From: Cytophagales bacterium
GTDB lineage: Bacteria; Bacteroidota; Bacteroidia; Cytophagales; UBA9547
Direction: 5' to 3'
DNA: 64,000 nt
Assembly (NCBI GenBank): GCA_013297755.1
Contig: JAAFIH010000022.1
Location: 1 to 64,000, forward strand
Shown here one piece after another: positions 1 to 64,000 of this stretch (position 1 is the stretch's first letter; each line of letters starts with the position of its first letter). A program made the position numbers and the translations under genes. The notes under the pieces are model-generated. The model searched no databases. It was not told the DNA's origin and saw only the letters and a program-made list of their open reading frames with translations.

Positions 1-123
1 AAATTTAAAAGTTATATAAAAAAAATATAAATAAAATATTTATTACTTAATTTATAATATTTAAAATAAAATAAATTGTACTATTTCTATATCTTAAAAA
101 TGAAATTTCTTAATTAAATAGTG

Positions 124-310
124 TTGCCCCCGAAGGGGGAATTGCTTACGCATTTTCTAGGCTTTCGCCTGATTTTTTTGTAGAAGTACCACTTTTAAAA
201 AAAGTGGTACTTCTGGTATCTTTTGTGTAGTTGGTTAATGGTTAAGACCTATAAGGTTTTAAAAACCTTATAGGTCTGATTAATATAAAAACCTTATAGG
301 TCTGATTTTA
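124..310. repeat. Composite palindromic repeat, copy I
   Basis: The block opens with a CCCCCGAAGGGGG palindrome and an ATTGCTTACGCATTTT segment. It continues with the hairpin at 182-214 (AGAAGTACCAC arms) and the hairpin at 246-276 (GACCTATAAGG arms), and ends with a half copy of the second hairpin at 287-306. The same order recurs near 3.4 kb, 6.1 kb (shorter) and 9.6 kb, always next to a T9SS surface-protein gene. A further palindrome (CGCCAAAAGGCG core) lies at 321-340 beside the stop codon of the next gene and may end its transcript. Bases 1-123 are AT-rich and show nothing else. Confidence 0.85.
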
Positions 311-341
311 AATTTTAAAGAACTCGCCAAAAGGCGTGTTT

Positions 342-3200
342 CTACTCTACCACCAATTTTTTGCTCACATTTCCTACTTTTACCAAATAAATACCTTTGA
401 TTAAATTGGCATTTATTTGTGTATTTTCTGAAACTATTTTTTGACTATAAACCACCGAACCTTGGGCATTGAAAATAGTTAGTAGTTCGGAGTTGGTAGT
501 TGATAGTTGGGTTAATACACTAAATTTCCCTTTCGTTGGGTTTGGATACATTGTTAGATTGGTAGATTGGTAGGTTGGTAGATTGGTAGAGGTTGTTTCC
601 GCTTCTCTTAATTCAAAACTTTGAACATCCGACCACTGAGACATATCTCCATTGGCATCTACACCTGCCACTTCGTAATAAATGGTTTCATTTGTTGCCT
701 CTGTTCTTAATCCTGCTGCTGATAGTACAAATAAATAATTGGCAGCTGTTAGTCCACAAACCGTTTTTACAACAGTGCTAAAATTAGCCGTTTTTGAGTA
801 TCTAATGCAGTAGGTATTGGCTCCTAGCAAAGTAGGCCATGTAATATTAGCTTTTGTTCCTGTAAAGGTGCTTGGCAAAGTTGATAAAAACACAATACTT
901 ACAGATGAAATTGCAGCACTACAAACAGTAGAAATATATGCAAATGGACTAGAAACTACACTCAAACCACAAGTTCCAGTAACTGTAACTACATAATTTA
1001 ATCCTGCTACCGATGTTGTCATACTATTTGTATTGCTTAAATTATTGCTCCATGTGTAATTTAGGTTTGAACCAATGGCAGAAACTGAATAAGTAGCGTT
1101 TGCTCCCACACAAGCAGTTTTGGAAATGGGTTGCGATACAATGCTAGGACCTGAGATTGATGTAATGTTAAAAGCATTTGAAATAGCATTGCCACAAGTT
1201 CCTATCACTGTTACGTTATAATTTGTACCTAATGTGCTTGATACCATGCTTGTTGTTGTGCTCAAGCCATTGCTCCAAACATAGGCTAGATTATCTCCAA
1301 TGGCTATTACATCAAATGTTGCTTTTGAACCTTTACATATTGATTGCGATTGTGGATGTGCAGAAATAGAAGTTTCTTTAGTTTGTAGATTAAAAGGTAT
1401 AGAAACTACTTTACCACAAGTTCCAGATACAGTAGCAAGATAAAATCCAGCAAGAGTGTAAGTTGCCTCTGAATTTGTGCTTGAATTATTTTGCCATTGA
1501 TATGTTAAATTTTCACCAGAAGCTGTTAATGCAAAAGTGGCAGAAGAGCCTTTGCAAATAGTTTGGCTCGTTGGTTCTGTATCTATGGTTGTATATTTAT
1601 TTGTCAAACTTACAAAATTTGACACTGCTGTGCCACAAGAACTTGCTAATGTTACGTTATACATTCCTGGTGTAGTGGTTGCTAATTGATTTGTACCACG
1701 CAATCCTGTATTCCAAGTATAATCTATTGGAATGTTAGTTGGTGCAGCCATAACAGTAAAATAACCTAAAGTGCCACCACAAAGAGTAACACTCTCTGGT
1801 TGGGTAGCAATAGTAGTTGGGGTTTTGGCTGTGTGGGTTGCAACATTTGAAGTTATTTTGCCACAAGTTCCCGAAATAGTTACTCTGTAATTATTACCTA
1901 AAACACTGGTAGTCATTACTCTACCTTGAGAGCCATTGCTCCATTCATAAGTCAATCCATGGCCAGCACCCGTTACCGAAAATGTAACTGTTTCGTTTAA
2001 TTGTTGGCAAGAAGTTTGAGAAAAAGGATCAATTATTATGGATGGTGGGGCTGGTGCATTGGTTGGTTCTAAACAATGGATACCATAGCGAACAACTGTG
2101 CCGAAATACATATCAGGTGCATTAAAAGCAACCCATGGCTCATTTGTAATGGGATTAAATTTTAAACTTTGATAAAAATTATTTGCCCCTTGGCTGGCAA
2201 CTGAGCTTTGGTTGGCATTGCTACCGTTCATATTAAGCCAAGTAGTACCGTTAAATCTTAAAATAGTACAGGCTCCATCTCTCGAAAATGCTACATGCGG
2301 CACATTCATATTATCAAAAGCTAAACTCTGGTAAGAGGCTATGCCAATGCCAGAAACGGTGCCAAAACCTGCCATGCCGACTAATCCCCAATTGCTGCCA
2401 CTCAAAGATTGAACTGTGGTTCTATTACCGTTTGCAGCATCTTGATAAGCAATATAAGGAATACCATTAGCATTAAAAGCCAAACTTTGATAATCATTAT
2501 TACCTGCACTTAAATTTGGGTTACCAACAATATTCCAACTTGTGCCTGAAAACGAAACTACATTTATTTTTGTAGTAGCATTATCAGTGTAGCTAACAAA
2601 AGGCACTCCAGAAGGGCTAAAAACCAAAGTAAAGCGACTGAGGGCAGGAATTGGACCAGTGATTGTACCCACCGACATCCAATTGCTGCCGCTAAACGAT
2701 TGTACAACTATATTGTTGAATGTATTATTAAAGGCTATATAAGGCACATTGTTTGGGCTTAATGCCAAAACAGTGCCATACCCTAAAATTGTACTACCAA
2801 CGGCCGACCAACTTATCCCATTAAAACTCAATACTTGGCTGTAACCCACATTTTCGTTTACAAAAGAAACAATAGGGTTATTTGATTCACTATTGATGAC
2901 CAGTTTTTGTTCTACTACTCCAGTTGGACCAAAGCCTGTAGCTCCGCCAACGGCTTGCCAAGTATCTCCATTCCATTTTTTGACTATGGTATTTGTAGGT
3001 GTATTTACAGTATGTTTGTATTGAAATGCAATATAAGCAACACCAAATTTATTAAAAGCTAAATTTTGATATATACCAGGTTGTGCATTACTAATCTGAC
3101 CTTCTCTTAGGTCTGTCCATTGTTTTTGTTGGGAATGTATATTTGTTATACTTATCGAAAGAAGCATTGCAGCTCCAAGTTTTGTAATTGATTTGAACAT
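342..3200 (-). CDS. T9SS-exported surface protein, propeller-like repeats plus Ig-like repeats
   Basis: This 952-residue protein begins with a signal peptide (MFKSITKLGAAMLLSIS...). Residues about 25-390 hold repeats of roughly 50 residues with the pattern YQSLAFN..G.PYIAY...V.S..G..W, like a beta-propeller. Residues about 395-760 hold five or so Ig-like repeats of about 75-80 residues, each with paired Cys and the signature VTVSGTCG. An FN3-like module follows (YCIRYS...IYYEVAGVDANG), then a type A T9SS sorting domain with YPNPT and GIYLVKVG. Known for this class: export through the outer membrane by T9SS with removal of the C-terminal domain. The ligand is unknown. The terminal 200 bp are nearly identical to the next two genes. 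A short repeat of GGTAGATT type at about 558-592 encodes the linker before the sorting domain. Confidence 0.9.
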   Translation of the reverse strand: MFKSITKLGAAMLLSISITNIHSQQKQWTDLREGQISNAQPGIYQNLAFNKFGVAYIAFQYKHTVNTPTNTIVKKWNGDTWQAVGGATGFGPTGVVEQKLVINSESNNPIVSFVNENVGYSQVLSFNGISWSAVGSTILGYGTVLALSPNNVPYIAFNNTFNNIVVQSFSGSNWMSVGTITGPIPALSRFTLVFSPSGVPFVSYTDNATTKINVVSFSGTSWNIVGNPNLSAGNNDYQSLAFNANGIPYIAYQDAANGNRTTVQSLSGSNWGLVGMAGFGTVSGIGIASYQSLAFDNMNVPHVAFSRDGACTILRFNGTTWLNMNGSNANQSSVASQGANNFYQSLKFNPITNEPWVAFNAPDMYFGTVVRYGIHCLEPTNAPAPPSIIIDPFSQTSCQQLNETVTFSVTGAGHGLTYEWSNGSQGRVMTTSVLGNNYRVTISGTCGKITSNVATHTAKTPTTIATQPESVTLCGGTLGYFTVMAAPTNIPIDYTWNTGLRGTNQLATTTPGMYNVTLASSCGTAVSNFVSLTNKYTTIDTEPTSQTICKGSSATFALTASGENLTYQWQNNSSTNSEATYTLAGFYLATVSGTCGKVVSIPFNLQTKETSISAHPQSQSICKGSKATFDVIAIGDNLAYVWSNGLSTTTSMVSSTLGTNYNVTVIGTCGNAISNAFNITSISGPSIVSQPISKTACVGANATYSVSAIGSNLNYTWSNNLSNTNSMTTSVAGLNYVVTVTGTCGLSVVSSPFAYISTVCSAAISSVSIVFLSTLPSTFTGTKANITWPTLLGANTYCIRYSKTANFSTVVKTVCGLTAANYLFVLSAAGLRTEATNETIYYEVAGVDANGDMSQWSDVQSFELREAETTSTNLPTYQSTNLTMYPNPTKGKFSVLTQLSTTNSELLTIFNAQGSVVYSQKIVSENTQINANLIKGIYLVKVGNVSKKLVVE

Positions 3201-3204
3201 AAAT

Positions 3205-3355
3205 TTAATTGTTAATGGTTAATTGTTAATGGTTAATTGTTAATTGTTAATTGTTAATTGTTGATTGTTAATTGTTAATTGTTAATTGTTAATTGTTAAT
3301 TGTTAATTGTTAATTGTTAATGGTTAATTGTTAATGGTTAATTGTTAATGGTTAA
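3205..3355. repeat. Heptamer tandem repeat upstream of a surface-protein start codon
   Basis: About twenty copies of the heptamer GTTAATT, with GTTAATG variants, run almost without interruption from 5 bases upstream of the ATG at 3200. On the transcribed strand the unit reads AATTAAC. The tract therefore forms the leader and/or promoter region of the gene ending at 342. Tandem repeats of this kind are prone to copy-number change by slippage. That expression varies with the length is inference. Confidence 0.9.
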
Positions 3356-3612
3356 AAAGCCCCCCGACCCCCGAAGGTGGAGTTGCTTACGCATTTTTAG
3401 GCTTTCGCCTGATTTTTTTGTAGAAGTACCACTTTTAAAAAAAGTGGTACTTCTGGTATCTTTTGTGTACTTGGTTAATGGTTAAGACCTATAAGGTTTT
3501 AAAAACCTTATAGGTCTGATTTTAAATTTTAATAGTAGAAGTTCCACTTATTTAAAAAGTGGAACTTCTAGTGTTGATAAAGATACCATCGCTTTGAGCG
3601 ATGGTATCTTTT
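3356..3612. repeat. Composite palindromic repeat, copy II, with two extra hairpins
   Basis: This copy has the C-rich/GAAGGTGGAG start, the ACTTTTAAAAAAAGT hairpin at 3422-3454 and the CCTATAAGG hairpin at 3486-3516, matching copy I almost base for base. Two further hairpins follow: 3537-3569 (AGAAGTTCCAC arms) and 3580-3610 (AAGATACCATCGCT arms). The stretch 3613-3680 ends with CCCCTTCGGGGG, a strong stem with a TTCG loop just 3' of the next gene's stop, and may act as its terminator. Confidence 0.85.
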
Positions 3613-3680
3613 GAGTACAAATGATTATGTTCTTAAAATTGCTATAACCGCAATTTTCCCCTTCGGGGGTTTGGGGGCTT

Positions 3681-5975
3681 TTACTCTATCACCAATTTAC
3701 TTGTTGCTTTTCCTACTTTTACCAAATAAATACCTTTTATTAAATTAGCATTTATTGGTGTGTTTTCTGAAACTATTTTTTGACTATAAACCACCGAACC
3801 TTGGGCATTGAAAATAGTTAGTAGTTCGGAGTTGGTAGTTGACAGTTGGCTTAATACAATAAATTCGCCATTGGTAGGGTTTGGATAAATTGAAAATTTA
3901 TCATTAACTATTAACAATTTACCATTAACACTTGAGGTTATGCCATCTGTTCTTAGCACAAATGTTTGGGTATCCGACCATTCTGATTGATTGCCTGCTG
4001 CATCTACTCCTGCTACTTGATAATAGATAGTTTCGTTTCCAGCTTGTGTTCTGAGTCCACTTGCTGATAGTACAAATAAATATTCCTCTCTATCTAATCC
4101 ACAAATATTGGCAACAGTTGGCGTAAAAGGCAAAATTTTGATAAATCTAATGCAATAAGTTAAAGCATTTGATAATTTGGGCCAGTCTATTTTGGCTTTT
4201 GTACCTGTAAATGTTTGCACACCAGTACTAGTAAATACAACTTTGGCGCCTACAAAAGTATTAACCGAAACAATGGCCGTTGCTGTTTTTACGCCACAAA
4301 ATCCACTTACCGAAACTGTATATGTACCTGCACCTATGTTACTAATGCCTGTGGTGGTAGCTCCATTGCTCCATAAGTAAGAAATATTGTACCCAAATGC
4401 AGCTACACTCAAGCCCGTAGTTGTGTTTGGCAAGATATTTTTAGATTCTGGTGCAGTAAAAATGGTTACATCTTGGCGAACTACCAAACTCGATTGATTG
4501 GAATTAATCTTATAACTGCCAAAATTTTTATTAAAACAGTCCCCTTCTGCATAAGCATTATAGGTACCATCTCCAGAAACGGTTACTATTGGGGTTGTAG
4601 CGGTTATCCCACTAGACCAGCTGTATCTTAGGTTTGTGCCCACCGCTGAAACTGAAATAGTGGCTGTTTTGCCTTGACATATTTCTTGAGAAGATACTGG
4701 CTGCGTTACCCAATTAGTTTCTATGCCAGCTACATTGCTAACGGTTGTAGAAACTACAACACCACATCTACCCGAAACGGTTACATTATAATTATTTGCA
4801 ATTACATCGGTTTGCATACTTTCGATGGTACTTTCACCATTGCTCCAAGCATAAGCCAAAGTACCAAAACCAGTAGCACTTACCGTAAAATAACCTTGTC
4901 CACCAGGGCAAACAATACTATTTTTGGGTTGAGTTACGATTTGGGTTGTGGTGGTGCACACATCAAAAATATTGATTCTTTGCCCAAAATTTTCAGCTAC
5001 ATAAACTTTGTTGTTAGCACTTACAAACACACCTGTTGGGTAAAATAAATCATCTGGGCCATTTCCATTTTTACCAATAGTGGCATAATAGCCAAAGGCA
5101 TTACCACTTTGTGTAAATACTTGTATGCGGTTGTTATTGACATCAGCTATATATACTTTATTGTCGGAAGCAACCGATACGCCATTAGGTCCACTAAATA
5201 CATTATTAGCAGAACCCAAAACATTAGTAGTACCTATGGTAGCATAATAGCCAAAATTTGCACCACTTTGTGTCCAGACTTGCACACGAGAGTTACCTGC
5301 GTCTGCTATATATATTTTGCCAGAGGCATCCAAAGAAATGCTAGATGGAGAAAAAAATTTATCATTATCGCCACTATTTACGCTTGTTGTGCCTAGTGTT
5401 GCAACATATCCAAAGTTTGAGCCACTTTGAGTCCAAACCTGCACCCTATGATTTTGAGTATCTGCTATATAAATGGTGCCATTTGAAGAAACAGCAACAG
5501 ATTTGGGTTCAAAAAGCTCTGTATTTAATTGGCCTGGTTGATCTCTATAACCACCAATATTGGGTGTACCTGCTATGTAAGCATAAAACCCAAAATTATC
5601 ACCACTTTGTGTAAATACTTGTACTCGATTATTCTTGGTATCGGCTACATACATTTTATCTTGATAAAAGGCGATTCCACTTGGTTTCCTAAATAGTCCA
5701 TTAAGATTGCCAAAATCGCCAATGGTTTGTTTGTATCCAAAATTATTGCCACTTTGTGTCCATACTTGAATTCGATTATTATCTGTATCTGCTATAAATA
5801 TTTTACCGTTAGCATCTGCCACTACTGCATTTGGATAGTTAAATTTATCGTTTTCTGTGAAATTACCTGTAGCTCCAGTTCCAAGTCTTGCAATGGAGTA
5901 ATGGGTTTGAGCTTGTGCCGCACCTGCACAAAGTAAAAGAGAAGTGATACCTGTTTTTAGTAGTTTTTTAAACAT
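3681..5975 (-). CDS. T9SS-exported NHL-repeat protein with Ig-like domains
   Basis: The 764-residue product has a signal peptide (MFKKLLKTGITSLLLCAGAAQAQ). Residues about 35-335 contain six NHL-type blades with the recurring text IYIADT.N.R.QVWTQSG..FGY, predicting a six-bladed beta-propeller. Ig-like repeats with VTVSG.CG follow at about 345-600, then an FN3-like module shared with the preceding surface protein. A type A sorting domain closes the protein ([11 protein letters not shown]...GIYLVKVG). It is a paralogue of the NHL protein at 30.8-32.7 kb. The linker before the sorting domain (VNGKLLIVNDKFS) is encoded by the same TTAACAAT-type heptamers found in the leader. Surface location is inferred from the sorting signal; the ligand is unknown. 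Confidence 0.9.
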   Translation of the reverse strand: MFKKLLKTGITSLLLCAGAAQAQTHYSIARLGTGATGNFTENDKFNYPNAVVADANGKIFIADTDNNRIQVWTQSGNNFGYKQTIGDFGNLNGLFRKPSGIAFYQDKMYVADTKNNRVQVFTQSGDNFGFYAYIAGTPNIGGYRDQPGQLNTELFEPKSVAVSSNGTIYIADTQNHRVQVWTQSGSNFGYVATLGTTSVNSGDNDKFFSPSSISLDASGKIYIADAGNSRVQVWTQSGANFGYYATIGTTNVLGSANNVFSGPNGVSVASDNKVYIADVNNNRIQVFTQSGNAFGYYATIGKNGNGPDDLFYPTGVFVSANNKVYVAENFGQRINIFDVCTTTTQIVTQPKNSIVCPGGQGYFTVSATGFGTLAYAWSNGESTIESMQTDVIANNYNVTVSGRCGVVVSTTVSNVAGIETNWVTQPVSSQEICQGKTATISVSAVGTNLRYSWSSGITATTPIVTVSGDGTYNAYAEGDCFNKNFGSYKINSNQSSLVVRQDVTIFTAPESKNILPNTTTGLSVAAFGYNISYLWSNGATTTGISNIGAGTYTVSVSGFCGVKTATAIVSVNTFVGAKVVFTSTGVQTFTGTKAKIDWPKLSNALTYCIRFIKILPFTPTVANICGLDREEYLFVLSASGLRTQAGNETIYYQVAGVDAAGNQSEWSDTQTFVLRTDGITSSVNGKLLIVNDKFSIYPNPTNGEFIVLSQLSTTNSELLTIFNAQGSVVYSQKIVSENTPINANLIKGIYLVKVGKATSKLVIE

Positions 5976-5982
5976 AATTTTA

Positions 5983-6032
5983 ATGGTTAATTGTTAATTG
6001 TTAATTGTTAATTGTTAATTGTTAATTGTTAA
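5983..6032. repeat. Heptamer tandem repeat upstream of the NHL surface protein
   Basis: About seven GTTAATT units lie 8 bases upstream of the ATG at 5975, in the same place and orientation as the longer tract at 3205-3355. The tract ends at the AAAAAGCCCCCCGACC start of the next palindromic repeat. The different copy number beside a paralogous gene suggests the tract length is unstable. Confidence 0.85.
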
Positions 6033-6190
6033 AAAGCCCCCCGACCCCGAAGGGAAAATTGCGTTTATAGCAATTTATTTAGGCTTTCGCAAGATTTTTT
6101 TGTAAAAGTACCACTTTTAAAAAAAGTGGTACTTCTGGTATCTTTTGTATACAATAGTTCGTTAGCCAAAGCCCCCTTCGGGGGTTTGGG
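6033..6190. repeat. Composite palindromic repeat, copy III (shorter)
   Basis: This copy has the GCCCCCCGACCCCGAAGG start, the GCTTTCGC segment and the AGTACCAC hairpin at 6104-6136, but lacks the CCTATAAGG hairpin. The right end (6166-6195) has GCCCCCTTCGGGGG followed by TTTGGGGGC, a strong stem lying directly downstream of the stop codon of the BspA-like gene and a plausible terminator for it. Confidence 0.8.
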
Positions 6191-6195
6191 GGCTT

Positions 6196-9180
6196 TTACT
6201 CTACCACCAATTTACTAGTCGTATTTCCTACTTTTACCAAATAAATACCTTTGATTAAATTAGCATTTATTTGTGTGTTTTCTGAAACTATTTTTTGGCT
6301 ATAAACCACCGAACCTTGGGCATTGAAAATAGTTAGTAGTTCGGAGTTGGTAGTTGACAGTTGGCTTAATACAATAAATTCGCCATTAGTTGGGTTTGGA
6401 TAAATTGAAATGGCTTCATTGCTCGCTATGCTGTTTAGTAGATAAGTAGGACTGCTTACCACTACTACCGTTGGCGAACTTGATGCAGATGGTGTTAGAC
6501 CCAATTGGGCTACCAAAATACTTGGTGCTGTTGGGTTTGCTACCGTGCTACCTGCTGGTATTGAGCCTGTAATCATGTTGCCAGAAACTACTACGTTTGT
6601 TAAAACTACCCCACCAACGGTTACGGTAGCTCCGTTTTGAAAACCAGAACCTAGTATAGAAACTAATATAGCAGAAGTAGTGCTCGATAAATTTGCTGAT
6701 GCACTCAAACCTGTTACGGTTACTTGTGTTTGGCAGTTGTTTACAGTTAATGTTGCTGTATTTGAAACCGCATTGCCACACGTACCACTTACAGTAACCA
6801 TATAATTTCCTGCAGTGCTAGCCGAAATCATAGCATTGCTGTTTCCAGTATTCCATACATAAGCAAGACTTGTACCAACTGCCGTAACCGCAAAAGAATT
6901 CGATAAGCCGCTACATACGGTAGCAGATACAGGCTGAGTTATAATACTTGTACCCAAAAGTGTAGTGAGTGTTGCAGTATTTGAAACCGCATTGCCACAC
7001 GTACCACTTACAGTAACCATATAATTTCCTGCTGTGCTTGCAGAAATCATAGTATTGCTGTTACCTGTATTCCATACATAAGCTAGACTTGTACCAACTG
7101 CCGTAACCGCAAACGAATTTAATAAACCGCTACACACGGTAGCAGATACAGGCTGAGTTATAATACTTGTACCCAAAAGTGTAGTTAAACTCACTGTATT
7201 TGAAACCGCATTGCCACAAGTACCACTTACGGTAACATTATAATTACCTGCTGTGCTTGCCGAAATCATAGCATCGATGTTTCCTGTATTCCATACATAA
7301 GCAAGACTTGCACCAACTGCCGTAACCGCAAACGAATTCGATAAACCGCTACATACGGTAGCAGATACAGGTTGAGTTATAATACTTGTACCCAAAAGAG
7401 TAGTGAGTGTTGCAGTATTAGAAACCGCATTGCCACAAGTACCACTTACTGTTACTACATAATTACCAACCATATTAGTAGATATACTTGTAGAAGTTGC
7501 TGCTGTGTTCCACAAATAAGAAAGCACTCCTGTACCTGTTGCCGAAACCACAAAAGCAACATTAGTACCTGCACACGTACTTTGCGACATAGGTTGCGTA
7601 ACAATACTTGTACCCAAAAGTGTAGATAAACTCACTGTAGCTGATGTTTCACTTCCACAAGTTCCTGAAACGGTAACATTATAATTACCAACTACATTGC
7701 TAGAAATACCCGTAGTAGTAGCTCCATTGCTCCAAGCATACTTTAAATTATCGCCAGTAGCCGAAACCGAAAAACCCACATTACTACCTGCACAAGTGCT
7801 TTGAGAAACTGGCTGGGTAGTTATATTTGCAGGAATAGCTAAACTTAGTCCATTATCATAAATAACCCATCCCTTGCCACCCACTCCTGTTAAAGAAGTT
7901 AAAAAAGCTCTTGCAGCAGATGCCGATGCACAAAAACGTAAGCCATTAGCACTCAACACTCTGTCTGTAACTGTTGTAGCACTAAAGCCTTGCAAAGTAG
8001 CCGCATAATTTGAAGCAGACATTCCTGAATTATCAAGCATATTATTCATATTAACTATTGGATTTAAGCGAGTGCCCCAACTGCCTATGGGTTGGTTGAA
8101 AGCTGTGGCACCTTCAAACATACTAGACATATCAGTAACCGAGCTGGTGTTCCAAGTGCCTATGGGTTGGTTAAAGGCTGAGGCCCCAATAAACATATAA
8201 CTCATATTAGCAACCGAGCCTGTGTTCCAACTGCCTATGGATTGGTTAAAGGCTGTGACATAATTAAACATACCATACATATCTGTAACCGAGCTGGTGT
8301 TCCAACTGCCTATGGGCTGGTTAAAGGCTGTGGCACCGCCAAACATAAAACTCATTTTAGTAACCGAGCCTGTGTTCCAAGTGCCTATGGGCTGGTTAAA
8401 GGCTGTGGCACCGCCAAACATATAACTCATATTAGTAACCGAGCCTGTGTTCCAAGTGCCTATGGGCTGGTTAAAGGCTAAAGCATTGTAAAACATACTG
8501 TTCATATTTGTACATGCTGTTGTAACCCAACCGCCTATGGGTTTGTTAAAGGCTGAGGCAGATCTAAACATATCTCTCATACTAGTAACCGAGCCTGTGT
8601 TCCAAGTGCCTATGGGTTGGTTAAAGGCTGTGGCACCGTAAAACATACCATACATGTTAGTAACCGAAGCCGTGTTCCAACCGCCTATGTTGGTAGGTGA
8701 GTTTAATACTGTGCAATCTTCAAACATACTACTCATACTCGTAACATTGGCAAGATTAGGCACATCTGTAGCGGATATTTGCAAATTGTTGCAACCAAAA
8801 AAAGCACTTTCCATACTACCCCAAGCCACACTTCCCCATTGGGCTACATTGCTTAGTCGGTTGCAGTCTACTCCGTTACCAATATTTATTCTATTAAAAT
8901 TAGTGCCATCAATACTAAGACTTATGCGAGCATTGGTAGGCAAACCTATGATATTTGCAGTAGTACTTGTAAAAGTACCAGTGCCACTTAAGCCTGAAGG
9001 TATTTCAGCCCATTGGTAGCTTACTATACCGCTGGTGCCTACGCCAAAAGTCAATTGGTTGTTTATGCCAGATCCAGGGGCTTTAAGGTTCCATTCGGTA
9101 ATAAAAGGCTGTGCCTGTGCTACCGATAAACCTAATGAAAAGAGCAATCCTGCTCCGATTGTTTTGATTGTTTTAAACAT
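6196..9180 (-). CDS. T9SS-exported BspA-type leucine-rich repeat protein with Ig-like repeats
   Basis: I place the start at 9180, where [23 protein letters not shown] is a normal signal peptide; the frame is open 24 codons further upstream but that part is encoded by repeat DNA. The mature protein has a head domain. About ten BspA/DUF285-type repeats of 24-25 residues follow ([20 protein letters not shown] type). Then come about five Ig-like repeats of about 73 residues ([14 protein letters not shown]...[13 protein letters not shown]), some nearly identical in DNA. An IPT/TIG-like stretch ([14 protein letters not shown]) and a type A T9SS sorting domain end the protein. BspA repeats in other bacteria mediate binding to host or matrix proteins; here adhesion is inferred. 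Repeat near-identity makes this gene prone to unit gain or loss. Confidence 0.88.
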
Positions 9181-9210
9181 AAATTTGATAGTTAATTTGT
9201 TAAATTGTTT

Positions 9211-9545
9211 TTTAAAGCCCCCCGACCCCCGAAGGTGGAGTTGCTTACGCATTTGTTAATTTAGTTAATGGTTCATTATTTTAATAAATCTCTTTTCCGC
9301 AAGAACCGATGACGGTGAGAGATTGGCCCCAAAACCACGAAAGTGGAATAGAAGCTGTTTTTTAAAAGCCCCCCGACTTCCGAAGGAGGAGTTGCTTACG
9401 CATTTGTTAATTTAGTTAATGGTTTTTAAAGCCCCCCGACCCCCGAAGGTGGAGTTGCTTACGCATTTGTTAATTTAGTTAATGGTTCATTATTTTATTA
9501 AATCTCTTTTCCGCAAGAACCGATGACGGTGAGAAATTGGCATCA
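9211..9545. repeat. Direct duplication of about 110 bp between surface genes
   Basis: A segment starting AAAGCCCCCCGACCCCCGAA and ending GACGGTGAGA(G/A)ATTGG occurs at about 9214-9335 and again at about 9427-9540, with a partial third copy of its first 55 bp at 9364-9420. The units contain GGTTAATT-like and CTTACGCATTTGTTAATTTAG segments related to the composite repeats. No coding sequence is seen in this stretch. Confidence 0.85.
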
Positions 9546-9576
9546 AACCATGAAAGGGCTAGAAGCTGTTTTTTTA

Positions 9577-9817
9577 AAGCCCCCCCGAAAGTGGAGTTGC
9601 TTACGCATTTTTAGGCTTTCGCCTGATTTTTTTAGAAGTACCACTTTTTGAAAAAAGTGGTACTTCTGGTATCTTTTGTTTACTTGGTTAATGGTTAAGA
9701 CCTATAAGGTTTTAAAAACCTTATAGGTCTATTTGTATAAAAACCTTATAGGTCTATTTGTATAAAAACCTTATAGGTCTGATTTTAAATTTTAAAGAAC
9801 ACGCCAAAAGGCGTGTT
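9577..9817. repeat. Composite palindromic repeat, copy IV
   Basis: This copy has the CCCCCCGAAAGTGGAG start, the GCTTTCGCC segment, the AGTACCAC hairpin at 9634-9667, the CCTATAAGG hairpin at 9699-9729 and two half copies of it. It ends with the GAACACGCC palindrome at 9797-9817, which also occurs at 32955-32976 beyond the str operon. From 9818 to 10098 there is no gene; an imperfect hairpin (AACCTAGAA arms) lies at about 9911-9955. Confidence 0.85.
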
Positions 9818-10098
9818 CCTACTTTGGTTTTAATCCCTCTAATCCACAAAAGTGGCTTAGAATCTTTTTATTTAACATTATAATCTTTCGCCTGATTTTT
9901 CATAAACAAATAAACCTAGAATCATCACTTTTAATAAAAGTGACACTTCTAGGTTCGTTGTAAGCGTAAAAAAATCAGGTTTTAGATTGGGTTTGTAATG
10001 TAATAACAATATCTATCGGGTTCTTATATTGCAATATTATAGCAAAAAAAATTAAAAAATAAAATTTATTTGAGGCAAATCAGCCCAAAATCGTAAAA

Positions 10099-11193
10099 TT
10101 AGTAATATTTAGAAGGAATTACCCCAAAAACATCCTTAAATTTTGCACTATATTTGCTAGGATTTTCATATCCCAAAATGGCAGAAATATTACTGATAGA
10201 ATATTTTTTTTGTAATAATTCTATACTTAACTCCATCTGCAATTTCAAAAAATATTGATACACTGTTACGCCATAAACAATTTTGAAGTCTGTATTCAAT
10301 TTAGAAACCGAAATTTTAAATTTATCAGCAATCGTCTCTAAGCCAACAAACTCTTTATTAAGTTTCGTCTGTAGGTATTTTTCAACCATTTCCATACGTG
10401 TTCTGTCATAAATTTTAACAGATAGGTCACTCATTGGTTGCTGTTGAAGTCCAAAATAAGTAGTAAAAAAATCTGTAATATACGACTTCACAGTAGTAAG
10501 CAAATTAGCCAAATCAATATCGCTTATTTGTTTATCATTAATTTTTTCGTATAGTTGAATGTATTTTTGATTGATTATAGTTCTATTTTCATAAATGTAA
10601 GATTTGTACGCATAGTTAGCATCCAAGATTTGCTCGACAAGCTCTTTTTTGATGTCTTTGCAAGGTTGAATGTTGGCCTCAAACCAAGCCCTATTAAATA
10701 TAAAAAGTGTAGTAAAAGCCTTACAATCTTTTTTAAAGTAGGCATCCAAAGCAGTTGTAGATTTATAAAAAGTCCATGAATGGCTATTGTTTTCAAACAA
10801 ATGCCTCTCTTCAGAAGCATATACCATAATATTGTCGGTAGACCTAGAATATCCCAAAAAAAAGTAATCACTAGGCACCTCATCGGCCAAAGCTACCACT
10901 TTTACGTTTACTTTCCAATGCGAATGGGTGGCTGTCATCCAGAGTCCTTCTTCTATTTTTATATACTTGAATTTTATTTTCATAAACTTAGAATCTGTTT
11001 CTAAGCATTGCATTTTTTCATCATAATTCACAAAAGGGGTTTTTTTGATGCCCTCCACCATCAACTCAGGATCATTGGCTGCATACGGAAACTGAAAATG
11101 TCCATCTTTGAAATTATACATATAGGCATTGGCTTTTTTGAGCCACTTTTCTGTACGTGAAGTAATATTTTTGAATGGATTAGATATTTTCAT
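10099..11193 (-). CDS. AraC-family transcriptional regulator
   Basis: The 364-residue protein has a C-terminal AraC-type double helix-turn-helix at about 275-364: ETIADKFKISVSKLNTDFK, then ISNISAILGYENPSKYSAKFKDVFGVIPSKY, which keeps the family signature around the second helix. The N-terminal 270 residues show no domain I recognise and no membrane segment, so the effector is unknown. It stands alone between the repeat region and a divergent nucleotidyltransferase gene, separated by about 255 bp of AT-rich DNA that could hold promoters for both. Regulation of nearby genes is possible but not shown. Confidence 0.85.
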   Translation of the reverse strand: MKISNPFKNITSRTEKWLKKANAYMYNFKDGHFQFPYAANDPELMVEGIKKTPFVNYDEKMQCLETDSKFMKIKFKYIKIEEGLWMTATHSHWKVNVKVVALADEVPSDYFFLGYSRSTDNIMVYASEERHLFENNSHSWTFYKSTTALDAYFKKDCKAFTTLFIFNRAWFEANIQPCKDIKKELVEQILDANYAYKSYIYENRTIINQKYIQLYEKINDKQISDIDLANLLTTVKSYITDFFTTYFGLQQQPMSDLSVKIYDRTRMEMVEKYLQTKLNKEFVGLETIADKFKISVSKLNTDFKIVYGVTVYQYFLKLQMELSIELLQKKYSISNISAILGYENPSKYSAKFKDVFGVIPSKYY

Positions 11194-11448
11194 GGTATTT
11201 TAAGTATATAATGAATCAATGTATATACGTTTATTTTTAACACAATTTTATTAAAATATGTTACAAAAAAGAAGCCAAAATAATACAATTTATCCTTTTT
11301 GATAAATATTTGGTCTAAAAAAATCAAATTTTTTTAATTTATTTTAGAATTATTATAAAAAAATCAAAAATAATTTATTGGAAATATCTTGTTTAAACCA
11401 AAAAAAATACAATTTTTGCAACACATATATTTAAAAAATCTTAAAAAA

Positions 11449-12351
11449 ATGAAACCAACATTATTAGTACTAGCAGCAGGTATGAGTAGCCGCTATGGCG
11501 GAGGATTAAAACAAATAGACCCTATCGGGCCAACAGGCGAAATTATCATTGATTATTCTATCCACGATGCCATAAAAGCAGGGTTTGGCAAAGTAGTTTT
11601 TGTGATTCGCAAAAGTATAGAGCAAGCCTTCAAAGATGCTGTCTCTAGCAAATACAAAGGTATTGTGGTTGAATATGCTTTTCAAGAGATGGATATGCTT
11701 CCCTCAGGCATGGAAATGTCGGTAGAACATAGACTAAAGCCCTGGGGTACTGCCCACGCAGTATGGTGTGCTCGCCAAGTCATACACGAGCCATTTGCTA
11801 TTATCAATGCCGATGATTTTTATGGATATTCGGCTTTCAAAAAAGTGGCCGACCATCTCGTGGCCAACAAAGACGAAGAAACTTACTCTATTGCTGGGTA
11901 TCAAATGAAATACACCATGAGCGAAGAAGGCTCTGTCAATCGTGGCGTTTGCGAAACCGATAAAGACGGAAATCTTACTGGCATCGTAGAACGAACTGAT
12001 ATATTTACCAAAGGTTCAGAAATATATACTGAATCGAGCGGCACTAAAATGGTTTTTTCAGGCGAAGAACCTGTATCAATGAATTTTATGGGCTTCACCC
12101 CAAAAATATTTGTTCACATGGAAACTTATTTTCGTAATTTCCTCAAAGAAATTGGTCAAGATCCCAAAAAAGAATTTTTTATTCCCCTGTTGCTCAATCA
12201 TTTAGTAAAAACTGGTGTTTCAAAAATCAAGGTTTTGGATGTACAAGAAGAGTGGATTGGCGTAACTTATGCTGCCGACAAACAACTGGCTGCCGACAAA
12301 ATCAAAAAATTGGTAGATGCAGGCAAATATCCACTGAACCTCTGGAAATAA
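11449..12351 (+). CDS. Sugar-phosphate nucleotidyltransferase family protein
   Basis: I choose the ATG at 11449, giving 300 residues beginning MKPTLLVLAAGMSSRYGGGLKQ; the 20 codons upstream are AT-rich and not conserved-looking. The N-terminal LAAGMSSRYGG...K motif is the NTP-binding signature of the nucleotidyltransferases that make NDP-sugars, and INADDFYG fits the metal-binding DD region. Proteins of this type transfer a nucleotidyl group to a sugar phosphate. The sugar cannot be told from the sequence. No kinase or sugar-pathway partner sits next to it. Length is normal for the family. Confidence 0.85.
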   Translation: MKPTLLVLAAGMSSRYGGGLKQIDPIGPTGEIIIDYSIHDAIKAGFGKVVFVIRKSIEQAFKDAVSSKYKGIVVEYAFQEMDMLPSGMEMSVEHRLKPWGTAHAVWCARQVIHEPFAIINADDFYGYSAFKKVADHLVANKDEETYSIAGYQMKYTMSEEGSVNRGVCETDKDGNLTGIVERTDIFTKGSEIYTESSGTKMVFSGEEPVSMNFMGFTPKIFVHMETYFRNFLKEIGQDPKKEFFIPLLLNHLVKTGVSKIKVLDVQEEWIGVTYAADKQLAADKIKKLVDAGKYPLNLWK

Positions 12352-12388
12352 ATTAGGGTAATAAATTTTAATCTCTCATCGTGGATTT

Positions 12389-12528
12389 GGCACATAAAAC
12401 ACAAATACAAAAGTGTTTTGTGTGCTACAAACCATGTAGTTGAAATTTTAAAAAAAAGACTTTCTTTGTTTATTAAATCGTTGCAAACGATTGTCTCAAT
12501 CGCCCCCGTTGCAAACGAGGGCGATTGG
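12389..12528. terminator. Hairpins downstream of the nucleotidyltransferase gene
   Basis: A 14-bp near-perfect stem at 12389-12426 (GGCACATAAAACAC paired with GTGTTTTGTGTGCT) follows the stop codon by about 37 bases. Two more stems follow: 12476-12492 (AATCG/CGATT) and 12498-12528 (CAATCGCCC/GGGCGATTG). The first hairpin recurs at about 13723-13762, and the CCCCCGTT segment recurs near 17150, so these are also dispersed repeats. Termination is inferred. Confidence 0.5.
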
Positions 12529-12603
12529 ATTTTTGAAAATAAATTTGAGGTTTTTAGAAGTTCCCTATAGTAAATATTCATAAAAATATCCTAAAGAACA
12601 TTT

Positions 12604-12984
12604 TTAATACAAAATAGTATGATTAGAAAGTGATTTTACGGTTACTAATGTAGAAGAACTATGCTTTTTTTTTGTTAATTTTTTGTTCCTTATTTTATAA
12701 GTTGGATTGGCAACCAAACTTAATTCATTTATAAAATATTGTTCAAGTTGGCTTGAATAATTTTTAAAACTGATATCAAATCCACCACCACCAAAGTGAT
12801 TTAAAGGCGAATTTGAAGTTGTTTTTGAAATATAAAATATATTTTGATTTGTGTCGTATAAAATTGATAAATCAAACTCCGAAAATGAAAAATCTAAAAA
12901 CACAGATGAATTAATAGACTCTACCTGTGGAGTTATTTTATAAAAGTTGAAAAAGTTTATTAATTTATTTACGTTTTTATTCAT
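12604..12984 (-). CDS. Hypothetical protein (second gene of overlapping pair)
   Basis: The 126-residue product has no signal peptide or membrane segment and matches no family I know. It has a Gly run (FGGGGFD) in the middle and a basic C-terminus (RNKKLTKKKHSSS). Its start overlaps the stop of the upstream gene by 4 bases (ATGA), so the two are almost certainly co-translated. The pair lies between repeat-rich stretches in an accessory region. An effector/immunity or toxin/antitoxin role is conceivable from size and overlap but nothing in the sequence shows it. Confidence 0.6.
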   Translation of the reverse strand: MNKNVNKLINFFNFYKITPQVESINSSVFLDFSFSEFDLSILYDTNQNIFYISKTTSNSPLNHFGGGGFDISFKNYSSQLEQYFINELSLVANPTYKIRNKKLTKKKHSSSTLVTVKSLSNHTILY

Positions 12985-13340
12985 TTTTTACAATAAGCTA
13001 ATTTAGTAAACAATTCTGAATGATGCAATTTATTTTCATTGTTTTTTATAATTAACGCTATTTCACATCTATTGTTAATAAATAATCGTTGTTTATTAAC
13101 TCTTGCATAAATTTCTCCATTATTATGAATTATTACATTATCAAACTCAATTGGATACATTCTGCCATCTGTTTGTTTTGATTCATTATGATTACAATTT
13201 TCAATGCCACTAAATTTATCCTCAACTTTTAAAACTATATTATTTATTTCGTTAAGTAACTCTAAAGGGGTTTTAGCAGAATTAATTTTAGATATTTCAC
13301 TTAATATTAATTCTAATCTATCTTCTTTTTTTAAAATCAT
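12981..13340 (-). CDS. Hypothetical protein (first gene of overlapping pair)
   Basis: The 119-residue product is soluble-looking. A helical N-terminal half (EDRLELILSEISKINSAKTPLELLNEINN) is followed by a short strand-rich half (YPIEFDNVIIHNNGEIYARVNKQRLFIN). I do not recognise the family. It precedes the 126-residue gene with a 4-base overlap. The ATG at 13340 is preceded by an AT-rich leader without an obvious ribosome binding site, as is normal in this group. Confidence 0.6.
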   Translation of the reverse strand: MILKKEDRLELILSEISKINSAKTPLELLNEINNIVLKVEDKFSGIENCNHNESKQTDGRMYPIEFDNVIIHNNGEIYARVNKQRLFINNRCEIALIIKNNENKLHHSELFTKLAYCKK

Positions 13341-13390
13341 TATTTAAAAATAATTATACAGCACTAAAATTAGTAACAAAATCTAAATAA

Positions 13391-13770
13391 TCAAAATTGG
13401 TTGATTGTTTTTACTAGGGTATCTATAACTGACCCAATCGCCTTCTTTTGAAAGCCCTTCGCCTTTTGTAATTCTACTTTTCGAGTTGAATTTTTTGGGG
13501 TAAGGCTATTTTTACAATATCTAACATGGTACAAAGAAAAAAATAAGAAAAATGTTTTGTGTGCTAAAACCAAGGAGTTGGAATTTAATCGTTGGTAACG
13601 GTTATAGTAAAAAAAGTTGTTATATTTGCACCCATTAGCCCTTGGTTCAAAGCCCCTCTCCTTTTGGAGTTGTACATACGATTAGAAATTTTTGGGGTGC
13701 GGCTATTATTAAAAGATAGATTTGGCACATAAAACACAAATACAAAAGTGTTTTGTGTGCTAAAAACTAC
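13391..13770. repeat. Two diverged copies of a dispersed repeat
   Basis: Two copies, at about 13437-13570 and 13640-13770, share the order CTTTTGGAGTT-like / TTTTGGGGT..GGCTATT / TGTTTTGTGTGCTAAAA. The second also carries the ATAAAACACAAATAC hairpin seen after 12351. A 60-codon open frame on the minus strand (13391-13573) crosses the first copy and is not convincing as a gene. The intergenic stretch 13341-13809 holds nothing else I can name. Confidence 0.55.
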
Positions 13771-13809
13771 AAAGTTAAAGGAAGCCTTAATAATTCAATA
13801 AGAAATAAA

Positions 13810-14529
13810 ATGGAAATAAAAAAATGTATTTTATTATACTTTTTTACAACATTAACTTTATATTCACAACAAAATTTTTTTAATGTACCAAGTACTGAAA
13901 TAACACCCAAAAACAAGATATTCTTTCAACAACAAATAAATTTTGCAATCCAAAATACTACAGGAAGCACAACATTTTGCTATGGTTTAATCCGAAATTT
14001 TGAAATTGGAGTCAATATATTGGGTTTAGTCTATGACAACAAAAAACATTTCTTTATAAAAAATAAAACCAAAGAAACCCCCATTTTTCCTTCTATAGGT
14101 TTCAATTTTCAAAAAAAAATTGATATTTCAAAATCATATAGTTTGGGTATTGGTTATCAAAATTTAGTTTCCATGACACCTCAAATCGAGCATTACATGT
14201 ATATCAATAATAAAATCGAGCTAAAAAAGTTACTACTAATATTAGGAATATACTCTGGAAATAGTAAATACTTTGGTTTAGAAACTATGGGACTAGAGCC
14301 GATAAAATACTTGGGCTTTCAAGGTGGAGTCGAATATGATATATGGCTCAATAAATTATTTCTTCAGGCAGATTGGATGAGTGGCAAAACTCCTTCTAGC
14401 AATTTTATAGTAGGTGTAGTTTATAAAATTCAAAAATCAATTTTTATTTCATTAGGATTTCAGATTCCAAACTATAGTAAAACATCTCAAAATGGAATAG
14501 TTTTTGAGTTTACATATTCGCCAAAATAA
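13810..14529 (+). CDS. Predicted exported protein, outer-membrane beta-barrel-like
   Basis: I start at 13810 because it gives a signal peptide (MEIKKCILLYFFTTLTLYSQQ); 19 further upstream codons are open but lie in repeat DNA. The 239-residue product is rich in alternating strands with Gly/aromatic endings (SLGIGYQNLVS, FIVGVVYKI, ISLGFQIPN) and ends in a strand with terminal aromatic residues (IVFEFTYSPK), as in small outer-membrane barrels. The function is unknown. The neighbours do not help. Confidence 0.65.
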   Translation: MEIKKCILLYFFTTLTLYSQQNFFNVPSTEITPKNKIFFQQQINFAIQNTTGSTTFCYGLIRNFEIGVNILGLVYDNKKHFFIKNKTKETPIFPSIGFNFQKKIDISKSYSLGIGYQNLVSMTPQIEHYMYINNKIELKKLLLILGIYSGNSKYFGLETMGLEPIKYLGFQGGVEYDIWLNKLFLQADWMSGKTPSSNFIVGVVYKIQKSIFISLGFQIPNYSKTSQNGIVFEFTYSPK

Positions 14530-14758
14530 ATTATCTATAATATCCCAAAAGTTACAATTTAAAACAAAGGGTAAGCCTTGAAAATATAAATGGTATTTAT
14601 TTTATAATATCAACGTAAAATTAAATTTAGGTGTGGCTTTAAAAAACAGGCAAATCATAAATATGTATAGCCTGTATCTATCAGTAATTTTAACTTAATT
14701 CTCTGAAAGTTGATTAAATTTATGTATTTTTAGCTTTTGAAAATGAAATTCTCAATCT

Positions 14759-14953
14759 ATGAAACCTATCAAAATTCATTCCCACGCATCAGATCCCTAC
14801 TGGCAAATGCTTAAAGATGGGGCAGAAATGACTTTGCAACAAAGGTATGAATCATTTTTTTTAATGCAAAAAAGATTAAGAGCCATCCAAGGCAAATCTA
14901 TTTCTAAAGATAGAAAAATAATAATAAAATCTAAAAATGGATTTGGAGGATAA
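14759..14953 (+). CDS. Small protein upstream of a nucleotidyltransferase
   Basis: The 64-residue protein (MKPIKIHSHASDPYWQML...) is charged, helical in its middle (QQRYESFFLMQKRLRAIQ) and basic at the C-terminus. Its 3' end overlaps the next gene by 17 bases, so the two are co-translated. The order (small protein, then NTase) resembles two-gene toxin-antitoxin modules of the MNT/AbiEii type, but which partner would act as antitoxin cannot be told. Confidence 0.65.
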   Translation: MKPIKIHSHASDPYWQMLKDGAEMTLQQRYESFFLMQKRLRAIQGKSISKDRKIIIKSKNGFGG

Positions 14954-15410
14954 AGATTTCTTGGATTTTGCTACTCTAGCCCATGAGTATGAGCTAAAAT
15001 ATATCATTATTGGTGGCTTTGCAATGTATCTTAACGGTATAAAACGAAATACCGAAGATGTTGATATTTGGCTTGAACCTACAAACGAAAATAAAGAAAA
15101 GCTAATTCTTGTATTTTTAAAACTTGGCTATACTCTCGAAGAACTTGATGATATAGTGATGCAAAATTTTGAAGAATATTTTGTATTTTCAGCTTTAGGC
15201 CATTTGGATTTTCTGACTCATATTCATCAAAATTTAGACTTTAATACTTGTTTTGGCCAAAGCAGAACCCATTTACTATTAAATAATGCTGTATGTCATT
15301 TTTTGCACCTCAACCAATTAAGAGAAAGCAAAATTTTAGCTCACCGAGAAATTGATTTGAGAGATGTAATTTTAATAGATGATTTTTTGAAAAATAATTC
15401 AAAATTTTAG
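14937..15410 (+). CDS. Nucleotidyltransferase-fold protein (AbiEii/DUF6036-like)
   Basis: The 157-residue protein carries the polymerase-beta-like nucleotidyltransferase signature near residues 25-46: IIGGFAMYLNG...TEDVDIW, with the GG and D-x-D pair expected to bind nucleotide and metal. This short form is common among proteins annotated as AbiEii/AbiGii-toxin-like or DUF6036 NTases. The overlap with the upstream small gene supports a module. A defence or toxin role is inferred from family and context; housekeeping RNA or protein modification is also possible. Confidence 0.75.
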   Translation: MDLEDKDFLDFATLAHEYELKYIIIGGFAMYLNGIKRNTEDVDIWLEPTNENKEKLILVFLKLGYTLEELDDIVMQNFEEYFVFSALGHLDFLTHIHQNLDFNTCFGQSRTHLLLNNAVCHFLHLNQLRESKILAHREIDLRDVILIDDFLKNNSKF

Positions 15411-15468
15411 TAATTTAAAAACTAAAATTAAATCTTTTTACTTTTTAGTACAAATTAAATCCCTCTAG

Positions 15469-15822
15469 CTACCCCAGCAACAAACTAGCTGGAACTCCAT
15501 ATTTTTGGTAAAAAACTTTCATCATATTGGCAGTCAATGGCTTGCGGTAATTCAATACTTGAGAGACATAACTTTTGCTACCCACAAGTGGCACCAAATC
15601 GACATTTTTTAGCCCCATTTCTTTCATTTTTAGTTTTATAATTTCTATAGGATTGGGTGCTGTTATTACAAAATGCTTGTCTTCGTAATCCTTAATAATC
15701 AATAACAAGACCTCAAACTCGTCTCCTTCTTTTGTGTTTTTTTGAGGGGTATTGTCAAAATAAAGTGCTGCCTTATGCAATGCAGCTTGGTATTCTATTT
15801 CGTTTTTAATTATTTTCATCAC
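15469..15822 (-). CDS. HigA-type helix-turn-helix antitoxin (no partner seen)
   Basis: The 117-residue protein has the layout of HigA-like antitoxins. An N-terminal helical region (EYQAALHKAALYFD...EGDEFEVLLLIIKDYED) is followed by a C-terminal helix-turn-helix (MKEMGLKNVDLVPLVGSKSYVSQVLNYRKPLT). HigA represses its own operon and neutralises the HigB mRNA interferase, normally encoded directly upstream. Here the upstream DNA (15823 onward) holds a palindromic element and a 503-bp insertion-like element instead, and no HigB frame. It may be an orphan left after loss of the toxin, or HigB may be remote. Confidence 0.8.
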   Translation of the reverse strand: MMKIIKNEIEYQAALHKAALYFDNTPQKNTKEGDEFEVLLLIIKDYEDKHFVITAPNPIEIIKLKMKEMGLKNVDLVPLVGSKSYVSQVLNYRKPLTANMMKVFYQKYGVPASLLLG

Positions 15823-15871
15823 TTTTAAAGTTTAGTCTTTCTCTAATAGAGAAAGTAAATCGGATTCTTAA

Positions 15872-16374
15872 CCCAACTTGTATCAAATTTTTCATAAATC
15901 CTTGATAATCAGTTGATTATGTAGCTATAATTTTTTATTGTGGTAACACAAACCTTTAGAGTTATGAGGTATTATTACCCCCATCAAACAAATTCTTCCA
16001 TTTTCTTAGCAAACATTTTAACACCACTAGCAATAATCCCTCTAAAATGCCAATATTTAGTAATATATTGTATTTTTTTATTTTTATTAAAAATGCTTTC
16101 ACATTTTTCATAAGTATATTCTTTTACCTTTTTGGCTTTTATCAAATTTATATAGTAATATTTTGCAAATATAAAAAATGACAATCTAACATCCAAATTC
16201 TTTGGGGGAACACAAATGAGTTTCAAATATATCCAAAAAACATAACTAATTGATAATCAGGCACTTATAAATTATTGGTATCGAAAATAAATTAAAAATA
16301 CTCTAAAATAGATGAAAAAACTAAAAAATTAGGTTAGAATTTCGGTTTTTGGGGTAGGGTAAATACAAGTTGGG
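15872..16374. mobile_element. 503-bp insertion-like element flanked by TTAA, inside a palindromic repeat
   Basis: The ends are inverted repeats CCCAACTTGTAT (15872-15883) and its complement (16363-16374). Each is directly flanked by TTAA (15868-15871 and 16375-16378), which looks like a 4-bp target duplication. Outside it, the right flank TTAAGTAAACGACATTG (16375-16391) and the left flank (15833-15871) are the two pieces of the palindromic repeat found intact at 18317-18407. Removing the 503 bp plus one TTAA restores that repeat's order. The interior is very AT-rich; a minus-strand frame of 80 codons (15984-16226) is the only open frame and resembles nothing I know. It looks like a MITE or a decayed insertion sequence. 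Confidence 0.7.
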
Positions 16375-16391
16375 TTAAGTAAACGACATTG

Positions 16392-16508
16392 AATTATAAT
16401 AGGATAATAATGTTTTTCATTCTATTATATTATACATGAATAAAAATAATAAGTTTATTACTAGTAAACAAAAAAAAGTTGCTTTTTTACTATTGAATGG
16501 TTTTAATC
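16392..16508. other. Short AT-rich spacer without a recognisable gene
   Basis: Between the palindromic repeat arm and the HicAB terminator there is only AT-rich sequence with stops in all frames. I see no feature here. Confidence 0.5.
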
Positions 16509-16545
16509 AAAAAAAGCCTTAGAAATAAATCTAAGGCTTTTTTTA
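16509..16545 (-). terminator. Intrinsic terminator downstream of hicB
   Basis: The stem AAAAAAAGCCTTAGA pairs with TCTAAGGCTTTTTTT around an AATAAA loop, giving a U-tract on either strand. It lies about 38 bases beyond the hicB stop codon. The same sequence, including several flanking bases, occurs again at 17084-17122. Confidence 0.8.
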
Positions 16546-16582
16546 TTTAATCTTTGAAAAAGATAGATTCAACAATTGGATT

Positions 16583-16798
16583 TTAAATTGCCAAACACAT
16601 CAATTCGCTTTCGCTATGCGATTTTGGATAGGGTAAGTTTTCATCTTTTAAACCTTCTAAATGAAAAGTAATGGCTTCATAAATATTTTTTTCGGCTATT
16701 TCTTTTGTGCCACCAGAAGCAACTACGCCTGCCATATCAGGCAAATAGGCACAATATCCTGTAGGTGTTTTTTCAAATATTACCAAATATTTTATCAT
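16583..16798 (-). CDS. hicB: HicB antitoxin
   Basis: The 71-residue protein is the short HicB form: a partial RNase-H-like fold that begins MIKYLVIFEKTPTGYCAYLPDMAGVVASG and continues with the ITFHLEGL helix. It binds and neutralises HicA. It overlaps the hicA stop by 4 bases and is read after it, the usual toxin-first order of hicAB. No extra DNA-binding domain is present at the C-terminus, so autoregulation would depend on the complex. Confidence 0.9.
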   Translation of the reverse strand: MIKYLVIFEKTPTGYCAYLPDMAGVVASGGTKEIAEKNIYEAITFHLEGLKDENLPYPKSHSESELMCLAI

Positions 16799-16989
16799 TT
16801 TAATGTAAGATTAGCTTGTTTTAAAATACTGTTTAATGTTCCTAAGGCAACCTCATCGGACAAGTGGTGTACGGCTATTGTTACCAAACCTGATTTTGAA
16901 TGGTGTTTGTATTGCCTGTGACTCCCTTTTTGTCTTGCTATAAACCACCCATCTTTTTCAATTAGATAGATTAATTCTTTAAATTTCAT
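16795..16989 (-). CDS. hicA: HicA mRNA interferase toxin
   Basis: The 64-residue protein has the double-stranded-RNA-binding-like HicA fold with the GSHRQY motif; His24 is the expected catalytic residue. Known activity in the family is ribosome-independent mRNA cleavage that stops growth until HicB blocks it. The gene is first in a two-gene operon with a 4-base overlap. A TATATTTG-like promoter element (minus strand, 16994-17001) lies so close to the ATG that the transcript could be leaderless. Confidence 0.92.
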   Translation of the reverse strand: MKFKELIYLIEKDGWFIARQKGSHRQYKHHSKSGLVTIAVHHLSDEVALGTLNSILKQANLTLK

Positions 16990-17083
16990 TTTTCAAATAT
17001 ATTAATAAAAAAGCTAAATGTCAAATACAAATAATTTTATTGAACAAACGAATTGTAATTATTTTCATTTTTTTGAAAAGCAT

Positions 17084-17122
17084 AAAAAAAAGCCTTAGAA
17101 ATAAATCTAAGGCTTTTTTTAT
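17084..17122 (-). terminator. Intrinsic terminator downstream of the 17.2-kb lipoprotein gene
   Basis: This is the same GCCTTAGA/TCTAAGGC stem and T-tract as at 16509-16545, placed 69 bases past the lipoprotein stop codon. Following bases (ATTGAAAACGATT, CCGCCCCCGTTA) resemble the dispersed sequence at 12474-12528. Confidence 0.75.
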
Positions 17123-17190
17123 TAATCATTGAAAACGATTAACTCAACCGCCCCCGTTACAAACTAGGACGATTAAATAAAATAAATAAA

Positions 17191-17838
17191 TTAGTTTAAC
17201 ATTTTAAATGCAAATGTTAATTTTTTCTTAACAGTTGTACCTGCATCGTCAGAAAGTGAAATGCTCATCACACCTTTTTTACCAGCTTTGTTTTTTATTA
17301 AAATAGTCGATGCACTAGTAATATCTATTGTAGAAGCACTAATTGTTGCAGCATCAACATCAGCAGCAGTAACACTAGCATATGCAGTTGAAGTAGAAGC
17401 AAACATAGCACCATTTGTTAGCATGTCACCAGAATTTATACCAGGACAAGTATTAGCACTTCCAAAACTAGCTATATTTGTAAGAGAATAAGAAGTAGTA
17501 GAAGAACCAACAACATCAAGTAATTGGAAAGAAGCTCCAGAAGCTGTAGAACGAGCTGCACAAGTAGATTGAGATGAACCTACTTCTAAGCTATAAAATG
17601 AACCTATTGTTGAAGCACTTCCATCGTTTGAATTTCTAGCATATATTGTACCTGTTTTTTCAGCACCAAAACTAGCAGCAGGAACTGTATTTACTCCTGG
17701 AGTTGTATTTATGCCTGGAGTTGTATTACCACCTGTTGTTGGTTTTGGATCTGGATCTTTTTTGCAACTAGATGTTGATACTATGATAGCTGCTGCTACC
17801 GCAAATAGGCTTGATACTAATGTGATTGATTTTTTCAT
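17191..17838 (-). CDS. Predicted lipoprotein with Ser/Thr/Ala-rich sequence
   Basis: The 215-residue product has a lipoprotein signal peptide ending in VSTSSC, with Cys25 as the likely lipidated residue, followed by KKDPDPK. A low-complexity linker with TTPG repeats (GGNTTPGINTTPGVNT) comes next. The rest is rich in Ser, Thr and Ala (e.g. ITSASTILIKNKAGKKGVMSISLSDDAG). I do not recognise a family. Location at the membrane is inferred from the signal. A terminator follows it; it appears to be a single-gene unit. Confidence 0.8.
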   Translation of the reverse strand: MKKSITLVSSLFAVAAAIIVSTSSCKKDPDPKPTTGGNTTPGINTTPGVNTVPAASFGAEKTGTIYARNSNDGSASTIGSFYSLEVGSSQSTCAARSTASGASFQLLDVVGSSTTSYSLTNIASFGSANTCPGINSGDMLTNGAMFASTSTAYASVTAADVDAATISASTIDITSASTILIKNKAGKKGVMSISLSDDAGTTVKKKLTFAFKMLN

Positions 17839-17988
17839 TTTGTTTTAAATTTTTAAATTGTTTTATAAATGTTTTAAAATACTTTGCAAATATTAAACTT
17901 CTAATCTTACAAAACAAATTATTTTTTGTAAAATTTTAGCATCAAAACCTTTTTTCGACAAAGACTAGCATTTTAAAATTAAAGCTCT

Positions 17989-17996
17989 TATATTTG
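17989..17996 (+). promoter_or_regulatory. -7 promoter element of tRNA-Leu
   Basis: TATATTTG matches the Bacteroidota TAnnTTTG -7 consensus, 15 bases before the mature tRNA 5' end. No clear TTG is present 18-20 bases upstream, so only the -7 half is supported. Confidence 0.5.
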
Positions 17997-18011
17997 TAGT
18001 CTAATTAAATT

Positions 18012-18095
18012 GCCCGTGTGGTGAAATTGGTAGACATACCATCTTGAGGGGGTGGCGCTGTCAAAGGCATACGAGTTCGAATCTCGTCTCGGGCA
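18012..18095 (+). tRNA. tRNA-Leu (anticodon GAG)
   Basis: The 84-nt sequence folds as a class II tRNA. The acceptor stem is GCCCGTG/CTCGGGC with one U-U mismatch at position 6-67. The D-arm contains AAATTGGTAGAC. The anticodon stem is CCATC/GGTGG with loop TTGAGGG, giving anticodon GAG, which reads CUU and CUC. A variable arm and a T-arm (ACGAG TTCGAAT CTCGT) follow. The discriminator is A, as needed for leucine. The CCA end is not encoded. Confidence 0.95.
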
Positions 18096-18316
18096 CTATT
18101 TTTTTAGCATTTTTATAACTTTTTGATATATACTCTTATAAATGTTGTTAGCTTGAATTTTAGAAATTAAAAATATACATCTACAATCAAAGCACCTAAT
18201 TTTGGTCAAATAAATGATACAAACCTCTCAATACTATAATCAATGAGTTGAAATTGGAGTTTTTCTATACTTCCATCTACTATTTTTATATTATCGCTTT
18301 TTCATAAATTTCAATA

Positions 18317-18407
18317 CAATGTCGTTTACTTAAAAATCCGATTTACTTTCTCTTTTGGAGAAAGACTAAAATAGAGGCAATAAAAAATGCTTAAGTAAAC
18401 GACATTG
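18317..18407. repeat. 91-bp palindromic element, intact copy
   Basis: Perfect 17-bp terminal inverted repeats CAATGTCGTTTACTTAA (18317-18333) and its complement (18391-18407) enclose an inner hairpin (CTTTCTC/GAGAAAG) and the text ATAGAGGCAATAAAAAATG. Diverged copies occur at 22016-22103 and 28144-28233, and an interrupted copy spans 15833-16391. It has the size and structure of a MITE. The rest of 18096-18471 has no gene. Confidence 0.85.
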
Positions 18408-18421
18408 AATTTCAATATATA

Positions 18422-18456
18422 AAAAAAGCTATTTCTATGATCGAAATAGCTTTTTT
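18422..18456 (-). terminator. Intrinsic terminator after the PID-CTERM-like gene
   Basis: The stem AAAAAAGCTATTTC/GAAATAGCTTTTTT with a 7-base loop lies 16 bases beyond the stop codon of the small minus-strand gene and ends in a U-tract on that strand. Confidence 0.85.
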
Positions 18457-18471
18457 ATTGAGCATGTTATA

Positions 18472-18642
18472 TTATTTTTTTCTAAAATACGACTTAGTAG
18501 CTAGTGCTACTCCTGAGGCAATCAGTAAGCTAATGCCGCCATCAATGGGGATAGGTTCTTCCTCGTCTGGTGGTGCTTCAAATTGGCAAAATGCCGAAAA
18601 CGAAGTAAGTAATAAGGCCAGTAATAACAGATTTTTTTTCAT
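18472..18642 (-). CDS. Small PID-CTERM-like sorting-signal protein
   Basis: This 56-residue protein was read directly from the minus strand. It has a signal peptide (MKKNLLLLALLLTSFSAFC), a short acidic Pro-rich segment (PPDEEEPIPIDGG), a hydrophobic helix (ISLLIASGVALAT) and a basic end (KSYFRKK). That tripartite PID-GG/helix/basic tail is the layout of Bacteroidota PID-CTERM-type sorting domains, here with almost no protein in front of it. The gene starts 18 bases after the T9SS adhesin stop codon and is followed by a terminator, so the two form an operon. A role tied to surface anchoring is inferred; no sorting enzyme is in the window. Confidence 0.8.
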   Translation of the reverse strand: MKKNLLLLALLLTSFSAFCQFEAPPDEEEPIPIDGGISLLIASGVALATKSYFRKK

Positions 18643-18660
18643 CTTTTTGGTTTGTTTTGG

Positions 18661-21489
18661 TTAGTACAATAATACTTTTTGGATCATATTTTCTGTATTG
18701 TTTTGTAATTTAACAATATAGATGGATGGGTTATTAACTTGAATCGAAACTGTATATTGACTATGTGTATTGATGTTTTTTTCTGAAAAAACTACATTTC
18801 CCATCAAATCATAAACCACTACATCAGTGTTTTGAGTTTGAGTGCCTAGATGTATTAAAATTTTATTTTCATAACTTGTAATCACTGATTTGGATTTTTC
18901 TGATGACTCAAAAAGTGATTTAACAAACATAGTTTGTTCTAATTTAAGTTCTGAATCTGGTACGCCTTCAGAGGATGTACTTGTAAAAAATCCACCAGTG
19001 AATCCACCATTTCCATTATTATTATTTGGTGGATTTGTTCCTTGATTTGCATTTGGCGTATATTTTATCACTAAACTAAATCTTGTATCTTTGTCTGTGT
19101 CTGCTATCGATTTTGAAAATTGATAGCCTGTTGTTGTTTTTAGATTTATCAGCGATACCACATTATTAAGACTATCTTTCAAGAAAACACTATAATCTTT
19201 GTACCAATCGTCTATATTAGAGGTCGAAAATACGTAGTCATTATCATTGTTTACAAAAATTGATATTGGAATAATAATATCATTTTTTTGCATGGGGCGT
19301 GTGTCTAGCGAGAGTTTAGCATTAGTTTTGGTGGTATAAAACAATGGACTAAGTGGTGCTGGAGCTACCAATATTTTTTGCAAATCATACGTTGGGTTAT
19401 ATTCTTGGGTGGCATTTTCGTTCAACGAAATTGTGAGTGCATCGTTAAATCCTCCAGAAATATTTTTGACATATATATATAATAGTTTTTGTTGCTCTTC
19501 TGTTCTCAAAAAAGTATTGTTTGAAGTGGCGTTATTTAACCTTGCTGTATTTGAAAACGTAATATTACCATCACTGGTTGCTTGCACAAAAAACCCTTGA
19601 CAACTACCAATTATATTTGTGGCCGTGTAAGTTGAACCATTAAAAATATTTACAGCAGTTGGGTTTACACCAGTGCTATTTTTATTTACCAAATTCCAAT
19701 CAATAGCCGAGGGATATGGATTGCTCATTAAATTGAACCCACTTGGTGTAATAGCAAAAGCTGTGATAGTAGTGTTGGTAACAGCCACATTGATTGTTCC
19801 ATTATTGACAACACCATCAAAAACTGCCAAGCCATTGGCATCTTGGCGTAATGAATAACCACGCCCAATCGACAAAGCACCTGAGTTGATTCTATTGGCG
19901 TTTCTGAAACTTCTGATAAAGCCAGATGCAGTACTTTGGCCAAAAGGAATACGAGGAATATTGGCTTCTTGCCCTGTTTCTGTATATAAAAGTGCTTTCC
20001 AGGTGCTTTCGCCTATGGTAGTAACGGTAGCTCCACTTTCGATGGGTGTGCCAAATAGTTTTGGGCGACCCACTCCCTGGTAAAATCTTTGTACTTTTAC
20101 ATTGCCACTGACACTACCCCCACTGCCAGCAGTGCTAAAGTCTAGCAACGAAGCTGTTTGGGTGGCTGAAGAACCCAAGGTAAGGTTGCCACCAGTGTTT
20201 AGCTTGTTGCTGCCACTCAAGTTTTGTATGTTTAAAATACCTGTTACGGTAGTGCCTGCCGACAAAGTAACATCCCCAGAGGTAGGTTTATTGATGGTAA
20301 AGTTTCTTAAATTAGTTGCAGTACTTAGTGTTTGATTATTGCCACCATAAGCCACAAGATTGGCCAAAGGATCTATTTTTAAAGTCCCAGAACCACTCAC
20401 AGCAGGAAAATTTGCCCCTGATAGCGATAGAGTAGTATTGGTTGCTATGAAAAAATCTTGGTTGGCAGCAAGCGTAATATCAAAACCTGCATCGTCCAAC
20501 GAGCCACCCAAAACAGACAAGCCACCCAAAAGATTGGTACTAGTGATGGGTGCTGCCAGTGTTACACCACTTGCAGTATTGTTAGCAACCATACCTCCAA
20601 TAGAAAAATAGAAGCCACCAACCTCATCGCTTTGCAAATTAACTAATTGTGGACCAGTCCCATTGAAGATAAATAGGTTGTTGGAAGTAACTGTCCCTGT
20701 ACTAGCCAAAGAAGTACCTACTTCATAATCGCCAGTAATAAAAATTGGGTCTCTATTAATAGTTAAAACCAAATCTTGTGGGTCTAATATTAAGGTATTT
20801 GAAGTTAAGTTACTAATAACATAAAATGAAACATTAGAAGCACCACCACTTGAAAAAGTAATACTATTAAAGGAAAACCCACCAGAAATAGTAGAGTTAT
20901 TCCCAAAAAAAGCTGAGTTAGAACCAGACGTACTCATTACGCCATTTGTTCTGATAAGTGAGCCTGAATAACCTACACTTTCTGTTTGAGGATTATAAGT
21001 ACCACCAGTAATTATAAAATCACCATTTATGTTTAAAGCAGAACCTAACCTTAGTGTCCCACCAGTTAATGTTGTAAAATTTATTGTGCTTTGTGTAGTG
21101 CCAAAATCAACAATTCCACCATTAATTATAGTATTATTATTTACAGTAACTGCCCCATTACTAGAATTAGCAGATAAATTGAATGAACCACCTGCAATAG
21201 AAAAGTTGTTTAAAGTAACAGTCCTTGCTGCTCCACTATTTGGTCTTGAAATTATTCCTGTGTAAGAACTAGATATATTAATGCTGTTAACAATAACATT
21301 CTGGTTAATGCTACAATTTCTATTATTACTAAATAAAATATCATCACTTGAACTTGGTATACCAGACGGTCTCCAGTTATTTGTATTGTTCCAGTTATTG
21401 CCAGTTACTGTCCCTACCCAAGTTTTAACTACCCCATACCCTTGCACAGCCCATAGTGCCATCAATGCTATTGTAAATATTTTTTTCAT
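18661..21489 (-). CDS. Large secreted adhesin-like protein with T9SS-type C-terminus
   Basis: The 942-residue protein has a signal peptide (MKKIFTIALMALWAVQGYG). A following W.G....NNWNNTNNWRPSGIPSSSDDI segment is typical of parallel beta-helix-like surface proteins. A long Gly/Ser/Thr/Asn-rich repetitive region reaches to about residue 450, and a more ordered region follows (FNLMSNPYPSAIDWN, common in Bacteroidota T9SS proteins). A Gly/Asn-rich spacer near 835 precedes a C-terminal domain like type A sorting domains (VVVYDLMGNVVFSEKN...SIYIVKLQNN). It is unlike the three surface genes at 0.3-9.2 kb at DNA level. The downstream PID-CTERM-like gene belongs to the same transcript. Ligand unknown. 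Confidence 0.85.
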   Translation of the reverse strand: MKKIFTIALMALWAVQGYGVVKTWVGTVTGNNWNNTNNWRPSGIPSSSDDILFSNNRNCSINQNVIVNSINISSSYTGIISRPNSGAARTVTLNNFSIAGGSFNLSANSSNGAVTVNNNTIINGGIVDFGTTQSTINFTTLTGGTLRLGSALNINGDFIITGGTYNPQTESVGYSGSLIRTNGVMSTSGSNSAFFGNNSTISGGFSFNSITFSSGGASNVSFYVISNLTSNTLILDPQDLVLTINRDPIFITGDYEVGTSLASTGTVTSNNLFIFNGTGPQLVNLQSDEVGGFYFSIGGMVANNTASGVTLAAPITSTNLLGGLSVLGGSLDDAGFDITLAANQDFFIATNTTLSLSGANFPAVSGSGTLKIDPLANLVAYGGNNQTLSTATNLRNFTINKPTSGDVTLSAGTTVTGILNIQNLSGSNKLNTGGNLTLGSSATQTASLLDFSTAGSGGSVSGNVKVQRFYQGVGRPKLFGTPIESGATVTTIGESTWKALLYTETGQEANIPRIPFGQSTASGFIRSFRNANRINSGALSIGRGYSLRQDANGLAVFDGVVNNGTINVAVTNTTITAFAITPSGFNLMSNPYPSAIDWNLVNKNSTGVNPTAVNIFNGSTYTATNIIGSCQGFFVQATSDGNITFSNTARLNNATSNNTFLRTEEQQKLLYIYVKNISGGFNDALTISLNENATQEYNPTYDLQKILVAPAPLSPLFYTTKTNAKLSLDTRPMQKNDIIIPISIFVNNDNDYVFSTSNIDDWYKDYSVFLKDSLNNVVSLINLKTTTGYQFSKSIADTDKDTRFSLVIKYTPNANQGTNPPNNNNGNGGFTGGFFTSTSSEGVPDSELKLEQTMFVKSLFESSEKSKSVITSYENKILIHLGTQTQNTDVVVYDLMGNVVFSEKNINTHSQYTVSIQVNNPSIYIVKLQNNTENMIQKVLLY

Positions 21490-22015
21490 ATTAATAAATA
21501 AATTAAAATGTGTTAGGTTATTTTTTGGTTATATTCTTATTTATACAAGTAATATTACAAAAGTAATCAAATAAATTAAAATTTTAAAAAAAAGTATAAA
21601 ATAATGTCTTGTTTGAAATAAAATAGGGCAAATTTGGCCTGTAAAGCAATATTTATAATTATAAAATAAAAAACCAATTAAATGTATCTACATATATATT
21701 ATCTAAAAATAGCATTTTTTTGATATAAATTATAACATAAAAATCTAGCCCTATTTTGTAATAAAGATGTAGTATAAAACTAATAATTATCCTAAAGTAT
21801 AATTTTTGGTGGGTTTAATTGGATAACTTATATTTTATTAAAAGATTTGATTTCTTGGGGAACATTTAAAGATTATATTTAAATCTTTTAAGAATTAATT
21901 CAGAACCAGTTTAACCAAAAAAAGAACATTTTAATTCAAAACTAAAATAAATTTGTAATTTTGGACGTAAGTTATTACAAACGAATTAAAACTAAAGGAT
22001 ATATAATTACAATAT
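21490..22015. other. AT-rich intergenic region
   Basis: This stretch between the adhesin start and the palindromic element at 22016 is very AT-rich, with no open frame of note and no RNA gene I recognise. It should contain the adhesin promoter on the minus strand, which I cannot fix by motif. Confidence 0.4.
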
Positions 22016-22103
22016 AATGTCATTTTCTTAAGCATTTTTTATTACCTCTATTTTGGATGTTCTCTAAAGGGTAAGATAATCTAATTCTTAAGTAAATTTT
22101 ATT
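22016..22103. repeat. Palindromic element, diverged copy in reverse orientation
   Basis: AATGTCATTTTCTTAAGCAT at the left and TTAAGTAAATTTTATT at the right correspond to the terminal repeats of the intact copy at 18317-18407, and ATTACCTCTATTTTGG matches its interior in reverse. The copy lies 240 bp upstream of the R-M genes. The DNA from 22104 to 22320 holds no gene. Confidence 0.65.
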
Positions 22104-22320
22104 GATTTATAAGATAAAAATTTCAATTAAAATTAATCAAAAAATTATATATTTAAAAAATATCTTATTAATTCAAAATATACCAATTTTTAAAATTTTA
22201 CATTTGAAAATGAATAAATAAAGCAAAGGATTTAAAAGTAAAACTTACCAGACTACTTTGTCGAAAAAAATTATACCTTTATAGTAATTTGTGTAAAAAA
22301 AGGGAAAAGTTGGTACACAT

Positions 22321-22351
22321 AAAGCATACTTTTGGTTTTGTTTTATGCTTT
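22321..22351 (+). promoter_or_regulatory. Inverted repeat over a -7-like element upstream of the methyltransferase
   Basis: The arms AAAGCATA (22321-22328) and TATGCTTT (22344-22351) are perfect 8-bp inverted repeats. A TACTTTTG element (22327-22334), matching TAnnTTTG, overlaps the left arm. The methyltransferase ATG is at 22372. Such a repeat could be an operator used to time R-M expression, but no controller gene is present; the methyltransferase itself could bind it. This is inference. Confidence 0.45.
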
Positions 22352-22371
22352 TAAATAAAAATAAAAACAAA

Positions 22372-23406
22372 ATGCAGTATAAATTTATAGACTTATTCGC
22401 AGGTATTGGTGGTTTCAGAAAAGGCTTTGAAGATGCTGGCTTCAGTTGCGTATTTACTTCTGAGATAAATCCACAGTGCCAACAGGTTTATGAAACAAAC
22501 TTTGGCGAAATTCCTTTTGGTGATATTACAAAAATTAATCCAGCTGACATTCCAAATTTTGATATTTTGTTAGGTGGATTTCCGTGCCAACCATTTAGCA
22601 TATCAGGCAAAAAAATGGGTTTTGAAGATACACGAGGGACTTTATTTTTTGATATTTGTCAAATTATTGATAACAAACAACCCAAAGTTGTGGTGTTAGA
22701 AAATGTAAAACATCTAATTCACCACGATAAAGGAAGAACATTTAAAATTATTATCAAAGCCTTAATGAATCTTGGCTATAATGTGACCCACAAAATTTTA
22801 AATGCTACAGATTTTGGACTTCCACAGAACAGAGAAAGAATATTTATAGTAGCAACAAAAAAATATTTTTTCGATTTCACTAAACTTAAAAAGAAAAAGA
22901 AAGTTGCTTTAAGAGACTTTTTAGATAAAGAAGGGGAATTTGAGTTTATAGATAAGTCCGAATATACTTTAATAGAAACACCTAGAAAGCAAGAAAGTGG
23001 ATTGTTGTTTGTTGGTTATAGAAACAAAAACACTTGGAAAAATGGCATTAGAGAAAATACCGAACACCTTTCAAGGGTTCACAGACAACCCAACAGAATT
23101 TATTCCATTGATGGAACTCATCCTACAATTCCTTCACAAGAAACTGCAGGACGATTTTTTATTTACATCCCAGAAATAGATGCAGTTAGAAAACTAACAA
23201 TTAATGAGTGTTATAAAATTATGGGCTTCCACCCCAATTTCATAAAACATTCAAACATTGGTGAACAATATAAACAAATTGGAAACTCAGTCGCAATTCC
23301 TGTTATTAGAGCCATTGCTGAAAGTATAAACGAACAAAAATTATTGATTAATGAACCACAAAGACAAGTTGTTGGAGATTTACAAACTCTCCTTTTCGCT
23401 TACTGA
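22372..23406 (+). CDS. DNA (cytosine-5)-methyltransferase of a type II R-M system
   Basis: Starting at 22372 gives 344 residues. Motif I is FIDLFAGIGGFRKGF near residues 5-19, motif IV is GGFPCQPFS with catalytic Cys72, motif VI is VVLENV, motif VIII is GLPQNRERIF, and motifs IX-X include the C-terminal GNSVAIPV. The enzyme methylates C5 of cytosine in a recognition site set by the variable region between VIII and IX, which cannot be read by eye. The gene overlaps the next one by 56 bases in another frame, so translation is coupled. It protects host DNA from the partner endonuclease. Confidence 0.95.
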   Translation: MQYKFIDLFAGIGGFRKGFEDAGFSCVFTSEINPQCQQVYETNFGEIPFGDITKINPADIPNFDILLGGFPCQPFSISGKKMGFEDTRGTLFFDICQIIDNKQPKVVVLENVKHLIHHDKGRTFKIIIKALMNLGYNVTHKILNATDFGLPQNRERIFIVATKKYFFDFTKLKKKKKVALRDFLDKEGEFEFIDKSEYTLIETPRKQESGLLFVGYRNKNTWKNGIRENTEHLSRVHRQPNRIYSIDGTHPTIPSQETAGRFFIYIPEIDAVRKLTINECYKIMGFHPNFIKHSNIGEQYKQIGNSVAIPVIRAIAESINEQKLLINEPQRQVVGDLQTLLFAY

Positions 23407-24451
23407 TATAAAAAATGTAAAGAAAGAAACCAAAGATTTTATAAAATCTATTGGCGAAAGAATTAATACTCAAAAAGGTGTTTTTACTGTTTTAGTTACG
23501 TTAATTACTCATAAAATAATAGACTCAAAACAAGACATAAGAAGACACCAAACAAGTATGAAAGGTGGTTTTTCAGGTCGTTCTATTGACACAGTACATA
23601 TTACACCAACTTTAAAAGAATTGGGATTGCCTTCAATGGCTGAAAGTGGCTGGCTTACTCGTTCTTTGGAACAACCATATCCTTACAACTTGGATTATAA
23701 CGGTAAAATCAGCAACAAAATAGTAAAAGAAGCGTTTTTACATGTGCTTGATTTTGTTGAGAAAAATCCAAGTTATGCCAAAAATGTATTACGTCTTTTG
23801 CTAGCCGAAGCAATACAATCAAAAAATGATTCAATTGTGGAAATTGTTCCATTAGTAAATCCCGAAAAACTTACAATTGAAAAAATCGTAATAGCATTAG
23901 ACGAGCATTTTAGAACAAAATATGATACACACGGAGGATCAAAACTTCCTGTTTTAGCATTCTTTTCAATCTACAAAAGTTTGATTAAAGAAATTGGTAG
24001 ATACAAAGATTGTAGGTTGGCTGAAATGGGGAGTCACACAGCATCAGATAGAACATCTAAATCAGCAGGAGATATTGAGATTTTCAGAAAAAAGGATTTG
24101 TTTGAAGCTGTTGAAATCAAGTTAGACAAATCTATTGATGCTACAATGGTAAGAATCGCCATTGAAAAAATTGCACGTTACAACCCAAATAGATATTATA
24201 TATTATCTTATGTTGGATTAAAAGAAAGCGATAAATTAGAAATTGCAAACCTTATTGATACGCTAAAATTAGAACACGGCTGCCAAATTATCATTAACGG
24301 TCTTTTACCTACAATCAAATATTATTTACGTTTAATTACTTCATTAGACGAATTCATAAATAATTACAGTAAACTTTTAGCAAATGATTCAGAAATAAAG
24401 AAAATACACAAACAGAAATGGAATGAATTAATTGATAAATATTTGAAATAA
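23351..24451 (+). CDS. Type II restriction endonuclease (PD-(D/E)XK type)
   Basis: The 366-residue protein directly follows and overlaps the C5-methyltransferase gene. A candidate active site is D241 in SAGDIEIF plus E255-x-K257 in AVEIKLD, the spacing of PD-(D/E)XK nucleases. The layout (helical N-terminal two thirds, nuclease motif, then a short C-terminal part) resembles SacI-type enzymes, but I would not assign the cut site. The ATG at 23351 is chosen because it is the first one and gives normal length; a later start would still leave the nuclease core. Confidence 0.82.
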   Translation: MNHKDKLLEIYKLSFSLTDIKNVKKETKDFIKSIGERINTQKGVFTVLVTLITHKIIDSKQDIRRHQTSMKGGFSGRSIDTVHITPTLKELGLPSMAESGWLTRSLEQPYPYNLDYNGKISNKIVKEAFLHVLDFVEKNPSYAKNVLRLLLAEAIQSKNDSIVEIVPLVNPEKLTIEKIVIALDEHFRTKYDTHGGSKLPVLAFFSIYKSLIKEIGRYKDCRLAEMGSHTASDRTSKSAGDIEIFRKKDLFEAVEIKLDKSIDATMVRIAIEKIARYNPNRYYILSYVGLKESDKLEIANLIDTLKLEHGCQIIINGLLPTIKYYLRLITSLDEFINNYSKLLANDSEIKKIHKQKWNELIDKYLK

Positions 24452-24713
24452 AACACCTTAGTACAGCTTTAGTTTTAAATTAGAGTTACAAAGATGTTAA
24501 ATAACAAAAAAATATTCAATAATTTTGTTATTTTGCATTTATCAAAAAAATAAAATAGTAAATGATGTTTGAAATTTATATAAATAAAAAAATATACAGA
24601 AACATATTTTATTCAAAAATAAGTATATTTGCCATTGAATGTATAAAAATAATTAAACATTATAGCAATCAATTACGAATAATACCCTAATTTAAACTTA
24701 AAACTTAATAAAA

Positions 24714-25412
24714 ATGACAATCTTAATTATAAGTGTGATCACTATGTTGGTTAGTTGGTTTGTAAGCTGGCGCCTAAAATCAAAATTTAAACAATATTCA
24801 GAAATTGGGCTTCGCTCTGGGGTTAGTGGCAAAGAAGTAGCCGAGCAAATGCTCAAAGACCACCAAATATACGATGTAAGAGTGATTTCGGTAGATGGCC
24901 AATTGACCGACCACTACAACCCTGCCGACAAAACAGTAAATTTGAGTTATGATGTGTATCATGGTCGCAATGCAGCAGCAGTGGCTGTATCTGCCCACGA
25001 GTGTGGCCATGCAGTGCAGCATGCTACCGCTTATGCAGCCTTGGGGTTAAGGTCACAAATGGTACCTATCCAAAATGTAAGTGCCAAAACCCTCAATATT
25101 ATCATGATGGTATTGATGTTTGGTGGCTTTATGATGCGTGGATCAGGCATATTTTATATTGCTTTGCCGATCATTGTGGCCTGCAATTTGGTGCTTACTT
25201 TGTTTGCAACCATTACGTTGCCCGTAGAGTTTGATGCCAGCAAACGTGCCCTGGCTTGGATTGACAAGCGTGGCGTTGTAACCAGCCAAGAACACGAAAT
25301 GGCCAAAGATGCCCTCAACTGGGCCGCCATGACGTATGTAGTGGCCGCTTTGGGTTCGTTGGCACAGCTATTATACTATGTATCATTGCTACTTGGCCGT
25401 AGAGACGACTGA
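24714..25412 (+). CDS. YugP-type membrane zinc metallopeptidase
   Basis: The 232-residue protein has an N-terminal membrane helix, then the zinc-protease motif HECGHAVQH at about residues 97-105, and further hydrophobic segments (IIMMVLMFGGFMM, IALPIIVACNLVLTLFATI, YVVAALGSLAQLLYYVSLLL). This matches the YugP/PF04298 family, whose substrates are not established. The DNA is GC-richer than the flanks, as in other conserved genes here. A TATATTTG -7-like element lies at 24624-24631, and a hairpin at 25459-25493 follows the gene. Confidence 0.9.
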   Translation: MTILIISVITMLVSWFVSWRLKSKFKQYSEIGLRSGVSGKEVAEQMLKDHQIYDVRVISVDGQLTDHYNPADKTVNLSYDVYHGRNAAAVAVSAHECGHAVQHATAYAALGLRSQMVPIQNVSAKTLNIIMMVLMFGGFMMRGSGIFYIALPIIVACNLVLTLFATITLPVEFDASKRALAWIDKRGVVTSQEHEMAKDALNWAAMTYVVAALGSLAQLLYYVSLLLGRRDD

Positions 25413-25458
25413 TATTTTTATCAATCATACCATGTTAGATTCAATTTGAAACTAACCC

Positions 25459-25493
25459 AAGGTGCTATCATTTGGAATAAAATGTAGCACCTT
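25459..25493 (+). terminator. Hairpin after the YugP-type gene
   Basis: AAGGTGCTA (25459-25467) pairs with TAGCACCTT (25485-25493) 46 bases beyond the stop; only GTTT follows, so the U-tract is weak. It lies just before the next gene start. Confidence 0.5.
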
Positions 25494-25519
25494 GTTTGCA
25501 TATTAGAAATAGAAAAATT

Positions 25520-25954
25520 ATGGATTCAAAAATAATATTTTATGTAGTGGTAGCTTTGATATACTATGGATATCAGGCATACAAAAAATTTTCTGTTGAT
25601 AAAAACACACCAGAAACTTTGCCACCCATACCACAACCAAGCCCTACACAAAGCTATCCCAAGCATGTACCACGCTCTGCACCAGATTTGTATGAAGAAG
25701 CCCAAAAACCAGAGATTATTTCCGAAAAATATGCTACTTACGAAAGTGTAGAAAACGAAAAAACGAAAACTTTTGCATTTAAGCCCTTGCACGTAGAAGA
25801 AGGATTAAATAGCGATGATTTGAAGTCTGTAGACCAATATCATAAACCTAAAAAAAACAATAAAACCAAAATAGAAGTATTGCAGCTACTGAAAAATAAG
25901 CCAAAATTGAAAACCGCTTTTATTTTTAATGAAGTAATGCAACGAAAATTTTAG
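25520..25954 (+). CDS. Hypothetical membrane-anchored protein
   Basis: The ATG at 25520 gives 144 residues (MDSKIIFYVVVALIYYGYQAYKKF...); a TTG 24 bases upstream is possible but less likely. One N-terminal membrane helix is followed by a Pro-rich linker (ETLPPIPQPSPTQSYP) and a charged soluble tail. The tail's C-terminal part (LLKNKPKLKTAFIFNEVMQRKF) has the look of a motif found at the end of many small Bacteroidota proteins of this size. I do not recognise the family; the linker suggests a tether. Confidence 0.7.
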   Translation: MDSKIIFYVVVALIYYGYQAYKKFSVDKNTPETLPPIPQPSPTQSYPKHVPRSAPDLYEEAQKPEIISEKYATYESVENEKTKTFAFKPLHVEEGLNSDDLKSVDQYHKPKKNNKTKIEVLQLLKNKPKLKTAFIFNEVMQRKF

Positions 25955-26125
25955 AATACTTCTCACATTACAGGTAATATTTAAAAAAAATCTTACTTGC
26001 GTTTGCCTTTACCAAGCACTCAATAAATGTCATTTTTTAATACAATATTCATTTTAAAAAATAATTTCTAAAACAAAAATATTGGATTAGAAATTTTTAC
26101 ACATAAAAATACAAAAATAATAAGC

Positions 26126-27430
26126 ATGAAATCAGGGATGCAACTGTTGGCGTATCCACCCCAAGAAAGCTGGGAAGCCATCCTTAAACGACCAACCAAA
26201 AGTCAAGAAGAGTTAGAAAAAATTGTAAAGCCAGTGCTCGATGCCGTCAGGCAAGAGGGCGATGCTGCTTTGTATGCCTTTACAAAAAAATTTGATGGTG
26301 TAGAAATAGACCAACTTTTGGTTTCAGATTCAGAAATAGCACTGGCTACAAGCCAAGTACCACAAAAACTAAAAGATGCTATTTTAGTTGCCAAAAATAA
26401 TATTCATACGTTTCATTTTGCCCAAAAATCGACTGTAGAGAAAATAGAAACTATGCCAGGTGTGGTGTGTTGGCGTAAATCTGTGCCTATCCAAAAAGTA
26501 GGATTTTATATACCAGGGGGCACCGCTCCCCTATTTTCTACAATATTGATGTTGGCAGTACCCGCCCAAATAGCAGGCTGCAAAGAAATAGTGCTATGCA
26601 CCCCACCCGACAAAGAGGGCAAAATTGCAGATGCCATACTCTACACAGCTCAACTTTGTGGGATCAAAAAAATATACAAAGTTGGAGGCAGCCAAGCCAT
26701 AGCAGCTATGGCGTATGGCACCCAAACGATACCTAAGGTGTACAAAATATTTGGCCCTGGCAATCAGTTTGTAACCATGGCCAAGCAACTCGTAAACAAA
26801 GAAGGCACAGCAATAGATATGCCAGCTGGGCCATCAGAAGTGGCCATCATAGCAGACGAATACGCCAACCCCACATTTGTGGCGGCCGATTTGCTATCTC
26901 AAGCCGAACACGGTGCCGATAGTCAGGTCATTTTGGTAAGCACCAACGAAAATATACTACACCAAATAGAGGCTGAGGTAAACAAACAACTACAACTATT
27001 GCCAAGATTGGCCTTGGCAACTAAGGCTTTGCTACAAAGCAAAATTATTTTATTGGCTACCCAAAACGAAGTAATTGAGTTTATAAATAGCTATGCAGCC
27101 GAACATTTAATCATTGCGACCAAAAACTGTGAAGAGCTAGCCGACCAGATTACAGATGCAGGCTCTGTATTTTTGGGTAATTTTACACCTGAAGCCGCAG
27201 GCGATTATGCCTCAGGCACCAACCATACACTGCCCACCAATGGTTTTGCTGTGGCATATAGTGGCGTATCGCTCGACAGTTATTATAAAAAAATAACATA
27301 CCAACATATATCCGAACAAGGAATTTTGAATCTTGGCCCTACCATAGAAACAATGGCAGAAGCCGAAATGTTGGAAGCCCACAAAAACGCTGTATCAGTA
27401 AGATTGGATTTTTTAAAAGATAAAAAATAA
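26126..27430 (+). CDS. hisD: Histidinol dehydrogenase
   Basis: The 434-residue protein catalyses the last two steps of histidine synthesis, oxidising L-histidinol to L-histidine with two NAD+. Family residues are in place: GPSEVAII, zinc ligands in SQAEHGADSQ (Gln, His), the catalytic Glu-His in AAEHLII, the Asp in AAGDYASGTNHTLPT and the final His in EAHKNAVS. Length is normal. No other his gene is in the window; the flanks are a membrane-anchored hypothetical and a BLUF gene, so hisD has left, or never joined, the usual hisGDCB order. Confidence 0.97.
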   Translation: MKSGMQLLAYPPQESWEAILKRPTKSQEELEKIVKPVLDAVRQEGDAALYAFTKKFDGVEIDQLLVSDSEIALATSQVPQKLKDAILVAKNNIHTFHFAQKSTVEKIETMPGVVCWRKSVPIQKVGFYIPGGTAPLFSTILMLAVPAQIAGCKEIVLCTPPDKEGKIADAILYTAQLCGIKKIYKVGGSQAIAAMAYGTQTIPKVYKIFGPGNQFVTMAKQLVNKEGTAIDMPAGPSEVAIIADEYANPTFVAADLLSQAEHGADSQVILVSTNENILHQIEAEVNKQLQLLPRLALATKALLQSKIILLATQNEVIEFINSYAAEHLIIATKNCEELADQITDAGSVFLGNFTPEAAGDYASGTNHTLPTNGFAVAYSGVSLDSYYKKITYQHISEQGILNLGPTIETMAEAEMLEAHKNAVSVRLDFLKDKK

Positions 27431-27490
27431 ATTCATAAAATAAAACATTATTAAAATAAAATTGTTACTTTAGAACTCAAAAACTAAATC

Positions 27491-27904
27491 ATGTTATCTC
27501 AACTCATCTACGTAAGTGTACGATCATCCAATTGTGATGAAATCGAAATGCAAAAAATATTATCCTCTTGTATAAAAAACAACAAAAATGTAGACATCAC
27601 AGGAGTTTTACTATATTCTGACACCAAATTTATACAATACCTTGAGGGTGAATACAAAGAAATCATGGGTTTGTACGATAAAATAAAGTTAGACCCTAGA
27701 CATAAAAATGTAATAATGGTTTCTGGTGGGCCATTGGCCACACGTTGTTTTCCTAGTTGGCAAATGGGTTCTAAAAAAATAGCCGATAACGAGGTTAATT
27801 TCAAAACTAATATGTCGGATGATGAGAAAAAAGAGTTTGCCGCTTTGATTTCAGGCGAAAAAACTTCCAGTAAGGCTATTGATTTAATTAAAAAGTTTTT
27901 TTAA
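27491..27904 (+). CDS. Short BLUF-domain blue-light sensor
   Basis: The 137-residue protein is a single BLUF domain with a short C-terminal extension. The flavin-contact residues are all present at the right spacing: Tyr7, Asn31, Gln49, Trp90 and Met92, corresponding by spacing to Tyr21, Asn45, Gln63, Trp104 and Met106 of AppA. BLUF domains bind FAD and change hydrogen bonding around the Gln on blue light. No output domain is fused, so the signal must pass to a partner; the gene 17 bases downstream is the obvious candidate. Confidence 0.93.
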   Translation: MLSQLIYVSVRSSNCDEIEMQKILSSCIKNNKNVDITGVLLYSDTKFIQYLEGEYKEIMGLYDKIKLDPRHKNVIMVSGGPLATRCFPSWQMGSKKIADNEVNFKTNMSDDEKKEFAALISGEKTSSKAIDLIKKFF

Positions 27905-27921
27905 ATTTTAATAACTAAATT

Positions 27922-28140
27922 ATGTCAGAAGATCAGAAAAATAAACTAAATGATATAAGAGCTGTTTCTTTTGGCAACAATATAGGAGAAATAACTACAA
28001 GTTTAGAAATAATCACTATGCTGCTCCAAATAGATAGTGATGCAGAAATTATAAGTGCTTGCAAATCTAAATTGATGGAAGGTATCACTTTATTAAGAAA
28101 CCTAGGTTATACTGAAGACTCAAAGAAGTTTGAAATATAG
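27922..28140 (+). CDS. Small helical protein, candidate BLUF partner
   Basis: The 72-residue product looks like a two- or three-helix bundle (GEITTSLEIITMLLQIDSDAEIISACKSKLMEGITLLRNLGY). It has no signal peptide and no DNA-binding motif I can name. It begins 17 bases after the BLUF stop codon and is probably in the same transcript. I do not recognise the family. Acting as output partner of the BLUF protein is inference from position. Confidence 0.65.
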   Translation: MSEDQKNKLNDIRAVSFGNNIGEITTSLEIITMLLQIDSDAEIISACKSKLMEGITLLRNLGYTEDSKKFEI

Positions 28141-28143
28141 TAC

Positions 28144-28233
28144 CAATGTCTTTGTTTAATAATCTTATTTTCTTTCTCCTTTGGAGAAAGAAAATGATAG
28201 AGGTATTAAAAAATATTTAAGTAAACGAGATTG
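28144..28233. repeat. Palindromic element, diverged copy
   Basis: CAATGTCTTTGTTTAA (28144-28159) and TTAAGTAAACGAGATTG (28217-28233) match the terminal repeats of the intact element at 18317-18407. The inner hairpin TTTTCTTTCTCC/GGAGAAAGAAAA (28168-28194) and GATAGAGGTATTAAAAAAT also match its interior. It lies right after the small gene downstream of BLUF and could end that transcript. Confidence 0.75.
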
Positions 28234-28338
28234 AATATACTATTGAAAATTGATTTAAGTATGATTACTTTGAAAATAATTTTTATTTAGCAATATATAA
28301 TTTCATCAAACAAATCTTTTATTTCTATTTATTTGTAA

Positions 28339-28752
28339 TTAACCATAGTATTCTACAAAATTCTTATTGGTTTCTGTTAGTTTAATGTAGTGTAATTTAC
28401 AATCAGACACTTTTGCTAACTGTGATTCAAGGATATTCCAAAATTCTATAATCATGATTTCGCAACTGGGAATTTTATTTTTAAAAATATCTACTTGAAG
28501 GTTGATATTTTTGTGATCTACCAAATCTACAATATACTTTTTCATAATATCTCCCAACACTTTCATATCGATTACAAATCCAGTATCTGGTTTGGGCATA
28601 CCTTTTACGGTAACAGTGATTTCAAAATTATGACCATGATAGTATTCATTGGCACATTTGCCAAAAACATCGGCATTTTGTTGGTCAGACCAAGTAGGAT
28701 TAAAAAGTCGATGGGCAGCATTGAAATGCTCTTTGCGGGATACGTAAACCAT
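28339..28752 (-). CDS. 6-pyruvoyl-tetrahydropterin synthase / QueD family enzyme
   Basis: The 137-residue protein has the zinc ligands His14, His39 and His41 (HGHNF) and Cys33. The motif reads C-x2-E-x2-HGH, so both the Cys of PTPS-I and the Glu of PTPS-III are present, unlike the C-x3-HGH of classical QueD. From my recollection of COG0720 comparisons this matches the mixed PTPS-I/III type. The substrate would be 7,8-dihydroneopterin triphosphate. Pathway (queuosine, pterin or folate bypass) cannot be fixed here. A good promoter lies 46-74 bases upstream. Confidence 0.88.
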   Translation of the reverse strand: MVYVSRKEHFNAAHRLFNPTWSDQQNADVFGKCANEYYHGHNFEITVTVKGMPKPDTGFVIDMKVLGDIMKKYIVDLVDHKNINLQVDIFKNKIPSCEIMIIEFWNILESQLAKVSDCKLHYIKLTETNKNFVEYYG

Positions 28753-28797
28753 TTGGCGAGTTTTGTTTTACATCAGGTAAATCTGCTACTGATGGTG

Positions 28798-28826
28798 CAA
28801 AATTATTGAAGTTTATAGATTTTCAA
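28798..28826 (-). promoter_or_regulatory. Promoter of the PTPS/QueD gene
   Basis: On the minus strand TTG (28824-28826), an 18-base spacer and TAATTTTG (28798-28805) match the Bacteroidota promoter TTG-N18..20-TAnnTTTG. Transcription would begin near 28791, giving a leader of about 39 bases. The -7 element is identical to that of the str operon. Confidence 0.6.
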
Positions 28827-28872
28827 AAATAAAAAATAAAAAAAGTAATTATATTAGAAAATAACTAAAGAT

Positions 28873-30348
28873 TTACCAATCGCTTTTCATGTCAAACTTT
28901 GGTAAAACTCGTGTAGTAGAGTTAATTTTTACCAAATCTTTTATTTCTATATCCAAAAATTTATTAGGAAGGCTTATTTTATATACATCAAAATCATGGT
29001 TTTTGTCGGCAGCTGCCGAGTTAAGGTAAGCAAAATCAAGCATATCCGACAATATAAAACCTTTGTCATCAGTTTTTGTATTTACCATAGTACCCATATT
29101 GAGGGGTTGCGACCAATTTTGCCAAGTATCATCGAGCCGCCTTGTCATATATACATCAGAGCCGCCATAGCCAATATGCCCGTTTGAGCTAAAAAACATA
29201 GTTTTGCCATCGTTGGCCAAGTAGGGATTGTCTTCTGAAAAAAATGTATTTACTTGATTGCCAAGGTGTATAGGCTCCGACCATTTTTTGGTTTCACGGT
29301 TATACATAGTTACATACAAATCCAAATCGCCTAGACTACGATTGTCTTCGGCTGCATAGATTAAGTAATTTTCATCAAAACTTAAATAAAAATTTGTGTT
29401 AGGATTTTTGTTTACAAAATTAGGAATATCTATTGGCACAGGTACTTTCCAAACACCGTTAGAATCTTTATTTGAAATAGAAACACCATCTCCAGCAAAG
29501 TTTCCTGCCTTGTCGTATCGATTACCAACAACTAAAAAATCGCCAGAGTGTCCTACAGATGCTACAAAATTGGGCGATTTGTTATTAAGAGGCCTTCCTA
29601 TATTTTGTAAATCGCCCCAGTGTCCTAAATCGTCTTTTTTGGTTACCCAAATATCTTGGTCTTCGTTGGCGGGACATTCTTTTACCAAATATAATGTGTT
29701 GCCATCTGGTGTAATTTTTGGATTAAATAGTACACAATCTCCACCTTTAATATTTTCATCAATGAGTACTTTTTTTAGGTCATATCCATTGAGATTGGCT
29801 TCGTAAGGCAATAAATCGAAGGCTTCGTTGTATTTGGTAAGCCCTACACCTTTCATCAAATTCCATTTATTGACATATTTATGACTTACCTCAATTTCTA
29901 CACCTAGTACTGTACTTAGTGGAAAAAAAACATGAAAATCATAAAACTTGACAACCGATGATTTTCCATTGAATGTAAAAACACTCTTTTTGGTAATGCC
30001 ATCGGGCATCACAATTTTTACAGATTGGATAGTACCAGAGTTGAATATACCGCCTATCAATAATTGCTCGGCAAGCATTGGATTTTTGAACCCAACAGTA
30101 ATTAGATTTTTTTTGTCAGTATCTATATATTTTAGAATATATCCTTCTGCAAAAGGATCTATGGCACTATATAGATTAGTATCTGGATATACATTGGCTG
30201 TACCCAAAATCATATCTACATAATTGGTTTCTTCTTGAAATTTTTTGGTAAATTCAATAAGTTTGGTTGCCCATACAATTTCTTGAGAAAAAATTTTGGT
30301 TGTAAAAAAAATAAAAAAAACTAAACCTAAAATTGGTAATCTTTTCAT
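28873..30348 (-). CDS. Exported PD40/WD40-like repeat protein
   Basis: The 491-residue protein has a signal peptide (MKRLPILGLVFFIFFTTKIFS). An N-terminal module of about 170 residues (VGFKNPMLAEQLLIGGIFNSGTIQSVKI) is one I do not recognise. The remainder has TolB/PD40-type blades: FNPKITPDGNTLYLVKE, FYLSFDENYLIYAAED, NPYLANDGKTMFFSSNG, where the last two have the Bacteroidota form found before OmpA domains. Here no OmpA domain follows. A periplasmic or surface role in binding or scaffolding is likely but not shown. Confidence 0.78.
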   Translation of the reverse strand: MKRLPILGLVFFIFFTTKIFSQEIVWATKLIEFTKKFQEETNYVDMILGTANVYPDTNLYSAIDPFAEGYILKYIDTDKKNLITVGFKNPMLAEQLLIGGIFNSGTIQSVKIVMPDGITKKSVFTFNGKSSVVKFYDFHVFFPLSTVLGVEIEVSHKYVNKWNLMKGVGLTKYNEAFDLLPYEANLNGYDLKKVLIDENIKGGDCVLFNPKITPDGNTLYLVKECPANEDQDIWVTKKDDLGHWGDLQNIGRPLNNKSPNFVASVGHSGDFLVVGNRYDKAGNFAGDGVSISNKDSNGVWKVPVPIDIPNFVNKNPNTNFYLSFDENYLIYAAEDNRSLGDLDLYVTMYNRETKKWSEPIHLGNQVNTFFSEDNPYLANDGKTMFFSSNGHIGYGGSDVYMTRRLDDTWQNWSQPLNMGTMVNTKTDDKGFILSDMLDFAYLNSAAADKNHDFDVYKISLPNKFLDIEIKDLVKINSTTRVLPKFDMKSDW

Positions 30349-30785
30349 TCTATATTGAAACGAAAATTATAAGATTGTGTTATATTTTAATAAAATTTTA
30401 GAGTTTATATCATTCAGATTGTAAATATAATCATATTTATTACAAAATAAATATAATTTTTTGGATTTAATCCTTAAAATAATGAAATGTTTAAGCAAAT
30501 AAAAATCGATTAGAGTAGAAATGTATGAATAAAATATGATTGTGTTTTATTCATTTGTTTTTCTGATAAATTCAACCAAATAGAAGATGTCATAATTTTA
30601 GTATGAAAAATAAAAAAAAGTAATAAGAACTCTGCTAACTGTCAATCAACTTGTTTTAGCCTTAACTCAACAAATTCTACACTATACATTGATTATTTAT
30701 AAAAATAGGGACTTTTTTAGAAGAAGAGCAGTTATCTTGGCTTTACTATTTTTTTCTCTAAGAAAATAATATAAATTAAAAATAC
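30349..30785. other. AT-rich intergenic region
   Basis: There is no open frame, tRNA or strong hairpin between the two exported-protein genes. The minus-strand gene starting at 30348 must have its promoter here, but I see no clear TTG/TAnnTTTG pair. Confidence 0.4.
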
Positions 30786-32684
30786 CTAATAATCAACTGC
30801 TAATTTTATTGATTCATTTCCTTGTTTTACAAAATAAATACCTCTTACCAGTTTAGCGTTGATTTGCATATTTTCAGAAAATATTTTTTGGGTATATATC
30901 ACACTGCCCATAGCATTATATATATACATGGTAGCTCCCAAAGTAGCATTTTTTAGATTAAAATACCCATCAGAAGTAGGATTAGGATAGATTTCTAATT
31001 TGGCAGATTGGGATTTATGTAAATTTATAGCTGTTGTGGTGCAATTTTTTATAATAATACCACTATCGTAAGAAAACAAACAATTAAATTCATTATAACC
31101 AGAGTTTTTGACCTGATAAGAACCTATACCAACAATTGATGGCACAATAAAAGCATTTGAAATTCCTAAAACTGTTTCATTTTGGTTGATAAAAATGGGA
31201 GCATCCGTCAAGCAAAATTGTCTTTGTATAAATTCTAAAGTTACACCAATGGGCGAAAGTGTAGTAACATTGATGATATTACTTTGGGTACAACCATTGG
31301 TATTTGTACCAACAACAGTGTATATAGCAGTGCCAGGAGTTGTGCCAATAATTGACAAAATATTACCAGTTGTCATGCTAGGATACCAAAGATACGAACT
31401 TGCACCTGTGGCTGTAATAGTAGCACTAAAACCATTGCAAATGACAACATTTGAAGGTGCAATAGTAAGATTGGGCTGCTGAAAATTAGACAGAGTAGCA
31501 GTATTAGAAACCACATTACCACAACTACCCGAAACCGTAACTACATAATTACCAACTTGAGATGTAGAGATACTAGGTGTATTTTCACCATTCGACCACT
31601 TATAACTTAAATTTGAACCAGTTGCAGAAACTGAAAAATTGGCTAGATTATTGCCACAAGTGGTTTGGGAGAGGGGTTGGGTGGTGATTTGAGGTTTAAA
31701 CCCATTATTACATTTTTGCCAAATAGATATTCTATGATTTCTTAAGTCAGAAATAAAAATTTTACCATCAGGTAATAGTCCTATTCCATCTGGTTCGTTG
31801 AACTGATTTAAATCATTACCAAAACTTCCAAAAGTTGTTAAATTACCAAAGTTATTTCCACTTTGAGTCCATATGCTAATTCTGTTGTTATATGTATCAG
31901 CTACATAAATATTATTATCTGAATCAATTTCCATGTCATATAAGCTCGAAAATTGATTTTGAGAAATTCCATTAGAACCAAAAGTTGTTAAATTACCAAA
32001 ATTATTTCCACTCTGTGTCCATACACTAATACGTTTATTAAATTGATCTGCAACATATATTTTGCCATCAAAAGCTATCGAAACCCTTATTGCAAAATTT
32101 AATTGATTGGTAGCTGTTCCAAAACCACCAAAAGTTGTTAAATTACCGAAATTATTACCACTTTGTGTCCACACACTAATTCGATGATTATAAGAGTCTG
32201 CAATAAATATTTTTCCATCTTGAGAGAGTGAAACTGAAGTTGGACCTGTAAATTCATTTAAGTTGAAGCCCATGCTACCAAAACTAGCAATAGATATGAA
32301 ATTGTTTCCACTTTGAGTCCATACACTAATCCTATGATTTTGAAAATCTGCAATAAATATTTTTCCATCAGAACCGATTGCTATTTCATGTGGGGATTTA
32401 AACTGATTAGTGCCGGAACCAAAACTTCCAAAAGTTGTTAAATTACCAAAATTATTTCCACTTTGCGTCCAAACACTAATCCGATTATTCCCATAATCAG
32501 CAATAAATATTTTCCCATCTATTGAAGAAATAGTAATACCAGATGGTAAATTAAACTGTGTTGAACTCATTCCCCATATTCCAGTATTACCAAGAATTGT
32601 TAATGGTTCATAACTTTCTCCATTAACTTTATTAAACCCAAAAAAATAAATAATTAAAATTAATAAATTCGAAATTAACTTCAT
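30786..32684 (-). CDS. T9SS-exported NHL-repeat protein (second paralogue)
   Basis: I choose the ATG at 32684, which gives a clean signal peptide (MKLISNLLILIIYFFGFNKVNG); 15 codons upstream are also open. Of 632 residues, about 25-325 are six or seven NHL blades with the near-identical text RISVWTQSGNNFGNLTTFG. An Ig-like repeat (ITTQPLSQTTCGNN...VVTVSGSCGNVVSN), a second Ig/PKD-like region and a type A sorting domain (YPNPTSDGYF...GIYFVKQGN) follow. It is a paralogue of the protein at 3.7-6.0 kb, but its sorting domain is diverged and it lacks the flanking palindromic repeats. A surface role is inferred. Confidence 0.88.
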   Translation of the reverse strand: MKLISNLLILIIYFFGFNKVNGESYEPLTILGNTGIWGMSSTQFNLPSGITISSIDGKIFIADYGNNRISVWTQSGNNFGNLTTFGSFGSGTNQFKSPHEIAIGSDGKIFIADFQNHRISVWTQSGNNFISIASFGSMGFNLNEFTGPTSVSLSQDGKIFIADSYNHRISVWTQSGNNFGNLTTFGGFGTATNQLNFAIRVSIAFDGKIYVADQFNKRISVWTQSGNNFGNLTTFGSNGISQNQFSSLYDMEIDSDNNIYVADTYNNRISIWTQSGNNFGNLTTFGSFGNDLNQFNEPDGIGLLPDGKIFISDLRNHRISIWQKCNNGFKPQITTQPLSQTTCGNNLANFSVSATGSNLSYKWSNGENTPSISTSQVGNYVVTVSGSCGNVVSNTATLSNFQQPNLTIAPSNVVICNGFSATITATGASSYLWYPSMTTGNILSIIGTTPGTAIYTVVGTNTNGCTQSNIINVTTLSPIGVTLEFIQRQFCLTDAPIFINQNETVLGISNAFIVPSIVGIGSYQVKNSGYNEFNCLFSYDSGIIIKNCTTTAINLHKSQSAKLEIYPNPTSDGYFNLKNATLGATMYIYNAMGSVIYTQKIFSENMQINAKLVRGIYFVKQGNESIKLAVDY

Positions 32685-32894
32685 TTCAAATCTATTTAAA
32701 ATTAGTAGTTTCATAAACCTTATTTTCAATTCTCAAATATAGTATTAACATTTATAAAATCATAAATTTCAACAAAAATGAATAAAATTTGTAATAAAAA
32801 AAATAAATCAAATAATAATTGTTACCTAAAAATTATTTATGACTTAGATACATCTGAATTTTATTTATGTATAGATTTTATTTTTTTTGAAACA

Positions 32895-32933
32895 TAAAAA
32901 AAGGACTACTTTTTTCAAAGTAATCCTTTTTTG
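32895..32933 (-). terminator. Terminator of the str operon
   Basis: The stem AAAAAAGGA(C/T)TACTTT with its complement and a U-tract on the minus strand lies about 70 bases after the rpsJ stop codon. The palindrome GAACACGCC...GGCGTGTTC at 32955-32976, also found at 9797-9817, lies between. Together they suggest transcription ends after rpsJ. Confidence 0.8.
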
Positions 32934-33002
32934 AAAGAACACGCCTTTTTGTTGGAACACGCCTTTTGGCGTGTTCTTAATTTATTGTACTTAATCAAAA
33001 TA

Positions 33003-33308
33003 CTACACTTTTATCTCTACATCTACGCCACTTGGCAATTCTAGTTTCATAAGAGCGTCTACTGTTTTTGGGCTAGTAGAGAAAATATCTACTAATCGCT
33101 TGTAGGTAGAAAGCTGAAACTGATCTCTGGCTTTTTTGCTTACGTGTGGAGATTTAAGAACTGTAAAGCGTTCTTTTTCGGTTGGCAATGGTATAGGTCC
33201 ACTTACTACTGCACCTGTAGCTTTTACTGCTCTTACTATTTTTTCGGCAGATTTATCAACCAATGTATGGTCGAATGATTTTAATTTAATTCTTATTTTT
33301 TGATTCAT
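33003..33308 (-). CDS. rpsJ: 30S ribosomal protein S10
   Basis: The 101-residue protein is full length and carries the S10 text [46 protein letters not shown] and [19 protein letters not shown]10 sits in the small-subunit head and, as NusE, also serves antitermination. It is last in the cluster rpsL-rpsG-fusA-rpsJ, 62 bases after fusA. Usually rplC and the rest of the S10 operon follow; here a terminator follows. Confidence 0.98.
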
Positions 33309-33370
33309 GGTTTTATGTTTTTAATACCTCAGGCAAAAAGCATTTTATCTAAGGTATGTGATGTTAATGA

Positions 33371-35470
33371 TTAATTATTTGAACCTTTAGCTTTTGCAAT
33401 AACAGACTCGGCTAAGTTGGTAGGTATTGGATCATGGTGCGAGTACGTAAGCGATGCCGAGGCACGACCTGAAGTAATCGTTCTTAAATCTGTAACATAA
33501 CCAAACAATTCTGATAATGGAACACCAGCTTTTACTATTGTAGCACCTGGTTTAGAATCCATACCTTTCATCAAACCACGTCTGCGGTTCAAATCTCCAG
33601 TAACAGGACCAGTATAATCGTCTGGCGTAACTACATCTACGTTCATGATAGGCTCTAGCAATTGAGCCCCAGCTTGGCGGCCTGCTTCTTTGAAACCAAT
33701 TTTGGCAGCCAATTCAAACGAAAGTGCATCAGAATCCACATCGTGATAAGAACCATGAATCAATCTAATTTTGAAGCCTTCTACTGGATAACCAGCCAAA
33801 ACGCCATTTTTAAGACTTTCTTCAAATCCTTTTTGCACAGCAGGTATAAATTCTTTAGGAATAGCTCCACCCACTACTTCGTTTACAAATTCTAATCCAG
33901 TTTTGCCTTCTTCGATTGGCGATATTTCAAACACTATATCAGCAAATTTACCACGTCCACCTGATTGTTTTTTGTAAACTTCTCTGTGTTCAAATTTCTT
34001 TGTAAAACGCTCTTTGTAAGCCACTTGTGGTGCACCTTGATTGATTTCTACGTTAAATTCACGTCTCATTCTATCAATGATGATTTCTAAGTGCAATTCG
34101 CCCATCCCTCTAAGAATAGTCTGACCAGTTTCTTGATCAGTATGTACACGCAAAGTTGGGTCTTCTTCTACCAATTTGGCAATAGCTACACCCAATTTAT
34201 CAACATCAGCTTGTTTTTTGGGCTCAATAGCATAACCAATAACTGGCTCTGGGAAATCCATAGATTCTAAAGTAATCTTAGCTTTTTCATCGCATAGCGT
34301 ATCACCAGTTTTGATGTCTTTGAAGCCTACTACAGCACCAATATCTCCAGCTGCAAGCCTTTCAATTTGGTTTTGTTTGTTGGCGTGCATTTGAAAAATA
34401 CGAGAGATACGTTCTTTATTACCTGATCGTGTATTGAAAACATAAGAACCAGATTCTAAAACACCTGAATAAGCTCTTACAAAGCACAAACGACCAACAA
34501 AAGGATCAGTTGCGATTTTGAAAGCTAATCCACAAAATGGATCAGATTCTGATGGTTTTCTTACTACTTCTTCGTCTGTGTCTGGGTTTGTACCAGTGAT
34601 ATTATGTTTATCTAATGGCGAAGGTAAAATGGCCATAACATAATCTAACATCGTTTGCACACCTTTATTTTTGAATGAAGAGCCACATAGCATAGGTACT
34701 ATTTTCATATCAATAGTAGCTTTTCTTAATGCAGTAAGTACTTCAGCCTCAGTGATTGAGTTAGGATCGTCAAAGAATTTTTCCATCAAAGACTCATCGT
34801 ATTCAGCCACTGCTTCTAACAATTTTTCTCTATATTCCAAAGCCTCATCCATAACATCAGCAGGGATGGGTACTTCTTTGAAAGTCATGCCTTTGTCATG
34901 TTCGTTCCACACTATGCCTTTCCAATTTACCAAATCAACTACACCTTCAAATTTATCTTCAGAACCAATAGGGATTTGTAAAGGTACAGCATGCGAGCCA
35001 AGCATTTCTTTCACTTGTTTTACAACATTTAAGAAATCGGCACCCGAACGGTCCATTTTGTTTACAAAACCAATACGAGCTACGTTGTAGTTGTTGGCAA
35101 GTCTCCAGTTGGTTTCAGATTGTGGCTCTACGCCATCCACAGCCGAAAACAAGAAAACCAAACCATCGAGTACCCTCAACGAGCGATTTACTTCTACAGT
35201 AAAATCTACGTGGCCTGGGGTATCAATGATATTTACATGATAATTGTTGTTTCTATATTTCCATTCAACAGTAGTGGCAGCAGAAGTGATAGTGATACCA
35301 CGCTCTTGCTCTTGAGCCATCCAGTCCATGGTGGCAGCACCTTCGTGCACCTCACCAATTTTATGACTTACACCAGCATAATATAATATACGCTCGGTAG
35401 TAGTTGTTTTACCTGCATCTATGTGTGCAGCGATACCAATATTTCTGGTAAATTTTAGGTCTCTAGCCAT
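33371..35470 (-). CDS. fusA: Elongation factor G
   Basis: The 699-residue GTPase drives ribosomal translocation. The G1 loop AHIDAGKTT is at about 15-23, the switch I region includes [11 protein letters not shown]3 is DTPGHVD and G4 is NKMD. Domains II-V follow to the normal C-terminus ([16 protein letters not shown]). It lies 8 bases after rpsG and 62 bases before rpsJ in the str operon. Nothing unusual is seen. Confidence 0.98.
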
Positions 35471-35478
35471 GATATTGA

Positions 35479-35946
35479 TTAAAATTTAAAGTGAGCAAAT
35501 GCTTTATTAGCCTCAGCCATGCGGTGAGTATCGTCTTTTTTCTTTACAGCAGCACCTTCGCCTTTGGAGGCAGCCATTATTTCGGCAGCCAATTTGTCGG
35601 TCATGGTTTTTTCGCCACGTTTGCGAGCGTAGTTTATCAACCATTTGATACCAAGAGATTGTTTTCTTTCGGCTCTTACTTCGATAGGAACTTGAAAGTT
35701 TGAACCACCCACACGTCTAGATTTTACTTCTACCGAAGGTGATACATTATTCAATGCTTTTTTCCACATTTCTAATCCATCTTCTTGCATTTTAGTTGCA
35801 ACTTTTTCTATTGCTCCATAAAATATATCGTAAGCGGTACTTTTTTTACCGTCATACATTAAATTATTTACAAACTTTGTTACCAATACTTCTCCAAATT
35901 TTGGATCTGGCAACACATATCTTTTTTCTGGTTTTGCTTTTCTCAT
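35479..35946 (-). CDS. rpsG: 30S ribosomal protein S7
   Basis: The 155-residue protein starts [18 protein letters not shown] and ends in [15 protein letters not shown], both normal for S7. It binds 16S rRNA in the head near the E site and helps assembly. The gene lies 31 bases after rpsL and 8 bases before fusA. Confidence 0.98.
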
Positions 35947-35977
35947 TTCTAATTAAATGTTAATGTGGTTTAGGAAA

Positions 35978-36403
35978 TTACTTTTTCTTTGCTGGAGCAC
36001 CTTTGGCTGGAGCACCTTTAGCTGGAGCACCTGCTTTAGGAGTTTTGGCACCGTATTTTGAACGACTTTGTTTACGATTGGCCACACCCGCAGTATCTAA
36101 AGCACCACGAACGATGTGATAACGAACTCCAGGAAGGTCTTTTACCCTTCCACCACGAATTAACACAATAGAGTGTTCTTGAAGATTATGACCCTCTCCT
36201 GGGATGTAAGCATTTACCTCACGACTGTTTGTCAAACGCACACGAGCAACTTTGCGAAGTGCTGAGTTTGGTTTTTTTGGTGTGGTGGTATAAACCCTCG
36301 TGCATACTCCTCTTCTTTCTGGACACGAGGTTAGTGCTGGCGATTTAGACTTGTATTTTAGAGCCTCTCTGCCTTTGCGAACTAACTGTTGAATGGTTGG
36401 CAT
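35978..36403 (-). CDS. rpsL: 30S ribosomal protein S12
   Basis: The 141-residue protein has the decoding-site loops [12 protein letters not shown] and [13 protein letters not shown]. The Lys after PK at the first loop is the residue whose change gives streptomycin resistance in other bacteria, so the wild-type form is present. The C-terminus is extended by a GAPAK repeat tail (three units, then KKK) encoded by 18-bp direct repeats; basic tails of this sort vary among Bacteroidota. It is the first gene of the str operon. Confidence 0.98.
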
Positions 36404-36451
36404 TAATTATTATTTTTAAATGTGTATACTACCCCAAATTTTTTGGGAACG

Positions 36452-36481
36452 CAAAATTATACATTATTTTTAAATCTACAA
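36452..36481 (-). promoter_or_regulatory. Promoter of the str operon
   Basis: On the minus strand TTG (36479-36481), a 19-base spacer and TAATTTTG (36452-36459) fit the Bacteroidota sigma-A promoter very well. Transcription would start near 36445, about 42 bases before the rpsL ATG. The rest of 36404-36660 has no gene. Confidence 0.7.
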
Positions 36482-36660
36482 AAAATAAATTGCAAAATAT
36501 TGTAAGAATAAATTGATTCAACTAAATTAATATAGCAATTATAAAATGAATAATCTATTTATAAATTGATTTTATATTAACTTTACAAACATATTTTCAG
36601 TTTTTCTGTAGAGAAAACGTAGTAAGAAACATAATGATTATAAATATATGCTAAGCAATC

Positions 36661-37374
36661 CTAATTGGTGTATGCCACGCCATCTGTAAAACTATAATAG
36701 CCATTGTTTGTAAAAATAAGATGGTCTATAAGTGTAACTTCTATTAATTTTGAAGCATCTCGTAGCTGATCGGTTAATTTAATGTCTTTATTGCTTGGTA
36801 ATAGATTGCCTGAGGGATGATTGTGATATAAAACTATACTTTGGCATAAATTTTCGATGGCATGTTTCAAAATTATTTTTACATCAACGACCGTTCCCAT
36901 AACACCACCCTTGCTAATTTGTACTTTCTTGATGGGTTGTAGTTGCGAATCTAGCATCAAAAGCCAGCACTCTTCATGTAATAAATCCAAAAATTGTGGT
37001 GCCAAATATTGATACATCATTTTAGAACTTTTAAGTTTGGGTTTTTCTTCTATAATTGAGTAATTTCTACGTCTTCCAAGCTCTAGTGCAGCTGCAATGC
37101 TAATTGCTTTGGCCTCGCCCATGCCTTTAAATTTTGTAAGGTCTTTGATGGTCAATTTAGCTATTTTGTTTAAATCGTTATCAGAACTTTTAAGAATTAA
37201 TTTAGACAAATCAACTGCACTCATGGTAGGTGTACCCGAACCTATCAAAATAGCAATTAGTTCTGCATCAGAAAGTGATGATGCACCTTTTATCAAAAAC
37301 TTTTCTCTTGGTCTGTCTTCTTCTGCCCAAGATTTAATATTTAATACTGCCAGTGGCTCTTTTACTTGTATCAT
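36661..37374 (-). CDS. radC: RadC-family JAB-domain protein
   Basis: The 237-residue protein has an N-terminal helix-hairpin-helix region (about 30-105, FKGMGEAKA) and a C-terminal JAB/MPN+ metal-binding domain. Its signature is HNHPSG (184-189) with Asp197. The family was once linked to DNA repair, but its biochemical role is unsettled. It overlaps the stop of the EamA transporter gene by 4 bases and is read after it, so the two share a transcript. Confidence 0.93.
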   Translation of the reverse strand: MIQVKEPLAVLNIKSWAEEDRPREKFLIKGASSLSDAELIAILIGSGTPTMSAVDLSKLILKSSDNDLNKIAKLTIKDLTKFKGMGEAKAISIAAALELGRRRNYSIIEEKPKLKSSKMMYQYLAPQFLDLLHEECWLLMLDSQLQPIKKVQISKGGVMGTVVDVKIILKHAIENLCQSIVLYHNHPSGNLLPSNKDIKLTDQLRDASKLIEVTLIDHLIFTNNGYYSFTDGVAYTN

Positions 37375-38282
37375 ACCTTATTGTTGATCAAATTTTTGCC
37401 TTTTTGAGCCAAAAAAATACCTATTAAAATCAATATACCACAAAAAAATTGAACTGCATTTAAACTACCTTTGCCCAAAATCAGAGAAATGATTACTGCC
37501 ACAAAAGGTTGCAAATACACATACATACCCATCAAATATGGGGTTGTAATTCTTGGTAAGTAATTGCCAATAGAGTAAGAAAATAAGGTAACCAATAATA
37601 AAATATAAGCCAATATTGCCCAATCAGTAAACTGAAATAATGCAAAATCAGTGTTACAAAAATCAGTAAATCCAAAGGGTAAATAAACAAAAAAACCTAT
37701 ACCAAACATATATTTTGTAATGGTAATGGCATTGTATTTATGAGCAATAAAAGACACTAATATTACATATACTCCATAAGAAATGGCATTTGTCATTACA
37801 AAAATATCGCCTACAATAGTTGTATTTGTCATTTTTAAGTTGCCAATATCTAGCAAAAATACAGCTCCAAATATTGATAAAAGTACACCCACTATGACAT
37901 AAGCATTTAATTTTTGTTTTAATACCAAAAAAGAACCAAGCACAATAGTTATTGGATTAAAAAGGTTGAAAATAGAACCATTGATAGGAGTTGTAATTTT
38001 CATGCCTTCATAAAAAAAAACTTGATTAAAAACTGCTCCAAAAAGCGAGCATAACAAAATCAAAAACAAATCCTTGCCTTTGGGTTGTGGGGTATGAGGG
38101 ATAAAAATTTTTTCTATCATCAAAAATCCTAAACCTGCTACAAATAATCTTACCAAAATAAGTGCCGAAGGCTCAATATTTGAGGGTACTATTTGTTTTA
38201 ATAATGAATAATTTGCACCAGCAATTATAGTTATAAGCAATAATAATAGGTGTGCTTCTACTTTTGTGTTTTTAAAAATCAT
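37371..38282 (-). CDS. EamA/DMT-superfamily transporter
   Basis: The 303-residue protein shows about ten membrane helices in two EamA repeats. It has the usual charged bits such as SALILVRLFVAGLGFLMIEK near helix 2 and YLQPFVAVIISLILGKGSLN near helix 9. The family exports or imports small metabolites; the substrate is unknown. It is first in a two-gene unit with radC. Confidence 0.88.
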   Translation of the reverse strand: MIFKNTKVEAHLLLLLITIIAGANYSLLKQIVPSNIEPSALILVRLFVAGLGFLMIEKIFIPHTPQPKGKDLFLILLCSLFGAVFNQVFFYEGMKITTPINGSIFNLFNPITIVLGSFLVLKQKLNAYVIVGVLLSIFGAVFLLDIGNLKMTNTTIVGDIFVMTNAISYGVYVILVSFIAHKYNAITITKYMFGIGFFVYLPFGFTDFCNTDFALFQFTDWAILAYILLLVTLFSYSIGNYLPRITTPYLMGMYVYLQPFVAVIISLILGKGSLNAVQFFCGILILIGIFLAQKGKNLINNKV

Positions 38283-38357
38283 GCTACAAAAATAGATTAA
38301 TTTAACAAATAAAGTAATTGTTGCATCAACAAATTAATAAATCATTATAATTCAATG

Positions 38358-39086
38358 TTAATCATGGTCGGTTTCAATATATTTCAATTGTTGCGTGAGT
38401 TGCTCTAGGGTTGGCAATCCCAATTTGATATTTTCTGGCAATTCAGTATAGCGGTATTCGCTTACGCCTATGGGTTTATTTACGTCTTTGAGGGCAAATT
38501 CTACTTCGTAGTTATCTTTGTTTTTGCAAAGCAAAATACCAATTGTAGGGTTGTCGTTAGGGTCTTTTACCAATTCGTTGATAGCCGAAATATAAAAATT
38601 GAGTTTACCAATAAATTCAGGTTCAAATTCTTGGTACTTTAATTCTATCACTATATAGCACTTGAGTTTGGTATGATAAAAAAGTAAATCTGTGCGGTAT
38701 TCTTTTGAACCAACTTTGAGCAAATATTGATGCCCCATATAAGCAAAACCCTTACCCAATTCGAGTAAAAATTGCGAAATATGTTGAACTAATTTTTGTT
38801 CCAAATCTTTTTCTTTGGCTTTTTCTGAAAGGGTTAAAAACTCAAAATGATACGGATCCTTTAGCAAAGAATTGGCCAAATCGCCTTGTATTTCTGGTAG
38901 TACATTTTTAAAATTAGTAACGGCACTGCCTTGTCTTTTGTACAAATTGGTCTCAATTTGATATTCAAGCACGGCTCTACTCCAATTGTTTTCTACTGTT
39001 TTTTCGATGTAAAAACAGGCTTCTTTTGTATTCTTTATCTTCTGGATAATTAAGATATGACTTCCCCATGGAATATTGAAAAACAC
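38358..39086 (-). pseudogene. DUF1016/YhcG-type nuclease, C-terminal part, cut off by a nonsense codon
   Basis: This 242-codon open part carries the YhcG core (NIPWGSHILIIQKIKN, WSRAVLEYQIETNLYKRQG) and the PD-(D/E)XK nuclease motif (YRTDLLFYH...YIVIELK). It is in the same frame as the fragment starting at 39731. The codons between are an in-frame array of 15-residue repeats, and only the TAA at 39285-39287 separates the two parts. A GTG at 39086 is the first start codon in this part, but translation from it is doubtful. Without the stop, the protein would be about 457 residues instead of the usual 350 or so. YhcG-like proteins may act in DNA or phage-related processes; this is not settled. 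Confidence 0.8.
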
Positions 39087-39106
39087 CTCATTATCAAACA
39101 GTTGTA

Positions 39107-39447
39107 ATTGCGAAACAGCTTGTTTCGCAATTGAAAAATTGGACTCCTCTAATTGCGAAACAGCTTGTTTCGCAATTACAAAATTGGGTTCGTCTAATTG
39201 CGAAACAGGTTGTTTCGCAATTACAAAATTGGGTTCGTCTAATTGCGAAACAGGTTGTTTCGCAATTACAAAATTGGATTCGTCTTATTGCGAAACAGGT
39301 TGTTTCGCAATTACAAAATTGGGTTCGTCTAATTGCGAAACAGGTTGTTTCGCAATTACAAAATTGGGTTCGTCTAATTGCGAAACAGGTTGTTTCGCAA
39401 TCACAAAATTGGGTTCGTCTAATTGCGAAACAGGTTGTTTCGCAATT
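39107..39447. repeat. Eight copies of a 45-bp palindromic tandem repeat inside a gene
   Basis: Palindromes TTGCGAAAC-(5)-GTTTCGCAA recur every 45 bp, starting at 39107, 39152, 39197, 39242, 39287, 39332, 39377 and 39422. The 20-base linkers (TACAAAATTGG(G/A)TTCGTCTA type) are also nearly identical. Because the unit is a multiple of three, it adds 15 residues per copy (QLDEPNFVIAKQPVS) to the DUF1016 frame. In one unit T to A in a Leu codon makes the TAA at 39285-39287. Several overlapping frames on both strands are open here because the unit lacks stops in them. Confidence 0.95.
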
Positions 39448-39731
39448 ACAAAATAAAATAAAGTCCATTGCCTAATCAATTCTAAATTTCGCTTAGAAAA
39501 TCCAGTCATTTGAGGAAATTCGGCTTGTAAATCTTTACTCAACTGGCCTAGAAAATTGCTTCCCCAATTACTTGTCTGTTGCTTATCAATAATCTGAATA
39601 CCTAAATCTAAATAAAGCATAATCAGTTCTTTATTAACTGACACAGAAGCATTTATCTGCGATTTTTTAACATTTTCTTTTAATGTATAAAGCCAGTTTT
39701 TGTATGCTAAATCCGAAACCAAATTACTCAT
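39285..39731 (-). pseudogene. DUF1016/YhcG-type nuclease, N-terminal part
   Basis: The 148-residue fragment has the DUF1016 N-terminal domain (LYLDLGIQIIDKQQ...WGSNFLGQLSKDLQAEFPQMTGFSKRNLELIRQWTLFY), then enters the 15-residue repeats and stops after four of them. Without the stop it would continue through four more repeats into the nuclease part at 38358-39086. As it stands the product lacks the nuclease motif. Read-through, or a recent mutation, would both fit the very good preservation of both halves. Confidence 0.8.
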
Positions 39732-40240
39732 GTTTATTTTATTTTTGGATTAAATCTTATTTTACAAAAATATTGAATTAAAATTTATAATCTTCTTATT
39801 CATAACCTTCAATAATTACAAATGATTAGTTTAGCATCAAATTTGCTAATTTTATGAATATTTAGAGTAAAAAAACAAAGAAATATTTTGCAGTTTTTCT
39901 AAAATTTTATCAAAAAATACAATTAATAGCAGAAATAGCTCATTTACAGTTATCAAATAACAAATTATTGACTTTACAATAACCAATTCTGATTGATGCT
40001 TAGTGCATCGCAAAAAGTGAATGGCTACCACAACTATGGAATAATTCTTTGAGCTATCTGTATATTGATAGATGTAACTTTACAAAAAATTATTTATGAT
40101 TAAAGGATTAAAATATTACCCTTACTTATATCAAAACGAAAAATTAAAATTACATTCCTATAATTTTCTCCCACTTGGGGAGAAATTAAAAGAGGGGTTT
40201 AAAATAAAATTGTAATATTTGTTTTTCGGTTCAATATAAT
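39732..40240. other. AT-rich intergenic region with one hairpin
   Basis: I see no gene here. A hairpin TAATTTCTCCC/GGGGAGAAATTA-like at about 40161-40188 followed by AGAGGGGTTTAAAATAAAA resembles the interior of the palindromic element family, without its terminal repeats, and lies about 50 bases downstream of the GH95-type gene stop on the minus strand. Confidence 0.45.
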
Positions 40241-42802
40241 CTAAAATCCCAAACCAAGATTTATACCTAGATCAGGCCAAATGCCAAGCCCTTTGCTAGA
40301 AGTATTTTTGCCATTTGATGTATATGTTACATTGTAAGATGCTCCTTCGTTGGTATTGAAAACATACAAATCTTTGCCCGTTTTTTGATATTCTACTTCT
40401 GTGCCTGAGGAATAAATTTTTAAAGGAAAAATAGATTTAATTTTACAAATCTTACCTTTTGTAGATAATATATTGGCATAAAATTTATTTCCTTTCCATT
40501 GTAAATTACACATAAATCCACCTTGAGCTTTGAATCCTTTGAAATTGCCCTCCTCCCAAGTCGTAGGTAGTGCAGGAGCTAGTTTTAAAATTCCATTATA
40601 GCTTTGCAACAACATTTCGGTAACTGCATTTGTAAACAATGAATTGCCCTCCAACGAAAATGGAGGATTTGAAGCCAATAAATTTTTAGAAACACTGCTT
40701 TTAACATGTTCTAGCAAATAATTATCAGCTTCGTTGGCTTGCATCAATCTTGCCATAATGATAGAATAATAGGCATTGGAAAATCCATTATTTTTAGATT
40801 TTAGTAATAAATCAGATTTTAGTATTTTTACTAATTCTGTACTATTGGTAGGATTGATAAAATAATTTGAAGGATATATTTGATATAATTTATCAAACGA
40901 TGTAGAATTTAGAGTACCTTCATCATCGCTCAATGACAGCCAAGTTTGAGTAATATTTTTGCAAGAATCGTCTGTTATTGCCAATTTAGAAAGCGTGTTT
41001 TCTAGTAATAATTTATGATTTGGATCAAATTTGTAGTTTTTGCTCGACAGCTCATTTATGGCATAAAGCGTGTTTTTAATCAAATCTCTTGCCAGTGTCT
41101 GGTCTAAGGCTGAGGCATATCCCACAGTAGCATTTTCTTTAAAAATATTACCATAAGCGGTCGAAGGATTAACGACCAACTTGCCAGCCAAAGGGGTGCC
41201 TTGAGGTGCTTCTACCAACATATTTGAAACAAATAAAGAGGCTTGTTTTAGGAATGGATAAATCTTAGTTTTAAGTAGCTGCTCATCTTGATTGTATTTA
41301 TAAGTATCAAGCAATGAATTCGATAGCCAAGCTAGCCCTAATGGAGATACAAAATTACTGCTTTGAGTTTGTGTTTGTATATTCCCAGAAGGCAGTAAAT
41401 TATCGAAGGCAAAAGCTCCGTCTGCACCAAATATATTTTTGGATATTTTGGCCGAGCACTTTACAATAGAATCAGCCATGAAATAAAGTGGATTTTTAAG
41501 GTCGGCAAGACCAGCAGCATCTGCAAACGAATAAATAAAAGGCAAAGTATAAGGCAATTTGTATCCACTGCCGTTGAGAGCTTTCAAATGTTCGTTCCAT
41601 TTTCCTTGCATGTTGGCCATCATTGAGGTATTTCTTGAGGAACAAATCAGTAAATACCTACCATATTGAAACATCAATTCAGTAAGATATTTATCCTCTG
41701 TGCCACTTTTTACTTTTTCCATTCTTGCATCTGTGGCTATATCATACGCTTTGTCTTTGAAATTAAGATTTAATTCAACTGTGTTAAAAACATTTTTAAA
41801 ATCTGCAATATGCTCAGATTTAAGTTCTAAATATGGTTTTGCTATGGCATTAATCAAATTAGTTTTTGCAAATAAAGCGTAATTTTTGTTTATAAAACTG
41901 GTAGCCCCAGATATATATAAGTATAATTCATCCACATTGGTAGCTACCAATTTTTTTGTTTCATTTCTTACTGTGCCACCTTGATAAACAGCCTTGACTT
42001 GAGTTTCAAACTGGAGACCATTGGTTTGTAATTTGCCACGCTGAATCAATAATGTGCTATCAAAAGGACTTCTAAAAGTTTCGGCATCTGCTTCTCTCAA
42101 AAGCGATATTTTGGCATTGATACTTGCAGGTATATTACAAGATATTTTCATTACGATTAAATTGGCTGGATAGCTAGCAAAAATTTCTCTTGTAAATAAT
42201 TTTTCTCCAACATGATAATGAACGGTAGCTATGGCACTATCGATGTGCAAATCTCTGTAATAATCTGTGGCTTGACTGGCATCTATATCAGTCATTTCGA
42301 GCATTAAATCACTAAGTGGCTCATATTGAGGCGATTGATTTGGATTTGCTACAAATTTTTGATCTACTATTGCTTGTGCTTCTGCCCATTTATTATCAAA
42401 AATTAAACCTTGAATTTCTTTATAATCATCAGAATTTATATCTGATTGCTTATTAGCAACAGGATACGACCACAATGATTCTTCGTTTAATTGTATTCTT
42501 TCATACTTTATTCCACCAAAAACCATGGCTGCCATTCTACCATTGCCTATGGGCAGTGCCTCTTCCCAACCTTTGCTCTCGGCATCTCCATGTACGTTGG
42601 TAGAGCCACTATGGCTATATGGCGTAGAATCTTGCAAAAATGAGGGTGTTTTGTACCAAATAACCAAAGGTGTAGTTACAATATTGGTGTCTAAATCTTG
42701 TTTTTTTGATACTATTTTATGGGTTTCTTCGATGGATTTCTTGTTTTGGCATCCTACAAAACAAATCAAGCTGCTACAAAGGGTTATTAAAATTTTATTC
42801 AT
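40241..42802 (-). CDS. GH95-family (alpha-L-fucosidase-like) lipoprotein, probable loss of catalytic site
   Basis: The 853-residue protein has a lipoprotein signal (LICFVGC, Cys18). The GH95 scaffold is clear: WEEALPIGNGRMAAMVFGG near 80-97, LNEESLWS near 105, HIADFKNVFN near 331, MFQYGRYLLICSSR near 377 and NMQGKWNEHL near 397. GH95 enzymes cleave alpha-1,2-L-fucosyl or galactosyl bonds. Where active members have Y-T-I-N-I-N-T-E-M-N-Y-W this protein has YKLPYTLPFIYS (414-425). Where they have STSPEN with the acid Glu it has STAYGN (Gly551). The HRHxSHL segment is also replaced. It may bind glycans without cleaving, or use another site. No SusCD pair is nearby. Confidence 0.82.
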   Translation of the reverse strand: MNKILITLCSSLICFVGCQNKKSIEETHKIVSKKQDLDTNIVTTPLVIWYKTPSFLQDSTPYSHSGSTNVHGDAESKGWEEALPIGNGRMAAMVFGGIKYERIQLNEESLWSYPVANKQSDINSDDYKEIQGLIFDNKWAEAQAIVDQKFVANPNQSPQYEPLSDLMLEMTDIDASQATDYYRDLHIDSAIATVHYHVGEKLFTREIFASYPANLIVMKISCNIPASINAKISLLREADAETFRSPFDSTLLIQRGKLQTNGLQFETQVKAVYQGGTVRNETKKLVATNVDELYLYISGATSFINKNYALFAKTNLINAIAKPYLELKSEHIADFKNVFNTVELNLNFKDKAYDIATDARMEKVKSGTEDKYLTELMFQYGRYLLICSSRNTSMMANMQGKWNEHLKALNGSGYKLPYTLPFIYSFADAAGLADLKNPLYFMADSIVKCSAKISKNIFGADGAFAFDNLLPSGNIQTQTQSSNFVSPLGLAWLSNSLLDTYKYNQDEQLLKTKIYPFLKQASLFVSNMLVEAPQGTPLAGKLVVNPSTAYGNIFKENATVGYASALDQTLARDLIKNTLYAINELSSKNYKFDPNHKLLLENTLSKLAITDDSCKNITQTWLSLSDDEGTLNSTSFDKLYQIYPSNYFINPTNSTELVKILKSDLLLKSKNNGFSNAYYSIIMARLMQANEADNYLLEHVKSSVSKNLLASNPPFSLEGNSLFTNAVTEMLLQSYNGILKLAPALPTTWEEGNFKGFKAQGGFMCNLQWKGNKFYANILSTKGKICKIKSIFPLKIYSSGTEVEYQKTGKDLYVFNTNEGASYNVTYTSNGKNTSSKGLGIWPDLGINLGLGF

Positions 42803-43162
42803 AAAAATTATTTTTGATTCTTTTACTTAAAATAAATAAAAATGTTATTGAAACGCTGATTCATTCATTCATTTACCATTAATGAAATAAACGATTATTG
42901 ATTGGTGCTAATTACCACTATGTAATTAATTTTAATTTTATAAATATAAATAAAAATAAAAAAAGCTAATAAATGGTTTAAAACAACAATTTTCAATAAT
43001 CAATCCTATTATACAAATGTAATATTTAATTTTATAATCACAATTTTAAGAAATAAAATTTTACAAAAAAATCACGCACTTCATTTTTAAAATAGCAAAA
43101 TGTAGACTATACATTACAAACTATTTTTTAAAATCAATTTCGGGCATTTCAAATGATTTGTG
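42803..43162. other. AT-rich intergenic region
   Basis: This stretch separates the divergent GH95-type and gltX genes. It is highly AT-rich, with no open frame or hairpin of note, and should contain the promoters of both genes. Confidence 0.4.
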
Positions 43163-43170
43163 TATTTTTG
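43163..43170 (+). promoter_or_regulatory. -7 promoter element of gltX
   Basis: TATTTTTG matches TAnnTTTG and lies 26 bases before the ATG at 43196. No TTG stands at the usual upstream distance, so support is partial. Confidence 0.4.
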
Positions 43171-43195
43171 CAATCCATCAAAAAAAGATTCAAAA

Positions 43196-44713
43196 ATGAT
43201 TCCTGTTCGTGTACGATTTGCACCTTCTCCTACTGGCCCACTCCATATTGGTGGTGTCAGAACTGCCTTGTATAATTATCTTTTGGCCCGAAAAACGGGT
43301 GGCACAATGATTTTGAGAATAGAGGATACCGACCAAACCAGATTTGTGCCAGGAGCCGAAGAGTATATCAAAGAAGCCCTCGAATGGATAGGAATAGCCC
43401 TTGACGAAAGTCCTTGGCATGGCGGCCCTCATGCCCCATATCGCCAAAGCGAACGCAAACCAATGTATATGCAATATGCAATGCAACTTGTAGAAAGTGG
43501 CAATGCTTACTATGCTTTTGATACTGCCGAAGAGTTAGACCAAATGCGTGCAAGATTGGAGGCCGCCAAAGTACCAGACCCAAAATACAATTCTATCACA
43601 AGAATGGATATGAAAAACTCCATTACCATGCCCGAAGACGAAGTAAAAGCCTGGCTAGATTCTGGCAAACCTTACGTCATTCGCCTCAAAGTTCCACGCA
43701 AAGAAGAAGTAAGATTAAACGATTTGATTCGTGGATGGGTTATGGTACACTCTTCTACTTTAGATGATAAAGTGTTGATGAAATCAGACGGAATGCCAAC
43801 CTATCATTTGGCCAATGTAGTAGACGATTATTTAATGAAAATTACACATGTCATACGTGGCGAAGAGTGGTTGCCATCGGCTCCAACCCATGTATTGTTA
43901 TACAAATTTTTGGGTTGGGAGACCTCTATGCCTCAATTTGCACATTTGCCTTTGCTTTTGAAACCTGACGGAAATGGTAAATTGAGCAAACGAGATGGCG
44001 ACATGGGTGGCTACCCTGTTTTTCCGATAGAATGGCACGACAAAGCCACTGGCTCTGTATTCATGGGTTTTAGGGAAAGTGGATATATGCCTGATGCTAC
44101 ACTCAATTTTCTATCACTTTTGGGATGGAATCCTGGCACCAAAGAAGAGATTTTTAGTATGCCAAAACTTATCGAAACTTTTACGGTAGAACGCATAGGC
44201 AAATCTGGGTCAAAATTTGATATCAACAAAGCCAAGTGGTTTAACCAAGAATACCTAAAAATGATGCCAAACGAATCTATGGCCGCATTTTTAGACACCG
44301 AATTAAAGAAAAAAGGCGTAGAAATAGCATCTCAAAAATTGGTACGAATGTGTGGATTGCTCAAAGAAAGAGTCCTGTTTTTGAAAGATTTGCCCAACGA
44401 AGCCACCTATTTTTATCAAACTCCAACAAGCTATGACACAGATTTATTGGCTGCCAAATGGAACGATGAAGCCAAATTGGTGGCTTCGGCTTGGAAAAAT
44501 GCTCTTAAAAATGAACCTAATTTTGTGGCCGAGCAAATCAAGCATTTGCTACACGATGTGTGCGAAAAAAATAATATCAAAATGGGAAAAGTAATGCAAG
44601 CCATGCGTATAGTCATATCTGGTGTAGGTGCAGGCCCTGATTTGATGCAAATTATTGAGATAATTGGTAAAGATGAAACTTTAAAAAGGCTAGAAAATGG
44701 AGAGAAATTGTAA
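43196..44713 (+). CDS. gltX: Glutamyl-tRNA synthetase
   Basis: Starting at 43196 gives 505 residues beginning MIPVRVRFAPSPTGPLHIGG, which contains the class I HIGH-like motif; upstream codons are not conserved and overlap the promoter. KLSKRDGD is the KMSKS-like loop, and WLPSAPTHVLLYKFLGW is the usual active-site helix. The anticodon-binding C-terminal domain is complete. The enzyme loads glutamate onto tRNA-Glu. It is a single-gene unit or leads the small exported gene 47 bases downstream. Confidence 0.97.
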   Translation: MIPVRVRFAPSPTGPLHIGGVRTALYNYLLARKTGGTMILRIEDTDQTRFVPGAEEYIKEALEWIGIALDESPWHGGPHAPYRQSERKPMYMQYAMQLVESGNAYYAFDTAEELDQMRARLEAAKVPDPKYNSITRMDMKNSITMPEDEVKAWLDSGKPYVIRLKVPRKEEVRLNDLIRGWVMVHSSTLDDKVLMKSDGMPTYHLANVVDDYLMKITHVIRGEEWLPSAPTHVLLYKFLGWETSMPQFAHLPLLLKPDGNGKLSKRDGDMGGYPVFPIEWHDKATGSVFMGFRESGYMPDATLNFLSLLGWNPGTKEEIFSMPKLIETFTVERIGKSGSKFDINKAKWFNQEYLKMMPNESMAAFLDTELKKKGVEIASQKLVRMCGLLKERVLFLKDLPNEATYFYQTPTSYDTDLLAAKWNDEAKLVASAWKNALKNEPNFVAEQIKHLLHDVCEKNNIKMGKVMQAMRIVISGVGAGPDLMQIIEIIGKDETLKRLENGEKL

Positions 44714-44760
44714 GAATCTTTAGTTGATTAAGCCATTTTGTAGTTGTAGAATTTGAAAAT

Positions 44761-45477
44761 ATGAAAAAGTTTAAAATATTATTTTTGAGTATTTTGATTT
44801 GTATGAATGTTTTTGCTCAAGATTTCAATAAAATTGATAGGCAATTGGGCAAAGAATTTGAGGTCTTGAGTAGATATACTCCTTTTGAATTTGAAAAAAC
44901 TGAAGCTCAAAATAAAAAAATCATAAAACTAATATTTCAAATTTTAAAAAAATATCCCAAAAGCATACAATACATGTTTAAGCAACTAGCATTTGTAAAA
45001 ATTTCAACTTCTGAAAATAAAAAAATTCGTATTTTCAGCTGGGATAATATGCTAAGTGGCACAGGGCGAGAGAATATCAATATTTTTCAATTTGTTGATA
45101 ATAATCAAAACTGTGTAGGGCAACTCGATCAATATGGTAGTATCGACAAAATTTATTCTATTTCTTTTGGCTCAAAAAATGTTTTTCTTATGATTTCTCA
45201 ACAAAAACTAAGTAATCCAATAAGAGGTTTATTTGCCAGTGCTTTACAAATAAATAGTAATTGTACTTTTACTGAAAAATGTAAAATTTTTAAAACTCCT
45301 AAAAAAACTTACAATCAAATTGATGTAAATTACTCCATTTTTGAAAATGATAACAATGCTTATATAAATTTTACAAATAATATATTGTATATACCTTTAG
45401 TATTGGAAAACGGAAAATTAACCAACAAATTCTTAAAATATAAACTCAAAGAAGGAAGTTTTTATTTTGAAAAGTAA
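44761..45477 (+). CDS. Hypothetical exported protein
   Basis: The 238-residue protein has a signal peptide (MKKFKILFLSILICMNVFAQ). The mature part has an N-terminal helical region (LIFQILKKYPKSIQYMFKQL) and then strands with IRIFSWDNMLSGTGRENINIFQF and GSKNVFLMISQQ. I do not recognise the family, though this text looks like a compact lectin-like or lipoprotein-carrier-type fold of Bacteroidota exported proteins. The gene lies 47 bases after gltX on the same strand. Confidence 0.72.
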   Translation: MKKFKILFLSILICMNVFAQDFNKIDRQLGKEFEVLSRYTPFEFEKTEAQNKKIIKLIFQILKKYPKSIQYMFKQLAFVKISTSENKKIRIFSWDNMLSGTGRENINIFQFVDNNQNCVGQLDQYGSIDKIYSISFGSKNVFLMISQQKLSNPIRGLFASALQINSNCTFTEKCKIFKTPKKTYNQIDVNYSIFENDNNAYINFTNNILYIPLVLENGKLTNKFLKYKLKEGSFYFEK

Positions 45478-45531
45478 CATAATTAATACATAAATTTAAA
45501 GCACAATAATCAATATTTATTTAATGTCCAT

Positions 45532-46506
45532 TTGATTAAAATAATAACAATTTTTAGATTTTTTTGGCATTTTTGTATTCAATATATTATTACTAAAATC
45601 TACATAAACAAAATTTTAAAAAAATATGAAACTAAATACAATTTATATTTAGGAATTAATGACAAAAAGAAATATTCTTACTATTATGGAACTATTGTGT
45701 CATCAATAATAACTTTTATTTTTTCAAGTCAAAAAGATAAGTATTTTACTTTTAAAGAAAGGTATTTCATTGCAATTTCGTTTATTGGCTGCATTTATGA
45801 TGATTTTTATGATAACGAAGAGCTAACCGAATCTGAAATAAATGATTTATTAACTAGTCCTCAATATTTTATTCCAAAAACATTAAAAGAAGATATTTTT
45901 TTGACTTACTACAATTATCTCTTAGAGAACGTAAAAAGAAAAAACGAGTTTAAAAACGCATTTTTAGAAATTAACCACTGGCAGATTTTATCTAATCAAC
46001 AAAAGCAGCCGCATATCAATAAATCAACACTTGAACATATTTCATTTGGGAAAGGTGGAAGTTGTTTTTTGTTGTATATTTCTATATTTGATAAGCAACA
46101 AAACAAAGAAATAAAAAACATTTTTTTCAAAATTGGTGGCTTATTTCAATTAGGCAACGATATATTTGATGTTTACAAAGACTGGCAGCAAGGTATAAAA
46201 ACACTGCCAAATACGACTGTAAACATAAAAGAATTTACCCTTTTTTACGAGCAAAAAACAATAGAATTGATCCAAGAAATCAAAAAATGTGATTCGATTT
46301 GTTCAAAAAAAATATTTTTAGCTTCTACTTTGAGCATAGTGTGCTTGCCAATGGTAGCACTGAACCAACTTTGTGATTTACAAAATGGTTTTCCGCTTTG
46401 GAACGATTGGGAAAAAATTGATAGAAAAAATTATATATGCGATATGTCTCTTTGGAAAAACAAATTAAAATATGTGCAAATTTGGAATAAATTTATGAAA
46501 ATATAA
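45532..46506 (+). CDS. Class I isoprenoid-synthase-like protein
   Basis: The 324-residue all-helical protein has two Asp-rich motifs typical of class I isoprenoid synthases: IYDDFYDNEE (D90, D91, D94) and GNDIFDVYKDWQQG (N209-D217). In that fold they bind three Mg2+ and a prenyl diphosphate. It is not close to FPP/GGPP synthase, which has KPxR and longer signatures, so the reaction is open (prenyl transfer or terpene formation). The only start in frame near the beginning is TTG at 45532; an ATG at 45524 is in another frame and stops after three codons. No pathway genes flank it. Confidence 0.7.
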   Translation: MIKIITIFRFFWHFCIQYIITKIYINKILKKYETKYNLYLGINDKKKYSYYYGTIVSSIITFIFSSQKDKYFTFKERYFIAISFIGCIYDDFYDNEELTESEINDLLTSPQYFIPKTLKEDIFLTYYNYLLENVKRKNEFKNAFLEINHWQILSNQQKQPHINKSTLEHISFGKGGSCFLLYISIFDKQQNKEIKNIFFKIGGLFQLGNDIFDVYKDWQQGIKTLPNTTVNIKEFTLFYEQKTIELIQEIKKCDSICSKKIFLASTLSIVCLPMVALNQLCDLQNGFPLWNDWEKIDRKNYICDMSLWKNKLKYVQIWNKFMKI

Positions 46507-46838
46507 AAAAAATATTCTACATCAACAGACAAATTTTACTTAATGCTAATAATTGACTTTAAATATTCAGTATTAAATTTCTTTATTATTTATAAATAAT
46601 TATTTTAATAATTTACAAAATATATTACTTTAAATAATTCATTTACACTATCTTAAAAATTCATAAATTTAGTAATAATTTATTTTAAATATTTTAATTA
46701 TTGAAATTTAATATTTTGAATTAAAAAAATCTCAAAAAAGTAGTTTGGGAAAAATGTTTTACAAAATAATATAATTTAGTGTTTTTACAAAAAATAAAAT
46801 ATTAGAACAATTTGCAAAATATCACGTAAGAAAGTATA
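46507..46838. other. Extremely AT-rich intergenic region
   Basis: This is one of the most AT-rich stretches of the window and holds no gene, hairpin or repeat I can support. It presumably contains the promoter of the next gene. Confidence 0.4.
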
Positions 46839-47459
46839 TTGCTAAAAATTACAAATAAAGTGAAAAGCAAATATCTATCTTTAGTAATAATATTAATTTT
46901 TTTATGTTTTTTGACTCAGAAATGTAGAGTCAAAACAGATCCCATTTTACCTAAAAACGGAGCTAATGATAATAATTTTAATCCAAATTCGTCTGACAAC
47001 CCAGCATATAAATACACTTTTCCTGGCAACAAAGGCTTTGACTTGAATACTGTAGGTCTTGGTGCAGGTAATATGCGTATTCTAAGTATGTACGATGGAG
47101 CTATCATGAGTGCATTGTATGGCAGATGCGATTATACAGAAGGCAAATATGTCATGGCAATAGTAGCTGGCGACCCCAAAACCAAAATTGCTAAATCAAA
47201 TTTTATCATTTATTTCAAATCAAAACCTTCCAAAACAAGAGATTTTAAGTTTACAACTTCATTGGATTCGCTTACAGATAGTACAGCTCATTTGCTGATA
47301 ACAGATATAGGTACAAACCAAAAAACTTGGCAAGCCAGAAAAGGTGTATTGAATTATAATACTTCTAATACAGCATCTTTTAATGAAATCAGTGGCGAAA
47401 ATATAGCAAATCTATCAGAACCAATGATTCAATTTACTGGAATTATTAATTGTCAATAG
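46839..47459 (+). CDS. Hypothetical exported protein, possible lipoprotein
   Basis: The frame starts with TTG (46839); a GTG at 46860 gives VKSKYLSLVIILIFLCFLTQKC, a better signal sequence, so either could be the start. The Cys after LTQK may be lipidated though the lipobox is weak. The 206-residue product has an Asn/Pro-rich linker (NGANDNNFNPNSSDNP), then a compact strand-rich domain (NTVGLGAGNMRILSMYDGAIMSALYGRCDYTEGKYVMAIVAGDPK). I do not recognise the family. Confidence 0.65.
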   Translation: MLKITNKVKSKYLSLVIILIFLCFLTQKCRVKTDPILPKNGANDNNFNPNSSDNPAYKYTFPGNKGFDLNTVGLGAGNMRILSMYDGAIMSALYGRCDYTEGKYVMAIVAGDPKTKIAKSNFIIYFKSKPSKTRDFKFTTSLDSLTDSTAHLLITDIGTNQKTWQARKGVLNYNTSNTASFNEISGENIANLSEPMIQFTGIINCQ

Positions 47460-47478
47460 TTAAAAATTAAATATATTT

Positions 47479-48429
47479 TTATTTTTTAGATTCAAAAAAA
47501 TATCTTTTTTGTAATAAATATTCAAAAACTCGAGGTCTAATTACACACAAATCATTGGCCAAGCCTACCAAACCATAAATATCTGACTTTTGGTTTAGTG
47601 CGTAATAAATAGTAATTTTATTAGATTTTTCATTAAATTTATCTTTCAACTCAATCTCGAAAGTTGGTTTTATTTTCAATAAACTGTCTTTTTTGAAATT
47701 TTCGTCCACAGAACAAAATCTACGTATGGCCACATTTTTGTATAAATCCAAATAAGCCATAATTTTGGTAGAATCAGCTTGAGGCATACCCTCAATCAAA
47801 AATTTAGAAGTAGAACGATTGATTTTGAAATTATACATAGTACTATCAAAATAGCTAACTTTTAGAGACTCGATGGTAGATAAAGAAGAGCTAAAAATGG
47901 TCCTAGAACGCCAGTTTTGGGTATCTACAACCAATAAATTAGCGATTTGAACTTTGCCTTCTAGCGGAAAATCAATAAAGTATGGATTTTTAAAACCATC
48001 GATTAAACCAACTAAATCTTTGGAATCTGCTACATATTTTACTTTTTTTAATAACTGATCAGCATTATAAAAACTACATTCTGTTGCTTCTGATAGCATC
48101 AATTTTTCGATTTGTGGTAATATTTCTTTGTTTACAGGTTTACGCATTTGCGATTTATACATCAAGTTTTTGATGTTGGAAATAAATAAATCTTCAACTT
48201 TATATAAGTTATCTACTTTCCAAATGCCATTATCTAATGCCAAAACGATTGATTTTCCTTTTTGTTGCAACACAATTTTGTTTACTGAGCCACTGTCAGC
48301 AATTGAAAATTGATTTTCATCGGCTACTAATGTGCCTTTGGGAGATTGCAAATAAATAGTAATTAAGGCCAATACAATGCTAATGGCTGCAACAATGGCT
48401 AGATTTTTGGTTAATTTATCTAATTTCAT
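47479..48429 (-). CDS. DUF4340-like membrane-anchored protein
   Basis: Starting at 48429 (MKLDKLTKNLAIVAAISIVLALITIYLQ) gives 316 residues with one N-terminal membrane helix. The pattern that follows (VNKIVLQQKGKSIVLALDNGIWKVDNLYKVE...) is that of DUF4340-type periplasmic proteins often found with GldA/GldF/GldG-like ABC transporters. No such genes are here. The role is unknown. Confidence 0.72.
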   Translation of the reverse strand: MKLDKLTKNLAIVAAISIVLALITIYLQSPKGTLVADENQFSIADSGSVNKIVLQQKGKSIVLALDNGIWKVDNLYKVEDLFISNIKNLMYKSQMRKPVNKEILPQIEKLMLSEATECSFYNADQLLKKVKYVADSKDLVGLIDGFKNPYFIDFPLEGKVQIANLLVVDTQNWRSRTIFSSSLSTIESLKVSYFDSTMYNFKINRSTSKFLIEGMPQADSTKIMAYLDLYKNVAIRRFCSVDENFKKDSLLKIKPTFEIELKDKFNEKSNKITIYYALNQKSDIYGLVGLANDLCVIRPRVFEYLLQKRYFFESKK

Positions 48430-48523
48430 ACAATTATAAAAACACAAATTTAATCAAAAAAATAGGGATTGAAAGTAAAATAATAAATAAATAAAAGTAA
48501 TAAATATAATTAAAATACACCAA

Positions 48524-49261
48524 TCACTTTGAAGTAAAACTATGTAAAAGTATGCCAGTAGCAATGGCCACATTGAGCGATTCTGCCTGACCAATTTTAG
48601 GAATTGTAACACAATCAGTACATAATTCTAATAAAGGAGAAGAAACTCCATTTGCTTCATTTCCCATCAACAAGAGGCCATTTTTGAATTGAATACTACT
48701 TGGCGAAACACCGCTCATGGCTGCTGCTATTATTGGCAAGGAGGTTGAAGATAGTAATTTTTTTAAATCTACATACTGAACATTTACTCTCAAAAACGAC
48801 CCCATTGTGGCTGATATTACTTTTAAACCATACATATCTACTGTGTTGGTAGAGCAAAAAATATGTTTTATACCAAACCAATCTGCCGTTCTAATAATAG
48901 TACCTAAATTGCCAGGGTCTTGGATGTTGTCAAGAGCCAAAGAAATACCTGAATTTGGTAATATTATTTCTTTATTGTTCAAATATTGAACTACGGCTAA
49001 AGCAGTAAAATTATTTTCTAAAGTTGATATAGATTGTAACTCATCTGAAGAAACTAAAAAAAAATCAATATTTTTTTTAGCAAAAAAAGACTCAAAATCA
49101 GACTCACATTTAGAAGTAAAATACACACTAAGTACCTGATATTCAGACAATAAACACTCTTTTACAGACTTTAATCCCTCTACCACAAAGGCGTTAGATT
49201 CTTGCCTGTTCTTTTTTAATTGCAGTGATTTTATAAATTTTATTGTATTTTTAGAAATCAT
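48524..49261 (-). CDS. TrmH/SpoU-family RNA methyltransferase
   Basis: The 245-residue protein has a small N-terminal substrate-binding domain (FIKSLQLKKNRQESNAFVVEG) and a C-terminal SPOUT knot: LALDNIQDPGNLGTIIRTADWFG (motif 1), LLMGNEANGVS (motif 2) and IPKIGQAESLNVAIATGILL (motif 3). It is expected to make 2'-O-methyl-ribose in rRNA or tRNA using SAM. The exact site is unknown. Its start lies 5 bases from the divergent Omp85 gene. Confidence 0.93.
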   Translation of the reverse strand: MISKNTIKFIKSLQLKKNRQESNAFVVEGLKSVKECLLSEYQVLSVYFTSKCESDFESFFAKKNIDFFLVSSDELQSISTLENNFTALAVVQYLNNKEIILPNSGISLALDNIQDPGNLGTIIRTADWFGIKHIFCSTNTVDMYGLKVISATMGSFLRVNVQYVDLKKLLSSTSLPIIAAAMSGVSPSSIQFKNGLLLMGNEANGVSSPLLELCTDCVTIPKIGQAESLNVAIATGILLHSFTSK

Positions 49262-49266
49262 ATACT

Positions 49267-51654
49267 TTGGTGAGAATATTGAATAAAAAAACTAGTCTGC
49301 AAAATAAACTTTTAATTTGTATCATACTATTATTATTTTTTAGCTCTTGCAGCGAAAAAATAATTCTTAAAAACAACCAAAAATTACTATATAGCCAACG
49401 TGTATCTGGTATAAAAATAGTTTCTAGGGACGATATAGAATTATTGTATAAGCAAAAACCAAATAAAAAAGTATTTGGTTTTCCGCTTTCTCTATACTTT
49501 TATAGAGCTGGGCTTCATAGATTTGATACCACAAAAATAGAGCAAAAAATTGATGCTTTGAAAATTGAAGAAGAAAAACTACAAAAAGCAAATTTTACTG
49601 ATAGTGTTCAAAAACAGAAAAAAATAAAAAAATTACAAAAAAAACTAAAGAAACAAGAAAAAGTACTGCAAAATGGAAATTTTTTGATGCGTGTAGTTGG
49701 CTCAAAACCAATTTTGTATGATTCTAGCTTAGCTCAAAATACTAAAAAACAAATAGAATTATTTTATAAAACCAAAGGTTTATTTGAAAGTAAAGTTGTT
49801 ATCAAAACAGATACAGTGGGCAATGCTATTTTGGTCGACTACAAAATCAAAGAAGGAAAACAATCTACTATCTCAAAAATAAAATACAAAATAGACGATT
49901 CTTACATAAAACGTATTATCAACGAGTATTTAGAAGAGTCTATTTTGGTTGAAAAACAGCCTTTTGATGAATCAAATATCACAAAAGAAAGAGACAGAAT
50001 AGAAAAATTATTGAAAAATAATGGCTATTACGACTTTAATAAAAAATATATTAATTTTAATATCGACACGACTAATTATTTATGTGAAATCACTTGTAAT
50101 ATTACTCAATTAGATAATGGAAATCCTCATCAACTATACACCATCGATAGTATAAGATTTGATATAGATCAAGACAAAAACCTTGATTACGATGTAGACT
50201 CGAGTACTTACAAAGATTTGAGAGTTTATCAAAGTATTTTCTTTTATAAACCAAAAGTATTAAGAAAGAAAATACAATTAAATAGCAATTCTTACTATAA
50301 TTTGTCAAACACACAACTTACACAACGTGGGCTTACACAGCTAGAAATGTTTAGGTTTGTAAATATTATGTATAGAAAAGATACTTCAAATTTTAAACTA
50401 ACTCCCTATATATCAGCTACTTCGCTTTCAAAATATCAAATTTCAGACGAATTAGGTTTTACCGTGAGTCAGGGCGTTCCAGGGCCTTTTGGTAGCGTAA
50501 CTTTTACCAATAGAAATGCACTAGGTGGCTGCGAAATTTTTGATATAAGTGTAAGAGGTGGCATCGAGGGAGTGGCCTCAGCGGCAAGCCCAGGCAATGT
50601 GTATCGTAGCTACGAACTTGGTGTTACTGGCTCGCTTACATTTCCTAGACTATTGTCTTTGGTAGATTTAAACAAAATTTTCTTAAATAACAACCCTAGA
50701 ACCAGATTTTCGCTAGGTTATTCGTTTATTTTAAGACCTGAATATCAACGAACTAATACTAGATTTTCTATGACATATAATTTACAAAAAGGTAATTTTA
50801 AGTCATTTTCACTATCATTAATTGACATCAATTATTTAAGATCTAGACGGATAGAAAGTAATTTTTCGCAATATTTAGAAGAGCTAAAAAACGATGGCAA
50901 TAATTTATTTAGAAGTTTTCAAAACACGATTGCCACAAATCTAAATTTTGGTTATACCTACAATACATTTGTGATGGGGCAGAATAAGAAAGCCACTTTT
51001 TTTAGAATTTATGCAGAGCCAGGAGGCACAATTTTTAATATTCTTACCAAAAATCAACTAGAGAGTATTAAAAACAGCTTCAATCTACAAGCTGTTTTTG
51101 TGTATTGGAAAATTAATTTTGATTTAAGAGGGTATCTGCCCATTACAAAAAAATCTATGTTGGCCTCAAGATTTCATATTGGCATTGCTAACCCTTATGG
51201 CGGTGATTTTGTGTTGCCTTATGAAAAATATTTTTTTACTGGTGGCACCAATAGCAATAGAGCTTGGTTGCCACGAAGGCTTGGCCCTGGAAGTTTTAGT
51301 GGCAATATCAAAGACCGTTTTGAGCAACCAGGATTGGTGTTGTTGGAAATGAATCAAGAGTATAGATTTAAAATATTTCAATATTTTGATGGTGCATTTT
51401 TTATAGATGCAGGCAATGTTTGGAATTGGAACGATCCTGATAATTCAAAAAATCTAAAACCAAATTTTATTACTGAAATTGCAATTGGTAGTGGCTTAGG
51501 TATAAGGCTTGATTTTTCATTTTTAATTGTAAGATTAGATGCAGGTTTCAAAATACATGATCCCTCAAAACCAATTTCGGCTAGATGGGTGGCTTCTGAT
51601 AACCTAAATTTTAAAAGTGCTCTATGGAATATAGCTATTGGATATCCATTTTAA
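49267..51654 (+). CDS. Omp85-family outer-membrane lipoprotein (TamL-like)
   Basis: The 795-residue protein has a lipoprotein signal with LFFSSC (Cys28 counting from the TTG start), a Lys/Glu-rich coiled segment at about 95-135, POTRA-like repeats to about 385, and a 16-strand barrel with the family motif ending in a GxxxRGY-like TGGTNSNRAWLPRRLGPGSF (about 655). It ends in IAIGYPF, a normal terminal strand. The lipid anchor fits TamL, the Bacteroidota counterpart of TamA. Start choice is uncertain: TTG 49267, GTG 49270 or TTG 49279. TamB is not adjacent. Confidence 0.85.
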   Translation: MVRILNKKTSLQNKLLICIILLLFFSSCSEKIILKNNQKLLYSQRVSGIKIVSRDDIELLYKQKPNKKVFGFPLSLYFYRAGLHRFDTTKIEQKIDALKIEEEKLQKANFTDSVQKQKKIKKLQKKLKKQEKVLQNGNFLMRVVGSKPILYDSSLAQNTKKQIELFYKTKGLFESKVVIKTDTVGNAILVDYKIKEGKQSTISKIKYKIDDSYIKRIINEYLEESILVEKQPFDESNITKERDRIEKLLKNNGYYDFNKKYINFNIDTTNYLCEITCNITQLDNGNPHQLYTIDSIRFDIDQDKNLDYDVDSSTYKDLRVYQSIFFYKPKVLRKKIQLNSNSYYNLSNTQLTQRGLTQLEMFRFVNIMYRKDTSNFKLTPYISATSLSKYQISDELGFTVSQGVPGPFGSVTFTNRNALGGCEIFDISVRGGIEGVASAASPGNVYRSYELGVTGSLTFPRLLSLVDLNKIFLNNNPRTRFSLGYSFILRPEYQRTNTRFSMTYNLQKGNFKSFSLSLIDINYLRSRRIESNFSQYLEELKNDGNNLFRSFQNTIATNLNFGYTYNTFVMGQNKKATFFRIYAEPGGTIFNILTKNQLESIKNSFNLQAVFVYWKINFDLRGYLPITKKSMLASRFHIGIANPYGGDFVLPYEKYFFTGGTNSNRAWLPRRLGPGSFSGNIKDRFEQPGLVLLEMNQEYRFKIFQYFDGAFFIDAGNVWNWNDPDNSKNLKPNFITEIAIGSGLGIRLDFSFLIVRLDAGFKIHDPSKPISARWVASDNLNFKSALWNIAIGYPF

Positions 51655-51673
51655 AAATTATTATAAACTAAAT

Positions 51674-53050
51674 TTACTTATTATTACTCATTTCAACAAA
51701 ATTTTTATAAAAGTATGGTATAGTTTCAATCCCTTTTAATAAATTAAAAATGCCATAATGCTCGTTTGGAGAATGAATAGCATCTGTATCAAGCCCAAAT
51801 CCAAGTAAGATTGATTTGATTTTTAATTCTTTTTCAAACAAAGCAACAATGGGTATACTCCCCCCCCCACGTGTGGGTACTGGTTTTTTGCCAAAAGTAA
51901 TTTCCATGGCTTTTTCGGCTGCCAAATATCCAATAGAATCTATTGGAAGTACGTAAGCCTCGCCACCATGATGAGGCTTTACTTTTACTGAAACCCCAGC
52001 AGGTGCTAAGTTCTCAAAGTAAGATTGAAACAATTTTGTAATTGTACCAGAATCTTGATTTGGCACTAATCGCATAGATATTTTGGCAAATGCTTGAGAT
52101 GGCAAAACTGTTTTTGCCCCTTGGCCTATATAGCCACCCCAAATACCGTTTACATCTAATGTTGGTCGAATAGAAGCACGCTCTGTTGTAGAATAACCTG
52201 TTTCGCCCATTACATCTTGGATAGACAAATCATTTTTATAATTTTCGATATCAAAAGGAGCCTCAGAAAGTAATTTTCGTTCAGAAATTGACACTAATTC
52301 TACCTCATCATAAAAATGTGGAATAGTAATTTTTCGATTTTTATCATGTAATTTACTTATCATATCGCAAAGAATATTGATAGGATTGGCCACAGCTCCA
52401 CCATATACACCAGAGTGTAAATCACGACTGGGGCCAGTAACCTCTACCTCTACATAGCTAAGTCCACGCAAACCACAATCTATGGAAGGTATATCATTGG
52501 CAATAATGGCAGTATCAGAAATTAAAATAATATCTGCACTCAATTTTTTAGTATTATTTTTAACAAAAATAGGCAAATTATCTGAGCCTACTTCTTCTTC
52601 TCCCTCAATCAAAACTTTTACATTGCAAGGCAATGAATGTGAGCTAATCATATACTCAAGTGCTTTTAGGTGCATAAAAACTTGTCCTTTATCATCACAA
52701 GAACCACGAGCATAAATTTTTTCGTCCCTTAATGTGGGTTCAAAAGGTGGCGTTATCCATAAATCTAATGGCGTAGCAGGCTGCACATCATAATGCCCAT
52801 ATACAAGAATTGTTGGTAGTTTTGGGTCTATGATTTTTTGTGCAAACACTACTGGAAATCCTGCTGTTGGGCAAATCTCAACAGTGTCCATACCTATTTG
52901 AGTGCATTGATTTTTGATGGCCTCAGCCATTTGAGCCATATTTTCTTTATATGCTGGATCTGCACTTATAGATGGTATTCGTAATAATTGAAATAACTCA
53001 TCTAAAAATCTATTTTTATTTTCTGAAATATAGGATTGAATATTTTGCAT
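51674..53050 (-). CDS. M20-family dipeptidase/amidohydrolase
   Basis: The 458-residue cytoplasmic metallopeptidase has the M20 metal-site text: VYGHYDVQP (about 85-93), ARGSCDDKGQ, EGEEEVGS and the LHSGVYGG lid segment, then the dimerisation domain and the final GFGLDTDAIHSPNEHYG. It should hydrolyse dipeptides or N-acyl amino acids using two zinc ions. A run of nine G on the coding strand (51860-51868 region) encodes Gly-Gly-Gly within RGGGSIP, a conserved segment near the active site, and is a possible slippage point. Confidence 0.92.
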   Translation of the reverse strand: MQNIQSYISENKNRFLDELFQLLRIPSISADPAYKENMAQMAEAIKNQCTQIGMDTVEICPTAGFPVVFAQKIIDPKLPTILVYGHYDVQPATPLDLWITPPFEPTLRDEKIYARGSCDDKGQVFMHLKALEYMISSHSLPCNVKVLIEGEEEVGSDNLPIFVKNNTKKLSADIILISDTAIIANDIPSIDCGLRGLSYVEVEVTGPSRDLHSGVYGGAVANPINILCDMISKLHDKNRKITIPHFYDEVELVSISERKLLSEAPFDIENYKNDLSIQDVMGETGYSTTERASIRPTLDVNGIWGGYIGQGAKTVLPSQAFAKISMRLVPNQDSGTITKLFQSYFENLAPAGVSVKVKPHHGGEAYVLPIDSIGYLAAEKAMEITFGKKPVPTRGGGSIPIVALFEKELKIKSILLGFGLDTDAIHSPNEHYGIFNLLKGIETIPYFYKNFVEMSNNK

Positions 53051-53116
53051 ATTTTTTTTAAAATTTAAAAAGAAAAATTATTTTTAAATATTTTATTATA
53101 AAATAAATATTATTAC

Positions 53117-53590
53117 TTATATTAGTTTATTTTGAGATGTAGAATCAGTAATATATCCTACATCGTCTGGCAAATTTGGTTTTTGAGATGCAGCTACTGC
53201 TAGTTGGTCGCATCTTTCGTTTTGAGGATGACCAGCATGACCTTTAATCCAAACAAATCTTACTTTATGCTTTTGGTGAGATTGTATGTATCTTCTCCAT
53301 AAATCTTGGTTGGCTTTGCCTGCAAATCCCTTTTTGAGCCAAGTCCAAAGCCAACCTTTTTCTACAGAATTTACCACATACTGACTATCAGAATATATTG
53401 TAACTTCCTGATTATCAATTTTTAAAGCCTCAAGACCAACAATTACAGCCATCAACTCCATTCTATTATTGGTAGTCAGTTTAAAACCATCAGATATTTC
53501 TTTTACATGTCCTTTATAATGTAATATTATGCCATATCCACCACGCCCAGGGTTTCCATTGCAAGCGCCATCAGTAAATATATCTACCAT
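53117..53590 (-). CDS. rnhA: Ribonuclease HI
   Basis: The 157-residue protein has the RNase HI active site: Asp7 in IFTDGACNGNPG, Glu45 in NNRMELMAV, Asp68 in YSDSQYV, and the final Asp in ERCDQLA, plus the basic handle (WLKKGFAGKANQDLW). It removes RNA from RNA-DNA hybrids. It is 16 bases after the sugar dehydrogenase-like gene and may share its transcript. Confidence 0.96.
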   Translation of the reverse strand: MVDIFTDGACNGNPGRGGYGIILHYKGHVKEISDGFKLTTNNRMELMAVIVGLEALKIDNQEVTIYSDSQYVVNSVEKGWLWTWLKKGFAGKANQDLWRRYIQSHQKHKVRFVWIKGHAGHPQNERCDQLAVAASQKPNLPDDVGYITDSTSQNKLI

Positions 53591-53606
53591 GATAAATTTT
53601 GAAAAT

Positions 53607-54809
53607 CTATAAAAAATTTAATTGTAATATCTTACCAGAAAGTTGAAAAGGTCCATCCAAATCTTGAACCAAAAGATATAATTCTCCATCTGTATCTTCG
53701 GCCAAACTATTGATATTGATGTTTTTAAAATCTACAAAATCAGTTTTTAAAATTTCTCTGTTCCAAGTTTTATCTTTATTTTGAGTAAGACAAAACAAAA
53801 CTCCACGCCAATCTGCAAAAATATATTTTCCATACATTTTAGTGAATTTCTTACCTCTATACACAAATCCACCACAAATACTAGAGCCAACAGAATGGTC
53901 GTATTCTGTAATAGGTAATGTAAAACTAGCTGGATTGGCATTACTTCTTGGTTCAAAAAAATGATAGCCCTCCATTATTTTCCAACCATAATTTTTACCT
54001 TTTTCAATAATATTTATTTCTTCATATTTATTTTGGCCTACATCTCCACAAAAAATTTGATTAGTAATTTTATCTAAAGAAAACCTCCAGGGATTGCGTA
54101 AACCATAAGCATATATCTCAGGTGATGCCTCCTTGCTACCTACAAATGGATTATCACTTGGAATTGCATACGGCAATTTGTTTATATCGATTCTAATAAT
54201 TTTGCCAAGCAGTGATTTTAGATTTTGTCCATTTCCCACTAAGCCGTGAGAATCGCCAGCGTTTCCACCATCTCCTAGTCCTAGTAATAAATATCCATTT
54301 GTATCAAATAAAATCTGTCCACCATTATGGTTCCATTCTGGCTGTGGTATAGTAAGAATAACGGTCTCTTCTAAAAAAGATTTGTTAGGGTTTGTAGGGT
54401 CAGCTTTAAATTCTGATAAGACTGCAATATGATCATTCTTATTTTGAGGCAAAGTAGAACTATAATACACAAAAAACCGTCCATTTTTCTTAAAATCAGG
54501 GTGCAAAGCCATTCCTAGCAATCCACGTTCATCGTAATTTGAACTTAGTTTTGTAATTTTATCTTTTAAATCCAAAAATGGAGAAGACAATAATTGATTG
54601 TTTTTGTCTAAAATATAAATGATTCCACGTTGTTCTACCACAAATTTGCGTCCACTACCATCGTTGGCTGCAACCATGCAAACAGGCGAAATTAAATTTT
54701 GGGCTACAACTTTGAGCGAAACATTTGGTGTGTTGGAATTAGGTTTTTGGGCAGAAACCAAACAAACAACACCTAAAAAAATAAAAAAAACTTTTATTTT
54801 AGTCATCAA
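53607..54809 (-). CDS. Exported glucose/sorbosone dehydrogenase-like (PQQ-type) protein
   Basis: The 400-residue protein has a signal peptide (MTKIKVFFIFLGVVCLVSA) and the six-bladed GSDH propeller: DERGLLGMALHPDF, WNHNGGQILFDTNGYLLLGLGDGG (including the active-site His), and AYGLRNPWRFSLD. Such proteins oxidise aldose sugars or polyols with PQQ and act outside the cytoplasmic membrane. PQQ synthesis genes are not in the window, so the cofactor source is open. Confidence 0.9.
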   Translation of the reverse strand: MMTKIKVFFIFLGVVCLVSAQKPNSNTPNVSLKVVAQNLISPVCMVAANDGSGRKFVVEQRGIIYILDKNNQLLSSPFLDLKDKITKLSSNYDERGLLGMALHPDFKKNGRFFVYYSSTLPQNKNDHIAVLSEFKADPTNPNKSFLEETVILTIPQPEWNHNGGQILFDTNGYLLLGLGDGGNAGDSHGLVGNGQNLKSLLGKIIRIDINKLPYAIPSDNPFVGSKEASPEIYAYGLRNPWRFSLDKITNQIFCGDVGQNKYEEINIIEKGKNYGWKIMEGYHFFEPRSNANPASFTLPITEYDHSVGSSICGGFVYRGKKFTKMYGKYIFADWRGVLFCLTQNKDKTWNREILKTDFVDFKNININSLAEDTDGELYLLVQDLDGPFQLSGKILQLNFL

Positions 54810-54870
54810 TACAAGAAATTTGATACGAATAAACTAAAATTGCATTAAAATTAAAAATAAATATAAAATT

Positions 54871-55791
54871 ATGTCATTATTAGTGATTGGTTCTGTGGCC
54901 TTTGATGCCATAGAAACTCCGTTTGGTAAAACCGACAAAATCATAGGTGGAGCAGCCACTTATGTCTCATTATCAGCCTCTTATTACAAAAAACCAGTCA
55001 ATTTAGTGGCTGTAGTGGGTGGCGATTTTCCTACTTCAGAAATTATGATGTTGCAACAACATGGGATTGATACAACTGGCCTACAGATAAAAGAAAACGA
55101 AAAATCATTTTTTTGGGCAGGAAAATACCACAACGACATGAATAGTCGTGATACGTTGGTTACTGAATTGAATGTGCTTGCCAACTTCGACCCAATAATA
55201 CCTGAATCTTACCAAGATTGCAAATATTTAATGCTTGGAAATTTGGCTCCTAAAGTACAATCAACAGTTATAAATCGCTTGAAAAAAAGACCAAAATTGA
55301 TAGTTATGGATACTATGAATTTTTGGATGGACATTGCTTATGATGATTTGATAGAAACTATTGGCATGGTTGATGTGCTTACTATTAATGATGAAGAGGC
55401 ACGCCAACTATCAAAAGAATATTCGCTTGTAAAAGCTGCAAAAAAAATACTTGGTATGGGACCCAAATACTTAATTATCAAAAAAGGCGAACATGGAGCA
55501 TTGTTGTTCAACAAAGATGAGGTGTTTTTTGCTCCAGCACTACCTTTAGAAGAGGTATTTGACCCTACAGGAGCTGGCGATACTTTTGCTGGTGGTTTTA
55601 TAGGATATATCGCCAAACAAGATGATTTTTCTTTTGAAACAATGAAAAGTGCCATTATTTATGGCTCAGCTATGGCTAGTTTTTGTGTAGAAAAATTTGG
55701 TACAGAACAAATTACCAACCTATCAAAAATTGCCATCGACCAAAGAGTAAAATCATTTATTGATTTAGTACAATTTGAGATTGCTATTTAA
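54871..55791 (+). CDS. PfkB-family carbohydrate or nucleoside kinase
   Basis: The 306-residue protein has the PfkB signatures GGAATYVSLSASYY near residue 30 and DPTGAGDTFAGGFIGY near 231 with the catalytic Asp. The GPKYLIIKKGEHGALLF segment binds ATP. The substrate could be a sugar, a nucleoside such as adenosine, or a related alcohol; it cannot be told. It stands divergent to the dehydrogenase gene. Confidence 0.9.
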   Translation: MSLLVIGSVAFDAIETPFGKTDKIIGGAATYVSLSASYYKKPVNLVAVVGGDFPTSEIMMLQQHGIDTTGLQIKENEKSFFWAGKYHNDMNSRDTLVTELNVLANFDPIIPESYQDCKYLMLGNLAPKVQSTVINRLKKRPKLIVMDTMNFWMDIAYDDLIETIGMVDVLTINDEEARQLSKEYSLVKAAKKILGMGPKYLIIKKGEHGALLFNKDEVFFAPALPLEEVFDPTGAGDTFAGGFIGYIAKQDDFSFETMKSAIIYGSAMASFCVEKFGTEQITNLSKIAIDQRVKSFIDLVQFEIAI

Positions 55792-55809
55792 CTAAAATAT
55801 TTATTACTC

Positions 55810-55849
55810 ATTCAAACTTCAAATATATTAAACTATTTGAAGTTTGAAT
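55810..55849. terminator. Perfect 16-bp hairpin after the PfkB-family gene
   Basis: ATTCAAACTTCAAATA (55810-55825) and its exact complement (55834-55849) enclose an 8-base loop, starting 19 bases after the stop codon. There is no U-tract, so it could be a terminator of weak type or an RNA-stabilising stem. Confidence 0.55.
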
Positions 55850-55963
55850 TACTCATATAAGTAAGTTTTAAAAAAAACATTAAATACTATTCGTATATTA
55901 AAAATAGATTTATTACTAATATAATATTAAAATAAAATTAATTTTATAAAAAAGTAACTAAAC

Positions 55964-56572
55964 ATGAAAAACAGATTAAAAGTAATATTTATAATATTTT
56001 TATGCAACTTTAATATTTTTTCTCAAAACAAAAAATTAGAAATTAATACCAAAGCACCCAACATTATTATAGAAGATGTTTTTGAAAAAAAATTAGATTT
56101 AGCTGCCCTCAATGGCACAAAAAAAGTATTAATCACATTTCATAGATATGCCAGTTGCCCCATTTGTAATTTTAAATTAAAAGAATTGATTAAAAATTAC
56201 CAAGAACTAAAAGCAGCAGGACTTGAAATTGTCATGTTTATTGAAAGTTCAAAACCAAAAATATTACAAGCTACAAAAGGGTTAGAGATTCCATTTTATT
56301 TGATTTCTGATGTTGATAATGTATATTATAAAAAATATGGTGTCAAAAGAAATACTATAAAAATGATAACAGGTTTATTAAATAAAAAAACAAGAAAAAT
56401 GCTTAGAGAAAATTGGCATGTAGAAGGCAAACGAGAAGGCGAAGGCTACAGCAACAGAATGGGAGCTGATTTTGTGATAGATTTGAACGGAAACATCGAA
56501 GATTTGCAATATGGACGCTATTTTGGCGATGGTATAGACATAAATAGAGTTAAAAATTTAGTCGTAAAATAA
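55964..56572 (+). CDS. Exported peroxiredoxin-like (AhpC/TSA) protein
   Basis: The 202-residue protein has a signal peptide (MKNRLKVIFIIFLCNFNIFS). The thioredoxin-like fold contains KKVLITFHRYASCPICNFKLKEL, where the C-x-x-C pair (SCPIC) replaces the usual single peroxidatic Cys region, as in PRX-like proteins. It is probably a periplasmic thiol peroxidase or reductase. The C-terminal part has ADFVIDLNGNIEDLQYGRYFGDGI, the usual cofactor-free end of this family. Confidence 0.85.
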   Translation: MKNRLKVIFIIFLCNFNIFSQNKKLEINTKAPNIIIEDVFEKKLDLAALNGTKKVLITFHRYASCPICNFKLKELIKNYQELKAAGLEIVMFIESSKPKILQATKGLEIPFYLISDVDNVYYKKYGVKRNTIKMITGLLNKKTRKMLRENWHVEGKREGEGYSNRMGADFVIDLNGNIEDLQYGRYFGDGIDINRVKNLVVK

Positions 56573-56653
56573 AATTTTAGAATTACTTAATTTTTACTAT
56601 TTTTATTGAAATTTTTATTTATAAAATATTAAATAAAATTAAAAATTCATCTT

Positions 56654-57418
56654 ATGTTTGAAGAAATCAACATACTTTATCATCAAGGCAAGCAATATAT
56701 CCCTGATGTAACAGCAGTAAAACTACCAGAGAGTTTTGCTATTGGTCGACCAATTATTTCAGCTGATATATCCAAACAAAATGCAGAACTTTGTAAACAA
56801 ATATGCCCTACGCAAGCCATTGATAATGAGCCATTTAGCATAGATTTAGGTAAATGTACTTTTTGTATGGAATGTGTAAGAATATGTGGGAAAGATAAAA
56901 TAAATTTTACTAATGATTATAAAACTGCAACCAATGACAGGAGTAAGTTAATTGTAAAAGCAGGCGAAAATAATCCAATCAAAATTAACAAAGAATTAAT
57001 AAGACCAGAAGTAAGAAAAATATTTAAAAATTCGTTAAAACTTAGGCAAATATCAGCTGGTGGCGATGCCTCCCAAGAATGGGAATTGGGTGCTACTAAT
57101 AATGTAAACTTTGATTGTAGCAGGTTTGGAATCGACTTTGTAGCCTCGCCACGCCATGCCGATGGCATTGTAATCACTGGCTCAATAACCGAAAATATGC
57201 ACCAAGCTCTACAAATTTGCTATGATGCAGTGCCAGAACCAAAAATTATTATTTTGGTAGGTACAGAGGCCATAAGTGGTGGTATATTTGAGGGTAGTCA
57301 AGCCCTAAATCGTACTTTTTTGGATAAAAATCACATTGATTTGTACATTCCTGGAAGCCTTATACATCCTCTTACTTTTATCAATGGTGTACTACAATTG
57401 ATGGGACAAATTGATTAA
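56654..57418 (+). CDS. NuoB/HycG-like protein fused to a ferredoxin domain, cluster ligands lost
   Basis: The 254-residue protein has a ferredoxin-like N-terminal part with one complete 4Fe-4S motif (C68-x2-C71-x2-C74-x3-C78). A second motif keeps only C47-x3-C51-P. The C-terminal part aligns with the 20-kDa subunit of complex I and group 4 hydrogenases: RQISAGGDASQEWELGAT, FVASPRHADGIVITGS, PKIIILVG..AISGGIF and YIPGS.IHPLTFINGVL. In HycG the N2-type cluster is held by four Cys (GGCNGC, VGIC, PGCPP); here these are Asp138, Gln141, Glu205 and Ser235. So the fold is kept and the cluster is not. No hydrogenase or complex I gene is near. Function unknown. Confidence 0.8.
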   Translation: MFEEINILYHQGKQYIPDVTAVKLPESFAIGRPIISADISKQNAELCKQICPTQAIDNEPFSIDLGKCTFCMECVRICGKDKINFTNDYKTATNDRSKLIVKAGENNPIKINKELIRPEVRKIFKNSLKLRQISAGGDASQEWELGATNNVNFDCSRFGIDFVASPRHADGIVITGSITENMHQALQICYDAVPEPKIIILVGTEAISGGIFEGSQALNRTFLDKNHIDLYIPGSLIHPLTFINGVLQLMGQID

Positions 57419-57502
57419 ATAATAATTAAGCAATCAAAAATCTTGTAAAATTTGAACTAAAAATACATAATATCAGTTTAGTAATTATTAAAAAAATAAA
57501 CT

Positions 57503-58558
57503 ATGAAAAAATATTCATTACCTATAATTACATTATTTTCATTTTTGGTACTTTCATGTGGGTCTTCAACAGAAAATGTAAAAGACAATGCAATTCAAAA
57601 GTCTAATTATATAGTTTCTAGAGAAGAGGCAAAACTATGGATTAAGAGCAACCAATTATTCAAGCCCGTTTTTGAAAAAAAACTTGATTCTACAACTCAA
57701 AATTTAGCCAAATTTGAACTAGGCAAACTACTATATTTTGAGAAAGGGCTTTCCAAAAATGGTAATATTAGTTGTAATTCATGTCATAATCTGGATAAAT
57801 TTGGTGTAGACAACGAACCTACCTCGCCAGGTACAGATGGAGTGCGTGGTGGCAGAAACTCACCAACATCGCTCAATGCTTACTTACACATAGCTCAATT
57901 TTGGGATGGTAGAGCCAAAGATGTAGAAGCTCAAGCACAGGGCCCAATACTAAATCCTATTGAAATGGGATGCCCTTCTCAAAACTTTGTATTAGAAAAA
58001 GTAAAAAATAACAGTAAATATGTAAGTTTATTCAAAACAGCATTTCCTTACCAATCTATGAATTACGAAAATCTGACCTCAACCATTGGTTATTTTGAAA
58101 AATACCTCCATACGCCCTCAAAATTTGATAAATACTTGGCCAATGATTTTGAAATTTTAAATGAAAAAGAAAAATTGGGCTTAAAACTATATATTGAAAC
58201 AGGTTGTCAATCTTGTCATAATGGCATTGCGATAGGAGGAAATATGTACGAAAAATTCGGAAAATATCAAAATTACCTAAGTTTTACTAACAGCAAAAAA
58301 ATAGATAACGGTGTTTTTGATTTAACAAAAGACGAAAAAGATAAGTTTAAGTTTAAAGTACCATCTTTGAGAAATATTACAGAAACATATCCCTATTTTC
58401 ATGATGGAAGTGTAGCAAACCTCAATGATGCTGTAAAAATAATGGCAAAAATACAACTTAACAAAGACTTAAATGATACTCAAATATATGCTATTGTAGC
58501 ATTTTTGGGTACACTCAAAGGAGATGTACCTAGTTTTGCAAAACAAACTAAAATTTAG
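57503..58558 (+). CDS. Di-heme cytochrome c peroxidase (CCP/MauG family) lipoprotein
   Basis: The 351-residue protein has a lipoprotein signal (FLVLSC, Cys19) and two heme c motifs: CNSCH (91-95) and CQSCH (235-239). Family text such as GGRNSPTSLNAYLHIAQFWDGRAKDVEAQAQGPILNPIEMG and SLRNITETYPYFHDGSV is complete. It should reduce H2O2 with electrons from a small cytochrome, or oxidise a substrate as in MauG, at the periplasmic face. Confidence 0.94.
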   Translation: MKKYSLPIITLFSFLVLSCGSSTENVKDNAIQKSNYIVSREEAKLWIKSNQLFKPVFEKKLDSTTQNLAKFELGKLLYFEKGLSKNGNISCNSCHNLDKFGVDNEPTSPGTDGVRGGRNSPTSLNAYLHIAQFWDGRAKDVEAQAQGPILNPIEMGCPSQNFVLEKVKNNSKYVSLFKTAFPYQSMNYENLTSTIGYFEKYLHTPSKFDKYLANDFEILNEKEKLGLKLYIETGCQSCHNGIAIGGNMYEKFGKYQNYLSFTNSKKIDNGVFDLTKDEKDKFKFKVPSLRNITETYPYFHDGSVANLNDAVKIMAKIQLNKDLNDTQIYAIVAFLGTLKGDVPSFAKQTKI

Positions 58559-58769
58559 AATAAAGTCAACCATAAGTGTTATTTTAATTGTTTATTTAAA
58601 ATAACATTTTATTTTTCTGCATTAAAAATCAATTTTAGTGCCATTCATAAAACTAATAATTCGTCCAAAAGCTACTTTTTTATAGATTTTATAAACTTTC
58701 ATTAGTAATTTTGTTGTGTAATTGATTCATATTAATTACTTTGCTAAAAATTAAAAAAAAGAATCAAAA

Positions 58770-61700
58770 ATGATGCCTAAATCCAATCTAATAATAAGTT
58801 TATGTTTCCTATCACTTATTTCAGCATTAGCACAAGAATTAATACCTATTAAAGAAAACAACAAGTGGGGTTATATAAATTTACAATCCGAAAAAATCAT
58901 TCAACCACAATTTGACCAGGCCCAACCATTTGAAAATAATTTAGCAGTAGTAAGAATAAGTACAAAATGTGGAGTTATAAACTCAAAAGGAATTACAGTT
59001 ATTCCAATAGAAGAATCAGAAATAAATATAATACACAAAAAATATATTTCTTACAGAAAAGATACCCTTTGGGGGATTTATTCAAGTGATGGAAAATTAA
59101 TTTCAACCCCTAAATACACATCAATTGAATTATTAAATGATAATTTTTTATTACTTTCAATCAATACTCAGAAAGGTATATTTAGTACCATCAATGAAAA
59201 AATTATTGAACCCATTTTTTCAAATATAACTTTAAAAAAACCTCTACTTATTACTCAAATTAATAATGGTTTGGTAGGAAGTATAGATACAACTCTTAAT
59301 ATAAATACTAAGCCAGAATACAACGCTATTGAGGTTATTGATAATAATTTTACGGTTTTGAAGTCAAAAGATTGGTGGGCATTGGCTAATAAAAATGGGG
59401 ATTTAATTACTAAACATGATTTTCAGAATTATAAATTAATAACTAATGATTTGATAGCATTAAAAACAAAAAAAGGAGGTTGGTCTTTGTACAATCTTAC
59501 TTTAAATAAATTTATACTTCAAGATGAACAAGAAAATTTCAGTATCATTGACAAAGATTTTATTTTAATTCACAAATCGCATAAATATGGGGTAATAAAT
59601 ACGAATGGAGGCTCAATTCTTGGGCAAAATTTCAGTAATATTCATCTAAATGATGGTCTTTTTTTAGTAGAACAACAAGGTAAATGGGGGCTCTATGATA
59701 AACTTGGAGTTGTAGTTATCCCCACTATACATGATAAAATTTTTCCTTTCAAAAAAAATATTTCAATTTTTGAAACCCCAACAGGCAAAGGAGTAATAAG
59801 CAACAAAGGAAAAATTATAGTTCAACCTAATTATAATTCCATAAAAATAGTAGGAAATACAGCTAAATGCACAAAAATAGAAGGAAAAATCGAAAATTTC
59901 AAAGTTGATGCAGCCATGATAAGTGGAGCAAAAGGAGTTGTAAAAAAATCTAATAAACTACCATTATTAAGTCCTGAGATAACCCACAGCCATGCTTGGA
60001 TTAAAGGAACAGGCAAAAAATGGGGATTAATTGGCCACGACACCTTATTTATTGGTTATAAATTTGATGATATTATCGAATACGATGCCAATACATCTTT
60101 GGTAACTCAAAAAATAGATTATAGAACCAATGCTAAATTGTATGGCTATATAAATTCTAACAAAATAATCAATCTAACAACTCAAAAAATTGGTTTGGCC
60201 AATAAAGCAACTGGACTGGTTTTAGCTCAACCTCAATTTTGGCATATATTTTTAGAAGACTTTGAAAAAAATGACTTTGCAAGAGTAATCCTTGAGGGTG
60301 GCACTATGGCTCTATTGCAAAAAACAGGTAAGGTAATTTCAGAAATAGTTACTACAAAAGATAAAAAACAAATAAAATACAAATTTGATTATATTTCTAA
60401 ATCAAAAGAAAATGTCATTCGATTTTGCTCTGGTTGTTATGTAAATTATGAAGGCGATTGGGCAAACCCAAAAGTCGAAAATGGTAAATGGGGATATTTA
60501 AACACAAACGCCACTTTATTACTAGATCCTAACTTTGATTTTTGCACAGATTTTTCCAACGACCGTGCTATTGTTCAATACAAAGGCTTATTTGGCTTAA
60601 TAAACTCTAGTGCAAATTTTATACTAAAACCAGAATATCAAAACCTGTCTTTTGTAGAAAATACTGATAATCAGTATATTAAATTTGATGTCAAAAAAGA
60701 AAAATTTGGACTTATCCGAGAAGATGGAAAATTACTTACTTCTATAAATTTTGAAAAAATATTTCCATTTCACGATGGTCTGGCTCGAGTAATGATTCAA
60801 GGTAAATATGGATATATAGATTCTAGTCAAACATTGGTTATTCCTGCCATTTATGACAATGCCAATGATTTTGAAGAAAATATGGCTGCTGTTTTTACAA
60901 AAAACAAATGGGGTTTTATTAATCAAAAAGGTGAAATGAAAATTTTACCTACGTATATTTCTGCTGCAAACTTCAAAAATGGACTTGCATTGGTTTTTAA
61001 AGATGGAAAAAAATCATTTATCAATAGTGACGAAAAAATACTTGTAACACTACCATTTATAAATTGTAGTGAGTTTAGTAATGGATATGCTACAATAATC
61101 AATGAAAAAAAGAAAATTGGCCTCATCAATACTTTTGGGGAAGTTGTTATAGAGCCAAAATATGACGAAGTTACCAGTCTTGGAAATACAGCATTATTCA
61201 AAGTAAAAGAAGATGGAGAATATAAAATATATAGTATTCTTACTAAAAAAATTATTTCAAAAAAGTCTTACACTGATGTTAGCAACGTGAGTGAGGGATT
61301 GATAAAAGTAAAAATTGACAACTATTATAATTTCATAGACACCACAGGAAAAGTAATAATTAATAAAAAATACACATCTGCTTCTGATTTTGTAGATGGA
61401 CTTGCAAAAGTAAATTTGGAAAATAAAAATGGATTTATATCCCCTTCTGGCTTTACTGTTTTAGATTTTGTTTATGGCAATGTGCTAGATTTTAATCAAG
61501 GGTTTTCGTTTGCTGAAGGTGTTGGTAAACTATGGAAAATTATAGACCGAAATGGACGAAATATTACTTTTGATGTTTACTCAAACCCTAAAAAGTTTGA
61601 AAATGGATATGCAGTAATACAAACAAGAAATAAGAAATTCAAATGGGTAAATTCTGAAGGTATTTTTTCATTTGGCACAACTACGTTCGACAATTTAATT

Positions 61701-61997
61701 ACATTTAAAGACTCATTAGCAAGGTGCAAAACCACCAAATGGGGCTTAGCTCATGCCTCAGGCTACTATCCTGCACCACCAAAATACGATTTTATTAGCG
61801 ATTTTTATCGCCAACAAGCAGTTGTAGGCTTATATAGCAATAGTGGAATATTTGACATTGATGGTAAAAAAATAGTAGACCCTTTGTATGATAATATACA
61901 ATATCTTGGAAAAAACATTTTCAAACTTGAAAAAGGAGATGCTATTGGGTATTACTCAACAGTTCAAAATAAATGGATTAGCGAAATCAAAAGGTAA
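58770..61997 (+). CDS. Large exported WG-repeat protein
   Basis: The 1075-residue protein has a signal peptide (MPKSNLIISLCFLSLISALA; the second Met is the better start) and about twenty WG repeats. Each has about 35-45 residues and the pattern KWGYINxxG..VI.P.YD.A..F..GLA.V, for example at 23-70, 370-420, 570-620, 680-790 and 930-1010. WG repeats form beta-rich solenoids or propellers in surface or periplasmic proteins; binding partners are unknown. No catalytic domain is fused. It stands alone. Confidence 0.88.
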   Translation: MMPKSNLIISLCFLSLISALAQELIPIKENNKWGYINLQSEKIIQPQFDQAQPFENNLAVVRISTKCGVINSKGITVIPIEESEINIIHKKYISYRKDTLWGIYSSDGKLISTPKYTSIELLNDNFLLLSINTQKGIFSTINEKIIEPIFSNITLKKPLLITQINNGLVGSIDTTLNINTKPEYNAIEVIDNNFTVLKSKDWWALANKNGDLITKHDFQNYKLITNDLIALKTKKGGWSLYNLTLNKFILQDEQENFSIIDKDFILIHKSHKYGVINTNGGSILGQNFSNIHLNDGLFLVEQQGKWGLYDKLGVVVIPTIHDKIFPFKKNISIFETPTGKGVISNKGKIIVQPNYNSIKIVGNTAKCTKIEGKIENFKVDAAMISGAKGVVKKSNKLPLLSPEITHSHAWIKGTGKKWGLIGHDTLFIGYKFDDIIEYDANTSLVTQKIDYRTNAKLYGYINSNKIINLTTQKIGLANKATGLVLAQPQFWHIFLEDFEKNDFARVILEGGTMALLQKTGKVISEIVTTKDKKQIKYKFDYISKSKENVIRFCSGCYVNYEGDWANPKVENGKWGYLNTNATLLLDPNFDFCTDFSNDRAIVQYKGLFGLINSSANFILKPEYQNLSFVENTDNQYIKFDVKKEKFGLIREDGKLLTSINFEKIFPFHDGLARVMIQGKYGYIDSSQTLVIPAIYDNANDFEENMAAVFTKNKWGFINQKGEMKILPTYISAANFKNGLALVFKDGKKSFINSDEKILVTLPFINCSEFSNGYATIINEKKKIGLINTFGEVVIEPKYDEVTSLGNTALFKVKEDGEYKIYSILTKKIISKKSYTDVSNVSEGLIKVKIDNYYNFIDTTGKVIINKKYTSASDFVDGLAKVNLENKNGFISPSGFTVLDFVYGNVLDFNQGFSFAEGVGKLWKIIDRNGRNITFDVYSNPKKFENGYAVIQTRNKKFKWVNSEGIFSFGTTTFDNLITFKDSLARCKTTKWGLAHASGYYPAPPKYDFISDFYRQQAVVGLYSNSGIFDIDGKKIVDPLYDNIQYLGKNIFKLEKGDAIGYYSTVQNKWISEIKR

Positions 61998-62076
61998 GTT
62001 TTAAATCAAATCGCAAAGATTTTATATCAAAATTCGTTTACATGTATATATTTGTCAAAATACAAAATTTATCATT

Positions 62077-64000
62077 TTATTCAGTATAAAATACCCTTTT
62101 TACACGCTCACTCACATTGGTAAAGATTTCATAAGGAATAGTTCCAATGGATTTAGCCACTTGGCTTATATCTATATCTTTGCCAAAAACTATCACTTCA
62201 TCTCCTTCTTTTGCAGAAACATCAGTAATATCAACCATCGTCATATCCATACACACATTACCAATCACTGGTACTAATGTGTTGTTAATCAGCACTTTAC
62301 CTACTCCATTGCTGAAACTACGACTATATCCATCGCCATACCCAATGGCAATGATACCAATGGTGGTATCTTTCAAAGCTATACCTTTGCGAGCATATCC
62401 AATAGAGTCGCCTTTATTTACATTTTTAATTTGAGTAATTATAGTTTTTAGCGTACTTACATTTTGCAAATTTGCTTGCTCAAGTCCATTAGCTTCAATA
62501 CCATACAATCCAATACCAAGCCTTACCATATCAAGGTGCATTTCTGGATATCTTACTATTCCTGCCGAATTTAAAATATGTTTCAAGAACTTATATTTAA
62601 GTTTATTTTCTAATATTGAGCATATAGCCAGCAATTTTCCATATTGCAAATGGGTATATTCTTCAAATTGAGCTTCGTCTGCCCCTGCCAAATGACTAAA
62701 AACTGACGCTATGATGAGGTTTTTTGATTGCGAAAACAGATTTCCAATGGTTGTTATTTCATTTTCGGCTATTCCTAATCTGTGCATACCAGTTTCAATC
62801 TCTAAATGAATGGCCATAGTTAGATTTTTATACTCCAAAAAATCTACAAGATTTTCAAGTATTTTTTGCGAATAAATAACTGGTTCCAAATCAAAAGTGG
62901 CTAGCAACTCAAAATCCTCGGCACTCACATTTAATACCATGATTGGAATTGTAATACCAGCTTGTCGCAACGTAACACCCTCGTCTGTGTAGGCCACACA
63001 CAAATAATCTACCCTGTGGAATTGCAATAAATTGGCTACTTCCAAATTTCCAGCCCCATAAGCAAACGATTTTACCATAACCATAATTTTGGTTTTGGTT
63101 GATATTTTATTTCTGTAATAGTTTAAATTGTGAGATAGTGCGTCTAAATTAATCTCAAACACTGTGCGATGCGATTTTTGCTCGAGTTTTTTTATTATTT
63201 TTTCAAATTGAAAAACCCTTGCACCTTTTACTAAAATAATTTTATTTTCTAATGATGTAGGACAATTTCCAATTAAAAAATCATCAGTTGTTGGATAAAA
63301 AAAAGTAATAGGAACTGTATTAAAATAATGAGCATGGCTACAAAAAGAACTTCCAATGCCAATCAAAGTAGTAATATTTTTTTCTTTTAATGTTTCAGCC
63401 AAGAGCATATACAGCACATTCTCATCCATGCCAGTTTCAAGTACATCTGATAAAATAACAGCTTTATGCGTTTTTTGATTTTGATTGACCAAAAAATCTA
63501 AGGCCATCGTTAGGCCAGCCAAATCGTTGTTGTAGGTATCATCAATTAAGTAAGAATTTCCAATAGCTTGTTTCAACTCTAGCCTCATAGAAATAGGCTT
63601 TAATTGTTTTACACTTTTTTTGATAACATCAATATTCTTACCCAAATAACATAAAAAAGTAATACAATGCAACACATTTTCGATACTAGCTACATCATGA
63701 AATGGAATTTCTACAATGTCGGATATTATATTTCCATGCCATTGTCTTTCCAATCTCATGGCAATTTTATCTGATTGTATATTTTCTAACTGAAACGAAA
63801 CATCAGCAGGATTGCCCACTTGAGACCAACTATAAGTTGGTATTTTTAAATTATCAAGTTGAAATTTAATTTCAGTATGATCGCTACAAAATATTACTTT
63901 TTGAGCTTCTGAAAAAAGTTTTGATTTTTCAATAATTTTTTGTTGAATATCAGCAAATCCTTCGTTATGGGCAGTGCCTATATTTGTAAAAATACCATAA
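62077..64000 (-). CDS. Bifunctional MurF ligase / alanine racemase (5' end outside the window)
   Basis: The frame stays open to the right edge. The coding strand there reads YGIFTNIGTAHNEGF, a MurF motif, so the apparent GTG start at 63819 is internal. Residues encoded from 64000 to about 63200 belong to the C-terminal part of MurF, which adds D-Ala-D-Ala to UDP-MurNAc-tripeptide. The rest is alanine racemase: the PLP-Lys in MVMVKSFAYGAG, the GMHRLGI segment, the Tyr in GYARKGIAL, and NVCMDMTMVDI. The fusion, with product and next substrate in one polypeptide, is typical of Bacteroidota and supports peptidoglycan synthesis. Confidence 0.95.
   Translation of the reverse strand, partial: YGIFTNIGTAHNEGFADIQQKIIEKSKLFSEAQKVIFCSDHTEIKFQLDNLKIPTYSWSQVGNPADVSFQLENIQSDKIAMRLERQWHGNIISDIVEIPFHDVASIENVLHCITFLCYLGKNIDVIKKSVKQLKPISMRLELKQAIGNSYLIDDTYNNDLAGLTMALDFLVNQNQKTHKAVILSDVLETGMDENVLYMLLAETLKEKNITTLIGIGSSFCSHAHYFNTVPITFFYPTTDDFLIGNCPTSLENKIILVKGARVFQFEKIIKKLEQKSHRTVFEINLDALSHNLNYYRNKISTKTKIMVMVKSFAYGAGNLEVANLLQFHRVDYLCVAYTDEGVTLRQAGITIPIMVLNVSAEDFELLATFDLEPVIYSQKILENLVDFLEYKNLTMAIHLEIETGMHRLGIAENEITTIGNLFSQSKNLIIASVFSHLAGADEAQFEEYTHLQYGKLLAICSILENKLKYKFLKHILNSAGIVRYPEMHLDMVRLGIGLYGIEANGLEQANLQNVSTLKTIITQIKNVNKGDSIGYARKGIALKDTTIGIIAIGYGDGYSRSFSNGVGKVLINNTLVPVIGNVCMDMTMVDITDVSAKEGDEVIVFGKDIDISQVAKSIGTIPYEIFTNVSERVKRVFYTE

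Follow-up and report, generated by a model that had tools for sequence, protein, structure and literature searches.

A candidate self-addressed palindrome in the coding sequence of DUF1016/YhcG nucleases, amplified in a broken member from a Cytophagales bacterium

The broken gene and its palindrome array

The window, by which we mean the whole stretch of 64,000 nucleotides of a Cytophagales bacterium analysed here, carries on its minus strand a DUF1016/YhcG nuclease gene (38358..39731; PADLOC PDC-S02), as judged from its reading frame and domain matches. Read from 39731 down to 38358, the frame is open apart from a single TAA codon (39285..39287, minus strand, located by translation). This codon lies in the fourth unit, counted from the N-terminus, of an array of eight 45-bp (15-codon) units (39105..39454, minus strand), which tandem-repeat and pattern searches describe with a period of 45, 7.8 copies and 96% matches. 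Each of the eight units holds an exact TTGCGAAAC-N5-GTTTCGCAA palindrome; the pattern search placed the copy closest to the nuclease half at 39108..39130 and the starts of the other seven at 39153, 39198, 39243, 39288, 39333, 39378 and 39423. The original prediction of an in-frame palindromic expansion in eight 45-bp copies, with one nonsense codon breaking an otherwise open frame, is borne out on both points. A chance origin of the array was rejected, the pattern being far beyond chance. Five units (1-3, 5 and 6) lie within one base of the unit consensus, which suggests that the expansion is recent; units 4, 7 and 8 are further from it. The count of eight may be affected by the assembly, and the exact copy number is uncertain, since the array is a near-identical repeat of 350 bp in a 70-contig assembly and the contig of another genome starts within the same array (L047, the same stretch as L052).

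The gene shares both Pfam domains (PF17761 and PF06250) and the catalytic residues with the DUF1016/YhcG family (COG4804), from which it differs by the eightfold palindrome array and the stop. The PD-(D/E)XK nuclease domain (PF06250, YhcG_C) was matched at 38427..38870 of the minus strand with an E-value of 3.6e-62, and this C-half carries TDLLFYH and IELK, with the PD-(D/E)XK catalytic residues. PF17761 (DUF1016_N, 137 positions) is matched in two halves (E-values 4.4e-18 and 1.7e-11), with the array separating profile positions 2-76 from 91-137. The array thus interrupts DUF1016_N itself, and does not lie between that domain and the PD-(D/E)XK core as had been predicted. It makes a linker of 126 codons including the stop, against 12 codons for the commonest linker of the family. 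The window gene is an expanded and broken member of the DUF1016/YhcG family, whose full protein is no longer encoded. Plain pseudogene decay was rejected as a full account: the gene is broken, yet the palindrome is present in intact family members. Other tandem repeats in the window are 21.6 copies of the 7-mer TTAATTG (3205-3355), a 219-bp unit repeated 3.3 times (6751-7464) and a 75-bp unit repeated 8.2 times (8077-8689).

As anticipated, the number of units can differ, with eight here and three in an orthologue of the same genus (G001; locus L017, on the contig of L051, a Bacteroidetes MAG), whose C-half is 94% identical and whose frame is intact. Its three units are diverged, with changes on both arms (GAAGC/GCTTC; ACG/CGT). 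A third gene, 90% identical and from another family of the order (G170), starts at a contig edge within the array. The difference between eight and three units, with one genome per species, speaks for a phase switch in which the gain or loss of units removes or restores the stop codon. Such a switch nevertheless seems very improbable: it concerns one genome only, copy number never shifts the frame since the unit is 15 codons long, and two more of the seven DUF1016 paralogues of the window genome have one nonsense codon (TAG in L012, G000:C5; TGA in L015, G000:C10) without any array.

The palindrome of the array unit was also sought elsewhere in the 4.24-Mb genome, and none was found outside the DUF1016 gene at up to two mismatches (control pattern, 0). 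With at most one mismatch, it matches four of the 291 genomes of the order; in three of these (the window's, G001 and G170) the match is in this DUF1016 gene, and in the fourth a lone one-mismatch match falls in another gene, not in a DUF1016 frame. In ten family genomes, a 14-base generic version of the palindrome gave 11 forward matches (control, 0), ten of them in DUF1016 genes. As these scans confine the palindrome nearly always to DUF1016 genes, a dispersed palindromic element was rejected. The proposed likeness to the palindromic elements of Rickettsia, which are dispersed insertions, is not supported for a palindrome limited to one gene in the genome. Those elements, about 100-150 nt long (PMC4316617), are likewise palindromic and in frame inside genes, whereas the DUF1016 palindrome is not dispersed, measures 27 bp in a 45-bp unit and occupies a homologous position across the family. 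Unlike REP/RAYT sequences, DUF1016 palindromes are not high-copy and intergenic, whether in the window genome or in E. coli. The window palindrome is an amplified form of an element that most DUF1016 genes examined have at this position, and not a foreign insert.

Within the flanks compared, DNA similarity between the window gene and L051 begins 15 nt upstream of the ATG and extends to the stop codon. Since the neighbouring genes differ, the DUF1016 gene seems to move alone. As for phage targeting by the window palindrome, this idea was rejected: the exact arms match one viral contig, which itself carries a DUF1016 gene with the palindrome. No relative came up when viral contigs were scanned with only the window protein as query.

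A palindrome at a fixed codon position in the DUF1016 family

DUF1016 genes were gathered by protein similarity, independently of the palindrome, from the window's own genome, its genus, family, order and phylum, GTDB contigs, viral contigs, plasmids, one phage record and E. coli. The 215 open frames that match the C-half profile yielded 173 distinct genes with both halves, 17 exact duplicates having been removed, and 172 with clean DNA (L203 and L207 are outside the scored set). Bacteroidota genomes and viral contigs dominate the set, other phyla being represented by few genes each. A stricter PD-(D/E)XK catalytic pattern matches 130 of the 173 genes.

Over the 172 genes, the palindrome of the linker has a mean score of 11.0, compared with 4.6 for synonymous recodings of the same peptides (100 per gene, with the gene's own codon usage) and 4.1 for other windows of the same genes. 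No recoding was as good as the observed palindrome in 138/172 genes, and the linker, which is 8% of the gene body, holds strictly the best palindrome of the gene in 150/172. Among 136 less redundant genes, 108 beat all recodings and 120 have the linker palindrome as their best. Scores below 8 were obtained for 16 of the 172. Members with the palindrome include E. coli K-12 (score 15), another E. coli allele (13), Arthrobacter (16), Burkholderia (14), a Glaesserella plasmid (13), Curtobacterium (11), Pseudanabaena and Frigoriglobus (10 each), and Leptolyngbya, a Rickettsiales bacterium and Methylomonas (9 each); it is weaker in Rhodococcus and Wolbachia phage WO (7 each) and in Deinococcus (6, with 5/100 recodings as good). 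Selection on a pseudo-symmetric linker peptide would agree with the recurrence of a motif like I-x-x-Q-x-V-x-Q. However, the same peptides lose their palindromes when synonymously recoded (4.6 versus 11.0), and of all the explanations considered we regard this one as the most improbable.

In its majority form the palindrome is about 27 bp long, AATTGTGCAACAACTTGTTGCACAATT, with conserved outer AATT blocks and inner bases that differ from gene to gene. Its centre is at codon position 1 in 167/172 genes and exactly 18 nt ahead of a conserved Trp codon in 82 of the 87 short-linker genes. When the centre was placed from the protein alignment alone in these 87 genes, 84.9% of 13 base pairs were complementary, as against 15.8-29.6% with the centre slid by 1-4 bases. 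Pairs 2-8 are complementary in 90-97% of the 87 genes and make use of three or four Watson-Crick types; among them, these genes have 66 distinct 9-nt arms. Symmetry is lower in the final unit ahead of the Trp codon in 78 longer linkers (42%, versus 24-30% when slid), where the best palindrome may reside in another unit.

Two further explanations bear on this symmetry. Mutation alone, with hairpin-templated repair keeping any palindrome perfect in the absence of function, would account for the adjacent units of the G001 orthologue, whose changes are compensated on both arms. It would leave aside the codon position fixed across the genes examined, the conserved AATT ends and the residue-base code described below, and we consider it highly unlikely. 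As for a stem-loop acting in the transcript, the long perfect stems with short loops look suitable for an mRNA hairpin. Yet G:T pairs on the sense strand are not favoured over A:C (7 versus 16 at d=2-9), internal mismatches comprise 9 G:T and 24 A:C, and the arm bases track protein residues, all of which makes an RNA role barely plausible.

Identical palindromes occur in 1/76 pairs of paralogues within a genome and in 2/302 pairs between genomes, numbers too few for a claim of avoidance; the single pair within a genome stems from two overlapping loci that contain the same gene. In six of the seven viral-contig loci L153-L159 (not in L157), some of which are near-duplicates, a second long, GC-rich palindrome is present near the DUF1016 N-terminus; it codes for IEAARxRAAS and similar peptides (EVARQRATS in L156), unlike the linker palindrome.

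Covariation of residues with arm bases, and a predicted fold

For 155 genes with a base-centred palindrome score of at least 8 (17/172 were dropped), arm bases were compared by mutual information with the protein columns that lie outside the linker. The strongest pairs are -7 with N77 (z 10.9), -3 with C3 (z 8.9), -3 with C32 (z 7.4) and -2 with C33 (z 7.0), followed by -2 with C3 (z 5.2) and C32 (z 5.0), by N80 with -8 and -9 (z 5) and by N81 with -5 and -6 (z 4). Base -2 also scores with C34 (4.7), C1 (4.7), C82 (4.6), C54 (4.3) and N52 (3.8); as C82, C54 and N52 lie away from the three helices discussed below, some background of relatedness appears to remain at this position. In weighted genes, Arg at N77 goes with G at -7 in 43.9/44.9, and Thr, Ser, Lys or Ala mostly with C or T. 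With Tyr at N81, base -6 is C in 37.4/39.9 and base -5 is A in 35.8/39.9; Arg at N81 is looser, with G at -6 in 14.1/22.6 and C at -5 in 15.6/22.6. In column C3, Gly goes with C in 34.7/34.7 and Ser with A in 30.3/37.0, and Arg at C33 goes with C at -2 in 40.0/40.0.

When arms were shuffled within protein clusters (8, 15 or 25), 0/500 shuffles reached the observed value for each of eight pairs; for nine pairs, it was reached by 0-2 of the 816-819 decoy columns taken from the nucleotides of these genes. Related sequences are still present in these counts, the effect of kinship being reduced, not removed, by the weights and the cluster shuffles. Arm bases were also predicted from residues after training on genes less than 40% identical, with the majority base and a random column as baselines. 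Base -3 was predicted at 0.99 (baselines 0.10 and 0.20) and -2 at 0.91 (0.03 and 0.29), these low baselines being partly due to a gene's own subfamily being left out along with its relatives. Bases -7, -6 and -5 were predicted at 0.74 (0.43 and 0.41), 0.74 (0.57 and 0.43) and 0.79 (0.64 and 0.52). Base -8 was not predicted above the majority base (0.57; baselines 0.58 and 0.52), and -9 hardly so (0.59; 0.56 and 0.46).

The window gene encodes the first recognition helix, SKRNLELIRQW, at 39465..39497 of the minus strand, the residues having been placed from the covariation columns via the GFSxRNL motif; within this helix, R81, E84 and L85 correspond to the specificity columns N77, N80 and N81. 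On the other side of the array, the Gly codon of IPWGS (39063..39065, minus strand) is column C3, and the Arg-Ala codons of NNWSRAVL (38973..38978, minus strand) are columns C32 and C33. These six residues (R, E, L, G, R, A) are those of L017. The window arm agrees with the code tables at -9, -8, -7, -5, -3 and -2 and has at -6 the rarer base for Leu in column N81, an agreement that is not independent, L017 being among the data.

The N-domain of a short-linker relative (L166) was modelled with a pLDDT of 94.8. All six covarying columns map to the first turns of predicted helices: residues 76, 79 and 80 in helix 75-87, residue 104 in helix 103-112, and residues 133 and 134 in helix 133-141. VIA-align of the model returned ParB, Noc, Spo0J or SopB proteins in all of the first 12 rows, with Z from 9.5 to 5.5 (for instance 7bnr, Z 9.5, rmsd 3.0 over 100 residues, and the Noc-NBS complexes 7ol9 and 6y93, Z 9.2 and 9.1). 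A row of another type first appears at Z 5.4, and the absence of other folds above it proves nothing. Foldseek against the PDB also placed Noc and ParB chains first, with weak E-values (at least 1.0). A profile of 29 N-domains against PDB sequences retrieved no ParB chain at E up to 1, and no sequence relative was found in the PDB. The C-terminal domain matches NucS/EndoMS (Z 11.5). The ParB-type fold of DUF1016_N is a strong lead and no proof, as a Z below 10 is modest for a helical domain and may reflect a common helical arrangement.

According to one report (PMC7383237), helix 4 of the helix-turn-helix of ParB, together with helices 6 and 8, contacts parS, and the bases by which parS and NBS are told apart are touched by residues 173 and 201 (in Noc, 158 and 186). 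These residues are 28 apart, as are residues 76 and 104 of the DUF1016 model, a spacing noted without residue-by-residue alignment. The likeness to ParB-parS and Noc-NBS lies in a model resembling their DNA-binding domain, in a probable palindromic site and in specificity residues placed 28 apart at helix starts. In addition, parS-359 of B. subtilis sits inside parB (PMC4442127), much as the DUF1016 palindrome sits within its own gene. In contrast to ParB and Noc, DUF1016 proteins have a PD-(D/E)XK domain, lack the CTPase/ParB N-domain and detectable sequence similarity, and in most of those examined keep the site at a single codon position. No ParB CTPase domain was among the Pfam matches to the pieces of the window gene, and both models of a relative begin with one long helix.

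Possible roles of a site within its own gene

Most DUF1016 genes examined have a palindrome at a fixed position, symmetric beyond what codon usage gives, whose bases covary with residues of the encoded protein. Given this fixed position, the free symmetric sequence, the residue-base code and the ParB-like model, the economical account is that the protein reads its own palindrome, and we think it very probable that the protein itself binds there. Covariation alone cannot fully separate helices that follow the bases from helices that follow the linker residues, but the latter seems disfavoured by the synonymous control and by palindrome copies outside the coding frame. A scan of 155 loci with each gene's own arm found 18 sites outside the linker at 15/18 positions or more, against about 1.9 with the arms of other genes, although some of the 18 (L083, L090) look like chance; there was no excess at 13 and 14/18 positions (30 and 5, against 27 and 6 expected). 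Own-arm sites are upstream of the likely start in L076, L079, L149, L206 and L037 and about 30 nt after the stop of E. coli yhcG, and one subfamily (L010, L014, L018, L019, L174) has a further palindrome inside the gene whose arms are similar. Family-type palindromes, with own arms or not, lie downstream in L081, L211 and K-12, and upstream, as judged by eye, in only 11/171 genes.

In E. coli K-12, the yhcG linker has three degenerate units, the last of which is a perfect palindrome with 15-bp arms (378-410 of the CDS). The yhcG DNA matches 4417/5426 E. coli genomes, 3310 of them over at least 80%, and the K-12 palindrome is found in 3526/5426, at a median of two and a maximum of four places per genome, two places being read as the two strands of one site. 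Another E. coli allele (L128) is 95-100% identical to K-12 yhcG except in nt 241-540, where five windows of 60 columns have 60, 67, 47, 87 and 90% identity. This block holds both the recognition helix (AKNLRQ versus TRNLWQ) and the palindromes, so that reader and site would differ between the two alleles as one cassette.

We propose that DUF1016/YhcG proteins are in all likelihood sequence-specific DNA-binding nucleases whose site lies in their own coding sequence, with autoregulation as the likeliest role of self-binding, and that the window gene is an amplified and broken case. In this proposal, a ParB/Noc-like helix-turn-helix domain (DUF1016_N) would be joined to a PD-(D/E)XK domain, and the binding palindrome would have the recognition-helix codons on one side and the codons of the following DNA-contacting helices on the other. 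Reader and site would occupy a single short segment of about 200 bp in basal members, and a recombining allele would therefore carry lock and key as a pair. Self-binding would keep the protein on its own gene and repress or block transcription, and the potentially harmful nuclease would stay low until titrated away. In the window gene, the self-site would have been amplified to eight tandem copies, and the frame is broken by the stop. Autoregulation or sequestration fits a nuclease that must stay low and a window genome without other sites; we give this role about an even chance. A repressor site inside a gene instead of at its promoter is unusual. Intragenic operators and the autoregulated controller (C) proteins of restriction systems are known cases of a DNA-binding protein acting on its own locus. 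The DUF1016 site differs from these in lying within the reader's own codons and in varying with the reader, and a nuclease is fused to the latter.

Alternatively, the nuclease might bind and cut copies of its own gene at the palindrome, as a device for copy-number control or kin exclusion or for a recombination that reshuffles specificities, in which case the expansion would be a scar of break repair. The catalytic D and K are invariant in 27/27 and 41/41 aligned DUF1016 proteins (two alignments), and the genes are found on mobile DNA (71 viral-contig loci, 458 plasmid records, 15/50,697 phage records). The arms diverge fast, site and reader change jointly, the site is unstable, 85/173 linkers exceed 14 aa, and the block that differs between the two E. 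coli alleles contains the palindromes. Partial yhcG matches beside transposase genes (L123, L124, L125, L126, L130) end at 406, 385, 235 and 1060 of 1128, and two of these four end types, drawn from 60 listed rows, are in or at the palindrome (406 and 385, the palindrome being at 378-410). On the other hand, the resident gene is as a rule intact, no means of protecting it is known, palindromes are mutational hotspots anyway and the junctions sampled are very few; self-directed cutting is a tentative possibility. It is tempting to go further and to imagine that each allele codes for a reader and, in those very codons, holds its main site, and that the nuclease targets further copies of that allele, recognising kin alleles and cutting or displacing them. 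We consider this rather unlikely. If true, site and reader would diversify jointly without end, mobile genes would have a self/non-self identity system, and palindrome arrays such as that of the window would be amplified self-targets.

YhcG/DUF1016 was assigned to the PD-(D/E)XK nucleases in 2005 without a function (PMC1189080), and no function reported since was found in the literature searched. Another study (PMC2672614) reports deletion of yhcG as synthetically lethal with hypomorphic dnaB, dnaN and parE. No description of a palindrome, a DNA-binding role or a code in DUF1016/YhcG/COG4804 was found in the literature searched, which comprised few subscription papers and no bioRxiv and included PMC7967276, PMC3694923 and PMC11341870. 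A recognition code that can be deduced, with the site in the gene, would give a testable DNA-binding specificity for every member, including YhcG of E. coli K-12, and many natural lock-and-key pairs for studying the evolution of protein-DNA specificity. Cutting or control of its own gene by the protein, if it occurs, would be a new kind of self-regulation or self-policing in a mobile nuclease.

As for genetic contexts, in four of 170 loci (L013, L017, L032, L061) the DUF1016 gene sits at one shared position in a type ISP/Eco57I-like methylase gene, following VFDIMQGVSI-[NS]-IFVKK, and a Type_ISP_C domain lies downstream of it in L051 (= L017) and L061. Elsewhere, DUF1016 genes are located between pglX and pglZ of a BREX system (L205), beside a DNA methyltransferase gene (L208) and directly before a type I hsdR gene (L054), and in this last locus a further palindrome follows hsdR.
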